A DNA stretch of 64,000 nt from Flammeovirgaceae bacterium (GTDB lineage Bacteria > Bacteroidota > Bacteroidia > Cytophagales > Cyclobacteriaceae), in NCBI GenBank assembly GCA_021299455.1, contig JAJTGQ010000032.1:1-64000 (forward strand). Reading direction: 5' to 3'. The translations under genes and the position numbers were made by a program. Below are positions 1-64,000 of the stretch, in pieces (position 1 is the first letter of the stretch; the number at the start of each line of letters is the position of its first letter). Below the pieces are notes generated by a model that had not been told where the DNA came from, did no database searches, and was given only the letters and a program-made list of their open reading frames with translations.

Positions 1-3000
1 ACATGGAAGATCTTTGGACTTTCCATTTCCTTAACTCTATCTTCGCTCGCAAATCCTTCGACATATTCTGTGGTTTTCCACCCCTTCTCCTTCAACAATT
101 GCTCTAATTCGTTCACTTCCTTTTCTGTTCCTGGCAACGAAGATACCTTTCGGCTGTTAGACGCAGAAGCATAGAAAGTCGGATTGCCAAACATAGTTGC
201 TGATTTTGAACTCACTTCAATCTTTGTCTTGAGCTTTCGCAAATACAAATCTTTGGTATTGCTAACCAACACAATGTTTGCATTATCGATCACATACTTG
301 CCGTCAGGTGTTGGAATAGCTTCCAGGTTTAATTGGTTATAAACACCGTCTGGTGAAAGATAGATCACTGAACTTAGTCCAATTTCCTTTTGGATGGGCT
401 CCCAAAATACTTTGTACGAAAATTTATCTTCGCCTTTCGTAGTTATTATATTTCTGAAGTACTTAAAGAACTTAGTCTCCATGCGGTGTCCTTCGGGCAA
501 TTCGATGGATTTCGGCCGGCCGATATCGCTCTTCACATAGAGTGCCTGATAAATAATTGAGTCGGTAAATGTGTGATCGAAGTAGCGATAGCGAACCATC
601 TCCATGGCCACTTCATTCTTAGCCAGAGACTTTTTCACATTCTCGTAGGTCACCTTTTTTACTTCAAGATTTTGACCAAACAATTCAGATTTTTCGCTCA
701 GTATACGTTCTAACTTTTCTACTTCACTGTTCAATGCGGCCGCATCAATTGCATTTAACGTCAACTGCTCGGTACTCATTGAAAGTACATTGGTGAGAAA
801 TTCCTTTTTCTTTACCCAATCACCGTACGTGTCTTTCAATGACTGATCGTTACTGCTTAAGATCCGCTCGCGAATCTTAATAGATGAACTCAATAACAGT
901 GCTTTTGTCAGTAACTGGTAGTCATACACCTTACCACTCAAGTCTCGAAAATCATCCAACTGACCAAATGCCAATGTGTTATAAAATTCAAAATCGCCTT
1001 TAATCGTGTTCCAATACTTTGCTTTCTCACGCTCACTAAGCGCAGGGAAATATTGTTTGATAAAGTTCTCATAGTTTGACAGCGCCTCTTCAATGTTTCT
1101 CTTTGACCTCTTGTAATCTTTTTCCATGTAATAGACTTTGGCTTGCCTGGAAAGAATCTTCACATACTCCGGGTGTGTCTTATTGAAATATTTTTCATAA
1201 ATGCCCTTCGACTGTAAATAATACTCCTCTGCTTTTTTGTAGTTCTTCAATTGGTAGAACACATCCCCTGTAAGAGTAAAAATGGCCGCAGCATTAATAT
1301 TATTTTTCGACCCCGTTTTTTTTCTCCAAATCGCTTCCGCCTGAGTGAGCGAGCTAAAAGCCGCATTATATTTTTTTGCCGCGATGTTTATAAAGGCAAC
1401 ATTTTTTAGAATATCCGCATACTGTGGATTTTCGACACCCAACCTTTTGCCCATAATCTGCTGAGCTTCTAGCATTAACTTTTCAACATTCTCAAACTGA
1501 TCGCCCTTATAGAATTTGACAAGGGACAACTGAGCCAGAGATTTGGCTACTTCGATGTGATTACGTCCGTATTGTCTTTCTTGACTAGTAAGCGCTTTTT
1601 CAATATTTTCTTCTGCTCTTTCATAATCACCAATCGCATATTCGATATCTCCTAATAGTTTTTGCGTGGAAGCCGTTTTTGAAGACTTGTCGCCATAGAT
1701 GGCAATCGCAATCTGGTTGGCGCGTTGAGCAATTTTATCCGCTTCGGTATAGTCGCCTTCCGCGAGTGAAAGTCGGCCGCTGTTTACTAAGGGATCGATT
1801 AATCGAATAGAACTTTTGCCATAAAGTTTTTCATACTCTTTAATCAGATTCCCCAGCAGTTCCTCAGTCGCAGTGTAGCGCCCTAATTGTATATATAGAC
1901 TGGATAACTGCTGTGCTGTGCTCAATTCATCAAATCCAAAAAGGTTATCGGCACGCAGTATAATTTTTCGGGTTCGATCAAGATTATCTTCGGCTTCATC
2001 AAAAAGACCTTGCACCCCAAATAGCGTGGCCTGTGTTTCAATAGCCGAAATCAAAAACACTTTCTTATCCTCATCTTTACGAAACTCTTCCAGTATTTTC
2101 AGCGACTTATTGATGCTTTCTTCCGCCTTTTCATACTCACCTAGTTTGATTTGAAGGCGCGCAATATTCGTCAACTCTGAACCATATAAGAAATCTGTAT
2201 CATCGTATTTAGCGCGCGCCACAAGACCTGCCTTATCTAATGCTTGACTGGCATCGGAAAAACGGTCGGTAAGTTCATAAAGAATAGCCAAGTGATTGAG
2301 AATATCTAAATGATCTTTATGCCATGCACCAATTTCTTTGGCTACTACATCGTCAAAACTCTCCTTGTATATTTTTGTTGATTCGGTAATATTATTTGTG
2401 TAGTCCAGATAGTAGTTAGCTAACTTAACTCTGGCCAAATGCGTTTCCGGGGCTTGCTCTCCAAATAAATCAGACTTTATTTCAACAATTGATTTCAGGT
2501 ACTTTTCTCCATTCGCATAATTTTTTTCATAAATAGCCAATCCGGCAAGGAATTCAAGCACAGCTGCTGTAACCATATTATTTTTTGGAAGATCTTTTGC
2601 GTTCGCTAAAAGAGCGTTGGCATCTTTCTCCAAATTCTTCGTCTTTTCTTTACTCAGTTTCGAGTCAAATTCTACCGCACTCAAACGCACCTTGTAACTA
2701 CTTCCTTCCTTGTAATTTTTCTTGATCATTTTTTCGTACTCCAATTTCAGGTTGGAATAGCGGCTTATATTATCCTGAGCTAATAATCTTTTTAACTGCG
2801 CTTCATAGATAAAGGCAGCGAGATAGTGCGAATTCTTATGTGTAGTTAATAGGCTATTGAGTGCTCGGGAATAGCCAGTTCCTGGTGGAAAATCCTGATC
2901 CAGGTTGAGACCTCCGTCAACTAAGAGATTAGACCACAGAAAAACGCAATTCGCATATGCGAATGATCCATCTCCCATATTTTTGTCAATCCAACGGTGT

Positions 3001-3719
3001 GTAGCTGAAAAACTAGAATCTGCACTATTGAACATACCTTGATTGCCATAGGCATTAGAGATTCCGGTTAACAGTCTGGCGTATTGCTGATAGCGAGGCA
3101 ACAACTCGACATCAGAAAGTTTTCTGCTTTTCAAGTTTCCTTTGTCATCCACATAAGTGACTTGCTTAACGGAACGGCTTGCATAATACTTTTCGTTTTT
3201 TCGCAGCAAAGCTATTGCTTCCCTGTAGTATCCTTGGCCCGTCATAGCTTCGGCCATCGCCACCTCCCAATGAGCCTTTGTTTCCTCCGTGAAAAATGCA
3301 CCCTTGTCTAGAATTCTTTTTGCGTCTTCGAGGTAAGTCCTCGCTACCCGATAAGACCCATTTTGGGTATACAACTCAGCAACACTTAAAAGTAGCAACC
3401 CGTGTTTTTGACTTGCTTCTTGATCAATCAACAAACTTTTTGAAATGGCGGTTTTGACATTGCTCTCAAAGTCGGCAAAACGGCCAGAAGCCAAATTACA
3501 TTTAGCTGTAATCAGATAGTATTTTACCAAATACGGGTTGGGTTCTCCCAGTTTCTTGAAGTTCTTCTTCTTAAATTTTTCCAACGCAGAAATAGCCTTG
3601 TTATAGTCGCCCGTTTCAAAAGTAGTTTCTATAGCCAAAATAGCTTTGTCGTATTTGGCTTGTGACCAAGCTGTGAACGTAACAAAGGAAAGAAGACCAA
3701 CGATCTTAACGATTTTCAT
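1..3719 (-). CDS. Exported TPR-repeat protein with C-terminal CHAT (caspase-HetF-associated) domain; C-terminus cut by the window edge
   Basis: Manual minus-strand translation from ATG at 3719 (MKIVKIVGLLSFVTFTAWSQAKYDK..., signal peptide) runs open to base 1; many TPR-like repeats, then VYNQLNLEAIPTPDGKYVIDNANIVLVSN...SLPGTEKEVNELEQLLKEKGW typical of CHAT domains. Absent from the supplied ORF track because it has no stop in the window. Confidence 0.85.
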   Translation of the reverse strand, partial: MKIVKIVGLLSFVTFTAWSQAKYDKAILAIETTFETGDYNKAISALEKFKKKNFKKLGEPNPYLVKYYLITAKCNLASGRFADFESNVKTAISKSLLIDQEASQKHGLLLLSVAELYTQNGSYRVARTYLEDAKRILDKGAFFTEETKAHWEVAMAEAMTGQGYYREAIALLRKNEKYYASRSVKQVTYVDDKGNLKSRKLSDVELLPRYQQYARLLTGISNAYGNQGMFNSADSSFSATHRWIDKNMGDGSFAYANCVFLWSNLLVDGGLNLDQDFPPGTGYSRALNSLLTTHKNSHYLAAFIYEAQLKRLLAQDNISRYSNLKLEYEKMIKKNYKEGSSYKVRLSAVEFDSKLSKEKTKNLEKDANALLANAKDLPKNNMVTAAVLEFLAGLAIYEKNYANGEKYLKSIVEIKSDLFGEQAPETHLARVKLANYYLDYTNNITESTKIYKESFDDVVAKEIGAWHKDHLDILNHLAILYELTDRFSDASQALDKAGLVARAKYDDTDFLYGSELTNIARLQIKLGEYEKAEESINKSLKILEEFRKDEDKKVFLISAIETQATLFGVQGLFDEAEDNLDRTRKIILRADNLFGFDELSTAQQLSSLYIQLGRYTATEELLGNLIKEYEKLYGKSSIRLIDPLVNSGRLSLAEGDYTEADKIAQRANQIAIAIYGDKSSKTASTQKLLGDIEYAIGDYERAEENIEKALTSQERQYGRNHIEVAKSLAQLSLVKFYKGDQFENVEKLMLEAQQIMGKRLGVENPQYADILKNVAFINIAAKKYNAAFSSLTQAEAIWRKKTGSKNNINAAAIFTLTGDVFYQLKNYKKAEEYYLQSKGIYEKYFNKTHPEYVKILSRQAKVYYMEKDYKRSKRNIEEALSNYENFIKQYFPALSEREKAKYWNTIKGDFEFYNTLAFGQLDDFRDLSGKVYDYQLLTKALLLSSSIKIRERILSSNDQSLKDTYGDWVKKKEFLTNVLSMSTEQLTLNAIDAAALNSEVEKLERILSEKSELFGQNLEVKKVTYENVKKSLAKNEVAMEMVRYRYFDHTFTDSIIYQALYVKSDIGRPKSIELPEGHRMETKFFKYFRNIITTKGEDKFSYKVFWEPIQKEIGLSSVIYLSPDGVYNQLNLEAIPTPDGKYVIDNANIVLVSNTKDLYLRKLKTKIEVSSKSATMFGNPTFYASASNSRKVSSLPGTEKEVNELEQLLKEKGWKTTEYVEGFASEDRVKEMESPKIFH

Positions 3720-3805
3720 AAATTAAAAATTTGCAGAATAAAGATACTAACTTTTGACGAATAGGCGTATTAAAACCTCGTCATGAAAGATGAGAAGCCA
3801 TTTAT

Positions 3806-5929
3806 TTACGACTCTAACAGCTGATGGAGAATTGTTTTTGCAGCCTCGGTAATCGGTGTTCCAGGCCCAAAAATTCCTGTAACGCCTGCATTGTACAAAA
3901 AATCATAATCCTTTTTGGGAATTACTCCACCCGCCACCACGCGAATATCCGGACGTCCTATTTTTTTCAATGCTGCGATCAGCTCCGGAACAAGCGTTTT
4001 GTGTCCAGCAGCCAAACTGCTGGCACCCACTACATGCACATCATTTTCTGCGGCTTGTTTTGCCACTTCCTCTGGCGTTTGAAAGAGCGGTCCGATATCT
4101 ACATCAAAACCCAAATCAGCAAATGCAGTAGCGATGACTTTAGCACCACGATCATGACCGTCTTGGCCCATCTTAGCAACCAAAATACGAGGTCTTCTCC
4201 CGTCCAATTCAGCAAATTCATCCGACAGCGCCCTTACTGCGGCCAACTCTTTTTTGTTTTTCATTTCACTCGAATATACGCCTGAAATAGATTGAATGGT
4301 TGCCTTATAGCGGCCAAACGTCTTTTCCATCGCTGCAGAAATTTCACCAAGTGTTGCTCGATTCCTTGCGGCAACAATGGCAAGTTCAAGCAAATTGCCT
4401 TCGTCAGTTGAAGCGGCCTTCTCCAATTCCTGCAACGCTGCGTCTACAGATTGTTGATTTCTCTCGCGTTTCAGCTTTTCTAATCGTGCAATTTGTTCTA
4501 GTCGTACTGCTGTATTGTCGATATCCAAAATTTCGAAATCAGGCTTTTCTTCCGTCTGGTATTGATTGACACCTACAATCACATCTTTACCAGAGTCGAT
4601 TCGGGCTTGCTTGGCTGCAGCCGCTTCTTCAATTCTCATTTTCGGAATACCACTCTCAATCGCCTTTGTCATTCCACCTAGGTTCTCGACTTCTTCGATT
4701 AACGCCCACGCCTTGTCGACCAATTGCTCCGTTAAATATTCCACATAAAAGGAACCACCAAGTGGATCGACCACTTTTGTTACGCCCAATTCTTTCTGAA
4801 GGTATAACTGTGTGTTACGGGCGATTCTGGCAGAAAAATCTGTAGGCAATGCAATGGCCTCATCTAATGAGTTTGTATGCAGCGACTGCGTTCCACCGAA
4901 CACAGCAGCCAACGCTTCGATGCACGTACGCGTGACGTTGTTATAAGGGTCTTGTTCGGTTAAGCTCCATCCAGATGTTTGGCAATGGGTGCGCAACGCC
5001 ATCGACTTTGGATTTTTCGGATGAAATTGCTGCACAATACGCGCCCACAGTAAACGGCCGGCACGCAACTTGGCCACTTCCATAAAAAAATTCATGCCGA
5101 TGCCCCAAAAGAAAGACAGCCTCGGTGCGAAATCATCGATAGCAATTCTGGCTTTCAAACCTGCACGAATATATTCTAATCCGTCAGCCAATGTGTAGGC
5201 CAATTCGAGATGGGCTGGCGCGCCAGCTTCATGCATGTGATACCCGCTTATACTTATACTATTGAACTTAGGCATCTGCTTTGAGCAATAGGAAAAAATA
5301 TCGGCAACAATTCGCATGGAACTCGCAGGCGGATAGATGTACGTATTGCGTACCATGAACTCTTTCAAAATATCATTTTGAATTGTGCCGCTTAGTTGAC
5401 TTGGCTTTACACCTTGCTCTTCAGCAGCTACAATGTAAAAAGCCATGATAGGGATAACAGCTCCATTCATCGTCATTGAAACCGACATCTTATCAAGCGG
5501 AATCTGATCAAACAAAATTTTCATGTCCAATACAGAATCGATTGCCACACCTGCCTTACCTACATCACCAGCCACACGTGGATGATCTGAATCATAACCC
5601 CGGTGCGTGGCAAGATCGAACGCTACTGAAAGGCCTTTTTGACCGGCCGCTAAGTTTCTTCTATAGAATGCATTCGATTCTGCTGCCGTAGAAAATCCAG
5701 CATATTGCCTGATCGTCCATGGGCGCACGGTATACATGGTAGCATAAGGGCCACGCAAATAAGGAGGAAGACCAGCTTGTAAGTCACCTAGTTTCTTGTT
5801 CTTTATGTCTGCAGCAGAATATTCCGACTTAATCTCAATTTTCTCTGGAGAAATCCAAGACTCATTTGCCCCACTTACTGGTGAAGCAACTAATGAATTG
5901 AGGGTGACAGTTGAAAAATCCGGTTTCAT
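3806..5929 (-). CDS. mutB: Methylmalonyl-CoA mutase, large (catalytic, B12-binding) subunit
   Basis: 707 aa; [61 protein letters not shown] and C-terminal B12 motif [29 protein letters not shown]. Confidence 0.97.
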
Positions 5930-7065
5930 GCGTTAGTAAGAAGTTGAAATTTTTTCCAAGCCTCGTCTGCCAATTCTTTAGTGAGCTGTTCTACTAAGTA
6001 AGAACCAGCCAGTGGATCAGCCACTAACGAAAAAAAAGATTCTGCCCGCAAAACGGAAGATGTATTTCTCGCCATTCGCACCATGGTCGAATTCGTGTAA
6101 TCTTCTGGTTCTAGTGTTAGACCGTCACAACCACCCATTATCGCGGCCATCGCTGCATAAGTTTCTTTAATCAGATTTCCGTGAGGCTGAAATGCGGCAC
6201 TCACCCGCGCATTGGATACGGCATAAATAAAAAGCGGATTCGAAGAGTTGACTTGATAGGCAACTAATATTGCGTTCCACAATGCCCGTAAAACCCGCAG
6301 CTTCACCGCTTCCAGAAAGAAATCGTTTCCCAATTGAAACGAAAACGATATGTGAGAAGTCGCTTCCTCGGCCGATAATCCAAGCTCTTTCAAATGTTCT
6401 ACTCGTTCCACCGCTTTTAGCAATGCGGTTGCCAATTGACCGGCTGCTGTCTCTTCATTCGCTACCAGAACCCCAGCACCCCTAAAGTTTGGCCGTTCTC
6501 GAAACTTTACAATCTGGGAAAAATCGGGATCTCCTTTCCAATACAAATTGGTGTTAATACTTTCCTTGACGAATTTTTCGTCTGCAAACGCATGCAAGGA
6601 AGCCAAAAAACGTTCAGACTTGCCACTTATAAAAAAATGTGTCGCGCAATAGGGCATTTGAATTCCTTCCAGAAGTTTCCCCGCGTCTTCAAATTCAGCG
6701 GGCAAATCGAAAACAATGCCATCGGCACCGTTTTGTAGATGTTCTAGCGCTTGTGCATTCGCTTGCAATGCATCATTAACTAAAACTCTCGGCATATTAA
6801 GCCAATGACGGGCACCTCCAAAATTTTCAGAAGAAGCGGGCAGTCGTGCTGCCTGCCAACTTTTTACATCCGTTGCAGAATAGTAAGGATTCCACTCAAG
6901 TCCTTCCTTTCTTATGCGCAGATCTTCCAACCTGCTTCCATTTTCCAGCTCACTTGCTGCTGCCGTTGCCCAATTTTGGGTTGATTGCGCAGGAAAGATA
7001 TGTTCCACGAATTGTTTCACGAATTCAATTTTAGTTCTGCTCTCAAGTTGGAATTTAGTTTGCAC
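5926..7065 (-). CDS. mutA: Methylmalonyl-CoA mutase, small subunit
   Basis: 379 aa; mutase-like barrel sequence, overlaps mutB start by 4 nt (ATGA coupling). Confidence 0.92.
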
Positions 7066-7233
7066 TTTTTCAATAAGAATTAAAAAAAAGAATCAGATTC
7101 CACTACTGAAATTCTTTTCAAAAAGTCAAGAGTGAATTTTAATTTATATCACTTTTGGATTTCATTTTTTTTTACACCTTTGTCTCCCCCAAGAGAAAAA
7201 AACAACAAAAACCCCTATTCATTGAACTCAATA

Positions 7234-8664
7234 ATGCCCGTTGAAGCCGCTACTGTCTGGAATGATTGCCTGCACATCATCAAAGCGAGCGTAGACGAAC
7301 AAAGCTTTAACACGTGGTTTAAACCAATTACTCCTTTGCGCAATCAAGGAGAGGTATTGACGATTCAAGTACCCTCTCAATTCTTCTATGAGTGGCTGGA
7401 GGAGCATTATGTTCCCGTTCTCAAAAAAGCGGTGCATCAAGTTTTAGGTACAAATGGTCGGCTTGAATATTCCGTCATCGTTGACAGTGGAAATCATAAT
7501 AATCCTCCCGTATTGGTAAACTATCCCAACGGAAATGGATTTAAAAAAAGCAATGCACAAACCGTTAATGGGAACGGGCACGATGAATATTCGCCTTTCA
7601 GCTTCAAGGCACTAAACCCACAAACCGTAAATTCCAGGCTCAATCCGAATTATTCGTTTGACAACTTTGTAGAGGGAGACTGTAACCGACTAGCTCGCTC
7701 AGCCGGTGTAGCAGTGGCAAAAAAACCAGGCACTACTTCGTTCAACCCTTTGATGCTCTATGGCGGAGTGGGCGTAGGTAAAACACACTTGGTTCAAGCC
7801 ATTGGAAATGAAATCAAAAAAAATCTACCCTCGAAGATTGTATTATATGTAGATCAAAATGACTTTACCAGTCAGTTCTTAAATGCGTTGCAAAACCACA
7901 AGATGCAGGAATTCCAGAATTTTTATTTGCAGGTAGACTTGCTGATTTTGGATGACGTGCAGTTTTTAGCGGGCCGAGAAAAAACACAAGAAATATTTTT
8001 CCATATTTTTAATCAGTTGCACCAGTCGGGTAAGCAGATCATCATGACGAGCGATTGCCCGCCACGTGATTTGAAAGGTTTCCAAGAGCGACTCCTCTCT
8101 AGGTTTAAATGGGGTCTTACAGCAGACTTACAAGAGCCTGATTTCGAAACAAAACTTGCGATCATTCACAATAAGATGCAATCCGATGGTATCGAAATTC
8201 CAACTGAGGTGGCGGAATACCTCGCGTTTAGTGTAGATACCAACTTGCGCGATATGGAAGGAGTCTTGAACTCATTACTCTTCCACGCGACTCTGTTGAA
8301 AAAAGAAATCGATTTAGAGCTTGCAAAAGAAGTTCTAAAGAACATCGTTAAAGAAATTCAAGCGGATGTAAGTGTTGACTTCATCCAAAAAACAGTGGGC
8401 GATTACTTCAAAGTTGACTTGGAAGCAATGAAGAGCAAGGTGAAGAAGCGCGAAATCGTTATTCCTCGCCAAACCGCTATGTATTTCTGCAAACGCTACA
8501 CCCAGTTAACTTTAGCACTGATTGGCGAAAACTTTGGCGGTAGAGATCATAGCACGGTGATCCACGCTTTGGAATCCGTTGAAGACATGATGAAAACAGA
8601 TGCCAACTTCAAAAACAGCGTAGAAGAACTGACAAAGAAGTTTAAGTCACGTATTTCGGCTTAG
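7234..8664 (+). CDS. dnaA: Chromosomal replication initiator protein DnaA (start moved from 7132 to MPVEAATVW at 7234)
   Basis: Walker A GGVGVGKTHLVQAIGNE, LLILDDVQFLAGREKTQEIFFHIFNQL, C-terminal GGRDHSTVIHALESVE signature. Confidence 0.97.
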   Translation: MPVEAATVWNDCLHIIKASVDEQSFNTWFKPITPLRNQGEVLTIQVPSQFFYEWLEEHYVPVLKKAVHQVLGTNGRLEYSVIVDSGNHNNPPVLVNYPNGNGFKKSNAQTVNGNGHDEYSPFSFKALNPQTVNSRLNPNYSFDNFVEGDCNRLARSAGVAVAKKPGTTSFNPLMLYGGVGVGKTHLVQAIGNEIKKNLPSKIVLYVDQNDFTSQFLNALQNHKMQEFQNFYLQVDLLILDDVQFLAGREKTQEIFFHIFNQLHQSGKQIIMTSDCPPRDLKGFQERLLSRFKWGLTADLQEPDFETKLAIIHNKMQSDGIEIPTEVAEYLAFSVDTNLRDMEGVLNSLLFHATLLKKEIDLELAKEVLKNIVKEIQADVSVDFIQKTVGDYFKVDLEAMKSKVKKREIVIPRQTAMYFCKRYTQLTLALIGENFGGRDHSTVIHALESVEDMMKTDANFKNSVEELTKKFKSRISA

Positions 8665-8666
8665 TC

Positions 8667-9800
8667 TTAGTTAGCCACTTTTCTGAAAAGAGTTGGATCA
8701 ATTCCGGGAATCACTCTTAGTGCGTTTTCATAATACACCTTTTTAAGTACTGAGTCGGGAAGCTCTAGCCCGTACATTTTCCAGTGCGCATGATATTTTC
8801 GATAGTAGTCAAAATACTCATCGCCTGTCTCTAGCACCCGGAAGTAGGTATAGTATTCTTCTTTTTTATAGGTGTCTTTGCCAAACATTACCCGATCTTG
8901 GTATTTGATCATAAAAGCACGCGCTGCTTTCGGTTGCCTGCCGAGCTCTGCCAACACCGCCCCCAGTTCAGTGTACACGTTGGGCATTTCATCGAACAGT
9001 TTTCCTAATCGTTCTAAATCATTTCCGAACCAACCAAGGTGGGCATCAATGAACTTCGTGTTCGGGTGTTTTTTGAAAACATGATGTTGTTCGCCCATTA
9101 TCTGCTCGAAGGGTGGAATTTTCTTGGGGTCGCGATACCGATCCGGATTCTTTTTTAATTCTAACCAACGTTCATTGTGCTTGTCTTTCGGATTCCAAAA
9201 CGAATTCGGCTCACCCGAATGAATCAATACGGGAATACCCAACTCTCCACACTTCGCCCAGATCGGATCAAGTCGAGGATCATCCACGGCTATCCGATTG
9301 CCTTCATTGTCTTTGTCCGTTAGACCAAGTCCTTTGTACACTTTCAATCCTTTCACGCCTTGCTTTACCGCTTCTTCCATCATCGCAAGCGTTTCTTCCG
9401 GCCAGCCCTTGTCATCCAGATTTTCGAAATTGACATTGAGAAATACCACAAATCGGTTCGGGTGATTTTTGCTAACGTTGTCCAGTGACCACTCCAGAAC
9501 CTTTCCTCGAAAGCCACTTAAGTTTACCATCACGCCCATGTTGAGTGAATCCATTTCAACCACCAAGTCATCTAAATCTTGAACAGGCATAATCCATTGG
9601 TGATTGTGCACATCGATGAAAGGAAACTTTGAGTGAGTAAGTGGATGCTCCGGAACTTTTAAGGTAGAGATCGGATCATACTCTTCTACGTCAATTACAT
9701 TCAACTTGTATTGGATTCTTCCGATCATCCAAATAGCTACGCCAAGAAAAACAAGTATAAGGATAGGAAGCCCTATCCATTTCCGCTTAGAAAATGACAT
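8667..9800 (-). CDS. Amidohydrolase (TIM-barrel metal-dependent hydrolase, amidohydrolase 2 type) with N-terminal membrane anchor
   Basis: FPFIDVHNHQWIMP, IPVLIHSGEP, FIDAHLGWFGNDLERL, VMFGKDTYKKEEYY motifs. Confidence 0.85.
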   Translation of the reverse strand: MSFSKRKWIGLPILILVFLGVAIWMIGRIQYKLNVIDVEEYDPISTLKVPEHPLTHSKFPFIDVHNHQWIMPVQDLDDLVVEMDSLNMGVMVNLSGFRGKVLEWSLDNVSKNHPNRFVVFLNVNFENLDDKGWPEETLAMMEEAVKQGVKGLKVYKGLGLTDKDNEGNRIAVDDPRLDPIWAKCGELGIPVLIHSGEPNSFWNPKDKHNERWLELKKNPDRYRDPKKIPPFEQIMGEQHHVFKKHPNTKFIDAHLGWFGNDLERLGKLFDEMPNVYTELGAVLAELGRQPKAARAFMIKYQDRVMFGKDTYKKEEYYTYFRVLETGDEYFDYYRKYHAHWKMYGLELPDSVLKKVYYENALRVIPGIDPTLFRKVAN

Positions 9801-9838
9801 GGTTGATAATAAAAGTGCTTTTGAGCTTACTTAATCAA

Positions 9839-10384
9839 TTACTGCACCGTGATGGGCACCCGGACAATAATTTTATCCCAAACAAAATCCATATTTACTC
9901 CCGTAGAGTCGCTTGCAAAGTTGATGGTGAACTGCTCTGTCTCAGTGGGCGATTGAACAACTGGCACATCTACTTTCAAAACATCTTTTGTATAATCAGG
10001 CTCCATGACGCCCAAAAAAACACCGAGTTCGCTATTCAGCGAAACCTGAAAAGAATTGGCACCCGGTACGGCATACATGCGGTAACTACCGGCTTTTACT
10101 GCCTTTCCCGCGAAGTTGATATCCTTATTAAATGTAATTTCTGTAGCCGCATTGGCTCCGAGCCTCCAATATTTACCATAGGGTTGCAATGCACCGTCTT
10201 TCTCTTCACCAAAAATCAATCTGCCTCTTTTCGAAGGTTGGCCGAAAGCCACATTAATATCAAGGCCGTTTTCGCTGAACGCTTTAGTTGTGGGAGGGCT
10301 TTTTGGAAATAAATTACTGTAAACAATAAAACCTACGAAGACCACTAGGAGCAGGCCTACACCGATGAGTATTTTTTTTAACAT
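9839..10384 (-). CDS. DUF2911 domain-containing protein (likely start MLKKILIGVG downstream of the ORF-track start at 10438)
   Basis: PYGKYWRLGANAATEITFNKDINFAGKAVKAGSYRMYAVPG is characteristic of DUF2911; N-terminal TM helix. Confidence 0.8.
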   Translation of the reverse strand: MLKKILIGVGLLLVVFVGFIVYSNLFPKSPPTTKAFSENGLDINVAFGQPSKRGRLIFGEEKDGALQPYGKYWRLGANAATEITFNKDINFAGKAVKAGSYRMYAVPGANSFQVSLNSELGVFLGVMEPDYTKDVLKVDVPVVQSPTETEQFTINFASDSTGVNMDFVWDKIIVRVPITVQ

Positions 10385-10487
10385 AAATCTGGGGTTTGGT
10401 TGAAGTGATTTACAATATACGAAAATTTTAAAGAGCACTTCGTCTTAGAAAATCCCACTTATTAAAAAGGGATATCCTACCCGGCAA

Positions 10488-11918
10488 TTATCTCAGGTTA
10501 AACCGAAGTGGTACCTCTTGCCGTGAGCTATTAAACCCGTAGAGATAAACCTGTCCTTTGAATTCATTAAAGAAATCAATTACCTCTTGTGGATCTTTTA
10601 CGCGTTGACGATTAATGGAAACAATCGTATAGTTTTCAGGAAGCCCCAATCTGCTAAAAAGACCATCGCGTATTTTATTGATTTTAACACCATATTCAAC
10701 CGCCTCCAGATTGGCGCCCAACGTGCCGTCATTGAATATTTTTCGCTTCACAAGGTTGGTGTCGCCATTTTTGTTGAAAAGGGTAACAGTTGCACTCAAT
10801 TTCTTTCCATTCCGCAAATAATCAATGTTCACTTTGTCGCCCGGATAGCGATAGCTCAATTCCTCTTCGAACGCACTCTTTGAGTTGATCTCTGCTTCAT
10901 TTAGCCTTATGATGATATCTCCTTCTTGTAGCCCTGCCTTGGCAGCGGCTCCTCCTCTTGACAAATCGCCCAGTAAAACACCTTTGAATTCTTTCACGTT
11001 CACATCCAGATCATATTTTTTGGCGTTTTGGTAATCATATTCCATCACATCGCCACCAAAGATTGCTTTTTGCGGAAGGCCGTATTTAATCAAATCTTCT
11101 ACTACTTTTTTGGCAATATCCACTGGCACTGCAAACGCATAACCAGTGTAAGAACCTGTTCGCGATAAAATAGCTGTATTAATTCCAACTAAGTCGCCAT
11201 TCTTATTGACCAAAGCTCCACCGCTATTGCCAGGGTTAATGGCTGCATCTGTTTGAATAAACGATTCGATAGGGAACTTGTCTTCGACAACATTTATTCT
11301 CCTCCCCTTCGCACTCACAATACCCACCGTTACCGTTGAGGAAAGTGAGAAGGGATTTCCTACGGCAACAACCCACTCGCCCACCGCCAAAGTTTTAGAA
11401 GTTCCAAGTGTAATAGCTGGAAGATTTGTTTCTTTGATTTTCAGAACCGCCAAATCGGTTGATGGGTCTGTTCCAATTAACTCCGCATCATAGGATTTTT
11501 TGTTGTAGAGGACTTGAATTTTCTCGGCCGATTCCACCACGTGGTTGTTGGTGACGATGTATCCATCTTGCGTAAAGATGACACCCGAACCAGAGCTGAC
11601 TTGGGTTTGAGAACCTCCTCCTCCAAATAATAGATCCCAATAGGAATAGGTTGCTCCGCTCTGCGAAATACTATTGATGTATACCACGCTGGGTGTTGCT
11701 TTAGTAGCAGCAAGGCTAAAGTCCACATTATCACTAGCTGCGGCCCTGGTTGGCTCAATAATGTTGGGACGATAGATTTCTTTCGGCTCAAAATTATTCA
11801 CATTCAATTCTTGTTTCGCCTGCTGACGGGCGGTTTTCTCAGTCTGGTAGGCAAAAAAAGTATAAGCCCCGGCTAATCCTGCCAAAAATCCTACAAGTAT
11901 TGTTTTGAATGTATTCAT
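10488..11918 (-). CDS. HtrA/DegQ-type periplasmic serine protease with PDZ domains (start MNTFKTILVG)
   Basis: SGVIFTQDGYIVTNNHVV, DPSTDLAVLKI, QTDAAINPGNSGGALVN catalytic motif, PDZ downstream. Confidence 0.95.
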   Translation of the reverse strand: MNTFKTILVGFLAGLAGAYTFFAYQTEKTARQQAKQELNVNNFEPKEIYRPNIIEPTRAAASDNVDFSLAATKATPSVVYINSISQSGATYSYWDLLFGGGGSQTQVSSGSGVIFTQDGYIVTNNHVVESAEKIQVLYNKKSYDAELIGTDPSTDLAVLKIKETNLPAITLGTSKTLAVGEWVVAVGNPFSLSSTVTVGIVSAKGRRINVVEDKFPIESFIQTDAAINPGNSGGALVNKNGDLVGINTAILSRTGSYTGYAFAVPVDIAKKVVEDLIKYGLPQKAIFGGDVMEYDYQNAKKYDLDVNVKEFKGVLLGDLSRGGAAAKAGLQEGDIIIRLNEAEINSKSAFEEELSYRYPGDKVNIDYLRNGKKLSATVTLFNKNGDTNLVKRKIFNDGTLGANLEAVEYGVKINKIRDGLFSRLGLPENYTIVSINRQRVKDPQEVIDFFNEFKGQVYLYGFNSSRQEVPLRFNLR

Positions 11919-12065
11919 CTGATTCCAGTTTAGTCCGTCAACGCAAAACGATTGCTTTTGTTGAGTGGTGGTTGCGCAAATGTCGAACCAAAACCAAAAA
12001 ATGAAATTTTGGCAGTAAAAGATAGAATCCGAACCTCCATACATTTTTTTACCTTTGCGCCATCT

Positions 12066-13562
12066 ATGGGAATTCGTTCAATCCTTGCCAAACCGTTTGC
12101 CGCCTACATTGCCAAACAGACAGCTGAATGGTCATCGCAGCCAGTACAATACCAGCAAAACGTTTTCAATTATCTAATCAAAGAAGGAAAGAAATCCCTT
12201 TTTGGTAAGGATCATGGCTTTGCGGATATCCGATCGCATTCGGATTTTATTGGGAAGGTGCCCATCCGCGACTACGAAGCACTAAAACCTTATATAGAAA
12301 AGGTACTTCACGGAGAACCTGATATTCTATGGAAAGGCAAACCAGAATATTTTGCCAAAACATCAGGAACGACATCTGGCACAAAATACATTCCTATTAC
12401 CAAAGAATCTGTACCCAACCACATCAATAGTGCACGCAACGCTTTGCTCAGCTATATACACGAGACAGGGAACGCATCCTTTTTAGATGGAGGCCTGATA
12501 TTCCTTTCAGGCAGCCCGGTACTGGATGAGAAAGCAGGAATCAAAACAGGAAGACTGTCGGGCATTGTCAATCATCACGTACCCCAATATCTTAGATCGA
12601 ATCAGAAACCCAGTTATGAAACTAACTGCATCGAAGATTGGGAAGAGAAATTGGAAAAGATTATCGATGAAACGATCAATGTCGATATGTCATTAATTTC
12701 AGGCATCCCACCCTGGGCACAAATGTATTTTGATCGCATTCAGGCACGAACCGGAAAGAAGATCAAAGATGTATTTCCAAACTTCTCGATGTTTGTGTAT
12801 GGTGGTGTCAATTTTGAACCCTACCGTGCCAAATTATTTGAAACAATAGGAAAGAAGATTGATTCGATTGAAACGTACCCAGCGTCAGAAGGATTTATCG
12901 CCTACCAAGATTCGCAACATTCAGAAGGATTGCTTCTGCTGCTAAACACAGGCATCTTTTTTGAATTCGTTCCCACAGAAGAATATTTTAATGAAAAACC
13001 AAGTCGGCTTTCTATTGAAGAAGTGGAAATCGGAAAAAATTATGCGGTCATTATCAATAACAACGCGGGCTTGTGGGGCTACTCAATTGGAGATACGATA
13101 AAATTTGTTTCGAAAAATCCCTACCGTATTGTAGTGACAGGTCGGATTAAGCATTTCATTTCTGCTTTTGGTGAGCATGTGATTGGAGAAGAAGTAGAAA
13201 AAGCAATGAAGTTTACCATGCAAAAATTTCCGGAAGTTGAGTTGGTAGAATTTACTGTGGCTCCAAACGTGGCTCCGATAGAAGGTATGCCGCACCACGA
13301 ATGGTTGATTGAGTTTGCCAACAAACCAAATAACATCGAGGCATTTAGAATGGAACTAGATAGCCAACTTCGCCAATTGAATGTTTATTATGATGATCTG
13401 ATCAGTGGAAATATCCTTTCACTATTGAAAATTTCTTCATTGCGGAAAAATGGCTTCATCGATTATATGAAATCGCAAGGGAAACTAGGCGGACAGAACA
13501 AAGTACCGAGACTTTCCAACGACAGAAAGATTGCTGATGCCATGCAGCCTCTCATCGACTAA
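12066..13562 (+). CDS. GH3 auxin-responsive promoter family protein (acyl-adenylate-forming superfamily)
   Basis: FAKTSGTTSGTKYIPITKES, YPASEGFIAYQ, WGYSIGDTIKFVSKNPYRIVVTGRIKHFISAFGEHVIGEEVE; start reassigned to MGIRSILAKPF. Confidence 0.88.
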   Translation: MGIRSILAKPFAAYIAKQTAEWSSQPVQYQQNVFNYLIKEGKKSLFGKDHGFADIRSHSDFIGKVPIRDYEALKPYIEKVLHGEPDILWKGKPEYFAKTSGTTSGTKYIPITKESVPNHINSARNALLSYIHETGNASFLDGGLIFLSGSPVLDEKAGIKTGRLSGIVNHHVPQYLRSNQKPSYETNCIEDWEEKLEKIIDETINVDMSLISGIPPWAQMYFDRIQARTGKKIKDVFPNFSMFVYGGVNFEPYRAKLFETIGKKIDSIETYPASEGFIAYQDSQHSEGLLLLLNTGIFFEFVPTEEYFNEKPSRLSIEEVEIGKNYAVIINNNAGLWGYSIGDTIKFVSKNPYRIVVTGRIKHFISAFGEHVIGEEVEKAMKFTMQKFPEVELVEFTVAPNVAPIEGMPHHEWLIEFANKPNNIEAFRMELDSQLRQLNVYYDDLISGNILSLLKISSLRKNGFIDYMKSQGKLGGQNKVPRLSNDRKIADAMQPLID

Positions 13563-13581
13563 TTGGTGGTTCAACAAACGC

Positions 13582-14592
13582 ATGCCCCAGCTCACTATCC
13601 TAATGCCTGCGTTCAATGCCGCCCTTTACCTGCAAGAGGCCATTGAGAGTCTACTAGTTCAAACCTTTGTAGATTTTGAACTTTGGATTATTGACGATGG
13701 CTCCACTGATGAAACACAACGTATTGCAAAATCTTACAAGGATACACGCATCAAAATTATTACCAACCTGGTCAATCAAGGGAGAGTAAAAACCATCAAT
13801 AAACTAGTCAAGGACATTCAATCGCCCTACTTTACGATCACCGATGCGGATGATGTGTCGCACCCACAGCACCTCGAAAAACAAATAGAAATATTGAAAC
13901 AAGACCAAACCCTCATGATGTGCGGAACTTCATTTTGGGTAGTGGATGAACAGGGATATACGGTGAGAAAGTTGAAGTTATTAACCGACCTAACGGAACT
14001 GAGGGCGAAAGCACTACAGCAATCTCAATTTTTGGGGCCAACTACCGTTATGAGACAAGAGGTTCTCTCCGCTTTTCCGGACTTCTACCGTGCCTACCTT
14101 CGAGAGGAATTTGCAGACGCTGATTTGGCAACACTGATACTTGACAAATACCCAGCAACCAACATCGTTGAGCCATTGTACTATTACCGAATTCTACGAT
14201 CCTCTCTGTCCCGAAGAAATGTAACTCCGCAAAATCTCAATCTTCACCTATTGGTGGGATTCTTGTCCCAACAAAGGCGAACGAACGACCAAGACTGTCT
14301 ACAGAGAAATGCAACAGAAGAAGCAGATCGTTTTATGCATGAAATTGAAGATCCTTACAACCTTGACCCCTCTTTTTTATTTCGCCATCAGGCTTTCTTT
14401 CATTTGTATTGGGGACTAAACGATCTAGCTTTCGAGAATGGGCGGCTGGCAATTTCAAAAAGTCCTTTTCGAGCAAAGAACTGGGCTAGCTTTTTATATA
14501 TTATTTTTCGGATCGGATTGTTTTATTTAAATCGAAGCGTAAACAAAGTACACTATCGCCAGTTAATGACGACACATGAGGGAAGATCATAA
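13582..14592 (+). CDS. Family 2 glycosyltransferase (start MPQLTILMPAFNAALYLQEAIESLL)
   Basis: GT2 nucleotide-binding IIDDGSTDETQRIA and ITDADDVSHPQHLEKQI. Confidence 0.9.
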   Translation: MPQLTILMPAFNAALYLQEAIESLLVQTFVDFELWIIDDGSTDETQRIAKSYKDTRIKIITNLVNQGRVKTINKLVKDIQSPYFTITDADDVSHPQHLEKQIEILKQDQTLMMCGTSFWVVDEQGYTVRKLKLLTDLTELRAKALQQSQFLGPTTVMRQEVLSAFPDFYRAYLREEFADADLATLILDKYPATNIVEPLYYYRILRSSLSRRNVTPQNLNLHLLVGFLSQQRRTNDQDCLQRNATEEADRFMHEIEDPYNLDPSFLFRHQAFFHLYWGLNDLAFENGRLAISKSPFRAKNWASFLYIIFRIGLFYLNRSVNKVHYRQLMTTHEGRS

Positions 14593-15757
14593 AAAGCATA
14601 TTGCCATTTTAGGCTCAACTGGTTCAATTGGCACCCAAGCATTGGAAGTCATTGCTGCCCATCCAGAAAAATTTGAAGTAGAAGTGCTTACCGCACAAAA
14701 TAATGCAGATCTACTGATTGAGCAAGCCAAGAAGTTTAAGCCCAATACAGTCGTTATTGGGAACGAGGACTACTATAAGCAAGTGAAAGAGGCACTCATT
14801 CCTCTGGATATTAAAGTCTTTTCAGGTGAAAGTGCGCTCGCTTCTGTTGTTCAAATGGACACCATTGATTTAGTACTGACCGCATTAGTGGGCTATGCAG
14901 GACTTAAACCAACCATTAAAGCTATTGAAGCCGGGAAAACAATTGCACTTGCGAATAAGGAAACACTGGTAGTCGCTGGCGAACTGGTTACTCAATTAGC
15001 TCGATCAAAAGGCGTAAACATCTATCCGGTCGACTCCGAACATTCAGCTATTTTTCAATGCCTGGTGGGTGAGTTCGACAACCCTATTGAAAAAATCATT
15101 TTGACGGCATCAGGTGGCCCTTTTCGGGGAAGGAAAAAGGACGATTTGAAGAATATCACGAAAGCACAAGCACTTAAACATCCAAATTGGGTAATGGGCG
15201 CTAAAGTTACCATTGACTCTGCCTCACTGATGAATAAGGGGCTTGAAGTAATTGAGGCAAAATGGCTTTTTGGCCTACGACCTGAGCAAATTGAAGTAGT
15301 TGTACACCCGCAGTCTATCGTACATTCGTTGGTTCAATTCCGCGATAGTTCAATCAAAGCCCAACTTGGCTTACCAGACATGCGTTTGCCTATCCAATAT
15401 GCACTTGGCTATCCGGAACGCATGAATTCAGACTTCCCCCGATTCAATTTTGCCAGTTATCCCGCACTCACTTTTGAGCCACCCGATACAGAAACTTTTC
15501 GTAATCTTGCACTCGCTTTTAAAGCTATGGAGAGGGGTGGCAATATGCCTTGTGTGCTAAACGCAGCCAATGAAATAGCAGTAGAGGGGTTTTTGAATGG
15601 TAATATCGGTTTTTTGCAGTTGAGTGAAGTGGTGGAAACCTGCATGGAAAAAATCAGTTATCTCCCAAAACCAGGCCTTGAGGATTATGTTGAAACGGAT
15701 AAAGAAACAAGAAGAGTCGCGAGCAATTTTATTCACCAAAGACGATTTTCAAATTAG
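14576..15757 (+). CDS. dxr: 1-deoxy-D-xylulose 5-phosphate reductoisomerase
   Basis: IAILGSTGSIGTQALEVI, ANKETLVVAGELV, PVDSEHSAIFQCL, TIDSASLMNKGLEVIEAKWLFG. Confidence 0.97.
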   Translation: MREDHKKHIAILGSTGSIGTQALEVIAAHPEKFEVEVLTAQNNADLLIEQAKKFKPNTVVIGNEDYYKQVKEALIPLDIKVFSGESALASVVQMDTIDLVLTALVGYAGLKPTIKAIEAGKTIALANKETLVVAGELVTQLARSKGVNIYPVDSEHSAIFQCLVGEFDNPIEKIILTASGGPFRGRKKDDLKNITKAQALKHPNWVMGAKVTIDSASLMNKGLEVIEAKWLFGLRPEQIEVVVHPQSIVHSLVQFRDSSIKAQLGLPDMRLPIQYALGYPERMNSDFPRFNFASYPALTFEPPDTETFRNLALAFKAMERGGNMPCVLNAANEIAVEGFLNGNIGFLQLSEVVETCMEKISYLPKPGLEDYVETDKETRRVASNFIHQRRFSN

Positions 15758-15760
15758 ATT

Positions 15761-17179
15761 ATGGAATTAACGATTAAAATTTCTCAACTGCTTTTGAGTT
15801 TGTCAGTATTAATAGTTGTCCATGAGTGGGGTCATTACGCTTCAGCACGGCTGTTTAAAATCAAAGTTGAAAAATTCTATCTATTCTTTGACTTTTTATT
15901 TCCAATGGCAAATGTGCTCAACTTCTCTTTGTTGAAGTTTAAGAAGGGTGATACAGAATATGGTCTTGGTTGGTTCCCTCTAGGGGGCTATGTAAAAATT
16001 GCCGGGATGGTGGATGAGAGTATGGATAAAGAACAATTAAAAGCTCCTGCTGAACCTTGGGAGTTTCGTTCGAAGCCGGCCTGGCAACGATTAATTGTAA
16101 TGATGGGCGGAATTATTGTGAATGTTGTTGTAGGCGTTTTAATTTTCATCGGGATTACCTATTTTATTGGTGACACAACGCTGCCTAAAGAGTATGTAAA
16201 TCGCCATGGTGGAATTCACGCGATGGCTCTTGCTCAGCAGCTAGGCCTAAAAACCGGTGACCAGATTATTAGAATCAACGGCAATGACTATCAAAATTTT
16301 GACGACCTATTAAAACCGGGTTTTATGTTGTCCGAAAATGCCAGTTACACGGTATTGAGAGAGGGTCAAGAAGTAAAAATACCGATCCCTGGGAATTTTA
16401 TTGAAAATTTTAACTCGAAAGAAACAGCATCCAAATTCATCTCCTATCGAATACCTGCAATAGTTGGCAAAATTGAGGAAAAAGTGACTTCTGTTTACGA
16501 TGAAAAGGGCGAAGTGATAAAGGCCAAAGAATCAAATGAATCAATCGCAAAAAAAATTGGTCTAAAGGCTGGCGATAAATTCGTTGAAATAGATGGCAAG
16601 CCGATATCTTATTTTGATGAACTTTCGGAAATTGTAAAAAGCGGCCCGCGTGACTCGATTTCATTTAAAATCAAACGAGGAGATCAAATTCTGACTTTTA
16701 GTGAGTCTTTCAAAAATCAAACGATGATTGGGTTCGCTCCTAGGAACATTGGGAAGGAAGAATTTGCAGTTATCAATTATAGTCTTACAGAATCAATACC
16801 ACTTGGTACATCACGAGCCTTCGGGGTTGTGTTACTCCAAATTAAGGCCTTCGGCAAACTGTTAACAGGAAAATTGGATCCGAGGAAGTCACTCTCCGGG
16901 CCTGTTGCTCTTGTTGGGATGTTCGGTCCGGTTTGGGATTGGGAAGCCTTCTGGCGCATGACCGGGTTGCTGTCCATGGTGTTAGCTTTTATGAACTTCT
17001 TGCCGATACCCGCATTGGATGGAGGTTACGTAATGTTTTTGCTTTACGAAATGATAAGTGGTCGCGAGCCCTCTGAAAAATTCTTTGAGAACGCAATCAA
17101 AGTGGGAATGGCCATTCTACTATTGCTGATGGTCTTTGTATTTTACAACGATATCGCTAAACTTTTTACGGGCGGATAG
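15761..17179 (+). CDS. rseP: RIP metalloprotease RseP (site-2 protease family)
   Basis: VVHEWGHYASARLFKIKVEKF (HExxH), two PDZ regions, FLPIPALDGGYVMFLLYE. Confidence 0.94.
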   Translation: MELTIKISQLLLSLSVLIVVHEWGHYASARLFKIKVEKFYLFFDFLFPMANVLNFSLLKFKKGDTEYGLGWFPLGGYVKIAGMVDESMDKEQLKAPAEPWEFRSKPAWQRLIVMMGGIIVNVVVGVLIFIGITYFIGDTTLPKEYVNRHGGIHAMALAQQLGLKTGDQIIRINGNDYQNFDDLLKPGFMLSENASYTVLREGQEVKIPIPGNFIENFNSKETASKFISYRIPAIVGKIEEKVTSVYDEKGEVIKAKESNESIAKKIGLKAGDKFVEIDGKPISYFDELSEIVKSGPRDSISFKIKRGDQILTFSESFKNQTMIGFAPRNIGKEEFAVINYSLTESIPLGTSRAFGVVLLQIKAFGKLLTGKLDPRKSLSGPVALVGMFGPVWDWEAFWRMTGLLSMVLAFMNFLPIPALDGGYVMFLLYEMISGREPSEKFFENAIKVGMAILLLLMVFVFYNDIAKLFTGG

Positions 17180-17259
17180 TGCAAACGGCAAAGCCTAGTC
17201 TAAATCAGGCTGCTGATTTTACCGGTTAAAGGTTAATTTTCTACACTTAAAATTTCAAG

Positions 17260-18159
17260 TTGCAAAGAGAGAGACTAGCCATTCGAACCACCTACTTCAG
17301 TATTGCCGGTAACACCGCCATGGCCCTTCTTAAAGGGTTGGCAGGTTTTTTTGGAAACTCTTATGCGCTTATTGCGGATGCCATTGAGTCCACCACAGAT
17401 ATTTTCTCGTCTATTCTGGTATTGATTGGGTTAAAATATTCGAGCAAGCCGCCCGATAAAAATCACCCCTATGGTCATGGGCGAATTGAGCCGCTCACGA
17501 CTTTTCTGGTCGTTGGTTTTTTAATCACCTCCGCTACCATTATTGCTTATGAAAGTATTCTGCACATCGGCACGCCCCATGATTTGCCCGAGCCTTATAC
17601 ACTTTTCATTCTCGGTGCAATTATTCTTTGGAAGGAGATCAGCTACCGGCTGGTGTTGAAAAAAAGTGTTGAAACAAAAAGTTCTTCCCTCCGTGCCGAT
17701 GCGTGGCACCATCGGAGCGATGCCATCACATCGATGGCAGCCTTTGTCGGAATCTCCATTGCACTTTATTTTGGAAAGGGTTACGAATCAGCAGACGACT
17801 GGGCAGCACTGTTTGCTTCCGGTTTTATTTTGTACAATAGCTATCTCATCTTCCGACCTGCGTTAGGTGAAATTCTGGATGAGCATGTTTACGATGATCT
17901 GGTTGAGGAAATAAGAGCAATCTCACTACAGGTGAATGGAATAATTGCTACTGAAAAATGTTTCATCCGCAAAACCGGAATGAAATACCAGGTGGATTTG
18001 CATGCGATTGTGGATGGATTATTGACCGTAAAAGAAGGACACGCTATTGCCCATCAACTGAAGGACACTTTGCGTGAACAACTACCGCAACTGGGTCATG
18101 TATTGATTCACGTTGAACCGAACAACAATTCGGATAAGCCAGAAGGATTCAGTCAATAG
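17260..18159 (+). CDS. Cation diffusion facilitator family transporter (TTG start)
   Basis: ADAIESTTDIFSSILVLIGLKYSSKPPDKNHPYGHGRIEPL, DAWHHRSDAITS. Confidence 0.92.
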   Translation: MQRERLAIRTTYFSIAGNTAMALLKGLAGFFGNSYALIADAIESTTDIFSSILVLIGLKYSSKPPDKNHPYGHGRIEPLTTFLVVGFLITSATIIAYESILHIGTPHDLPEPYTLFILGAIILWKEISYRLVLKKSVETKSSSLRADAWHHRSDAITSMAAFVGISIALYFGKGYESADDWAALFASGFILYNSYLIFRPALGEILDEHVYDDLVEEIRAISLQVNGIIATEKCFIRKTGMKYQVDLHAIVDGLLTVKEGHAIAHQLKDTLREQLPQLGHVLIHVEPNNNSDKPEGFSQ

Positions 18160-18174
18160 AAAAACAAATTCACA

Positions 18175-19962
18175 CTACATCCGCTCAGGCACTTGTATCC
18201 CTAGTAGATGCATCGACCTCTTGATGACATCTGCCACCACTTTGGAAAACGCAATTCGGAATTTTAACTTGCCCGGATCGGCTTCGTTGAAAATAGGGAT
18301 CGCCTGGTAGAACTGATTATATTCTTTCGCCAATTCGTAGGCGTAGTTTGCAATCACCGAAGGTGAATATTCGCGCGAAGCTTCTTGCAGCTTGTTGTGA
18401 AAATTGTTGAGCGTGAAAATGATTTCGCGTTCAGAAGGCTCCAGTGAATTGATGTTTTTCAAATCTGAAGCTACTACTTTTATACCTAACGAGTCGGCTT
18501 TCCGCAAAATAGACTTGACCCGCGCATGGGTGTACTGAATAAACGGCCCCGTGTGACCCTGCAATTGGATCGACTCGTTCGGATCAAACATCATCCGTTT
18601 TTTAGGATCAACTTTTAGTAAAAAGAATTTCAACGCGCCTAAGCCCACCATCTCAGAAAGATTCTTGATCTCCTCTTCGCTCATTTCATCAATCTTACCT
18701 AACTCTCGCGTTTGCTTTTCTGCCTCGTCCACCATCTCTTGCATCAAGTCATCAGCGTCTACGACAGTGCCCTCGCGACTTTTCATTTTACCTGTTGGAA
18801 GGTCAACCATGCCATAACTGAGATGATAGCACTTCTCAGCCCACGAATAGCCCAACTTTTTCAAAATCAAGAACAACACCTTAAAATGATACTCTTGCTC
18901 ATTCCCCACTGTGTAAACTTGTCCTTCTATTTTAGGAAAATCGCGAAATCTTAAGATAGCGGTGCCTATGTCTTGTGTCATATACACCGAGGTGCCATCT
19001 GAACGCAATAAAACTTTCTGATCTAGGCCGTCACTTGTCAAATCAACCCAAACCGATCCGTCTTCCTTTTTATAAAACACTCCCTGCTCCACGCCCCGAA
19101 GGACTTCATCTTTTCCCAGTAAATAAGTTTGTGATTCGTAATACAATTTCTCAAAATCAACACCCATGCGCTTGTAGGTGGAGTCAAAACCTTTATACAC
19201 CCATCCATTCATGGTCTTCCACAGCTCCACCGTAGCGGAGTCATTTGCCTCCCATTGCAATAATAACCCCACCGCCTTTTGCATGATGGGTGCTTGCTTC
19301 TCCGCCTCTTCTTTCGTTAAGCCCTTACTTTCCAGTTCAGCAATCTGCGCTTTAAAATGCTTGTCGAACTCTACATAATATTTTCCTACCAATTTATCAC
19401 CCTTCAAACCAGAGCTCTCCGGTGTCTCTCTATTGCCAAATAATTGCCAGGCAGCCATACTCTTGCTGATATGTATGCCGCGGTCGTTGATGATTTGAAC
19501 TTTATGAATTTTGTAGCCTAGTGCTTTATAAATTTCAGCAACAGAATATCCCAAAAAATTATTTCTCAGGTGACCTAAGTGTAATGGCTTGTTGGTATTG
19601 GGTGATGAATACTCCACCATCATCTCTTTGCCATTATCTGGCAGTTGCCCAAAAGAAGAATTCGAATAAATCGATTCAAACACCTGCGCCCAAACGGAAT
19701 CGCTTATTGACAAATTCAAAAAGCCTTTCACCACGTTAAACGTACTAACCAAACCAGAATTGGTTTGCAAATACTCACCAATCATCGTCCCCGTTTCTTC
19801 GGGAGATTTCTTCGAGAGTTTTGTTAACGGAAAACATACCAACGTATGCGAGCCTTCGAACTCAACATTAGTCGGTTGTACCTGCACTTGCTCAACGGAT
19901 TGATTGAAAAGTGCAGTAATTGCTTTTTGGATTTCAGCTCGGAGGGTGAGGTCTAAATTCAT
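18175..19962 (-). CDS. argS: Arginyl-tRNA synthetase
   Basis: VEYSSPNTNKPLHLGHLRNNFLG (HIGH-type), KMKSREGTVVDADDLM, C-terminal DALR. Confidence 0.97.
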   Translation of the reverse strand: MNLDLTLRAEIQKAITALFNQSVEQVQVQPTNVEFEGSHTLVCFPLTKLSKKSPEETGTMIGEYLQTNSGLVSTFNVVKGFLNLSISDSVWAQVFESIYSNSSFGQLPDNGKEMMVEYSSPNTNKPLHLGHLRNNFLGYSVAEIYKALGYKIHKVQIINDRGIHISKSMAAWQLFGNRETPESSGLKGDKLVGKYYVEFDKHFKAQIAELESKGLTKEEAEKQAPIMQKAVGLLLQWEANDSATVELWKTMNGWVYKGFDSTYKRMGVDFEKLYYESQTYLLGKDEVLRGVEQGVFYKKEDGSVWVDLTSDGLDQKVLLRSDGTSVYMTQDIGTAILRFRDFPKIEGQVYTVGNEQEYHFKVLFLILKKLGYSWAEKCYHLSYGMVDLPTGKMKSREGTVVDADDLMQEMVDEAEKQTRELGKIDEMSEEEIKNLSEMVGLGALKFFLLKVDPKKRMMFDPNESIQLQGHTGPFIQYTHARVKSILRKADSLGIKVVASDLKNINSLEPSEREIIFTLNNFHNKLQEASREYSPSVIANYAYELAKEYNQFYQAIPIFNEADPGKLKFRIAFSKVVADVIKRSMHLLGIQVPERM

Positions 19963-20051
19963 TTAGTGTTGGATGTGAGATATGAGATATGAGACGTGAG
20001 ATGAACGGTAGTCGCTTTCTCAATACTCACATCTCACGACTCAATACTATT

Positions 20052-21029
20052 TTACATATCCAAAATATACGCAAACATCAAAGGTGCCACAATTGTCGCA
20101 TCGCTTTCAACAATAAACTTAGGCGTATCGATATTCAATTTGCCCCACGTTATTTTCTCGTTGGGAACAGCACCCGAATACGAACCATAGCTCGTTGTCG
20201 AGTCGCTGATCTGGCAGAAGTAACTCCAATACGGAATGCTATCTCTTTCTAAATCTTGGTGCAACATTGGCACAACACAAATTGGGAAGTCACCTGCAAT
20301 GCCACCACCAATCTGGAAGAAGCCAATGCCATCCTCGCCTGAATTTTTTGTGTACCAGTCTGCCAACCAAACCATGTACTCGATCCCGCTCTTCATCGTA
20401 CTGGCTTTCAGTTCTCCTGTGATGCAATAGGAAGCAAAAATATTTCCCATGGTGCTATCTTCCCATCCCGGTACTACCATCGGCATATTTTTTTCTGCTG
20501 CGGCAATCATCCAACTGTTTTTCGGGTCGATCTCATAATATTGTTTCAAGTCACCACTGTTGATCATGCGAAACATAAACTCGTGCGGAAACAAACGCTC
20601 GCCCTTGTCCTCGGCATCCTTCCACACTTTAAATAAATGTTTTTGCAGTCTGCGAAATGCCTCTTCTTCAGGGATGCATGTGTCCGTGACACGGTTCAAA
20701 TGGTTTTGCAACAAATCCCACTCTTGCTCGGGGGTTAGATCTCTATAATTCGGAATTCTGCGGTAGTGCGAGTGCGCCACTAGGTTCATGATGTCTTCTT
20801 CTAAGTTGGCACCCGTGCAGGAGATTATGTGCACCTTATTTTGGCGGATCATCTCAGAGAAACTGATGCCCAACTCGCCCGTGCTCATGGCGCCCGCGAG
20901 GGTCACAATCATTTTTTTGCCCTCGGCAATATGTTTTTTGTAGCCTTTCGCAGCGTCCACCAATGCGGCCGAGTTGAAGTGCAAGTAATTTTTCTCAATA
21001 AAATCGGAAATAGGGCGATTTGTGCTCAT
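20052..21029 (-). CDS. Deoxyhypusine synthase-like protein (start MSTNRPISDFIEKNY)
   Basis: MIVTLAGAMSTGELGISFSEMIRQNKVHIISCTGANLEEDIMNLVAHSHY, QIGGGIAGDFPICVVPML, SGAVPNEKITWGKLNIDTPKFIVESDATIVAPL. Confidence 0.9.
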   Translation of the reverse strand: MSTNRPISDFIEKNYLHFNSAALVDAAKGYKKHIAEGKKMIVTLAGAMSTGELGISFSEMIRQNKVHIISCTGANLEEDIMNLVAHSHYRRIPNYRDLTPEQEWDLLQNHLNRVTDTCIPEEEAFRRLQKHLFKVWKDAEDKGERLFPHEFMFRMINSGDLKQYYEIDPKNSWMIAAAEKNMPMVVPGWEDSTMGNIFASYCITGELKASTMKSGIEYMVWLADWYTKNSGEDGIGFFQIGGGIAGDFPICVVPMLHQDLERDSIPYWSYFCQISDSTTSYGSYSGAVPNEKITWGKLNIDTPKFIVESDATIVAPLMFAYILDM

Positions 21030-21350
21030 GACGTGGTTAGAATTTGGTGCGAAAATACTCAAACTATGGCAAGTGGCAAGGAGAAGTTTTTGGCGAATAA
21101 TTACAAGTGTGATAAAGAGGATTGGGGCGGCTGACGGGCTATTCGCTCCAATCTTTTTGCCCGACCGCGCCAACCCAGCTGCAAAAAGGATTTCCGCTAC
21201 TATCCCTGCCGCTCGCCAGTACGTAGTTCATCTTCAGATTAAGATGTTACATCATTCCAACGCCTTGGTTCGCGTCTTCACGAATCAAGCAAATGTAAAA
21301 AAGTGTTTCGTAAGGACCGAACCACGGATGGGGGAGTGAGAGACACTACT

Positions 21351-22085
21351 TCATTTATCTTTTGTGGTTTGAGCACCTATAAGCCGTGACAGAAAATTTT
21401 CAGAACTATTAATAGCTTCAATTTTTTTTGCCGTCTCCTTTACTTCATTTAGCATTCCGATTTTTCTGTTATACCGATCAAAAACATAGTTCGCTTTGAT
21501 AGGGTACTTATCAACCAAATCATATTCTCGCCCATTCACGTTGATCTGTCTTTGCAAAGTCCCCTTATCCCGTTCGATCTGCATAAGTTCTAAGTTTACA
21601 GGCCTCAAATCTAAAATTACTTTCTCACCGACAAATAAGCTGGTTTCACCAGAAACATTTAAATAACTACCACCTTTCAATCGACCTGATACTAAAACAA
21701 CGGCAACCCTGGATTTTTGAACGACACCTTTGAGAGTTTCATCTACTCTAATAAGGAATTTAGAATGATAATAGGCTTCTGGGTTGGTGTCAAATTTTCG
21801 TTTCTTTACCTTTCCAACGATGACTAAATCAGATAGTAGAACATTCTCAGCAAATGAATGCTCACCCAAAGTCTTTGCTAAAATCTCCAAGTCTATCCCG
21901 ACTGTTTTAAACTCATCTGATTTTGCCAAATCTATCTTTCGATCAAAAAAATAATCACTATTCCCGATAAACCTCATTGAATCAAATGACTTTTTATAAA
22001 TGGCTCTTAACTCCATTTCGTTCTCTTGTGCAAGTATGAAGAATGGAATAGTGACTAGCACAAATGTTAGCGATATCTTTTTCAT
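21351..22085 (-). CDS. Hypothetical secreted protein
   Basis: Intact ORF with signal peptide MKKISLTFVLVTIPFFILAQ; no family recognised. Confidence 0.65.
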   Translation of the reverse strand: MKKISLTFVLVTIPFFILAQENEMELRAIYKKSFDSMRFIGNSDYFFDRKIDLAKSDEFKTVGIDLEILAKTLGEHSFAENVLLSDLVIVGKVKKRKFDTNPEAYYHSKFLIRVDETLKGVVQKSRVAVVLVSGRLKGGSYLNVSGETSLFVGEKVILDLRPVNLELMQIERDKGTLQRQINVNGREYDLVDKYPIKANYVFDRYNRKIGMLNEVKETAKKIEAINSSENFLSRLIGAQTTKDK

Positions 22086-22110
22086 CGTAAAAATTTCATT
22101 ATTTTTTGAA

Positions 22111-23280
22111 CTAAATCAAAATGTTAAGTTCTTGTAATCTTTTCAAAACTACCGGAAGGCTGACGACTCGCACGTTTTTATTGTATGGATGCTCTTTAGC
22201 TGAAGGAGTCACAATAAAATTATGCTTGGCTTTTATATCCTCAATGGCCAGATGATTTCCTTTGGTCAACACCGGATTATCTGTAAATTTAATTTCAAGG
22301 GAAACAAAAGGTTTGTTGCCTTTCACAATAATCAAGTCCACTTCAGAGCCGTCTTGTGTTCTGTAATAAAACAATTGGGCGTCATCACGCAGGTGAGTGG
22401 CAATTTGCTGAATCACAAAACCTTCCCATGAATGCCCAAGTAAATGGTGACTAAACAACGCTTTCATGCTATGGGTATTCCAAAGTGTGTGAAGTAACCC
22501 GGTATCTCGTATAAAAATTTTGGGAGCCTTAACAATCCGCTTTTTAATGTTGTGATGATAGGCGGTTAACCTGCGCACCATAAAAGTATCTTCCAAAATA
22601 TCTACAAACTTCATGATGGTGGTTACTGACACACCCAACGACTTTGAAAGAGAGCTGTAATTGATGACCGACCCATTCGAACTACTGATCATTTGTAACA
22701 ACTGCATGACCAACGACCTATTTATCGATAACCCTAATACAGCAATATCCCGCTGAACGTAAGTCCTGAGAAAACTACTAAGCCATTCAAAGCTGTCTTT
22801 GTTACTTTTTGCCAAGTAGGCGCCAGGAAATCCACCTCTCAACCAAAGTTTCTGGTACTCCATGTACTTTGTTTCTACCAATGACAAAGGACCCAATTCA
22901 CAAAAGATGATTCTCCCAGCCAATGTCTCAGACCCTTGTTGGAGCAAATCTGGTGAAGCCGAGCCCGTAACGATAAATCTCCCCGGCTTCCGATTGACAT
23001 CTATCACTGATCTCATTACGGGGAATAGTCCTGGTTTGTGTTGTATCTCATCCAATACCACGGTTCTCTTTATATTTTCCTTAAAATATAGTTCAGGTTC
23101 ACGAAGCTGATTGAGATCAGATGGCAGTTCCATATCCAGATAGACCGTATCTTTGGGGGTCACTTTAAGGATCGATTTGACCAGTGTTGTTTTACCCACT
23201 TGCCGTGGTCCAATTACGCCTACTACGGGAAAGCGTTTTGCCCGATCAATTATAAGTTGAATTATATGCCTTTGGATCAT
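22111..23280 (-). CDS. AAA ATPase with C-terminal DUF4143 (nuclease-like) domain
   Basis: VVGVIGPRQVGKTTLVKSIL, TVVLDEIQHKPGLFPVMRSVID, FIVTGSASPDLLQQGSETLAGRI, YYRTQDGSEVDLIIVKGNKPFVSLEIKFT. Confidence 0.93.
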   Translation of the reverse strand: MIQRHIIQLIIDRAKRFPVVGVIGPRQVGKTTLVKSILKVTPKDTVYLDMELPSDLNQLREPELYFKENIKRTVVLDEIQHKPGLFPVMRSVIDVNRKPGRFIVTGSASPDLLQQGSETLAGRIIFCELGPLSLVETKYMEYQKLWLRGGFPGAYLAKSNKDSFEWLSSFLRTYVQRDIAVLGLSINRSLVMQLLQMISSSNGSVINYSSLSKSLGVSVTTIMKFVDILEDTFMVRRLTAYHHNIKKRIVKAPKIFIRDTGLLHTLWNTHSMKALFSHHLLGHSWEGFVIQQIATHLRDDAQLFYYRTQDGSEVDLIIVKGNKPFVSLEIKFTDNPVLTKGNHLAIEDIKAKHNFIVTPSAKEHPYNKNVRVVSLPVVLKRLQELNILI

Positions 23281-23322
23281 CCCTGCAAATTTAAACTAAA
23301 AAAATGAATTTGCAGGGATGAT
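23276..23322. promoter_or_regulatory. Perfect 16-bp inverted repeat overlapping start codon and TAnnTTTG promoter of the DUF4143 ATPase gene
   Basis: ATCATCCCTGCAAATT-N15-AATTTGCAGGGATGAT; minus-strand TAAATTTGCAGGGATG contains TAnnTTTG followed by the ATG. Confidence 0.75.
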
Positions 23323-23473
23323 TTCAACTCGTTTTCCATCTGGCATACGCGTCCACAAGTGTTTTCTCAATTTTACCGTCACCTGAAATCAAGCCCTTAG
23401 CGTAAAAAAAAATTCTGCCCATGGCGCAAAATCCCTATCTTGCCCTACCAAATATTGACCTAAACCCAACGAT

Positions 23474-24886
23474 ATGCGCTTCTCATTAAAATTCCTTTTT
23501 TTGCCTTTATTTACTCTGGCACTCTCTTTCACACACGCCCAAACCAAACAACCCGATTGGGCCAAATTGCAGGATGAAACTCTCAAACATTTTCAAGCGA
23601 TATTAAAAATCAACTCAAGCGTAGCCACGGGCTTCGAAGCACCTGTGGTAGAGTACCTCAAATCAGTTTTGGATAAAGAAGGAATTTCCACCAAAGTCTT
23701 TTCGAATGATCCCAAGCGCCCCAACTTGGTAGCGCGCATAAAAGGAAACGGCAACAAAAAACCTGTGTTGATCATGGCGCATACTGATGTGGTCAGTGTT
23801 GATACGACCAAATGGATACATCCTCCTTTTTCAGCTACTCGCGATGGTGGTTATGTGTATGCACGCGGTGCGGTAGATGACAAAGACAATGTGGTGGCCG
23901 CTTTAATGGTGATGCTTCAACTAAAAAGACTAGGTATTGTGTTGGATAGAGACGTGATTTTCTTAGCAGAAGCAGGCGAAGAATCAAATACAAAAGTGGG
24001 TATTGATTTTATGGTGAACGAACATTGGGCAGATATCGAAGCCGAGTTTTGCTTTGCCGAAGGTGGAAGCGTCACGCGCAAAGATGGGAAAATAGTGTAT
24101 GCCGCAGTTTCTACTACCGAAAAAGTGCCAAGAGGTGCAAAACTAATCGCACGAGGCACCGCTGGACATGGATCAGTTCCCTTGCAAGACAATGCGATCG
24201 TCCATCTCTCGCAAGCGATTTCGAAAATTGCAGCGTGGCAAACACCCATGCGCTTGAACGAAACAACCCGCGCGTTTTTTACACGACTAGCATCCGTTAG
24301 CAACCCTGTCGATGCAGCACGTTACCTTGCTGTGGTGAACGACAAAGAGGCCGAAAAAGCACAAGAGTACTTCGCAGCCAAAGAACCGCGCATGTACTCC
24401 ACACTTCGTACCTCTATCTCGCCCAATATTTTTAAAGGTGGCTATTTGAGTAATGTAATCCCCAGTGAGGCCGAAGCCACATTGGATATACGCGCGTTGC
24501 CCGATGAAGACATGTCAGCGCTATTGGCCGAAATGAAACGCGTGATCAACGATTCGCAGATCGAGATTGTTGCGAATACAAAAAACCTGCGCCCGTCAGC
24601 AAGGCCCTCTCGGTTAGAATCGGATGCCTTTAAAGTAACCGAAGCTGCAATCAAGAAAATTTACAACACCGTTACAATCCCAACCATGCCAACAGGCGCC
24701 ACCGACATGGCATTCTTACGTGCAAAAGGTGTAGAGTGCTACGGCATCGGCCCGATGACGGACATAGAAGATGGGCCTAAAGGTTTTGGCGCCCACAGCG
24801 ACCAAGAGCGCATACTGGAAGAATCATTGCATAAGTTTGTTCAGTTTAACTGGGAAGTGATTGTGAATTTGGCAAAGGCGAATTAG
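23474..24886 (+). CDS. M20 family metallopeptidase (secreted)
   Basis: PVLIMAHTDVVSVD, YARGAVDDKDNVVAALMVMLQL, LAEAGEES; signal peptide. Confidence 0.93.
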   Translation: MRFSLKFLFLPLFTLALSFTHAQTKQPDWAKLQDETLKHFQAILKINSSVATGFEAPVVEYLKSVLDKEGISTKVFSNDPKRPNLVARIKGNGNKKPVLIMAHTDVVSVDTTKWIHPPFSATRDGGYVYARGAVDDKDNVVAALMVMLQLKRLGIVLDRDVIFLAEAGEESNTKVGIDFMVNEHWADIEAEFCFAEGGSVTRKDGKIVYAAVSTTEKVPRGAKLIARGTAGHGSVPLQDNAIVHLSQAISKIAAWQTPMRLNETTRAFFTRLASVSNPVDAARYLAVVNDKEAEKAQEYFAAKEPRMYSTLRTSISPNIFKGGYLSNVIPSEAEATLDIRALPDEDMSALLAEMKRVINDSQIEIVANTKNLRPSARPSRLESDAFKVTEAAIKKIYNTVTIPTMPTGATDMAFLRAKGVECYGIGPMTDIEDGPKGFGAHSDQERILEESLHKFVQFNWEVIVNLAKAN

Positions 24887-24895
24887 TTGGTTTGA

Positions 24896-25399
24896 ATGAA
24901 TACTCCATTAAAAAGCACTTTTTATTGCATCGGATTTTTAGTCATTCTGCTCTCTTGCAAAAAAGAGAGTAAGAAGTATTCTCACGATATAGGATACATT
25001 GATCCAGCCACGGCTTTGGGTGACAAGGAATTTAAAACATGCAGTGATCGTATCTATGAATATTACAACTTCGAACCCTATGCTGGATATAAATATGGAA
25101 AGAGAGCATTGCGAGATTCTATTGCAAAGAAATATTCTGCGATTGGAAATGAGTCTGGTTACTTAACCTTTCGCTTCGTTGTCAACTGCAAAGGGTCGGC
25201 AGGACGATATCAGATCATAGAAAACGATCTGGATTCAAAGCCAAAAAAATTTAATAAAGAATTGATTTCGCATTTATTTTCAATTACTCAACAATTTAAA
25301 GAATGGCAACCTGCCATTTGGGAGAATGAATCAAGGGATTATAACATATACTTAACTTACAAATTGCGTGATAGTAAAATCATTGAAATTTTGCCTTAG
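24896..25399 (+). CDS. Hypothetical lipoprotein
   Basis: Lipobox GFLVILLSCKKESKK; intact ORF following M20 gene. Confidence 0.65.
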   Translation: MNTPLKSTFYCIGFLVILLSCKKESKKYSHDIGYIDPATALGDKEFKTCSDRIYEYYNFEPYAGYKYGKRALRDSIAKKYSAIGNESGYLTFRFVVNCKGSAGRYQIIENDLDSKPKKFNKELISHLFSITQQFKEWQPAIWENESRDYNIYLTYKLRDSKIIEILP

Positions 25400-26213
25400 T
25401 TTATTCGCTCTATTGTCGCTTTCAAATTGTCAAAACTCTGACGATTATAAAGACTACTCAATTTCTGAGAGGAAAAAGATGTCAATAGAATACTTAGAAA
25501 ACGGAGAGAAAAATTTCGGCCAAGGAAGTCCAGAAAATATGGAACTTATTGAGATTGCCATAAAGCTAGACCCCGCTAATGCTGCCGCATGGAGAGAACT
25601 ATCAGTACCCTATTTGAAGCGCGGCATCCCTCATGAATGGAAACCCCTTTTTGACAAAGCGGTTGAGCTTGACCCAGTGACATGGCAAGGATGGCGAGGT
25701 TATCTGAAATTGTTCTTCTACCGAGACTATGAATCTGCCATTGCCGATTTTAATGCAACAGATACTCTAACGCCCGGTTTTACAGATTATCCCCAAAGCA
25801 TGAGTGTTGACTATCTTCGGGGGCTTGCTTATTTTCAACTAGGCGAAGAAGAAAAAGCATTAGACTATTACACTAAATACATCAATGAGGTAACTACTAA
25901 AAGTGGTGAAGATTGGGTAGACGTATTCGCGTTTATACATCGGGCTATTTTGTTTATGAAATTACGAGAATATGAAAAGGCCGTGGTCGACTTAGAAAAA
26001 TGTCTTAAATATTACCCCTCTTCGTCTGATGCTTATTACCATCTAGCAATGATTAACTTTGAGCAGGGTAGAAAACAAATTGCGAAAGAGCAGATAGCGA
26101 AGGCAAAGAGTCTATTCGAAAAAGGTTATTATATGCATAAGCCTTACGTAGAGACTTTTGGACAGATCGATCTCTATGCTATTGAGGATATTGAGAAAAA
26201 AGTAACAGATTAG
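25368..26213 (+). CDS. TPR-repeat lipoprotein (GTG start overlapping upstream ORF by 32 nt)
   Basis: MIVKSLKFCLSLFALLSLSNCQN lipobox; TPR-like helices (AYFQLGEEEKALDYYTKYI, AYYHLAMINFEQGRKQIAKEQI). Confidence 0.78.
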   Translation: MIVKSLKFCLSLFALLSLSNCQNSDDYKDYSISERKKMSIEYLENGEKNFGQGSPENMELIEIAIKLDPANAAAWRELSVPYLKRGIPHEWKPLFDKAVELDPVTWQGWRGYLKLFFYRDYESAIADFNATDTLTPGFTDYPQSMSVDYLRGLAYFQLGEEEKALDYYTKYINEVTTKSGEDWVDVFAFIHRAILFMKLREYEKAVVDLEKCLKYYPSSSDAYYHLAMINFEQGRKQIAKEQIAKAKSLFEKGYYMHKPYVETFGQIDLYAIEDIEKKVTD

Positions 26214-26218
26214 GCTAG

Positions 26219-27208
26219 CTACTCTGCCAACACCGGCCGCATCTCAACCGATTTAGCAGCAGCTTCTAAAATCTCGAACGCACTTTCCGCTGTTCTGTTT
26301 TCGGTATCCAGCGTTGGGTTTATCTCTACAATTTCCCACGCACACACACGAGGATCTTTGCAAAGCTCGAGATTAATCACTTTTGCCTCCTCTACGGTAA
26401 GTCCATTGGGCACCGGTGTGCCAGTGCCGGTTGAAAAGCGACTGTCAATGGCATCTACATCAAATGAAACATAAATCAAGTCGCAGTGATCGAGCATCTG
26501 CAATACTTTTTGAGCCATTTGTTCTGCTCCGAATTTCTTGATGTCTTCTACTTCAATAAAGTTGATGTTATTTTTATTAATTAGGTAATTTTCCGGCTTC
26601 TCAAAATCACGAACAGCTATGTATACAAGATCTTCCGAATTAATCTTTGGCCCTTGCATGCCCACATTCTTGATCTGTTCCCAGTAGTCTAACGTCTCAC
26701 CACGCGGGTCATTTACTTTACATTCAAAGTTGTCGAGGCCAAGTGCCATTGCCAAAGGCATTCCGTGCATATTGCCAGAAGGCGTTGTAAAGGGTGTATG
26801 CATATCGGCATGGGCATCAATCCACACAACACCCAATTTCTTTTTTGGGTAGGCCTTCTTAATGCCTGCTATAGTGCCGTACGCTGTGGAATGATCACCC
26901 GCCATAATCAACGGAAAAAAATCATCGAACAATTGCTCGTATACCTCCAGGCAAACACGCTCTTCCATGATTAAAACGCCATCGATAAACTTGGCATAGG
27001 CATGCTCGGCACCATCGAAAAGCAATTCGTTGACATTCTCAACTTCAATCGAATCGTACTTTCTGAACAAATCCGACTTCAAATCCAGGCTGGCGATTTT
27101 CATCGCTTCCACGCCCAAACTGGCACCGCGTGTTCCTGCACCAATTTCTGACTTTACTTCAATGATTTTTATTTCTTTCCCCTTCACAAAAATATGATTT
27201 GAATACAA
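26219..27208 (-). CDS. Arginase/agmatinase (ureohydrolase) family protein, arginase-like
   Basis: AGDHSTAYGTIAGIK, WIDAHADMHTPFTTPSGNMHGMPLA, SFDVDAIDSRFSTGTGTPVPNGLT metal-binding motifs. Confidence 0.9.
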   Translation of the reverse strand: MYSNHIFVKGKEIKIIEVKSEIGAGTRGASLGVEAMKIASLDLKSDLFRKYDSIEVENVNELLFDGAEHAYAKFIDGVLIMEERVCLEVYEQLFDDFFPLIMAGDHSTAYGTIAGIKKAYPKKKLGVVWIDAHADMHTPFTTPSGNMHGMPLAMALGLDNFECKVNDPRGETLDYWEQIKNVGMQGPKINSEDLVYIAVRDFEKPENYLINKNNINFIEVEDIKKFGAEQMAQKVLQMLDHCDLIYVSFDVDAIDSRFSTGTGTPVPNGLTVEEAKVINLELCKDPRVCAWEIVEINPTLDTENRTAESAFEILEAAAKSVEMRPVLAE

Positions 27209-27437
27209 TGATTAACTACCGGTAAAAACGAACGTTCTTTGGCTAAATCCCGTCAGAAATCGGGGAGCGCATGTGCGATTGCAAAAACCAAGGAACTGTA
27301 GCTAACCATACCTTTTGAATTATTGCAAAGATGGCAAAATTATGGCAATATTGCACCCAAATTTTTAGGTTGTTGGTTGATCGCTCAGCGTTGTTCGAAG
27401 ACCTCCACCAGCCCACCAACGAACAACTAGTAAAGAA

Positions 27438-28883
27438 ATGAAGAGCTATCGCGAACTAATTGAGCAAACCTTCGAATTTCCACAAAAGGAATTTAAGGTA
27501 AGAAACCATGAATTGTTGTTTAATGACGTGCCTTTAATGGACATCATCAAGCAATATGGAACGCCTGTAAAAATCACATATCTCCCAAAGATCAGTGAGA
27601 ATATCCGATTCGCAAAAGCAGCTTTTAATAACGCCATGGAGCGGTTTAAGTACAATGGCACGTATACTTACTGCTATTGCACCAAATCTTCACACTATGA
27701 TTTTGTGCTCGAAGAAGCGTTGAAGAACGACATTCATATTGAGACTTCATCAGCCTTTGATATCCCCATTGTTCGTACACTTTACGGTCGCGGAAAAATC
27801 AGTAAAGAAACGTTTATCTTGTGCAATGGATTTAAAATGCCCAAGTACCGGGACTATATTACAGATCTGTTGAATGACGGCTTTAATTGCATGCCTATTC
27901 TGGACAACTTAAGTGAAATCGATACCTACGAAAAGAATGTTACAAAGCCTTACAACGTAGGTATTCGTGTGGCTGCCGATGAAGAACCTAAGTTCGAATT
28001 TTACACCTCGCGCCTCGGCATTCGTTACAATGACATTAACACTTTATACAAGGAAAAAATTGCGACCAGCAACAAGGCTTCACTGAAGCTGTTGCACTTT
28101 TTTATCAACACAGGAATTAAAGATACCGCATACTATTGGAGTGAATTGAGCCGATTTATCTTCAAGTATTGTGAGATGAAAAAAATCTGCCCTACGCTCG
28201 ACTCGATTGATATTGGTGGCGGATTTCCAGTAAAAACTTCATTGACTTTTCAGTATGACTACAAGTACATGATTGAACAAATCGTGGAGAACATTAAGTG
28301 GATCTGTGAAAAGAATAACGTACCAGTACCCAACATCTTTACGGAATTCGGAAGCTTTACGGTAGCCGAAAGCGGAGCCGTACTTTATTCTGTAGTAGAT
28401 CAAAAACTACAGAACGACAAAGAGCTTTGGTATATGATTGATGGCTCGTTCATTACTCATCTACCCGATGTGTGGGGAATGAATCAAAAGTATATTTTGA
28501 TGGCGTTGAACAAGTGGGATGATCCCTATCACAAAATAAATATTGGAGGCCTTACCTGCGATAGCCAGGACTACTATAACTCCGAAGCGCATACAGGAGA
28601 AGTTTTCCTTCCTATGATTACGGATGAAGAGCCGTTACATATTGGCTTTTTTCATACAGGGGCATACCAGGAATCTCTGGGAGGCTACGGAGGTATACAG
28701 CATTGCCTGATACCTGCACCCAAGCACGTGCTCATCGACCGAAATGAAGACGGTGAACTTTCTACTGAACTTTTTGCCAGTGAACAGACCAGCGAAAGCA
28801 TGATGAAGATTTTAGGCTATGAGGAAGCTCATGCACCGAAACGTCAGAAACCGACTAAGTTAAAGGTGACCGGGACAATTTGA
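27438..28883 (+). CDS. speA: Arginine decarboxylase (alanine-racemase-fold, PLP-dependent; short 481-aa form)
   Basis: YCYCTKSSHYDFVLEEALKNDIHIETSSAFD (PLP lysine region), SIDIGGGFPV, EFGSFTVAESGAVLYSVV. Confidence 0.82.
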   Translation: MKSYRELIEQTFEFPQKEFKVRNHELLFNDVPLMDIIKQYGTPVKITYLPKISENIRFAKAAFNNAMERFKYNGTYTYCYCTKSSHYDFVLEEALKNDIHIETSSAFDIPIVRTLYGRGKISKETFILCNGFKMPKYRDYITDLLNDGFNCMPILDNLSEIDTYEKNVTKPYNVGIRVAADEEPKFEFYTSRLGIRYNDINTLYKEKIATSNKASLKLLHFFINTGIKDTAYYWSELSRFIFKYCEMKKICPTLDSIDIGGGFPVKTSLTFQYDYKYMIEQIVENIKWICEKNNVPVPNIFTEFGSFTVAESGAVLYSVVDQKLQNDKELWYMIDGSFITHLPDVWGMNQKYILMALNKWDDPYHKINIGGLTCDSQDYYNSEAHTGEVFLPMITDEEPLHIGFFHTGAYQESLGGYGGIQHCLIPAPKHVLIDRNEDGELSTELFASEQTSESMMKILGYEEAHAPKRQKPTKLKVTGTI

Positions 28884-28901
28884 TATCTCCTTTTACTTAA
28901 C

Positions 28902-28944
28902 AAAATCGAAGAGGCTTTCAATGGCTGAAAACCTCTTCGATTTT
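28902..28944. terminator. Probable bidirectional rho-independent terminator between convergent genes
   Basis: AAAATCGAAGAGG ... CCTCTTCGATTTT perfect 13-bp stem, with inner TTTCA/TGAAA extension; A-tract on one side and T-tract on the other. Confidence 0.8.
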
Positions 28945-28973
28945 ATAGAAATTTTTAATTAACCAGGTTAGCT

Positions 28974-29804
28974 TCAAAACATCCCTTGCACCTCTTTGTA
29001 ATCTGCCGGTAGCGCAAAGTCCGATGCTTTATGGGATTCTCTCTTTATCTCTATTGCTTCCATAGTCATATTACCCTGCGGTGTAACCATTTCGATCTTT
29101 AAAGGCACACCTTCAACCCCTTCATGGAACATTTGTTGGCCTGCATCACCCATTCTCTGCTTGGTCAAACCCTTCATGTCAAAATCTTTGATTTCGTTAG
29201 TTGTCCAATAGATCTGATTAGTAGTATTGCCTCGGTTGGTTACCGCCACAATATATTTAACACAATTGTAGGTAAGTATTTTCATCGTTTCACTTGTCTT
29301 AGTCACCTTCGTTTCCGGTTTGCTTGCTTTGTCCTGCTGCGCTGGCGAAATTCCCTGTTGCAAAATAGAATAGGTTTTATTCTTGCGGTCTAAGCGATAG
29401 GTTTTGTCTTGGTTTTTTAAATACAAAAGGTCCATCGGCATCATTCCGCCTTGTATGATCGTTAACGTATTCCCTCCTTTTGTTTTAAAAAGAAAGTTGC
29501 TGGGTACCAAAGAAGACGAATTTCCACCTTGCATTACTTTGATTGCATTTTCCATCTGCGCCTTCATTTGCGGGTTGGCATCCAGCATGGCCTTCATCTG
29601 CGGGTCATTCATTTTTTCCTGCATTTCCTTCACTTTTGACTGATTAGCGGGATCACTCATTTGCTTCATGCCCTGTTCCATTTGTGCTTTTAGTTTAGGG
29701 TCAGTGATTTCTATCTTCATAGACCATTTGACGGTACCCTCAAAAGTTTGACCGTTTACGAGTGCTGGTATCAGCAACAGTAAAATGAGTATGTATTTTT
29801 TCAT
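28974..29804 (-). CDS. DUF4412 domain-containing secreted protein (start MKKYILILLLL)
   Basis: Signal peptide, FEGTVKWSMKIEI, MKILTYNCVKYIVAVTNRGNTTNQIYWTTNEIK. Confidence 0.8.
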   Translation of the reverse strand: MKKYILILLLLIPALVNGQTFEGTVKWSMKIEITDPKLKAQMEQGMKQMSDPANQSKVKEMQEKMNDPQMKAMLDANPQMKAQMENAIKVMQGGNSSSLVPSNFLFKTKGGNTLTIIQGGMMPMDLLYLKNQDKTYRLDRKNKTYSILQQGISPAQQDKASKPETKVTKTSETMKILTYNCVKYIVAVTNRGNTTNQIYWTTNEIKDFDMKGLTKQRMGDAGQQMFHEGVEGVPLKIEMVTPQGNMTMEAIEIKRESHKASDFALPADYKEVQGMF

Positions 29805-30340
29805 AAAAGTTGGTTTTGTGCTAAGGTGTTCGTTTTGGCTATTAAAGATGAGGCCTCTTTCAAATTCATGCAACCAAAGTCCGCTTTATTCTCGGGTTCA
29901 ATGTCATGGCCTATTTGAATCGTTCGCAAACCCAATTGCCTGGCGGGAATGATATCCCTGCCACGATCGCCCACCATCCAGGAGGCGGAAAAATCAATGT
30001 TAAATTTCGCTTTGGCCTTTTCAAACATGAGCGTGCCCGGCTTGCGGGTCAACGATGCAGAAACGGTCGGATGGCAAGGCGAAAAATAGAAATGATCAAT
30101 GAGATGCCCACAAGCATCTTGCAAGTACTGATGGCAGGCTTCCATTTCTGCTTGCGTATAAATGCCCTGAGCGATGCCAGATTGGTTGGTGACCACCACC
30201 AATAAGTACCCGGCAGACTTTAGTTCGTGTAGCGCTTCTACCACACCGGGCAAAATCTTAAATTGATCGACACGATAAGTGTAATTGGGATTATCTTCGT
30301 TTAAAACACCATCGCGATCTAGAAAAACACATTTTTTCAT
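29801..30340 (-). CDS. gmhB: D-glycero-beta-D-manno-heptose 1,7-bisphosphate 7-phosphatase-like HAD phosphatase
   Basis: FLDRDGVLNEDNPNYTY, VVTNQSGIAQGIYT, CPCHPT-like SPCHPTVSASLTRKPGTLMFEKA, SWMVGDRGRDI. Confidence 0.85.
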   Translation of the reverse strand: MKKCVFLDRDGVLNEDNPNYTYRVDQFKILPGVVEALHELKSAGYLLVVVTNQSGIAQGIYTQAEMEACHQYLQDACGHLIDHFYFSPCHPTVSASLTRKPGTLMFEKAKAKFNIDFSASWMVGDRGRDIIPARQLGLRTIQIGHDIEPENKADFGCMNLKEASSLIAKTNTLAQNQLL

Positions 30341-30419
30341 GCCGTAAAATTAATCAATTGTATAAACGTTCCTTTTTTATAGTTTTGTTATCAATTGACT
30401 TACGCAATCTAAATTAGTT

Positions 30420-30498
30420 GTCCGTTTGAGCCTGTCGAAAACTGACCATTCTTGCTACGAGTCGACTTCGATAAACTCAGTCTGACATTGGGTTTGTT
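30420..30498. repeat. Inverted intergenic repeat of the GTCAGnnTGAGCnTGTCGAA type, degenerate copy A
   Basis: GTTTGAGCCTGTCGAAAACTGACC ... GTCGACTTCGATAAACTCAGTCTGACATTGG. Confidence 0.65.
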
Positions 30499-30536
30499 AG
30501 TTTGCAGGGATCCTATTGTTAAATAACTGAAAAGAA

Positions 30537-31277
30537 TTGAGCAACGCATTAGTCATAATTCCTACCTACAACGAAAAAGAAAATATACAAGCGATTGTAG
30601 ATGAGGTGCTCTCTTTGCCAAAAGATTTTCATCTTTTGATAGTAGACGACAACTCACCCGATGGAACAGCTGATATTGTAAAGGGTCTTCAGGCCAAGTA
30701 CAACGCACTGGAAACAAGGTTGCATCTATTGCAACGAGCGGGCAAATTGGGACTGGGAACAGCTTATATCGAAGGGTTTAAATTTGGTCTAAAAAAGGGA
30801 TATCACTACTTATTGGAAATGGATGCGGATTTTTCGCACAACCCAAAAGACCTTACGCGACTGTATCTTGCGTGTGAAGAAGAGGGTCATGACTTGGCCG
30901 TTGGCTCCCGTTATTCAAAAGGAGTGAATGTTGTTAATTGGCCAATGAGTCGTGTACTGATGTCGTATTTCGCCAGTAAGTATGTACGCTTTATCACCGG
31001 CCTGCCAATCCACGACACAACAGCTGGCTTTGTCTGTTACCGGAGAACCGTTCTGGAAACCATTCAGCTTGACAACATCAAGTTTATCGGATATGCTTTT
31101 CAAATTGAGATGAAATTTCTCACCTGGAAATATGGATTTAAAATTACCGAAGTCCCCATTATCTTCACTGATCGCACGCTCGGCCAATCAAAAATGTCAG
31201 CCGGGATTTTTAAAGAAGCCGTACTCGGTGTGTTAGCCATGTCCATTGGTAGTTGGTTCAAAAGCTATAAGAGATAG
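30537..31277 (+). CDS. Polyprenol monophosphomannose synthase-like GT2 (dolichyl-phosphate mannosyltransferase type)
   Basis: VIIPTYNEKENIQAIVDEVL, LLIVDDNSPDGTADIVKGLQ, LEMDADFSHNPKDLTRL, TTAGFVCYRR. Confidence 0.93.
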   Translation: MSNALVIIPTYNEKENIQAIVDEVLSLPKDFHLLIVDDNSPDGTADIVKGLQAKYNALETRLHLLQRAGKLGLGTAYIEGFKFGLKKGYHYLLEMDADFSHNPKDLTRLYLACEEEGHDLAVGSRYSKGVNVVNWPMSRVLMSYFASKYVRFITGLPIHDTTAGFVCYRRTVLETIQLDNIKFIGYAFQIEMKFLTWKYGFKITEVPIIFTDRTLGQSKMSAGIFKEAVLGVLAMSIGSWFKSYKR

Positions 31278-31285
31278 CATTTAGT

Positions 31286-32188
31286 ATGCGATCCTATTTT
31301 TTAGGTGGGGTGCTTGTTCTTGCTTCTACCTTTTGCCAAGGTCAAGATTCGCTTAAAATTTTATCATGGAACATTCAAATGTTGCCACGAGGAATCAATT
31401 ACAATGGAAAAGCGAAAAGAGCCAAGATCATTGCCGAGCAATTGAAAAAAAGCCCGTATGATGTTGTAGTGTTTCAGGAGTTATTCTACCGAAGAAGCAG
31501 ACGGATTATTGCTAAAGAACTTCAATCTGAATTTCCTGCTCAAACTAACGTCCTCAACAAAAAATCCATCGCCCTAAAAACAAATGGTGGTGTGATGATT
31601 TTCAGTCGCCACCCCATTAAAGATGTAAAAGAAATCAGGTTCAGGAATCGCAGCGGGCCGGATAGATTATCCAGAAAAGGCGCTATGCTGGCTGAGATTG
31701 AAGTTAAGGGGAAACCCATCCATGTTATTGGCACCCACCTGCAAGCATTTGGAATGCAAGAAACGATGTACAGCCAGTATCAACAATTATACGATGAGCT
31801 TTTGAAACCCAATGAGCAACAAGGCATCCCGCAGTTCATTTGTGGAGATTTTAATACGATCAAGGAATTGCCCAAAAATCTGCCTGCCAATCTACCCAAG
31901 AACTTTGAGCAGCGAATCGCACGATATGAAACCATGCTCCAAAAGCTGCAGGCAAGTGATGGCGATCTGGATGGGGAACATCAGTTTACAATGGACAGAC
32001 CTAACAACGATCTCTGCGAGAAAAGAAAAGAATTCCGATTGTTGTTAGATTATTTTCTTTTTCGCCCAATGACTTCTAATCTGACAATTGCAAAAAGAAA
32101 GGTGCAAATAATTAGATATCCATGGCGTACTGGCAACAAAGATCTTTCTGATCATTTTGCACTTGAAGCGGTTGCAACGGGTTTTTGA
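31286..32188 (+). CDS. Endonuclease/exonuclease/phosphatase family protein (sphingomyelinase-like, secreted)
   Basis: LKILSWNIQMLPRG, VVVFQELFYRRSRRII, HVIGTHLQAF, ICGDFNT, DLSDHFALEAV. Confidence 0.9.
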   Translation: MRSYFLGGVLVLASTFCQGQDSLKILSWNIQMLPRGINYNGKAKRAKIIAEQLKKSPYDVVVFQELFYRRSRRIIAKELQSEFPAQTNVLNKKSIALKTNGGVMIFSRHPIKDVKEIRFRNRSGPDRLSRKGAMLAEIEVKGKPIHVIGTHLQAFGMQETMYSQYQQLYDELLKPNEQQGIPQFICGDFNTIKELPKNLPANLPKNFEQRIARYETMLQKLQASDGDLDGEHQFTMDRPNNDLCEKRKEFRLLLDYFLFRPMTSNLTIAKRKVQIIRYPWRTGNKDLSDHFALEAVATGF

Positions 32189-32219
32189 AATCGATCGATA
32201 AAAAAGGCGCGAAGTTTAA

Positions 32220-32675
32220 CTAAGCCCCTCCCACTTCATCTGTGTTGATATAGTTGATCAACACAAACGTTACAAACAAGCCAGAGAACACGCCCTCTAA
32301 GGCAACTATAAACGATGCCATGTAGGCATTCAGATAGCGCCCCATGGGCTCGTTATTGATAATTTCCTGCATCATGTTTGAATCCAACTTCATCCATGTA
32401 AAAAGAAACAACGCAAATACTAACGAGCCAATGGCTGCCGTGCCAACGCCAGTCGCCAACGCCAAAAAATAATTAAGGTGCTTGCCATGTGTCTCTTTAA
32501 ACTTCTTCAACGCAAAGTATACACCAACCACCAATACGAGAAGATTGAGCAACCGTAGTTCTACGATATGGCTAAGGCCAGTCACCTTCATCAAAAGAAA
32601 ATAAGCAATCAGGCCTGCAGCTATCTTAAGGCCATAACTCTGAGGAATTTGGTTTGGATTGTTGAAGAGGTTCAT
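32220..32675 (-). CDS. DUF4199 domain-containing membrane protein
   Basis: Four predicted TM helices, LNYFLALATGVGTAAIGSLVFALFLF; typical DUF4199 arrangement. Confidence 0.7.
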   Translation of the reverse strand: MNLFNNPNQIPQSYGLKIAAGLIAYFLLMKVTGLSHIVELRLLNLLVLVVGVYFALKKFKETHGKHLNYFLALATGVGTAAIGSLVFALFLFTWMKLDSNMMQEIINNEPMGRYLNAYMASFIVALEGVFSGLFVTFVLINYINTDEVGGA

Positions 32676-32785
32676 AGGATTTGGGTTTTACTGACCCTAA
32701 GTTTGATTTTTTTGGTCAATTCAGCAATCTTTTGATTACATATTTGTTCAACTTCGACATCCCAATACCCTTAAACACCTAAACT

Positions 32786-33367
32786 ATGAAAGCATTAAAA
32801 ATTATCGGCTTTGTTGTAATCGGCATTCTGGGGCTTGCGTTCGCCTTTGTTCTGGTTCAGCCTTCTAAAGGACATGTCGAAAAATCTATTGTGATCAATG
32901 CGCCCGCATCGGCCATTTTTCCTCACTTGAACAACCTGAAGAGTTTTACCGCTTGGTCACCCTGGAGCAAGATGGACCCCGAAGCCAAGCAGACTTTTGA
33001 AGGCCCTGAAGCGGGGGTCGGTGCCAAAATGAACTGGTATGGAGAGATTATGAAACAAGGATCTCAGTGGGTAGAAGAGAGTGTTGAAAATGAGCGCGTC
33101 AAAACCGGTTTGGTTTTCGAGGGTATGGAAGGTAAAATATGGGCAGAGTTTAAACTAAGTCCGGAAGGAAATGGGACGAACGTTACCTGGACCTATGATG
33201 GCGAAAACATTGGACTTGGTGGCAAAGCAATGTGGGCAACGATGGGAATGATGCTCGGAGGCCAATATGAAGATGGGCTGAAGGAACTGAAGCAATTGGT
33301 GGAGAACAGTCCAGCAGCCGAACCTAGTGAGGAGATGGCACCGTCAGACTCAACCACCTCTAACTAA
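32786..33367 (+). CDS. SRPBCC family (polyketide cyclase/START-like) protein
   Basis: HVEKSIVINAPASAIFPHLNNLKSFTAWSPWSKMDPEAKQTFEGPEAGVGAKMNW. Confidence 0.9.
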   Translation: MKALKIIGFVVIGILGLAFAFVLVQPSKGHVEKSIVINAPASAIFPHLNNLKSFTAWSPWSKMDPEAKQTFEGPEAGVGAKMNWYGEIMKQGSQWVEESVENERVKTGLVFEGMEGKIWAEFKLSPEGNGTNVTWTYDGENIGLGGKAMWATMGMMLGGQYEDGLKELKQLVENSPAAEPSEEMAPSDSTTSN

Positions 33368-33387
33368 GCAGAAAAATCTAATTACCT

Positions 33388-33413
33388 AAAAGCTCCTTCC
33401 CGGAGCTTTCTTT
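33388..33413 (+). terminator. Rho-independent-like terminator between convergent SRPBCC and GtrA genes
   Basis: AAAGCTCC-ttccc-GGAGCTTT hairpin followed by T-rich tract. Confidence 0.6.
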
Positions 33414-33417
33414 GTTC

Positions 33418-33810
33418 CTACCGAAACGTAAACAAAAAGTTAGAGAGGAAATTCCAAAGTGTAACGATAATGGTAGCTACTGCTTTTGAAAGATAAAAGT
33501 TCTTTTTTAAGCGATCATTCAGCAGCCACACAATCATAGAATTGATCACTAGCCCAACCAGTGAGAACAAAATGAACTTTACGTATTGACTGCCCACGTT
33601 TGGGTCTACACTTGCAAACGTCCAAGAGCGGTTGATGAAAAAGTTGCTGGTGGCGGCCATAAAAAAGCCAACTCCATTGGCAATGTACTTATTCATATTC
33701 CATTTCTCTTTGAATAAATAGGTGAGACCAAAATCAACTATCAAACCGGAAGCACCTACCAGCACAAACCGGAAAAACTTAATAGCTATGGGTGATAATG
33801 TTTCCAGCAT
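33418..33810 (-). CDS. GtrA family protein
   Basis: FFRFVLVGASGLIVDFGLTYLF, GFFMAATSNFFINRSWTF. Confidence 0.9.
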   Translation of the reverse strand: MLETLSPIAIKFFRFVLVGASGLIVDFGLTYLFKEKWNMNKYIANGVGFFMAATSNFFINRSWTFASVDPNVGSQYVKFILFSLVGLVINSMIVWLLNDRLKKNFYLSKAVATIIVTLWNFLSNFLFTFR

Positions 33811-33811
33811 A

Positions 33812-35404
33812 TCAATGCGTTAACGGATTCTCGAAATTTCCTTGGTAATTTTTCAATCGATAAAAAAAAGCGTGGCGCATCGTCTCGCCCCCTCGTGTGA
33901 TACGAACGGTGTCAAGAGGTACAATCGTTTCGAAGTAGTTTCCAAACGCTTCAGTTGGATTCTTGTAATAGTTACTCACGGCAATGTGATAATAGTCTTG
34001 TCCCTTTTCTAACCCACCCCGCTGCTCATTGATCCAGGCATACTTGTGGATCTCATTCAAACTGCCAATCAAAAACAACTTGCGGTGATGGGGCTGAGCA
34101 ACATAAAAATCTAGATGAGTGCCCGGAAACCATTTGTTGGAAATCAGCCCCGATCCTTTTTTCATCAAACCATTCGACTCTTCTCTTGCAGCAATTCTTT
34201 TAAAGGCATCCTCGATTTGATCGTAGCCAAACATGTCTTGTGTGAAATCGTACTCTCCAAAATTTTGGACGTCCGATTGCTTCCCTAACGGGAATGGCGA
34301 ATAATTGATTACATAAAGTATAGCCGCCAAAAGAAATGCTAAAAAATAACTTGGTAGCAACATTCGCAAAGGACGAATCGTGTTGGCTTCGGAAAGATGT
34401 TGCAAGGCTATTCGCTCAGACCAATAGACAGCGCTAATCACTATCAACGACAAGAAAGCCGGACCCGACCAATGCGGCAACGTACTTCTAAAAACGGAAA
34501 AACCGGTGAACAACAGCCAGAGTGGAATCGCATTGAATAATAGAATCCACTTGAATGATGAATCCAAAAAGCGTTTACCCTTCGCCAGCGCCATTAGCGC
34601 AATTACGATCAAAATAATATTAAGGGGATTGTTATATGCAATTTGTCCTCCTATCTCTGTGAAAAAATAATCGGGTCGAATTTCGAATGCAGGAGCTACC
34701 CGATCGCCATGAAAGGTAAAGCTGATGAAATCATTTTGCACATTCCAAATGATCACTGGCGAAAAAACCAGCAGCGAAATAATGCCTGATGCATAGAGCG
34801 AATAATCCAGCAACCATTTTCGATTTTCAAAAAGCACATACAGTAAAATGCCAATCCAAATAAAAACAGAGTGATACTTCGATAACATCGCCAATCCGGC
34901 AAATACTCCGATACTCATCATCTTTATCCGGTGTGCGTTGGTGATTTTCTCAACGGGCAACACATCCAATGCCGCATTCAAACTCAACAACCAGAAAAAT
35001 ACCTGAGGCGCATCGGGAATTAATGAAAAGCCGCTGATGATGGAGCAATAGATGGAAGAGGTGTAAAGTAAGGCAGCATAGAGTCCCGCCAATTCGTCTT
35101 TTACTTTTCGCCCGATACAAAAGATCGTCCATGTACTTGCTGCGGATAACACAATGGTTCCCAGTCGCAAGAAAAAATCATCCGTGAAAAACAGATTAGC
35201 TGTAAACACCTGCGCCAAAAAACCAACCATGGGCGGGTGATCAAAATGACTCAAATCAGGAAACAGCGCATAGGTCCAATAGTACACCTCATCATTCGCT
35301 AATTCCAACTGTGAGGCCAACAACAGTCTGACCATTGTTGCAATGACAATAAGCCAAACAACTTGTTTGCGTATTTTAATTACTTGATCGTTAGTTAAAG
35401 TCAT
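33812..35404 (-). CDS. Glycosyltransferase family 39 (ArnT/PMT-like) membrane protein
   Basis: ELANDEVYYWTYALFPDLSHFDHPPMVGFL, multiple TM helices. Confidence 0.9.
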   Translation of the reverse strand: MTLTNDQVIKIRKQVVWLIVIATMVRLLLASQLELANDEVYYWTYALFPDLSHFDHPPMVGFLAQVFTANLFFTDDFFLRLGTIVLSAASTWTIFCIGRKVKDELAGLYAALLYTSSIYCSIISGFSLIPDAPQVFFWLLSLNAALDVLPVEKITNAHRIKMMSIGVFAGLAMLSKYHSVFIWIGILLYVLFENRKWLLDYSLYASGIISLLVFSPVIIWNVQNDFISFTFHGDRVAPAFEIRPDYFFTEIGGQIAYNNPLNIILIVIALMALAKGKRFLDSSFKWILLFNAIPLWLLFTGFSVFRSTLPHWSGPAFLSLIVISAVYWSERIALQHLSEANTIRPLRMLLPSYFLAFLLAAILYVINYSPFPLGKQSDVQNFGEYDFTQDMFGYDQIEDAFKRIAAREESNGLMKKGSGLISNKWFPGTHLDFYVAQPHHRKLFLIGSLNEIHKYAWINEQRGGLEKGQDYYHIAVSNYYKNPTEAFGNYFETIVPLDTVRITRGGETMRHAFFYRLKNYQGNFENPLTH

Positions 35405-35474
35405 GGAGGATTGTAAACGCAAAGATGTTAAAATATCTTTTCAATAGCATCGTAGAGCCAAGCGATATCTTGAA

Positions 35475-35519
35475 GGCGTCTGACGGCTGATTCTGTGTAA
35501 AATATAGCCGTCTGACGCC
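35475..35519. repeat. 14-bp inverted repeat with one mismatch in intergenic region
   Basis: GGCGTCTGACGGCT ... AGCCGTCTGACGCC. Confidence 0.6.
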
Positions 35520-35549
35520 AACTAATTCAAAAAAAATTTGAGACAACTT

Positions 35550-36521
35550 CTAATTCCCTTCCGTTTCGTGCACACGCGGATTCGACAACCGTTGCTCTTT
35601 CCACTTTTTCAATTCCTCTCTCCTCAATACCAATTCCTCTTCGGTGGGTTTGTAATCGATTAACACTTTTAAGTCTGGCTGACCGGCATCGACCCAGGCA
35701 GTATACCACACATCACCGATCATCTTTACACTCTCTCTCATCTGCCGCTCGACCATACCCGACAGCAACTGATGGTAGCTTCTGGCGTATTCGACCGACA
35801 CCACTTTCACCGTTTGTTTCCCTTTCGACTCAAAGTTGAATTTTCTGTCTCCCATTTTTTGAGACAATTGCTTTTCAAAACGTAGCACCGAATCAAGGGC
35901 TAGGTTGGCTTTTGCCACCACATTCCATGCTGCCAATTGCACATTTGGAATGTATTGAGCCTTTCCGACAAAGAAATCGTACTCATTAAAAAATAATTCC
36001 GGCAATCGCGATTCCCAAAAAGCATGAATCCCGATTTGATTGCTAAGTTGGCCATCGTAATTTTTTGTGGTGTGCAATGGCACGTGAGCATCCGCAATGT
36101 AATGACCGAGGTCTGCCGACAAGCGCAAAATCCGATCTGGATCTTTTAGTAAGAAGGCGTCTTTTAGCTGATAATAAATACGATTGATATGCCACGGCAC
36201 AATCCCATGCCGAGTAAGGCTGTCCTCTCCGTATTTCGCTACTGCATCTTTCCAATAGCGCGGCAGTTTTGTCGCAGCACTATCGCCATACTCATCTAAG
36301 TCAATATAGTGCCGAGGCGCCTCTTCAGGAATAGCATATCTTCTGCGATCGGGATTCACTGACGCCTCAGAGATGTATTGGATATTCTCCTTATAGAAGC
36401 CAATCATCTCAACGGGCAATGTGAATACAGCCAGTCGATTAATTTTTTGGTGAGCGAAGAAGCCCCAACTAAAAAAAAGAAACGGAATAGTGATTAGCAA
36501 TATCTTTTGAAAATGCTTCAT
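35550..36521 (-). CDS. Zinc-dependent phospholipase C / S1-P1 nuclease-like secreted protein
   Basis: WGFFAHQKINRLAVFTLP, LSADLGHYIADAHVPLHTTKNYDGQLSNQIGIHAFWESRLPE zinc ligand pattern. Confidence 0.82.
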   Translation of the reverse strand: MKHFQKILLITIPFLFFSWGFFAHQKINRLAVFTLPVEMIGFYKENIQYISEASVNPDRRRYAIPEEAPRHYIDLDEYGDSAATKLPRYWKDAVAKYGEDSLTRHGIVPWHINRIYYQLKDAFLLKDPDRILRLSADLGHYIADAHVPLHTTKNYDGQLSNQIGIHAFWESRLPELFFNEYDFFVGKAQYIPNVQLAAWNVVAKANLALDSVLRFEKQLSQKMGDRKFNFESKGKQTVKVVSVEYARSYHQLLSGMVERQMRESVKMIGDVWYTAWVDAGQPDLKVLIDYKPTEEELVLRREELKKWKEQRLSNPRVHETEGN

Positions 36522-36634
36522 TCGAATACAAATTTCATGCAAAGACGTCAACGCGCCAAGGGCAACCGAATACTTTTCTTGGCGCCCTAGTGCCTTTGCG
36601 TAAAATCTTTACCTTTCGAAATAAAATACGAAGC

Positions 36635-38239
36635 ATGAACAAACTTCTCTCACTCCTCCTTTTCATCGCCACGGCCTCATTTGCCACAGATCCCTACCCA
36701 AGGAATCCGTTCATCGATGTAAAACAGTACACCTTTCAGTTAGAAGTGAATGACTCTACCGATGTGATTTATGGAAAAGCATCTATTCTAATCCTGTTCA
36801 AAAAGTCTATCGCTGAATTTGAACTTGACCTTACCAATAAGAACGCCCAAGGATTTGGAATGGAGGTTACCCAGGTGAGATTAGACGGAAAAACACTTTC
36901 ATTTCAACATAAGAATGATCGCTTGAAAATCATTCTCGACCAACGAATAACGATCAACGAACAACTTAGCTTCAAAATAGACTATAAAGGCATCCCCCAA
37001 GATGGGCTCATCATCGGCAAAAACAAATATGGCGACCGCGGCTTCTTTGGCGACAATTGGCCTGACCGCGGCCACCACTGGCTACCTGTAATCGATCACC
37101 CCAGTGACAAATCTGCCGTTGATTTTATCATCATAGCTCCGTTGCATTATGCGGTTGTTTCCAATGGTTTAAAAATCGAAGAGAGCTTTATTGATTCAAA
37201 AAGGAAATTGACGCACTGGCGCGAAGAGGTGCCCATCCCGGTGAAAGTCATGGTGGTGGGTATTGCCCGATTTGCAGTACAACATGCTGGCAAGGTCGAT
37301 GATATTGGTGTAGAGAGTTGGGTCTATCCCCAAAACCGGGCAGAAGGATTTTATGACTATGCGGTCGCTGTTAAAGTGCTGGACTACTTTCATCGAAACA
37401 TCGGCCCATACCCATTTAAGAAGTTGGCAAACGTTCAGTCGAAGACCCGTTGGGGAGGACTGGAGAATGCGAGTGCTATTTTTTATTCCGAGAGCTCTGT
37501 CAACGGAAAGGGCGATCACGAAGGATTGATCGCACACGAAGAAGCTCATCAATGGTTTGGCAATTCAGCCAGCGAAAATGATTGGCATCATGTATGGCTA
37601 AGTGAAGGTTTTGCCACCTACTTCGCGAACTTGTATTTAGAACATGCCTATGGCCGCGATCGCCTGGTGAAAGAACAACAACAAGATCGCGATCAAGTCA
37701 TCAAGTACTACCAAAAAAATCCGGCACCTATTGTTGACACAACCTTAACCGACATTAACAAAGTGCTTAGCACCAATACGTATCAGAAAGCAGGTTGGGT
37801 GTTGCATATGCTTCGGCACCAACTTGGAGATGCAGATTTTTGGAAAGGAATCCGTCAATACTATGAGGCTTTCAAATATGGCAATGCCATGACAGTTGAT
37901 TTTCAAAGAACAATGGAAACCGCTTCTGGAAAAAATCTCAGGTTGTTCTTCGATCAGTGGCTTTTTGAAGGAGGGCATCCTAAAATCACCGGCACTTGGC
38001 GGTATGACTCCAAAACCAGTCAGGTCATTCTAGAGATTTCTCAAGTGCAGCCGGGAATATATTTTCGCTTTCCGCTAGACCTAAAAATGGTGGGACGGGA
38101 TGGTAAAACCCACTCTCAAACGATTCAAATTGACTCTAAAACATCAAAAACAAGCCTGATTGTACCTTTTCCACCTCAAGAACTAATAATGGATCCTGAC
38201 ACCTGGCTGCTTTTCGAGGGAAATTTGGCCAAAAAATAA
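36635..38239 (+). CDS. M1 family aminopeptidase (secreted)
   Basis: GLENASAIFY, GLIAHEEAHQWFGNSASENDWHHVWLSEGFATYFANLYLE (HExxH-type zinc site); signal peptide. Confidence 0.94.
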   Translation: MNKLLSLLLFIATASFATDPYPRNPFIDVKQYTFQLEVNDSTDVIYGKASILILFKKSIAEFELDLTNKNAQGFGMEVTQVRLDGKTLSFQHKNDRLKIILDQRITINEQLSFKIDYKGIPQDGLIIGKNKYGDRGFFGDNWPDRGHHWLPVIDHPSDKSAVDFIIIAPLHYAVVSNGLKIEESFIDSKRKLTHWREEVPIPVKVMVVGIARFAVQHAGKVDDIGVESWVYPQNRAEGFYDYAVAVKVLDYFHRNIGPYPFKKLANVQSKTRWGGLENASAIFYSESSVNGKGDHEGLIAHEEAHQWFGNSASENDWHHVWLSEGFATYFANLYLEHAYGRDRLVKEQQQDRDQVIKYYQKNPAPIVDTTLTDINKVLSTNTYQKAGWVLHMLRHQLGDADFWKGIRQYYEAFKYGNAMTVDFQRTMETASGKNLRLFFDQWLFEGGHPKITGTWRYDSKTSQVILEISQVQPGIYFRFPLDLKMVGRDGKTHSQTIQIDSKTSKTSLIVPFPPQELIMDPDTWLLFEGNLAKK

Positions 38240-38284
38240 ATAGGTCTTCAAAGTCACTTATCCATACATTTTAAGACTTTGTGC

Positions 38285-38314
38285 TTGCAAATCAGCTTAT
38301 TGCCCTTATTTTTG
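38285..38314 (+). promoter_or_regulatory. Bacteroidota-type housekeeping promoter of rpsT
   Basis: TTG-N19-TATTTTTG, matching TTG ... TAnnTTTG consensus, 22 nt upstream of rpsT. Confidence 0.65.
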
Positions 38315-38335
38315 CAGTCCTTTTAGAAAAGCAAT

Positions 38336-38590
38336 ATGGCAAACCACAAATCAGCAGAGAAAAGAATCAGAGCAAATGAGACGAAACGCGTGAGAAATCG
38401 CTACCAGGCGAAAACCACCCGCACTCAAATAAAGAAATTGACTGGCACTACTAAGAAAGATGAAGCAGCGGTACTTTTAAAAGAAGTGAGCGGCATGATC
38501 GACAAGTTGGCCAAGAAGAATGTCATCCACTGGAAAAAAGCTGCAAACCAAAAGAGCAAGCTGGCGAAGCGCGTAAACGCGTTAGCTTAG
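38336..38590 (+). CDS. rpsT: 30S ribosomal protein S20
   Basis: MANHKSAEKRIRANETKRVRNRYQAKTTRTQIKKL. Confidence 0.97.
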   Translation: MANHKSAEKRIRANETKRVRNRYQAKTTRTQIKKLTGTTKKDEAAVLLKEVSGMIDKLAKKNVIHWKKAANQKSKLAKRVNALA

Positions 38591-38613
38591 TTCTATTTCC
38601 AAAAAATATTTTT

Positions 38614-38646
38614 CCCTCTCTAACTTCGGTTGGGGAGGGTTTTTTT
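38614..38646 (+). terminator. Rho-independent terminator of rpsT
   Basis: CCCTCTCTAAC-TTCG-GTTGGGGAGGG stem with UUCG tetraloop, followed by T7. Confidence 0.93.
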
Positions 38647-38767
38647 ATGCGGATTTTTTGCTGACTGGTGAGCAAATACACCGCTCCTATCGAATCATAG
38701 AATTAGTCCTAGGCTCATTGAGAAATATTTTCGAACTATATTTGTTAGGTAAACAAAAAATAAATTT

Positions 38768-38977
38768 ATGAGAGTCTCCATGAATCCGCCTTTAAGCAAT
38801 GTACAAACCGAACTGCTTAAGGTCTTCTCTGCAGATATTCCAGAAACGCACTTGTTGGAATTGAAAAACATCATGGCTCGGTTTCTTTTAGAAAAAGCAC
38901 AAGACAGTGCCGATAAGATATGGCAGGAAAAGGGATATTCCGATGAAAAACTTCGAGACATTTTGAGCAAGAAGTAG
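38768..38977 (+). CDS. Small antitoxin-like protein preceding a truncated PIN toxin
   Basis: 69 aa, LELKNIMARFLLEKAQDSADKIWQEKGYSDEKLRDILSKK; followed 8 nt later by PIN-like start. Confidence 0.7.
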   Translation: MRVSMNPPLSNVQTELLKVFSADIPETHLLELKNIMARFLLEKAQDSADKIWQEKGYSDEKLRDILSKK

Positions 38978-38985
38978 GAATACAA

Positions 38986-39045
38986 TTGACAAAAATTGTG
39001 TTGGATACAAATGCCTTGCTCCGTTGTATTTCGCGGAGGTACTGA
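38986..39045 (+). pseudogene. Truncated PIN-domain toxin (N-terminal 19 residues only)
   Basis: TTG-started MTKIVLDTNALLRCISRRY* matches the canonical PIN N-terminal strand/first Asp (IVLDTN.LL.SIS); stop follows and radC begins at 39061. Confidence 0.72.
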
Positions 39046-39060
39046 CTTTAAGGTTAAAAA

Positions 39061-39762
39061 GTGAAAATCGAAGACAGCAAACCCCTCAACATTAAAGACT
39101 GGAATCCGGAAGACCGGCCGAGAGAAAAGCTATTGCTGAAAGGTACTTCAGCCCTCTCCGATGCCGAGTTGATCGCCATCTTAATTGGTTCAGGCACGGC
39201 TAACTTGAGCGCTGTAGATGTATCCAAAAAAGTATTACTCCACGGAAAGAACAACCTGAATGAATTGGCCAAACTCTCGGTAAAAGAGTTGATGAAGATA
39301 AAAGGCATTGGTGAAGCAAAGGCCATCACGATAGTCGCTGCGCTAGAGCTCGGGCGTAGAAGAAAAGAAACCGATAGTGAAGAGAAGCCAAAAATTAGCA
39401 GTTCAAAAGATGCCTTCGAATTACTGCGAGGCGATTTGATGGACTTGCCACACGAAGAATTTTGGGTGCTGTTACTCAATCGTGCCCATCGCGTCATCAA
39501 AAAGAAAAGAGTCAGCGAAGGCGGGGTCTCCGGCACGGTGGCCGATCCAAAGATTATTTACAAAATGGCTTTGGAGGAATTAGCAAGTGGCGTTATTGTA
39601 GCACACAATCATCCTTCTGGTAATCTCACCGCCAGTCAAAGCGATATTGATCTTACTAAAAAGTTAAAAGAAGCCGGAAAATTTCTGGAAGTACAACTAT
39701 TGGATCACCTCATCATTGCTGGCTCAAAATATTATAGCTTTGCTGATGAAGGAATTATTTAA
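39061..39762 (+). CDS. radC: RadC family JAB-domain protein
   Basis: DRPREKLLLKGTSALSDAELIAILIGSGT, VIVAHNHPSGNLTASQSDIDLTKKLKEAG...DHLIIA. Confidence 0.96.
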   Translation: MKIEDSKPLNIKDWNPEDRPREKLLLKGTSALSDAELIAILIGSGTANLSAVDVSKKVLLHGKNNLNELAKLSVKELMKIKGIGEAKAITIVAALELGRRRKETDSEEKPKISSSKDAFELLRGDLMDLPHEEFWVLLLNRAHRVIKKKRVSEGGVSGTVADPKIIYKMALEELASGVIVAHNHPSGNLTASQSDIDLTKKLKEAGKFLEVQLLDHLIIAGSKYYSFADEGII

Positions 39763-39828
39763 TTCAAGATTCAAAGTTCAAAATCGAGGATAAGTTTTGA
39801 ATCTTGATTTTTGAAGTTTGAATTTTAG
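39761..39828. repeat. Imperfect inverted TTCAARRTTCAAA-type intergenic repeat, copy A
   Basis: AATTCAAGATTCAAAGTTCAA shared with 62757..62777; arms inverted within the intergenic space. Confidence 0.7.
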
Positions 39829-39831
39829 AGT

Positions 39832-40503
39832 ATGAAAGCGAAACAAATCATTGCACTGGGGGTTGCGGCTTTTTTGGCCACGATGGTTTACTATAGTTTT
39901 ACAAAAACCGATTCGCCAGAAGATTACATCAGCACCATTCTAAAAGAACGCCAGGAGAAGGATCGGTTCATGAAAAATGATAAAGATTCTCCCTTTCGAT
40001 CAACCAAAGCAACTACATTGGGTGTAGCCATTGTGCCGATGGACACCGCACAAGCAACTGTCGTAGTCAACAAGCTCAACTATTTTCCTCCCGATTTAGA
40101 ATACAAATTGAAAGCTAGCCTCGAGCCAATCGAAAACAAAAAGGTAATTGTACTGCCAACGAGTGATGGCAAGGAGAAACGTTATCTGGAATTTGCATTT
40201 GCAAAATTTAGCCTCGATGGTCAAGAAAACAGCTTGTTGATCGTGGAAATCATGGATGCAGGTCCTTACAAAGGAACACTCTTTCTTGCCTTTGCGGATG
40301 AGACTAGTGCCAAAGAAACGTATGGAGCTGGCCGCTACATCGATTTGAAAAAAGTACCAGGAGCAAGTTCCATCGTTCTTGATTTCAACAAAGCCTATAA
40401 TCCATACTGTGCTTATTCAGATAATTTTTCTTGTCCTTTTCCTCCCAAAGAAAACATCATGAAAATTGCGGTAAAGGCTGGTGAGAAGAAATATCATGAT
40501 TGA
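39832..40503 (+). CDS. DUF1684 domain-containing protein
   Basis: FMKNDKDSPF, YFPPDLEYKLKASLEP, RYIDL, VLDFNKAYNPYCAYSDNFSCPFPPKENIMKIAVKAGEK. Confidence 0.9.
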   Translation: MKAKQIIALGVAAFLATMVYYSFTKTDSPEDYISTILKERQEKDRFMKNDKDSPFRSTKATTLGVAIVPMDTAQATVVVNKLNYFPPDLEYKLKASLEPIENKKVIVLPTSDGKEKRYLEFAFAKFSLDGQENSLLIVEIMDAGPYKGTLFLAFADETSAKETYGAGRYIDLKKVPGASSIVLDFNKAYNPYCAYSDNFSCPFPPKENIMKIAVKAGEKKYHD

Positions 40504-40535
40504 AACCAAATTAGATAAAGTAGTACCTTAGTGCT

Positions 40536-40769
40536 ATGAAAGGCAGATACACATTTACGGCTCATATCGAAAAAGACTCGGAAACAGGTCTTTACATCGG
40601 ATATATCCCTTCACTACCGGGTGCACATTCGCAAGGAGAGACGCTGGATGAGCTTCACAAAAATCTCGAAGAAGTAGCTGCATTGTGCCTTGAGGAGCTC
40701 GCTGACATAGATTTAGATAGAATTCAGTCTGAATTTGTTGGCACACAACAAGTTATGGTCAATATTTAG
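40536..40769 (+). CDS. HicB-family antitoxin
   Basis: FTAHIEKDSETGLYIGYIPSLPGAHSQGETLDELHKNLEEVAALCLEE. Confidence 0.88.
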   Translation: MKGRYTFTAHIEKDSETGLYIGYIPSLPGAHSQGETLDELHKNLEEVAALCLEELADIDLDRIQSEFVGTQQVMVNI

Positions 40770-40840
40770 TCTTTGTGATTTCACGTCCTATCTCTTCTTA
40801 CCAATGAAATTTAGTTTTGCTCAATAAATTGCTTGTCGAT

Positions 40841-41068
40841 ATGAGCAGACTTCCAATTATCGATTCCAAAAAGTTTGAAAAAATTCTATTTTCAATTGGA
40901 TTCTTATTTGTTCGCCAAAAGGGAAGTCATGTTTTCTATAAACATCCTGATGGGCGATATACAACGCTGCCTCATCATCCCGGTAGAGACCTCGGAAGAC
41001 CATTAATTCATAAAATTCTACGCGAAATTAATCTTACTCCAGAGGAGTTCTCCAAGCTCTTAGAATAA
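40841..41068 (+). CDS. HicA-family mRNA interferase toxin (start MSRLPIIDSKK)
   Basis: KKFEKILFSIGFLFVRQKGSHVFYKHPDGRYTTLPHHPGRDLGRPLIHKILREINLTPEEF; dsRBD-like HicA with catalytic His. Confidence 0.9.
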   Translation: MSRLPIIDSKKFEKILFSIGFLFVRQKGSHVFYKHPDGRYTTLPHHPGRDLGRPLIHKILREINLTPEEFSKLLE

Positions 41069-41150
41069 CGGTGTCAAAACCTTATTTTTGCAATTTGAAA
41101 TTAAAGTAAAAAGCCTTCGATTAACTCATTCAACTCTCACATTTCTCTCG

Positions 41151-43577
41151 ATGAAAATCTCCTATAACTGGCTCAAGCAATATATCCACATCCCCGAATC
41201 GGCTGAAGAAATTGGCCAAACACTAACCGGAACTGGACTGGAAGTGGAAAGTGTCGAGCCATTTGAAAGCGTTAAAGGAGGCTTAAAAGGCTTGGTCATT
41301 GGTGAAGTGCTTACATGTGGCAAACACCCTAATGCTGATAAACTTTCTATTACCACAGTCGATGTAGGTGGAGGAAGTCCACTTCAAATTGTGTGTGGCG
41401 CGGCTAACGTAGCTGCCGGGCAAAAAGTAGTCGTGGCCACCGTGGGCACTACAGTTCATCCAACGAAAGGCGAACCATTTCTTATCAAAAGTGCGAAAAT
41501 CAGAGGCGAACAATCAGAAGGAATGATTTGCGCGGAAGACGAAATAGGGCTGGGTGAAAGCCATGCTGGCATTTTGGTGCTTGACACCAAAATTGCGAAT
41601 GGAACATTGGCGACTGAATTTTTCAACGTGCAGTCCGACTATGTGTTTGAAATTGGCCTTACCCCCAACCGGGCAGATGCCGCGAGTCATTTAGGTGTGG
41701 CGCGAGATATCAAGGCTGCCAAAAAGCGTGAACTAAAATGGCCTTCTGTTGACCATTTTGAAGTTGACTATAGAAGTTTAACTATTCCAGTAAGTGTAGA
41801 AAACAGTGAGGCATGCCCACGATATTCTGGTGTAACTATTTCAGGTATTAAAGTCGATGAGTCGCCTGATTGGTTAAAGAATAGACTAAAGTCAATTGGC
41901 CTCACTCCCATTAACAATGTGGTAGACATCACCAATTTTGTGTTGCACGAAACGGGTCAGCCACTACACGCTTTTGATGCCGACCAGATTGGAGGCAAAA
42001 AAATCATCGTAAAAACTTTGCCTGCGGGAACCAAGTTTTTGACATTAGATCAGAAAGAGCGAACGCTTGCCGGCAGTGATCTGATGATCTGTGACGCAAA
42101 CGAAAATGGAATGTGCATCGCGGGAGTGTTCGGAGGAATCAAGTCAGGCGTATCAGAGAAAACCGTCAATCTTTTTTTAGAAAGTGCCTGTTTCTCCTCG
42201 CAGTATATACGTAAGACCGGAATGCATCATGGCCTAAAGACTGATGCCTCATTTCGTTATGAGCGAGGAACAGATCCTAACAATACCGTTTATGCACTAA
42301 AACGAGCGGCACTCTTGATCAAAGAACTAGCCGGTGGAGCTATCTCGTCAGAAATAGTGGATATTTTTTCTTCTCCTGTTGGAAATATAGTCATTGAAGT
42401 AAAAGACAAGAATGTCAACCGCCTCATTGGGAAAAAGCTTCCTCGTGAAGAAATTTTTTCTATTCTTGAAAGCCTTGACATTTCAGTTTCAAATAAAAAA
42501 GAGGATCGTTTCACTGTTTCCGTCCCGCCTTACAGGGTAGATGTGACGCAGGAAGCCGATGTGGTAGAGGAAATTTTGCGCATCTATGGCTTTAACAACA
42601 TCGAACTCACAGAAATTGTAGGCACCGATTACCTGGCAGAGTTTCCTGATAAGGATCCGAACAAATTCAAAAAATCTGTGGGCGAAATGCTAACAGGGAA
42701 CGGGTTCTACGAGATACTCACGAATTCTTTGACAAATGCTGCCTATCATCAAAAACATCAATTAACGTTTGCCGGAGAGCCGGTTGAAATCCTGAACAAA
42801 CTCAGTGAAGAGCAAGGTATACTCAGACAAACGATGCTTTTTACCGGGCTTGAAGTTTGCTCCTACAACATCAACCGAAAGCAGAAAGACTTAAAGCTTT
42901 TTGAATTTGGTAAAGTCTATTGGAAAAAAGATGCTGCTGAAGGCAAGTACCAGGAAGAAGAACGCTTGGCATTGTACATGACTGGAAATAGTGAAAGCGA
43001 AAACTGGCAGAATAAAACACGAAATGTGAGCTATTATGACCTGGCTCAGCAGGTGGCACACGTCATTCAGAGATCATCAGTAGAAAATATAAAACAAGAG
43101 TCGTTAGTTGACCCCTTGTTTGATTATGGGATGAAAATCATGAAGGGCACAAAGGAAATTGGTAAGTTGGGGAAGGTGAAAACCGCTTTACTCAAAGATT
43201 TTGGCATCAAGCAAGAAATATTTTATGCTGACCTGAGTACGGCCTTGCTTTTCAAATCGGCAAACCCTAAGTTCGTTGTGTCGGAAGTGTCAAAGTTTCC
43301 TGAGGTAAGACGTGATCTTTCTTTTGTAGTCGATAAGAAGATCAGCTTTGCAGAAATGAAAGAGTTGGTGCTGGCAACAGAGAAGAGTTTGATCAAAGAC
43401 ATTATAGCTTTTGACGTTTACGAAGGCGATAAAATTCCAGAAGAGAAAAAGGCCTATGCGCTTGGCTTTACACTGCTGGATGGCGCAAAAACGCTGACGG
43501 ATGAGGAGATTGACAAAACAATGACCAAATTGATTGTGGCATTTGAATCGAAATTCGAAGCTGTAATCAGGAAGTAA
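41151..43577 (+). CDS. pheT: Phenylalanyl-tRNA synthetase beta subunit
   Basis: MKISYNWLKQYIHIPESAEEIGQTLTGTGLEVESVE, VVDITNFVLHETGQPLHAFDADQI, FPEVRRDLSFVVDK. Confidence 0.97.
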   Translation: MKISYNWLKQYIHIPESAEEIGQTLTGTGLEVESVEPFESVKGGLKGLVIGEVLTCGKHPNADKLSITTVDVGGGSPLQIVCGAANVAAGQKVVVATVGTTVHPTKGEPFLIKSAKIRGEQSEGMICAEDEIGLGESHAGILVLDTKIANGTLATEFFNVQSDYVFEIGLTPNRADAASHLGVARDIKAAKKRELKWPSVDHFEVDYRSLTIPVSVENSEACPRYSGVTISGIKVDESPDWLKNRLKSIGLTPINNVVDITNFVLHETGQPLHAFDADQIGGKKIIVKTLPAGTKFLTLDQKERTLAGSDLMICDANENGMCIAGVFGGIKSGVSEKTVNLFLESACFSSQYIRKTGMHHGLKTDASFRYERGTDPNNTVYALKRAALLIKELAGGAISSEIVDIFSSPVGNIVIEVKDKNVNRLIGKKLPREEIFSILESLDISVSNKKEDRFTVSVPPYRVDVTQEADVVEEILRIYGFNNIELTEIVGTDYLAEFPDKDPNKFKKSVGEMLTGNGFYEILTNSLTNAAYHQKHQLTFAGEPVEILNKLSEEQGILRQTMLFTGLEVCSYNINRKQKDLKLFEFGKVYWKKDAAEGKYQEEERLALYMTGNSESENWQNKTRNVSYYDLAQQVAHVIQRSSVENIKQESLVDPLFDYGMKIMKGTKEIGKLGKVKTALLKDFGIKQEIFYADLSTALLFKSANPKFVVSEVSKFPEVRRDLSFVVDKKISFAEMKELVLATEKSLIKDIIAFDVYEGDKIPEEKKAYALGFTLLDGAKTLTDEEIDKTMTKLIVAFESKFEAVIRK

Positions 43578-43660
43578 TTTTGACAGCTGTTTAATGATGA
43601 ATATCGGTAGGTTAAAAGAGCGAATTCAACATTAAAAATTCAACATTCAATAGTAAGAAC

Positions 43661-43957
43661 ATGGACCAAGAAGCATTAAAGACCAACTTAAACGGACTGG
43701 AGCGAAAAATTCTGCTACTGCTGAATGAGCATAAAACCGTAAAAGACGAGGTGCGGGGGCTAAAATTGGAGAATTACGAGCTCAAAGCAGATCTTCGCAA
43801 ACGGGACGAGCAACTGCATAATTTTAAAAATCAGATTAAAATAACTAAGATTGTAGACCATATTAACCCGGAAGACGGAAGTGTTTCGGAGTTGAAAAGG
43901 AAAGTAGACGAGTATATCCGAGAAATCGATAAGTGCATAGCTCACTTGAGCAGATAA
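43661..43957 (+). CDS. Small coiled-coil protein upstream of zapA
   Basis: 98 aa, heptad-rich LNGLERKILLLLNEHKTVKDEVRGLKLENYELKADLRKRDEQL. Confidence 0.75.
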   Translation: MDQEALKTNLNGLERKILLLLNEHKTVKDEVRGLKLENYELKADLRKRDEQLHNFKNQIKITKIVDHINPEDGSVSELKRKVDEYIREIDKCIAHLSR

Positions 43958-43966
43958 CCCGGTTAG

Positions 43967-44254
43967 TTGATGGATGAACTATCAGTAAAAATAAAAATTG
44001 CAGACCGCGAATACCCCATGAAGGTAAAACGCATGGAAGAAGAGAAGGTACGTGCGGCCGGCAAGCTCATCAACGAGAAAATAAAGCGTTACCGCGAGCA
44101 GTTTGGTCTGGATGACAAGCAAGATCTCCTCGCCATGGTTGCCTTCGATTGCCTGGTAGATAAGATGGCAGAAGAAGAAAGCCTGCAGGTAATTGATGAT
44201 ACTGTAGCGGAAAAGGTGAACTACCTTAACCAACTGGTTTCTCAAGCGCTTTAA
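43967..44254 (+). CDS. zapA: Cell division protein ZapA
   Basis: LSVKIKIADREYPMKVKRMEEEKVRAAGKLINEKIKRYREQFGLDDKQDLLAMVAFDCLVDKM. Confidence 0.88.
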   Translation: MMDELSVKIKIADREYPMKVKRMEEEKVRAAGKLINEKIKRYREQFGLDDKQDLLAMVAFDCLVDKMAEEESLQVIDDTVAEKVNYLNQLVSQAL

Positions 44255-44372
44255 GTCCCCTTCCTTTCAATTTTTTTCATTTCCATTCTTCAACCAAAAA
44301 ATGTCTGGCTAATGGCCAAACAACGTTGAGGATCCTCTGGAAATAAGGTTTAATACCTAAATTTTTTCAACT

Positions 44373-45938
44373 ATGGAAATAATCGTAATTGCCTCTATTG
44401 CCACTCTGGCTACTGTATTACTAAGCCTGGTAATCGGTTCGCTCATGGCGAAGAGAAAAATCAAAAAGAACGAACAGGCTGCTGGTGAAAAAGCAAAGCT
44501 GATCATTAAGGAGGCGGAGATTCAAGCAGAAAACATCAAAAAAGACCGGATTATTGATGCCAAAGAAAAACTGCTGAAGATGAAGCAGGAGTTTGAAGAA
44601 GAAGCCAACCGCAAGAAAAACCAAATCATCAGTAACGAACAAAAGATCAAACAACGCGAAGCTCAAATTTCAAAAGAGCTGGAAACGTTGAAAAAGAAAG
44701 AGGGCGAGGTGGACGAAGAAAGACAAAGCCTTGCGCGCCAACACGAGTTAGTAAAAAGCAGAAAAGAAGAGCTCGACAAATTCAACGCGCAGAAAGTGGC
44801 AGTATTGGAGGGCATCTCTAAACTGTCGGCAGATCAGGCGCGAGACCAATTGATTGAATCCATGAAAGAAGAAGCGCAAACAAAGGCGAGTTCTTATATC
44901 AAGGAAATCATGGAACAGGCAAAATTAACGGCTACGAAAGAAGCCAAAAAAATTGTCGTGGAAACCATCCAACGCACTGCAACAGAGCATGCGGTGGAAA
45001 ATTGCGTCTCGATTTTCAATATCGAAAGCGATGATATCAAAGGAAAAATAATTGGTCGTGAGGGCCGAAACATTCGAGCACTCGAAGCCGCGACTGGTGT
45101 AGAGTTTATTGTGGATGATACGCCTGAGGCCATCATTATTTCTGGGTTTGATCCGGTAAGAAGAGAAATTGCCAGACTCTCATTACACCGATTGGTGCAA
45201 GACGGCCGAATACACCCAGCCCGAATTGAAGAGATTGTAGCAAAGACAACTAAGAATATTGAAGACGAGGTATTAGAAATTGGCGAACGCACCGTAATCG
45301 ATTTAGGTATTCACGGTCTTGCCCCTGAATTGATCAAGATGGTCGGCCGCATGCGCTACCGCTCTTCATATGGACAAAATTTATTGCAGCACTCACGCGA
45401 GGTAGCGAATCTTTGCGCGATCATGGCAGCAGAACTTGGCTTGAACGTTAAGCAAGCAAAACGTGCCGGACTTCTACACGATATCGGCAAAGTATGGCCT
45501 GAAGAATTAGAAAAGCCACATGCTATTGTGGGAATGGAACTGGCCATCAAGTATAAGGAACATCCAATCATCTGCAATGCCATTGGGGCTCATCATGATG
45601 AAATTGAGATGACGAGCATCATCTCTCCCATCGTTCAATCGTGCGATGCTATCTCTGGCGCCAGACCGGGTGCAAGACGAGAGGTGATGGAGCAATACAT
45701 CAAGCGTCTAAAAGATCTGGAAAATGTAGGATTAAGTTTTGAAGGGGTAGAAAAGTGTTATGCCATTCAGGCTGGGCGCGAGTTACGCGTGATGGTAGAT
45801 GCAGAGAAAGCAACCGATGAACGTGCCTCACAACTTAGCTTCGATATCTCGCAAAAGATTGAAAAAGACATGCAGTATCCGGGGCAAATAAAAGTAACGG
45901 TGATTAGAGAAATGAGGAGTGTAGCCTACGCGAAGTAG
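44373..45938 (+). CDS. rny: Ribonuclease Y
   Basis: N-terminal TM, KH domain [33 protein letters not shown] domain [21 protein letters not shown]...GLLHDIGKV. Confidence 0.97.
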
Positions 45939-45993
45939 TGGCAAATAAAATATGAACTAAAGCATTTCAACTACATTTTTCTTATCTTTAAAA

Positions 45994-47139
45994 GTGATTA
46001 TCTCAAAAATTAAGCTTAAAAACTGGAAGAACTTTCAAGATGTGGACATCTCGCTCAAGGATAGAGTCTTTGTCGTGGGACCGAATGCTGCTGGCAAAAG
46101 TAATTTTCTTGATGCTTTTCGTTTTCTTAGAGATATTTCAAAACCCGGTGGAGGGTTACAAAAAGCTGTTACTGATCGTGGCGGTATCTCAAAAATAAGA
46201 TGTTTAGCAGCGCGCAGATACCCTGATGTAGAACTTGAAATTTCTTTGTCTGAGTTTGGAAGTGATTTGCCAGATTGGAAATATGCCATCGGAATTCGAC
46301 AAGAATCTAGAGGAAATCGATTACCCTATTTATCCTATGAAAGGGTTTGGAAAAATAAGGAGCTTATCGTTGAAAGACCCGACAAAGAGGATAAAAAAGA
46401 CAATGAACGCCTAACCCAAACCTATTTAGAGCAGATCAATGCAAATAAAGAATTTAGAGAAATCAACAAGTTTCTGGAGAGCGTTCTTTACCTCCATTTA
46501 ATTCCCCAACTGCTAAAACATCCGTCTTCTTTTACAGGTCCCGATCTTCCAGGCGATCCTTTTGGCAAAGGATTTCTTGAAAGAATCTCGAAAGTAAATG
46601 AAAATACGAGAAAGGCTTGGTTAAAAAGAATTGAAAATGCATTACGTTTTGCTGTCCCTCAACTTAAAGAATTGAACTATACCGAAGAAAGTGGCAAACC
46701 ACATCTTGAAGCAATATATGATCACTGGCGTCATGGAGCTGGAAAACAACGAGAAGAGCAATTTTCAGACGGTACACTTAGATTGATCGGACTATTCTGG
46801 TCTCTGCAAGAGGGTAGCGGGCTCCTTCTATTAGAAGAGCCAGAACTTTCCCTGAATGGTGCGATAGTTTCAAAAATACCTGCGTTAATCTATAAACTTC
46901 AAAAGCAAAGGAAAAAACAGATCATTCTTACTTCACATAGTACCGATCTATTGAATGATATCGGAATATCATTGGATGAAATATTGCTTTTAGAGCCGAG
47001 GGCTGAAGGCACACAAATAAAACCAGCAAACAGCTTTCCGGAAATAAAAGCGATGTTAGAAGAAGGAATGACTCCGGGTGCCGCAATTCTGCCAAGAACT
47101 AAGCCTAAAAAAATAAATCAATTAGCACTCGAATTTTGA
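45994..47139 (+). CDS. AAA/ABC-type ATPase (AAA_15/AAA_21, OLD-like), first gene of two-gene cassette
   Basis: FVVGPNAAGKSNFLDAFRFLRDI (Walker A), FSDGTLRLIGLFWSLQEGSGLLLLEEPELSLN (signature + Walker B), IILTSHSTDLLND (H switch). Confidence 0.93.
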   Translation: MIISKIKLKNWKNFQDVDISLKDRVFVVGPNAAGKSNFLDAFRFLRDISKPGGGLQKAVTDRGGISKIRCLAARRYPDVELEISLSEFGSDLPDWKYAIGIRQESRGNRLPYLSYERVWKNKELIVERPDKEDKKDNERLTQTYLEQINANKEFREINKFLESVLYLHLIPQLLKHPSSFTGPDLPGDPFGKGFLERISKVNENTRKAWLKRIENALRFAVPQLKELNYTEESGKPHLEAIYDHWRHGAGKQREEQFSDGTLRLIGLFWSLQEGSGLLLLEEPELSLNGAIVSKIPALIYKLQKQRKKQIILTSHSTDLLNDIGISLDEILLLEPRAEGTQIKPANSFPEIKAMLEEGMTPGAAILPRTKPKKINQLALEF

Positions 47140-47140
47140 A

Positions 47141-47746
47141 ATGATCACGCTGAATTTTGTCTTTGAAGATGATCTGAGCGAGATGGTCATGCTTAAAATT
47201 ATTGACCGATTTAAAGATAAATTTTACATTGGGAACACCTACAATGGCAATGGTTTTGGCTATATCAAGAAAAATATAAAGGGCTTCAATCAAGCTTCTA
47301 AGACGATCCCTTTCTTTGTTTTAACTGATCTTGACCAGTATGAATGTCCATCAGAGTTAATTAACAATTGGCTCAATTCAATTCCGAAAAATAAGAATCT
47401 CATATTTAGAGTAGCGATAAGAGAAATTGAGGCTTGGTTATTGGCTGATCGTGTAGGTTTTTCAAAATATTTAGGGGTCAGTATTGTCCATCTGCCTTTG
47501 TCTCCAGAATCAGAAATGGATGCTAAGAGAAAATTGATTTCAATTGCTGCAAGATCCAGAAATAGATCTATCAAAGAAGATATTACTCCTAAAAACGAGA
47601 ATGCCCAAGTTGGACCAAACTACAATGGCCGACTAGGAGAATACGTTTTCAATCACTGGAATATTGATGAGGCCATGCTAAACTGTGAAAGCTTGAAACG
47701 GGCAGTTCGATGTCTAGAGGTTTTCCAACAAACAGCAATCAAATAA
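47141..47746 (+). CDS. DUF4276 (TOPRIM-like) family protein, second gene of the cassette
   Basis: LNFVFEDDLSEMVMLKII, GFGYIKKNIKGFNQAS, PFFVLTDLDQYECP, FRVAIREIEAWLLADR, EDITPKNENAQVGPNYNGRLGEYV. Confidence 0.87.
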   Translation: MITLNFVFEDDLSEMVMLKIIDRFKDKFYIGNTYNGNGFGYIKKNIKGFNQASKTIPFFVLTDLDQYECPSELINNWLNSIPKNKNLIFRVAIREIEAWLLADRVGFSKYLGVSIVHLPLSPESEMDAKRKLISIAARSRNRSIKEDITPKNENAQVGPNYNGRLGEYVFNHWNIDEAMLNCESLKRAVRCLEVFQQTAIK

Positions 47747-47931
47747 GAAAAATTAACACTTTTGCTCGGTTCTAATTAGGCTGTTAAATGTTCAAAGTTG
47801 ATGACGTTTCATTGATGTATTGCAACGATAACCTTTTTTATTTGCAATATGCAACACCGCTGGCACATAAACTGACTTCACTTTGACCTCTGTTTTAGTA
47901 TTTTGTTAAAATTCTCTAAACTCTGAAAAAC

Positions 47932-49389
47932 ATGAGATTCCTATTAGCATTAGCCCTCTTACTAGCTGGCATTTGCGGACAAGCCCAAAACACTCTTAAA
48001 GTCAATGGAGAAAAAGACAAGCAATTCGCATTGCAAGAATTATCGAAGAAATATCCTGCCTACTCGCAAATCGCCAAACAAATTTGGGGTTATGCGGAGT
48101 TAGGTTTTCAGGAAACCAAGAGCACTACATTATTGCAAGAGACGTTACGGAATGAAGGTTTCGCTATTCAATCAGGTATTGCTGAAATGCCAACTGCCTT
48201 TCTGGCATCGTTTGGATCTGGCAAGCCGGTGATTGGAATCTTAGCGGAGTTCGATGCATTGCCTGGTCTTTCTCAAGACAGTGTACCTGTTAGAAAGGCT
48301 CTTATTGAAGGAAGAGCTGGTCATGCGTGTGGTCATAACCTGTTTGGGACTGCGTCAACAGCGGCCGCCATCACATTGAAAGACTGGCTCACTAAAAATA
48401 AAAAATCAGGAACCATTAAGTTATTCGGAACACCGGCAGAAGAAGGTGGTGGCGCAAAAGTGTATATGGTGCGCGATGGGCTGTTCAAAGATGTTGACGC
48501 TGTGTTGCACTGGCATCCGTCAAACAAAAATGACGCTAGTCCTGAGTCATGCATGGCGATCAAGCAAACCTTATTTAGGTTTTACGGCCGCTCGGCACAT
48601 GCCGCAGCCGCGCCCGAAAAAGGCAGATCTGCCTTGGATGCTATAGAGGCCATGAACTATATGACTAACATGATGCGTGAACATATGCCATCAGATGCAC
48701 GCATACACTATGTAATCACCAAAGGAGGAATGGCCGCAAACGTAGTTCCCGATTTTGCAGAAGTTGAATACATGGTGCGACATCCTGATGCACGCGTGCT
48801 GGCAGAACTGTGGGATCGTATTGTTAAATGTGCCGAGGGGGCAGCCACTGGAACAGAGACTTCGATGAAATATGAAGTCATCTCAGGTTCATTTAATCTC
48901 ATGCCCAATGAAACGCTATCTCACTTAATGTATGACAACTTGAAGAAAGTAGGCGGTGTAAATTACTCAGCTGAGGAAACTGAGTTTGCAAAAAAAATTC
49001 AATCAAGTTTTAATTTTAAGGCACCTGATCTAAATCAAGCACAACAAATAATGCCTTTTCATCTGGGAGGATTTTTTCCAGCCTCAACAGACGTTGGAGA
49101 CATCACGTGGGTAGTTCCTACAGCAGGGCTTGGTGTTGCCGCTTGGGTTCCAGGCGTTCCACCTCATTCCTGGCAAGCGGTGGCTTCCGGTAGCAATGGA
49201 ATTGGATTAAAAGCAATGTCGAATGCTGCAAAAACGTTGACCATGACGGCTATTGATTTATTTAACAATCCTGAATTGGTAGAAAAAGCAAAAAAAGAGT
49301 TGCTTGAAAAAATGGGAGTAGGATTCCAATACAAATCACTCATCGGAGATCGTAAACCGCCTCTTGATTTTAGAAAGGGAATGCAATAA
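47932..49389 (+). CDS. M20 family amidohydrolase (AbgB/amidohydrolase type, secreted)
   Basis: AELGFQETKST, AEFDALPGLSQDS, GRAGHACGHNLFGTAST, FGTPAEEGGGAKVYMV. Confidence 0.92.
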   Translation: MRFLLALALLLAGICGQAQNTLKVNGEKDKQFALQELSKKYPAYSQIAKQIWGYAELGFQETKSTTLLQETLRNEGFAIQSGIAEMPTAFLASFGSGKPVIGILAEFDALPGLSQDSVPVRKALIEGRAGHACGHNLFGTASTAAAITLKDWLTKNKKSGTIKLFGTPAEEGGGAKVYMVRDGLFKDVDAVLHWHPSNKNDASPESCMAIKQTLFRFYGRSAHAAAAPEKGRSALDAIEAMNYMTNMMREHMPSDARIHYVITKGGMAANVVPDFAEVEYMVRHPDARVLAELWDRIVKCAEGAATGTETSMKYEVISGSFNLMPNETLSHLMYDNLKKVGGVNYSAEETEFAKKIQSSFNFKAPDLNQAQQIMPFHLGGFFPASTDVGDITWVVPTAGLGVAAWVPGVPPHSWQAVASGSNGIGLKAMSNAAKTLTMTAIDLFNNPELVEKAKKELLEKMGVGFQYKSLIGDRKPPLDFRKGMQ

Positions 49390-49468
49390 GCAACGTTTAA
49401 AATGCTTATGACTTAGCTCCCTTTTTCCAGAACATACTTTTTGACGTATCCGTTTTGATTGTTACATT

Positions 49469-49487
49469 TATACCAAGAATTGGTATA
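49469..49487. promoter_or_regulatory. Perfect palindromic operator-like site upstream of parDE
   Basis: TATACCAA-GAA-TTGGTATA, 17 nt upstream of the antitoxin ATG. Confidence 0.65.
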
Positions 49488-49503
49488 TCAAAAATCCAAA
49501 AAT

Positions 49504-49746
49504 ATGGGTAAAAATACATCCGTGCTACTCGGGGATCATTTTGAAGAATTCGTTGACAGCAAGGTAGCTTCCGGTAAATATAGCTCAGCTAGCGAGGTAA
49601 TTCGGACAGCTTTACGTCTATTAGAATCCGAGGAACAAAAAGTAAAAGAACTAAAAAAAGCGCTCACCGTTGGTGAGAAGAGTGGATTTGTCAAGAAATT
49701 TGATTCGAAGGAACATCTAAAAAAGATGCACGATAAATTTCGATGA
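49504..49746 (+). CDS. ParD-type ribbon-helix-helix antitoxin
   Basis: MGKNTSVLLGDHFEEFVDSKVASGKYSSASEVIRTALRLLESEEQK. Confidence 0.92.
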   Translation: MGKNTSVLLGDHFEEFVDSKVASGKYSSASEVIRTALRLLESEEQKVKELKKALTVGEKSGFVKKFDSKEHLKKMHDKFR

Positions 49747-50048
49747 AAAGAAAAGCTTATAAGATTAGTAACCAAGCGCTAATCGACCTTGAGCAAATCT
49801 GGCTATACACTTTTGAAAACTGGTCTATTGAACAAGCCGACCGATATTATAATCTACTTATTAGTGAGATGGAGTATATCAGTCAAAACCAAGACAGCGG
49901 AAAGTCAATGAGTCATATTAAATATGGATATAGAGCTTCCAAAGTAAAATCTCATCTTATTTTCTACAAAACATCAAGCGAATCAGAAATTGAAATAATT
50001 AGAATTTTGCATGAGAGAATGGATATCGAAAACAGATTGAAAGAATAG
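49743..50048 (+). CDS. ParE/RelE-type toxin
   Basis: KISNQALIDLEQIWLYTFENWSIEQADRYYNLLISEMEYI...EIIRILHERMDIENRL; 4-nt overlap with antitoxin. Confidence 0.92.
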   Translation: MKRKAYKISNQALIDLEQIWLYTFENWSIEQADRYYNLLISEMEYISQNQDSGKSMSHIKYGYRASKVKSHLIFYKTSSESEIEIIRILHERMDIENRLKE

Positions 50049-50052
50049 CACT

Positions 50053-51195
50053 GTGAAACCTTCTTCTATATCTCCTTCGCGCATCGCTGTAAAACTGATT
50101 TTCTTCATAAACGGATTTGTTCACGCAAATCTGGCTGCCCGCTTTCCCAGGGTTCAGGAGTTATTTGATATCGATAACGGAACACTTGGCTTCGTACTCC
50201 TATCTTCATCCGTTGGAGCATTGTTAGCAATGCCATTTACAGGCTGGCTCATTATTCGAAATGGAAGTAGGCGCATCACCATCTTCTCAATATTCCTGTA
50301 CTGCATATTCGTTCCTTTGGTTCCCCTCATGCCCGGACTTCCTGGATTAGTTGTATTATTTTTCATTATGGGTTTAACAGCCGGCATGCTGGATGTTTCA
50401 ATGAACTCGCAGGCAGTGATGGTAGAGAAGATTCACCAAAAACCAATCATGACTAGTTTCCACGCCCTTTTTAGTATTGGTATGGTGGCCGGTGCATTTT
50501 GCGGTGCCCTTTTCGTAAAATTAGAAACCACTCTCTTTATTCATTTTGCTGTCATTGTGGGTATGAGTGTTGCAGCGGCAGCATGGGCACGTTATCATTT
50601 AATTCACGATAAGCCAAAAGAAAAGGAAGTAGACGGCCCAGCTTTTCGCCTGCCCAACGCTGCAATGGTAAGCATCGGAGTGATTGCCTTTTGTTGCATG
50701 TTGGGGGAAGGAGCAATGGCTGACTGGAGTACAAACTACATGGAGAATATTGCCATGGCCTCTCCTGCCCTTGCTCCTCTTGGTCTATCTGCATTTGCAT
50801 TAGCCATGACAATTGGTCGGTTTTTTGGTGATGGCGCGCGTTTGAAATTTGGTGATCGTAAACTGATGGTGATGTGCGGACTCATTTCCACCATGGGTAT
50901 TGCGCTTACTTTGCTTTTTAACAATCCTTATTCAGTCATTGCCGGACTATTTATCATCGGTATTGGCCTCTCATCGATTGTCCCAATCGCGTATAGCATT
51001 GCAGGTAACTCAAAAAATCTACCTCCCGGTGTTGGTCTTGCTATGGTTACCACTGTCGGCTATTCAGGTTTCTTGTTCGGGCCTCCAATCATTGGTCTAC
51101 TGGCCAATTGGCAATCCTTGCGAATAGCTTTGACGGTAGTTGCTTTTCTTTTTGTGATCATGACCTTTCTAAGCGCAAGGTATAAATCAGCCTAA
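50053..51195 (+). CDS. MFS transporter (GTG start)
   Basis: About 12 TM helices; NGFVHANLAARFPRVQELFDIDNGTLGFVLLSSSVGALLAMP. Confidence 0.9.
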   Translation: MKPSSISPSRIAVKLIFFINGFVHANLAARFPRVQELFDIDNGTLGFVLLSSSVGALLAMPFTGWLIIRNGSRRITIFSIFLYCIFVPLVPLMPGLPGLVVLFFIMGLTAGMLDVSMNSQAVMVEKIHQKPIMTSFHALFSIGMVAGAFCGALFVKLETTLFIHFAVIVGMSVAAAAWARYHLIHDKPKEKEVDGPAFRLPNAAMVSIGVIAFCCMLGEGAMADWSTNYMENIAMASPALAPLGLSAFALAMTIGRFFGDGARLKFGDRKLMVMCGLISTMGIALTLLFNNPYSVIAGLFIIGIGLSSIVPIAYSIAGNSKNLPPGVGLAMVTTVGYSGFLFGPPIIGLLANWQSLRIALTVVAFLFVIMTFLSARYKSA

Positions 51196-51208
51196 TGCTT
51201 ATTTTTGT

Positions 51209-51496
51209 TTGATGGATATAAAACAAATTGAGCATGGTTCAAAAGGAGCGTTTGTCATTGATGAAGGCTTTGAACGCTTGGCTGAAATGACCTATTCTAA
51301 AGCCGGAGAAAAAATCATCATCATTGATCATACGGATGTGTCCGATATGCTCCGTGGACAAGGAGCAGGTAAACAACTAGTTCTTAAAGCTGTCGAGTAT
51401 GCCCGAATGAATCATATAAAAATTTTACCGCTGTGCCCCTTTGCGCGATCTGTCTTTGACAAATCTCCAGAACTATCTGATGTGTTGAATACATAG
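51209..51496 (+). CDS. GNAT-like N-acetyltransferase (YjdJ/ small GNAT type)
   Basis: IIDHTDVSDMLRGQGAGKQLVLKAVEYARMNHIKILPLCPFARSVF. Confidence 0.9.
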   Translation: MMDIKQIEHGSKGAFVIDEGFERLAEMTYSKAGEKIIIIDHTDVSDMLRGQGAGKQLVLKAVEYARMNHIKILPLCPFARSVFDKSPELSDVLNT

Positions 51497-51499
51497 CAC

Positions 51500-52468
51500 A
51501 TGCCTCTCATCGAAAACTCATCGTACAAAAAACCATTCTACTATTGGAACGGACATTGGGAAACAATTATACCCAGTATGTTTCGCAAAATTGAGGGAGT
51601 AGCTTACCAACGTGAGCGGCTGGAATTGAACGATGGAGATTTTGTTGACTTAGATTGCCTTAAACAAGATAGTTCGAAACTTGTCATTATCACCCACGGC
51701 TTGGAAGGAAATAGCGATCGCCACTATGCAAAGGGAATGGCAAAGCATTTTTTTCAGAATGGATGGGATGCAATCGCCTGGAATTGTCGAGGGTGTAGCG
51801 GTGACATTAACCGCCTACCGAGATTTTATCACCATGGAGCCACAGAAGATCTTGCAGCCGTTGTTCAACATGCTCTAGATTGCAATGGTTACAAAACTAT
51901 TGTTCTCATCGGGTTTAGTATGGGTGGGAGTATGACATTGAAATACCTGGGTGAACGGGGAATAGCAGTAAATCCAACTGTAAAGACGGGAGTCGTATTC
52001 TCTGTTCCCTGTGACTTGGGAGCAAGCGCGAGCGAGTTGGACAAACCGTCCAGAAAATTCTATCTAAATCGTTTTTTAAAGAAACTAAGTGTCAAGATCA
52101 AAGAAAAATCTAAGCGCTTCCCAAAATTGATAAATGCGGAAGGCTTCGACCAGATTAAATCATTTCGGGAATTCGACAATCGGTACACAGCGCCTTTGCA
52201 TGGATTCAAGAATGCAGATGATTTTTATGAAAGAGCTTCGTGCGGCCCCTACCTACAAACGATTCAAAAACCAGTACTTATTGTAAATGCATGGAGCGAC
52301 CCTTTCCTCCCTACTAGCTGCTATCCCGCTGACTTTGCTAAATCACACCAATATGTGTACCTGGAAACTCCTAAGTATGGAGGCCATACCGCCTTTTCAT
52401 TGGCCGGCAAAAAAGAGAACTGGATGGAACTACGAGCATTAGAATTTGTCAATCACAACAGCGAATGA
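51500..52468 (+). CDS. YheT-family alpha/beta hydrolase
   Basis: ITHGLEGNSDRHYAKGMAKHFFQNGWDAIAWNCRGCSGDINRLPRFYHHG, IGFSMGGSMTLKYLGE. Confidence 0.92.
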   Translation: MPLIENSSYKKPFYYWNGHWETIIPSMFRKIEGVAYQRERLELNDGDFVDLDCLKQDSSKLVIITHGLEGNSDRHYAKGMAKHFFQNGWDAIAWNCRGCSGDINRLPRFYHHGATEDLAAVVQHALDCNGYKTIVLIGFSMGGSMTLKYLGERGIAVNPTVKTGVVFSVPCDLGASASELDKPSRKFYLNRFLKKLSVKIKEKSKRFPKLINAEGFDQIKSFREFDNRYTAPLHGFKNADDFYERASCGPYLQTIQKPVLIVNAWSDPFLPTSCYPADFAKSHQYVYLETPKYGGHTAFSLAGKKENWMELRALEFVNHNSE

Positions 52469-53379
52469 GAGTAGTCGGTCAACTATCCTTCTTTCTTGTG
52501 GTATTTGCTCTTTCATGCACGCCTGTAAAAAAAGAGAATATTACGACTCGCATTGATTCGCTATGGCACGCTCCGGACACCGCAAGCATTCCCAACGACC
52601 TCACTCGTTATGGGAGGAAGTTAATCGCCAACACCTCTTTTTATCTCGGCCCTAAAGGGATGGTGGATTCTATTTCTAACGGAATGAATTGTCAGAATTG
52701 CCATTTGGATGCTGGCACCCGACCATATGGAAACAACTTTGGTTCGGTCGCATCACTCTACCCAAAATTTCGTGCACGATCTGGCGGAGCTGAAAGTGTT
52801 GAGAAACGGGTGAATGATTGCATACAGCGTAGCCTGAACGGGAAGCCACTTGATTCACTCTCAAAAGAGATGCGTGCGTTGGTGGCATACATTACTTGGG
52901 TCGGTCACGAAGTGCCAAAGGGAACGAAGGCAAAAGGATCCGGACTTATTGAAATAAAATTTTTAAACAGATCGGCTGATACCCTCAGAGGAAAAAAACT
53001 TTATGAAACTCAATGCCGGGTATGTCATCAGAAAAATGGACAAGGGATGATAGCCAGTAATGAAAAAAGTTATGTCTATCCACCTCTTTGGGGTACACAT
53101 AGCTTCAATACAGGAGCTGGTTTATTCCGGATTTCAAACTTCGCAAAATACATTCGCGCCAATATGCCACAAGGCGCTACTTATGATAATCCCGTACTAA
53201 CAGAAGAAGAATCCTGGGATATAGCTGCCTATGTTGTCTCTATGCCTCGGCCAAAAAAGGAGTTTAAGGGAGACTGGCCAAAAATTGAAACGAAACCCTT
53301 TGATCACCCTTTTGGGCCCTATGCTGATACGCTGAGCGAGGTAACTCATAAATTTGGGCCGTGGAAAAATTCCAAGTAA
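52465..53379 (+). CDS. Di-haem c-type cytochrome lipoprotein
   Basis: Two CXXCH motifs (CQNCH, CRVCH), lipobox VVFALSCTP. Confidence 0.92.
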   Translation: MRVVGQLSFFLVVFALSCTPVKKENITTRIDSLWHAPDTASIPNDLTRYGRKLIANTSFYLGPKGMVDSISNGMNCQNCHLDAGTRPYGNNFGSVASLYPKFRARSGGAESVEKRVNDCIQRSLNGKPLDSLSKEMRALVAYITWVGHEVPKGTKAKGSGLIEIKFLNRSADTLRGKKLYETQCRVCHQKNGQGMIASNEKSYVYPPLWGTHSFNTGAGLFRISNFAKYIRANMPQGATYDNPVLTEEESWDIAAYVVSMPRPKKEFKGDWPKIETKPFDHPFGPYADTLSEVTHKFGPWKNSK

Positions 53380-53455
53380 TTGTACTAACAAAACGATCTA
53401 AACATTCACATTTTTTGTTTCATCAAAGTACAGACTAGACCAGGACATTCGCACG

Positions 53456-55690
53456 ATGAAATTGACTACTCCAGATAAAACGACTACTATCCGCCAAACA
53501 TTTCCAGTGTTAGAGATGACCTGTGGAGCATGCGCAGTCAGTGTAGAGTCAATATTAAAGAAAACAGAGGGGATAAAGGACGCGGCAGTAAATTATGCGA
53601 ATCACACCGCCCTCATTGAATATGATCAAAAACGCATCCAACCACAAGCGATTCAACAAGCCGTGCGAGCCATTGGGTATGACTTGGTCATCGACACGGA
53701 GAACGCACAAATTATTCAAGAAGAGGCACAGCACAATCAATACGAATCACTGAAAAGACGAACTATTTGGTCGAGCATTTTATCGTTGCCGGTTTTCCTA
53801 ATAGGCATGTTTTGGATGGATATGCCGTATGGAAATTACATTTCAATGGTATTATCGGCTCCGGTCGTATTCTACTTTGGCCGTAGCTATTTTGTTCATG
53901 CCTATAAGCAAGCCTCTTTCGGAAAAGCAAACATGGATACCCTGGTTGCGCTCTCTACAGGTATTGCATTCTTGTTCAGCATGTTCAACACCTTCTTCCC
54001 GGAATTCTGGCATCAACGAGGTATTCATCCACACGTCTACTATGAAGCAGCAGCTGTCGTAATTACTTTCATCTCGCTCGGAAAATGGCTGGAAGAAAAA
54101 GCAAAGTCAAACACTTCTTCCGCCATCAAAAAGCTGATGAGCCTGCAACCGAAAACGGTGCGAGTTGTTAAAAATGGTTTGGAAGAAGAAATAGCTACTT
54201 CTCACGTAATGGTGGGCAATATCATTATCATACGGCCGGGAGAAAAAATTCCTTTGGACGGAATAGTCGTTGAAGGAAAATCTTTTGTAGATGAGTCCAT
54301 GATTTCGGGCGAACCCATTGCTGTTGAAAAATATAGAGGCGAAAAAGTATTTGCGGGCACCGTAAACCAAAAAGGGAATTTTCAATTTGAAGTACAAAAA
54401 ATAAGCAGCGAAACGGTGCTGGCTCAAATCATTAAAATGGTTCAGCAAGCGCAGGGCAGCAAAGCACCAGTCCAGTTAAAGGCAGATAAGATTGCTAGCG
54501 TGTTCGTACCAATTGTGATGGCGATTTCAGTTTGCACCTTTATCATCTGGATGATGGTTGGCGGTGAAAATGCATTCACCCACGCACTTCTGACTTCCGT
54601 GACGGTGCTAGTCATCGCATGTCCTTGCGCTCTGGGGTTGGCAACACCCACTGCCTTGATGGTAGGCATTGGCAGAGGCGCGGAAAACAATATTCTCATA
54701 AAAGATGCAGAAAGCTTAGAGCAGGCTCATCGGATTTCGATAATCGCACTGGATAAGACCGGAACGATTACGGAGGGAAAACCAACCGTAAAGGATATCC
54801 GTTGGTTGACTCATTCTTCCACCCAACATCAATCAGCATTATATTCTTTGGAACTAAAATCTGAACATCCTTTAGCACAAGCTATTGTTGACAACTTGAC
54901 AAGAAACAATATTTCAACGGCACCTATCATCGAGTTTGAAAGCATCACAGGAAAGGGTGCCAAAGCAAAAGTGGCTGGTGAAGTCTATTTTGTAGGTAAT
55001 CAGAAGTTGATGGTCGATAACAATATTGTTTTCTCTGCTGAAGTAAATTCCCTTTCTCTGGAGTGGCAAAAAAAGGCCAATACCATTGTCTACTTCTCTG
55101 ACTCGATTAATTTATTAGCAATGGTTGCGATAGAAGACAAGATTAAGGAGTCATCAAAAAGTGCCGTTGCGGAATTGCAAAAAATGGGGATTGAAGTACA
55201 TTTAGTAACTGGAGACAATGCTCAGACAGCCGAGGCAGTAGCCAGACAAGTGGGAATTCAACACTTCCAATCTGAAATGCTTCCTGCTGACAAAGCACTA
55301 TATATTGAGCGATTGCAAAAATCCGGGGAAATCGTGGGCATGGTTGGCGATGGTATCAATGACTCACAGGCATTGGCTCAAGCGAATGTGAGTATGGCCA
55401 TGGGTAAAGGGTCTGACATTGCTATGGACACGGCCGCGATGACATTACTCACTTCCGATTTGCAAAGCATACCAAAAGCCCTTAAGTTATCGAGTCGCAT
55501 CGTGCAGGGAATTCACCAGAATCTGTTTTGGGCATTCATCTACAATGCTATTGGAATACCAATTGCAGCCGGAATATTGTATCCCTATAACGGATTCCTA
55601 CTAAATCCCATGATTGCTGGCGCGGCTATGGCGCTTAGTTCGGTGAGTGTAGTAAGTAATAGTTTACGATTAAAATGGGTACGACTGTAA
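53456..55690 (+). CDS. copA: Heavy-metal (Cu+) translocating P1B-type ATPase
   Basis: HMA motif EMTCGACAVSVESILK, ACPCALGLATPTALMVG, DKTGTITEGKPTV, MVGDGINDSQAL. Confidence 0.95.
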   Translation: MKLTTPDKTTTIRQTFPVLEMTCGACAVSVESILKKTEGIKDAAVNYANHTALIEYDQKRIQPQAIQQAVRAIGYDLVIDTENAQIIQEEAQHNQYESLKRRTIWSSILSLPVFLIGMFWMDMPYGNYISMVLSAPVVFYFGRSYFVHAYKQASFGKANMDTLVALSTGIAFLFSMFNTFFPEFWHQRGIHPHVYYEAAAVVITFISLGKWLEEKAKSNTSSAIKKLMSLQPKTVRVVKNGLEEEIATSHVMVGNIIIIRPGEKIPLDGIVVEGKSFVDESMISGEPIAVEKYRGEKVFAGTVNQKGNFQFEVQKISSETVLAQIIKMVQQAQGSKAPVQLKADKIASVFVPIVMAISVCTFIIWMMVGGENAFTHALLTSVTVLVIACPCALGLATPTALMVGIGRGAENNILIKDAESLEQAHRISIIALDKTGTITEGKPTVKDIRWLTHSSTQHQSALYSLELKSEHPLAQAIVDNLTRNNISTAPIIEFESITGKGAKAKVAGEVYFVGNQKLMVDNNIVFSAEVNSLSLEWQKKANTIVYFSDSINLLAMVAIEDKIKESSKSAVAELQKMGIEVHLVTGDNAQTAEAVARQVGIQHFQSEMLPADKALYIERLQKSGEIVGMVGDGINDSQALAQANVSMAMGKGSDIAMDTAAMTLLTSDLQSIPKALKLSSRIVQGIHQNLFWAFIYNAIGIPIAAGILYPYNGFLLNPMIAGAAMALSSVSVVSNSLRLKWVRL

Positions 55691-55711
55691 CAACATTGTT
55701 AAATTTGAAGT

Positions 55712-55918
55712 ATGGAAAAGCTACTTTTTAAAACCAATATCAAATGCGATGGCTGTATCGCTAAAGTAACGCAAAGCCTCAATGAGGTGGCCGGAGAAAA
55801 TAACTGGCAAGTAGATATTATGGATCCAGCTAAAATCCTCACCATTATAGGAACTACAACTGCAACCAAAATCATCGAATCACTTAACAAAGTTGGTTAC
55901 AAAGCGGAAAAGTTATAA
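55712..55918 (+). CDS. copZ: Heavy-metal-associated domain protein (CopZ-like chaperone)
   Basis: TNIKCDGCIAKVTQSLNEVAGENNWQVDI; directly downstream of copA. Confidence 0.8.
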   Translation: MEKLLFKTNIKCDGCIAKVTQSLNEVAGENNWQVDIMDPAKILTIIGTTTATKIIESLNKVGYKAEKL

Positions 55919-55937
55919 ACTATATAAAAAACAAAAC

Positions 55938-56012
55938 TTGTGTCAGGTTGAGCTTGTCGAAACCTAGACTACCACAATAAATAGCCTTCGACAGGCTCAG
56001 GCTGACAAGACT
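55938..56012. repeat. Inverted intergenic repeat of the GTCAGnnTGAGCnTGTCGAA type, copy B
   Basis: CTTGTGTCAGGTTGAGCTTGTCGAAAC ... CCTTCGACAGGCTCAGGCTGACAAG; related pair at 30420..30498. Confidence 0.8.
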
Positions 56013-56094
56013 ACAAATGTTTTTGAGATGACTACAAAAAGCAAATTAGCGACTCAGCCCTCATCGCAGAATAACAATATGGATGATACGTCCG

Positions 56095-57783
56095 TTATTC
56101 CGTCTTCTTCCATCCCGGTCCCCTCACAACTCTTCCCGGTCTCGCATTTGTATGCTCCCCGTTTTCTAATACTTGTGTTCCATTCACAAATACATGAACC
56201 ATCCCCGTGCTGTATTGATGTGGATTTTCAAATGTAGCATGGTCTGCAATTTTGGTTGGGTCAAAAATAGCGAGATCGCCAAAATACCCAGGCATTAACG
56301 CTCCTCGCTTTTGAATCTTTAGATTGGATGCAGGTAAAGAAGTCAATCTACGAACGGCTTCCTCCAGTGAGATCACTTTCTCCTCGCGCACATACTTTCC
56401 CAGCAATCGAGAAAAATTTCCATAGGCACGTGGATGTGTTGGGGTTTTTAAGAAATTACCCGAGGCAGTTGATGATTCCGCATCCGATCCAAAACTGATA
56501 TATGGAAGTTGAATTTGGCGTTTCACGTTTTCCTCTGTCATTAGAAAGTAGGCTGTACCTACACGAGTGCCATCAGTGATCACCAAATCCATTGCAGTTT
56601 CTTCAGGCGTCTTACCATAAATTTTCGCTACCTGCCCGAGTGTCTTGCCTGTGAAGTTTCTTCGTAGAGAATCATTGGTGAAGCCCATCAATAATACTTT
56701 ATCAAAATCGCCAGCCAACATCATTAGGTTTTCCCATTCATTGGTAGGCGTGTGCATTTCTCGCAATGCCTTCTTGCGCATCACAGGGTTTTGCATTCGC
56801 TTAATCCATTCTTTTATACCACCTTCCTGTAGCCAAGGAGGCATCGCTGCATCCAAGCCTGTAGCACCAGCAGTATAGGTATACATGTCAGCAGTGATCT
56901 TTAATCCTTCTCGGTTGGCGTTGTCAATCATAGCTATCACAGAATCAATTTTATTCCAGTTGTCTTTGCCACTGAATTTCAAATGGTAAATCTCTGCGGG
57001 AAGCTCTGCCTCGCGTGCAATACGGATGGTTTCGTTGACTGCTTCAAAAATTGAATTTCCTTCACTTCGAATATGAGCGATATACACACCGCCAGAAGCG
57101 GCCGCCACTTTACTTAACTCAATCAATTCTTCAGTGCTGGCATAATTAGCAGGCGCATAAATCAAAGCAGAGGTGACACCCATTGCGCCTTCATCCATCG
57201 CTTGCTTGACAAGGGCTTTCATTCGTTCCAATTCCTCTGCAGAAGGAGCACGATTGGCATACCCCAATTCATGAACACGTACGGTAATGGCGCTCACAAA
57301 AGAAGCCACATTGGTTGATACACCCTTTCTCTCCAAGCCTTCTAAGTATTGGCCAAGCGTAGTCCAGTCAATCTTATAAGCCCAATCGGGATCGCGCTTC
57401 ATGGCTTCCTCATCATCTGCCTTCATCTTATCATTCATCGGGCCCATAGAGCCTTCGCCAAATACTTCCAATGTTACTCCCTGACGAATATCACTTTGAG
57501 AATTCCCATCAAAAAGCAAGGAGCCCTCCGCATGACTCAACATATTAATGAACCCGGGAGCAACCGCCAATCCTTTCGCATCAATCTCTTTCTTTCCAAC
57601 CGCATTTTTTAAATCGCCAATGAAGGCAAGGGTATCGGCATTCATTGCTACATCTGCCATCATTCCTGGCTTTCCAGAGCCATCATAAACGGTGCCACCT
57701 CGAATGATTACATCATACGTTTGCTTTTTGCAAGATGCCAACGCTACGAACATGGCGATAAATAAAGTCATGTACTTTTTCAT
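56095..57783 (-). CDS. D-aminoacylase / N-acyl-D-amino-acid deacylase family amidohydrolase (lipoprotein), paralog 1
   Basis: YDVIIRGGTVYDGSGKPGMMADVAMNADTLAFIGDL, GVYIAHIRSEGNSI, LTSLPASNLKIQKRGALMPGYFGDLAIFDP. Confidence 0.9.
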   Translation of the reverse strand: MKKYMTLFIAMFVALASCKKQTYDVIIRGGTVYDGSGKPGMMADVAMNADTLAFIGDLKNAVGKKEIDAKGLAVAPGFINMLSHAEGSLLFDGNSQSDIRQGVTLEVFGEGSMGPMNDKMKADDEEAMKRDPDWAYKIDWTTLGQYLEGLERKGVSTNVASFVSAITVRVHELGYANRAPSAEELERMKALVKQAMDEGAMGVTSALIYAPANYASTEELIELSKVAAASGGVYIAHIRSEGNSIFEAVNETIRIAREAELPAEIYHLKFSGKDNWNKIDSVIAMIDNANREGLKITADMYTYTAGATGLDAAMPPWLQEGGIKEWIKRMQNPVMRKKALREMHTPTNEWENLMMLAGDFDKVLLMGFTNDSLRRNFTGKTLGQVAKIYGKTPEETAMDLVITDGTRVGTAYFLMTEENVKRQIQLPYISFGSDAESSTASGNFLKTPTHPRAYGNFSRLLGKYVREEKVISLEEAVRRLTSLPASNLKIQKRGALMPGYFGDLAIFDPTKIADHATFENPHQYSTGMVHVFVNGTQVLENGEHTNARPGRVVRGPGWKKTE

Positions 57784-57865
57784 GTGCTACTATTTAATTT
57801 TTTAGGTCACATGGAATGGCCAGAGCCATTTCATGAGACTACATTTTTAAGATTTACAATTATTC

Positions 57866-59374
57866 TTATTGTCTATAAATTACTTTCCCAACTAAATTGC
57901 CCGTAACATTTCCTTTTAAAAATACTTCTTTCCCATTTACCCAGACTTGATCAATTCCTTTTGAAACGAGCTGTGGGTTTTGAATCGTTGCTTCATCCTT
58001 CACCGACCTTTCATCAAATAAAACAAGATCAGCATAATATCCTACTTTAATCCGGCCACGCTTTTTTATTCCAATCTGATCTGCTGCAAGGCCAGTCATT
58101 TTATAAACTGCTTCCGACATTGCAATCGTCTTTTCATCTCGCACGTAATGTCCTAGCACCCGGGTGAATGCACCAAAACCGCGAGGATGCCTTCCCGAAC
58201 TTGTTCCATCTGAGCAAATATTGGTGTACGGCCATTTCATTAATTTCTTTACGTCATCCTCATCCATACTAGTTGCAACGATGCTCCCGCCACAATCATC
58301 ACTCTTCTTTCTACATTCATCCAATCGTTTGATTATTTCCACTAACATTTTCTCCGGAGACATTTTTTCAAGACTCGCTACTTCAGCCAAACTCTTTCCA
58401 TTATAATCCGGATTAGGTCCGTATTTGCTGAAGATAATTCCTTCAGCACTAGTAACTTCTTTTAAAATGAAAGCAGCCTCTTTCTCGTCCCTAAAATTGC
58501 GCGCAGGAAAAAGGACCCGAATGGTAGATGACCAATATGTGTATGGATAAAGATCGGCCGTTATTTCAATTCCTTCCTTTCTTACCTCATTGAGCAATAG
58601 TAATGCACTATCAGCTTTTCCCCATAGCCCACGCATGGCTAATTTAAAATGACTGATCTGCACCGGAACTTTCACTTCGCGACCGATCGTGATTATTTCC
58701 TGGAGGGCATCCCAAAAATACCTATCCTCGCTGCGAAGGTGACTAATATATCTTCCTTTGTAATCCGGCAATACCTTAGCAAGTTGAAGCACTTCTTCTT
58801 TCGAAGAATAAATGCCGGGATCATATTCCAGACCCGTAGACAAACCAAAAGCACCTGCTTCCATATCGACCCGTAAAAGATTGACCATACTGTCAATTTC
58901 TGATTGGGTTGACTTACGTTTGAAGTCATCTCCTAGTACCCGATCTCGTAGCGTATTATGACCACTGTAAGAGCCCACGTTTACGGCCACCGGACTATCG
59001 ATAAGCATTTGAAAATATTTTTTTAGTGGTGAATCGGATCCACCATCCTGCCCTACAATAATGGTAGTGATTCCCTGGCTTACTAAAGCCAGTCCGGAAG
59101 GATCTTCACTTAAACCCCTATCGTGATGGCTATGGGTGTCGATAAACCCGGGAGCGAGAATCAACCCATTGCCATTCACTTCTTTTGCGCCAATGGCTTC
59201 AGAAAGATCTCCTACAAAAGCAATGGTATCAGCATTGATGGCCAGATCGGTAACAACTCCCGGATTCCCCGACCCATCGAACAACATTCCACCGCGAATG
59301 ATAACCTCGTATTTCTGCTTCTGGCAACCCAAACACAAAAAAACAACTATTGAAAACAAACAAATCCTGGTCAT
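57866..59374 (-). CDS. D-aminoacylase / N-acyl-D-amino-acid deacylase family amidohydrolase (lipoprotein), paralog 2
   Basis: YEVIIRGGMLFDGSGNPGVVTDLAINADTIAFVGDLSEAIG, GFIDTHSHHDRGL, RYISHLRSEDRYF. Confidence 0.92.
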   Translation of the reverse strand: MTRICLFSIVVFLCLGCQKQKYEVIIRGGMLFDGSGNPGVVTDLAINADTIAFVGDLSEAIGAKEVNGNGLILAPGFIDTHSHHDRGLSEDPSGLALVSQGITTIIVGQDGGSDSPLKKYFQMLIDSPVAVNVGSYSGHNTLRDRVLGDDFKRKSTQSEIDSMVNLLRVDMEAGAFGLSTGLEYDPGIYSSKEEVLQLAKVLPDYKGRYISHLRSEDRYFWDALQEIITIGREVKVPVQISHFKLAMRGLWGKADSALLLLNEVRKEGIEITADLYPYTYWSSTIRVLFPARNFRDEKEAAFILKEVTSAEGIIFSKYGPNPDYNGKSLAEVASLEKMSPEKMLVEIIKRLDECRKKSDDCGGSIVATSMDEDDVKKLMKWPYTNICSDGTSSGRHPRGFGAFTRVLGHYVRDEKTIAMSEAVYKMTGLAADQIGIKKRGRIKVGYYADLVLFDERSVKDEATIQNPQLVSKGIDQVWVNGKEVFLKGNVTGNLVGKVIYRQ

Positions 59375-59482
59375 AGTAAATCAATTAGCAGAAGAAATGT
59401 AGCGAAATGAATGACAATTATCAACGAGAAATTCAAAATTGCATACACCGTTTTCCTATATTGGTATTTTCTACCACATTCC

Positions 59483-60400
59483 ATGCAAACCACTTCTCAT
59501 CTGCTCCTGATACGTCCTGCTAAATTTACCTTCAATATGGAGACAGCTGTGAACAACGCTTTTCAATCTGCCAAAGATATCGATGCACAAACAACAGCCT
59601 TGCAAGAATTCGATGGCTTGGTAAAAGTGTTGGAACAAAACGGCATGGATGTCACGACCGTTAACGATACCGAAGAGCCGCATACGCCCGACTCAATTTT
59701 TCCCAATAATTGGATCTCTTTTCATGACAATGATCAGATCGTGCTGTATCCAATGTTTGCACACAACAGAAGGTTGGAGCGGAAACCACACGTCATTGAA
59801 AAGCTTAAAACAAAGTTCAATGTAGCTGGTGAAATTGATTTATCGGTTTATGAGAATAGCCAAGCCTATTTAGAAGGAACCGGAAGTATGGTGTTGGATC
59901 GCGAAAATAAAATTGCTTATGCTTGCCTGTCGGAACGGACGAGCATAGATGTATTGAAAGACTTCTGCAACCAACTCAACTATAGCCCCATTGTTTTTAG
60001 CGCTACCGATTTGAAAGGATATCCCATCTACCACACCAATGTGATGATGTGCGTGGCCGATCAGTTTGTGGTCATTTGTCTGGAATCGGTAAAAGATATA
60101 GATGAGCGCCATAGCCTGGTTGGGTTTATCAAAAACACGAAAAAAGAAATTATTGACATCTCATTAGACCAAATGAACCATTTTGCGGGCAATATGCTAC
60201 AAGTTGAAAGCGCGAACGGGACAAAGTTTCTGGTAATGTCTTCGCAAGCCTATCAATCACTCACGGAAAATCAGATTGCTAAAATTGAAAGTTATTGCCA
60301 AATTCTTCATTCTAACCTGGCAACTATTGAAAGAAATGGGGGTGGCAGTGCCCGTTGTATGATCGCGGAGGTATTTTTATCAGAAGTTACGAAGAGATAA
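59483..60400 (+). CDS. CtlX-like citrulline hydrolase / arginine deiminase-related protein
   Basis: LLLIRPAKFTFNMETAVNNAFQ, DSIFPNNWISFHDNDQIVLYPMFAHNRRLERK, YLEGTGSMVLDRENKIAYACLSERT, NGGGSARCMIAEVFL. Confidence 0.88.
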   Translation: MQTTSHLLLIRPAKFTFNMETAVNNAFQSAKDIDAQTTALQEFDGLVKVLEQNGMDVTTVNDTEEPHTPDSIFPNNWISFHDNDQIVLYPMFAHNRRLERKPHVIEKLKTKFNVAGEIDLSVYENSQAYLEGTGSMVLDRENKIAYACLSERTSIDVLKDFCNQLNYSPIVFSATDLKGYPIYHTNVMMCVADQFVVICLESVKDIDERHSLVGFIKNTKKEIIDISLDQMNHFAGNMLQVESANGTKFLVMSSQAYQSLTENQIAKIESYCQILHSNLATIERNGGGSARCMIAEVFLSEVTKR

Positions 60401-60443
60401 GTCAAAAAATTCTTTAGTATATTTAAACACGCAACCCTTAGAT

Positions 60444-62753
60444 ATGCTTCAATCACCCTACTTACAATCAAATCCGAACTTACATATTTTTCTACCGATC
60501 TTTTATATAGTTTGGAGTGACGCTGTACTCACGCCCAGTGAAATAAAAGCGATCAAAGATTCTATTGGTCAGCAAAAATGGCTTAGTGAAGAAGAGAAGA
60601 GATTTTTGCTAGACCAAATCAACCCCACGCATCCACCCTCACCCGATGAATTCAGAGATTGGCTCACAGAGATTCGAAAGTCGCTGGACACCATTCCTAC
60701 CTCCTCCAACCCTAAACTAGTTGACATAGGTATTGCGCTGGCGCAGCTTCATTCTTCGACACTTCTCAACGGAGAACTCACCCAAGCGAAAGAATTACTG
60801 TCAGGAATTGACAAAACACTCGGTCTTATTGATGGCGAAGTTGTGTATCAGTTTTATCCGGAAAAACGAACCACCATTACCGAGCAGCAAACCACAAAAA
60901 CTACTTTTGATGTTAACCAACTCGCAAAACTACTGGATGGAGATCAAGCCGATATCATCAAAAAAGTAAAGGCGGTTATTGCTGATCCTGAATTTAAGTA
61001 TTTCGAAACGGACAATCTTCAAGCCGATCGCGAAAAAATTTACCAATGGTGCAAACAATTAGCCGAACAGGGTTTTGGCTCGATGGCCTATCCGAAAGAA
61101 TATGGTGGTCAGGGCGATATGCTAAAGTATTTTTCAATCATGGAAACCTTGAGCTATCATGATCTAAGTTTGGTCATCAAGTTCGGTGTTCAATTCGGAT
61201 TGTTTGGTATGAGTGTCTATTTTCTCGGAACAGAAAAACACCACAAAAAGTATTTACAACAGATTGGTACACTCGATTTACCCGGATGTTTTGCAATGAC
61301 CGAAACAGGCCATGGATCAAACGTAAAAGGAATAGAAACAACGGCTACGTATGAGCACGCTACCAAAACACTCATTGTTAATACACCCAATGAGCTAGCC
61401 AAAAAGGAATACATAGGGAATGCTGCCGTTCATGGACAGATGGCAACTACGTTTGTGAAATTGATTGTCGATGGTAAAGATTATGGAGTAAGTGCTGTGC
61501 TTGTTCCTATTCGAGATAAAAATGGAAAAACACCTCCCGGAATCACCATCGAAGATTGTGGTCGTAAGATGGGATTAAATGGCGTGGATAACGGAAAAAT
61601 ACATTACAACAAGGTAGTTGTTCCAGTTGAAAATCTTCTGGATCGCTTTGCCAGCATCAATGGTGAAGGGAAATTCGAAAGTCCTATCGCCAGCGACAAC
61701 CGTAGATTCTTTACCATGCTAGGCACCCTCGTGGGTGGCAGAATTGGTATACCGCGTTCGGGGCTAAGTGCTTCCAAATCCGGGTTGACCATAGCCATCC
61801 GCTATGGCGATCAACGAAAACAATTTGGGCCAGAGGGAGCCAGCGAAATTCCAATTTTAAACTATCGAACCCATCAACGCAGGTTAATGCCTCTTTTGGC
61901 GAATGCTTATGCACTGCATTTCTCATTGCAATATTTAACAAAACGTTTTGTAAATAGAACCGAGGAAGACATGCAGGAGATTGAAGCACTTGCTGCAGGG
62001 CTTAAAGCGTTTGCCACTTGGAATACAACCGATACGCTACAAGAATGTAGAGAGGCTTGCGGTGGCAAAGGGTACCTTTCTGAAAATAGAATTGAGCGAC
62101 TGAAGAACGACACTGACATCTACACTACTTTTGAAGGTGATAACACAGTTCTGTTGCAACTGGTGGCAAAAAGCAGGCTAACAGAATTCAAACAGGAGTT
62201 CAGCAACATGGGTATGTTTGGCATACTCAATTTTGTTGCTGAGCAGGCGTCCTCCTCTTTATCCGAGTTGAACCCGTTCTTTACAGGTAATACCAATGAC
62301 GAGCACCTGCTCGATTTTGAATTTCAACTAGAGGCATTTAGACATCGCGAGCGAGACATACTCATTTCTGCGGCCCAACGACTAAAGAAACATATTAAAG
62401 GTGGCATGGATTCCTTTGATGCGTTCAATGTAAGTCAGCATCATCTCATCGAAGTAGGATTGGCACATGTTGAAAGAGTGATTCTCGAAAAATTCATTGA
62501 GCAGGTCAGTCAAACAGAAGACGCGGGCTGCAAAGCAGTGCTCACGAAGTTATGCCAACTTTTCGCGCTGTCACACATTGAAAAGAACAAAGGGTGGTAT
62601 TTAGAAAGCGGGTATATGGAAGGGGCCAAGACAAAAGCCGTTCGAAAACTCGTCAATCAACTTTGCTGGGATGTAAGGCAAGAAGCTGTGCCCCTAGTGA
62701 ATGCGTTCAAGATACCTGAGAGTTGTCTGGCAGCACCTATCGCAAGAAGGTGA
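60444..62753 (+). CDS. Acyl-CoA dehydrogenase / acyl-CoA oxidase-like flavoprotein
   Basis: FAMTETGHGSNVKGIETTATY, CGRKMGLNGVDNGKIHYNKVVVP, ACGGKGYLSENRIERLKNDTDIYTTFEGDNTVLLQLVA. Confidence 0.94.
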   Translation: MLQSPYLQSNPNLHIFLPIFYIVWSDAVLTPSEIKAIKDSIGQQKWLSEEEKRFLLDQINPTHPPSPDEFRDWLTEIRKSLDTIPTSSNPKLVDIGIALAQLHSSTLLNGELTQAKELLSGIDKTLGLIDGEVVYQFYPEKRTTITEQQTTKTTFDVNQLAKLLDGDQADIIKKVKAVIADPEFKYFETDNLQADREKIYQWCKQLAEQGFGSMAYPKEYGGQGDMLKYFSIMETLSYHDLSLVIKFGVQFGLFGMSVYFLGTEKHHKKYLQQIGTLDLPGCFAMTETGHGSNVKGIETTATYEHATKTLIVNTPNELAKKEYIGNAAVHGQMATTFVKLIVDGKDYGVSAVLVPIRDKNGKTPPGITIEDCGRKMGLNGVDNGKIHYNKVVVPVENLLDRFASINGEGKFESPIASDNRRFFTMLGTLVGGRIGIPRSGLSASKSGLTIAIRYGDQRKQFGPEGASEIPILNYRTHQRRLMPLLANAYALHFSLQYLTKRFVNRTEEDMQEIEALAAGLKAFATWNTTDTLQECREACGGKGYLSENRIERLKNDTDIYTTFEGDNTVLLQLVAKSRLTEFKQEFSNMGMFGILNFVAEQASSSLSELNPFFTGNTNDEHLLDFEFQLEAFRHRERDILISAAQRLKKHIKGGMDSFDAFNVSQHHLIEVGLAHVERVILEKFIEQVSQTEDAGCKAVLTKLCQLFALSHIEKNKGWYLESGYMEGAKTKAVRKLVNQLCWDVRQEAVPLVNAFKIPESCLAAPIARR

Positions 62754-62756
62754 TAC

Positions 62757-62824
62757 AATTCAAGATTCAAAGTTCAAGATTCAGATAGGGCAACTTGAAC
62801 ATTGAACTTTGAATTTTGAATTAT
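62757..62824. repeat. Imperfect inverted TTCAARRTTCAAA-type intergenic repeat, copy B
   Basis: AATTCAAGATTCAAAGTTCAAGATTC ... CTTGAACATTGAACTTTGAATTTTGAAT. Confidence 0.75.
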
Positions 62825-62868
62825 TTTATTCCAACGGAATATCACCCGGTTTTTCCCCTCTCAATACT

Positions 62869-62925
62869 CCTTCGCAGCAGAGTCACCCGCCTCGGGGACT
62901 CTGCGTCCTTTCAGATAAAGTGCCC
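62869..62925. repeat. 57-bp direct repeat with internal hairpin, copy 1
   Basis: CCTTCGCAGCAGAGTCACCCGCCTCGGGGACTCTGCGTCCTTTCAGATAAAGTGCCC, identical at 63934..63990; stem GCAGAGTC(A)CCCG-CCT-CGGGGACTCTGC. Confidence 0.95.
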
Positions 62926-62950
62926 TTTGGCTTTGAGGTAATCAAACCCC

Positions 62951-62982
62951 TTGTTATTGTTGGTCTCCCGACCAACAATCTT
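62951..62982. repeat. REP-like palindrome, left copy (inverted relative to 63210..63241)
   Basis: TTGTTATTGTTGGTCTCCCGACCAACAATCTT; exact reverse complement at 63210..63241. Confidence 0.93.
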
Positions 62983-63197
62983 AAATTTCTGAATTATGTG
63001 TAAGAAACCCAAATCTGTCTTCACCAGTGTCATAGAAACTGGCAGAGCTATACTTGTAATCTTCAGATAGTGTTGCCAGCTGCCAATGCGGCTGGCAAGG
63101 ATTGTTGTGAAGATACTCAAACTTTTGCTTGAAGAACCACTCGTGTATTAAATCAATGCTCATAGAATTCCGCTTCCAAATCTGAAATGTCCTGTCG
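62981..63197 (-). pseudogene. Truncated REP-associated tyrosine transposase (IS200-like Y1/RAYT) C-terminal fragment
   Basis: NDRTFQIWKRNSMSIDLIHEWFFKQKFEYLHNNPCQPHWQLATLSEDYKYSSASFYDTGEDRFGFLTHNSEI* matches RAYT C-termini (FxIWxR...KxxYIHNNP...EDYxYSSAxxY); N-terminal HUH part absent. Confidence 0.82.
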
Positions 63198-63209
63198 TTC
63201 AGCAACAAC

Positions 63210-63241
63210 AAGATTGTTGGTCGGGAGACCAACAATAACAA
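63210..63241. repeat. REP-like palindrome, right copy (inverted)
   Basis: AAGATTGTTGGTCGGGAGACCAACAATAACAA, exact reverse complement of 62951..62982. Confidence 0.93.
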
Positions 63242-63304
63242 AATATTTTGACCAACGACAACTAGGGGCGCGCAACACCAACAAGGGCGGGGGAAAACTC
63301 TCAC

Positions 63305-63838
63305 TTACCAGATTCTTTTATTGGCTTTTAATAATTGCCCTCTAATTGCATTCATTCCGTATTTTAAAGGCAATAAATCCATCATTGAATAGACATTTTT
63401 TAATTCTTCTTCGGTTAAACCATATTTGAAGGCATTCTTTGAATTAAACCATTCATCTAAGTCAGGATTATCTCTATCTAATTCATAACCAATTATATCA
63501 AAAAAACTTAATCCCCTTATGTAACTAATAAATCTTAAAATATCATCATCAAACATTTTATTGTACTTTGATTTTTTAAGAGCTTCATAAAATCGCTGGA
63601 TTTCTAAATAATCAAATTTACCTCCTGCGTTAGTTATCATTTTTAAGAAAGAATTATTTTCTAAATATTTTTCGTAATCTTTTTCATTTTTAATGTTCAA
63701 TGCGGCATCTACATAATCTTTGACAAAAGAAAGCCAACCTTCCGGTTCAGTTTTATAATATTTAATTAAAGAGTCCTGAAGAGGTATATAGCCATATTGG
63801 CCATTACCTAGATTACTTAACACTTTTTTCATTTCCAA
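63305..63838 (-). CDS. Hypothetical protein (AT-rich orphan)
   Basis: 177-aa intact ORF MEMKKVLSNLGNGQYGYIPLQDSLIKYYKTEPEGWLSFVKDYVDAALN...; no family recognised. Confidence 0.55.
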   Translation of the reverse strand: MEMKKVLSNLGNGQYGYIPLQDSLIKYYKTEPEGWLSFVKDYVDAALNIKNEKDYEKYLENNSFLKMITNAGGKFDYLEIQRFYEALKKSKYNKMFDDDILRFISYIRGLSFFDIIGYELDRDNPDLDEWFNSKNAFKYGLTEEELKNVYSMMDLLPLKYGMNAIRGQLLKANKRIW

Positions 63839-63933
63839 TCTATAATTTTATAATTATTTAATGATTTTGAAACTGTGCTTTCTTCAAAAATTACAAAATT
63901 GATGTAATCTGTTCCATTTCCTCTAGCACCTTT

Positions 63934-63990
63934 CCTTCGCAGCAGAGTCACCCGCCTCGGGGACTCTGCGTCCTTTCAGATAAAGTGCCC
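63934..63990. repeat. 57-bp direct repeat with internal hairpin, copy 2
   Basis: Identical to 62869..62925; followed by TTGTTATTG (start of the REP palindrome) at the window edge. Confidence 0.95.
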
Positions 63991-64000
63991 CTTGTTATTG

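Follow-up and report, generated by a model that had tools for sequence, protein, structure and literature searches.

The window, a stretch of 64,000 nt at the start of a contig from a Flammeovirgaceae bacterium, carries an ATPase gene and a small partner gene lodged between the gene for RNase Y (rny) and that for an M20 hydrolase, and this locus raises the question of what the pair does and how it came to stand there. The first-pass annotation had proposed a defence or genome-maintenance system made of an ATPase and, 1 nt downstream, a DUF4276-type protein of 201 aa. Both open reading frames were found as described, on the same (+) strand and separated by 1 nt, with the ATPase gene at 45994..47139 (381 aa, GTG start) and the partner gene at 47141..47746 (201 aa, ATG start). 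Comparison with PADLOC models placed them in HEC-01, a family already catalogued among defence candidates, a status which that annotation had overlooked. The ATPase matched the HEC-01A model PDLC04180 with an E-value of 1.3e-158 (profile positions 1-380 of 382) and the partner matched the HEC-01B model PDLC04194 over nearly its full length (E 3e-65); an A-model match, a B-model match and adjacency were thus all present in the window. Pfam searches assigned the ATPase to AAA_21 (E 3.7e-36) and linked the partner to DUF4276 with an E-value of 9.3e-5, a match under the curated cut-off for that family. The pairing is obligate and far exceeds what chance would give, HEC-01A being located directly 5' of HEC-01B, in the same order, in every locus where both genes were readable. 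The pair is a real, intact and mobile HEC-01 module.

HEC stands for Hma-embedded candidate, the name being derived from an arrangement flanked by HmaA and HmaB. Antiviral activity has been reported for some HECs (PMC12988326), and HEC-04, an ATPase fused to a TOPRIM domain, was reported to be active (PMC12111858). HEC-01 is named in PMC12724379 merely in a list of predicted systems; our literature search found no paper testing HEC-01 itself or giving its mechanism, and the search for DUF4276 returned none. As a side observation on the PADLOC-DB models, the labels of PDLC04143 and PDLC04144 look swapped, since PDLC04144, labelled HEC-01B, matches ATPases and PDLC04143, labelled HEC-01A, matches DUF4276-type partners.

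The motifs expected of an ABC/OLD-type ATPase were all present in HEC-01A, as initially annotated, and their core residues were invariant or nearly so among 23 homologues. They comprise the Walker A motif GPNAAGKSN (aa 29-37, 46078..46104, with G29, N31, G34 and K35 invariant), the ABC signature FSDGTLR (aa 257-263, 46762..46782, with S258, D259, G260 and T261 invariant), the Walker B motif LLLLEEPE (aa 277-284, 46822..46845, with L279, E281, E282, P283 and E284 invariant) and the H-loop TSHS (aa 313-316, 46930..46941, with H315 and S316 nearly invariant), all on the (+) strand. PDB fold matches of the ATPase model were PtuA, Rad50, GajA and SMC heads. GajA is the related ATPase of Gabija, but the HEC-01 pair has neither the fused TOPRIM nor the UvrD-like helicase partner (GajB) of that system. 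Membership in Gabija was rejected on these grounds, the 381-aa ATPase being devoid of a fused TOPRIM and the gene downstream of the pair encoding the M20 hydrolase.

The partner had been described as TOPRIM-like on account of its acidic motifs, and this proposal gained support from both conservation and structure prediction. Over 27 homologues of HEC-01B, the positions that correspond to the TOPRIM motif, defined as a glutamate, a glycine after strand 2 and a DxD (PMC6755086), were conserved almost without exception: E9 (47165..47167) and G38 (47252..47254) were invariant (27/27 each), and in the D63-L-D65 triplet (47327..47335) the first aspartate was found in 27/27 and the second in 26/27. 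A further invariant glutamate, E97, belongs to an E95-x-E97 motif (47423..47431), a candidate second metal site located where the helical part begins. By this position, E97 resembles E508 of the Bp OLD protein, which is part of the described second-metal site (T506-x-E508; PMC6755086), and is a candidate for the same role as metal ligand. Similarly, K129 (47525..47527), a lysine in 15/18 close and 1/9 distant homologues, may act in the role of the Bp OLD catalytic lysine K562. These five features all lie on the (+) strand.

The AF2 model of HEC-01B, a confident one (pLDDT 95.1, pTM 0.90), was compared with the PDB by Foldseek, and the best five matches were without exception Toprim regions from the C-terminus of Class 2 OLD proteins (prob 0.77-1.00, E 2e-3 to 4e-2, TM 0.39-0.53), with the Toprim domain of RNase M5 at rank 15. 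Sequence searches of the PDB with HEC-01B gave nothing meaningful. The motifs and the predicted fold fit a TOPRIM protein, yet the best E-value (2e-3) is modest and the TM-score about 0.5, and the wording was kept at 'TOPRIM-like' because of these values. The resemblance to Class 2 OLD thus covers the closest solved fold as well as the E, the G, the DxD and the additional invariant E. In OLD, however, ATPase and Toprim form one polypeptide, while HEC-01 consists of two genes, and membership in Class 2 OLD was rejected since the window holds two separate open reading frames.

The genomic neighborhoods of homologues were informative as to the kind of system involved. In an alphaproteobacterium (locus L040), the gene order HmaA - HEC-01A - HEC-01B - HmaB was found, so that the embedding which gave the family its name was encountered there and not at the window locus, where the pair stands alone in the gap after rny while sharing with catalogued HEC-01 both genes, their order, their spacing and the best-scoring models. 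At the same locus (L040:4526-16012), HmaB precedes a second HEC-01A/B pair, which belongs to a different subtype, and then a third HEC-01A, several units being gathered at one Hma locus. Elsewhere (L052), the HEC-01 pair is preceded by the two genes of a type III RM system, for methyltransferase and restriction, and by an OLD-like ATPase spread across two reading frames. Two more distant members were located beside other candidates, one next to PDC-M30/M41 and type IIG RM-like genes (L166) and the other next to WYL and NsnB-like genes (L164). Several other HEC-01 homologues sit among ordinary genes, and in the window the sole defence neighbor of HEC-01 is a ParDE pair 2 kb away. Of the two functions initially put forward, defence or conflict is the one favored by the homologues within Hma, beside type III RM genes and beside other candidates.

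HEC-01 itself being a known family, what is new here is the exchange slot after rny, which the first-pass annotation had also missed. The slot is bordered on the left by rny (44373..45938, +), present in 57/59 congeners searched, and on the right by the gene for the M20 peptidase-family hydrolase (47932..49389, +; Pfam Peptidase_M20, E 8.8e-11). In the window it is filled by an acquired cassette (45939..47832, +). In three close relatives (G010, G012 and G080) the gap between rny and the M20 gene is contiguous and, according to the empty-site alignments, without the cassette. Among 63 congeneric genomes, a family search identified three with a close HEC-01B match, namely the window genome (G000), its sister species G067 and G077, and all three copies are located directly 3' of rny. 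This patchy distribution, together with the empty sites, differs from strict vertical conservation of the pair at the rny-M20 locus, which would have counted against the initial reading; nor did any other refuting condition that was checked hold. Further weak HEC-01B matches, from distant members, occurred in G025 and G074, with no rny in the flanks that were read. In G077 (contig C2, L137), the HEC-01 ATPase gene was broken, with two frames and an internal loss, next to an intact-looking HEC-01B; this could be either decay or an assembly error.

The same gap is occupied in two other congeners by a different system. In G025 it holds an AbiLi-like ATPase (E 6e-63) together with a partner that matches DUF3226 (E 2e-9) and AbiLii (E 1.8e-5), and in G036 a pair homologous to it, 71% and 55% identical, directly follows rny. 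The pairs of these two congeners lie at L045:7164-8856 and L091:5557-7257, the latter on the (-) strand. The congener search found this AbiL-like slot ATPase in G025 and G036 only, and neither HEC-01 nor an AbiL-like pair was present in the other 38 congeners in which the slot was read. AbiL and HEC-01 are alike in being two-gene systems made of an ABC ATPase and a small TOPRIM-type partner. They differ in that their ATPases resemble each other only in short motif stretches (BLASTP E 0.014) and in that the AbiL partner belongs to another family, DUF3226; hhalign gave no significant profile match between HEC-01B and the AbiL-like partner (probability 3.7%). The window pair was rejected as a member of AbiL, the AbiLi model scoring far below the HEC-01A model on the ATPase (E 5.6e-25 against 1.3e-158 in PADLOC) and AbiLii giving no match. 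The history of the slot requires at least two separate insertions. For the copies within each family, common inheritance and losses can suffice, and five independent events are not claimed.

A second gap, between the M20 and MFS genes, was found to harbor the ParD/ParE toxin-antitoxin pair (49459-50048 in the window). ParDE was also found in this gap in G025 and G067 and was absent from it in G010, G012 and G080; two neighboring gaps therefore both gain and lose modules. Scans for consensus promoters and terminators found such signals no more often than in shuffled sequences. A Bacteroidota -7-like TAnnTTTG/A box was seen 5' of the ATPase gene in G000, G025 and G077 and not in G036, a signal too weak to use.

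Traces of recent exchange were visible between the window and sister species G067. Both share a tract of low divergence (45396..47832, +) made of the last ~540 nt of rny and the cassette. Mismatches between the two genomes amounted to 30/1894 in the cassette and 282/5436 in the flanks, the associated Fisher p of 4e-13 being indicative only, given the mosaic character of the region and the dependence between neighboring sites. Divergence drops stepwise inside rny (45395/45400) and rises once more at 47833, just past the right edge of the cassette (47832). This pattern fits a recent exchange by recombination, for which the 3' end of rny would have served as one homology arm. On a broader scale, HEC-01A of an alphaproteobacterium and that of a genome from the window's own phylum are 71% identical, and therefore the family moves across phyla. 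Searches for the partner in viral contigs and phage records, and for both proteins in plasmid records, found nothing, hence no mobile carrier is known.

Taken as a whole, we consider it probable that the pair, a mobile cassette lodged behind rny, is a two-gene HEC-01 immune module whose ATPase restrains and then activates a TOPRIM-like nuclease, stopping phage growth. Most likely, HEC-01A would oligomerise, sense a cue of infection and hold HEC-01B in check. Triggering of the ATPase would release or activate HEC-01B, a putative small metal-dependent (two-metal) nuclease, which would then cut nucleic acid, either DNA or tRNA, and keep the phage from growing, probably sacrificing the cell. We infer the trigger, the nuclease activity, its substrate and the abortive outcome by analogy. 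This model of an ATPase restraining a nuclease was favored because of the analogy with PARIS and AbiL: in PARIS, the TOPRIM nuclease is silenced by the ATPase and set free only when a phage protein acts as trigger (PMC12409363), and AAA ATPases have been reported to neutralise TOPRIM_OLD toxins, AbiL being a relative design (PMC10440598). HEC-01 would accordingly resemble PARIS and AbiL in the way it works, while tests of layout and score place it outside PARIS, Gabija and OLD.

The alternative that survives best, albeit an unlikely one, is that of a selfish addiction module of the toxin-antitoxin type, with HEC-01B as the toxin and the ATPase as the antitoxin, which would ensure its own maintenance and respond to no specific phage trigger. 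The compact two-gene operon, the neutralisation of TOPRIM_OLD toxins by AAA ATPases and the ParDE pair in the neighboring gap are consistent with it. However, ATPase/TOPRIM toxin-antitoxin pairs are themselves suspected Abi systems, and the homologues embedded in Hma or associated with RM genes are more in keeping with immunity.

A bolder proposal, which we regard as quite improbable, takes the rny gap as a dedicated exchange slot of this genus for ABC-ATPase/TOPRIM-type immune pairs of different families, swapped by homologous recombination via the conserved 3' end of rny, and takes the position itself as functional: the modules would share rny transcription, or would keep watch over RNase Y, or over the RNAs it produces, as a host process sensitive to phage. 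A link of HEC-01 to rny was tested outside the genus and was not found, relatives in other genera being located elsewhere than beside rny.

That the pair might be a divergent PARIS (AriAB), guarding against anti-restriction proteins by cutting tRNA, seems very unlikely. PARIS has the same layout, with a separate ABC ATPase and a small TOPRIM protein, and AriA models did match the ATPase (E 5e-31), but the HEC-01A model was ahead by >400 bits in PADLOC and AriA was missing from the 50 best fold matches of HEC-01A. HEC-01B is of DUF4276 type, and membership in PARIS was rejected with no AriB model among its matches. Least likely of all is a DNA repair or genome-maintenance housekeeping pair linked to RNase Y, the other function initially suggested, for which the Rad50/SMC-like ATPase fold and the constant position of close copies after rny within the genus would speak, but which is disfavored by the absence of the pair from about 95% of congeners, by the relatives in other genera away from rny and by the broken ATPase gene of one congener (L137).

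With the pair read as a HEC-01 immune module, the locus offers a compact two-gene example of this family, with sister species in which the site is cleanly empty or cleanly filled. Conservation and the structural model assign a TOPRIM-like character to the DUF4276-type partner and single out residues for mutation. Finally, the presence of two different ATPase/TOPRIM-type systems at one position makes the rny slot a small natural experiment in the turnover of defence cassettes outside large islands.
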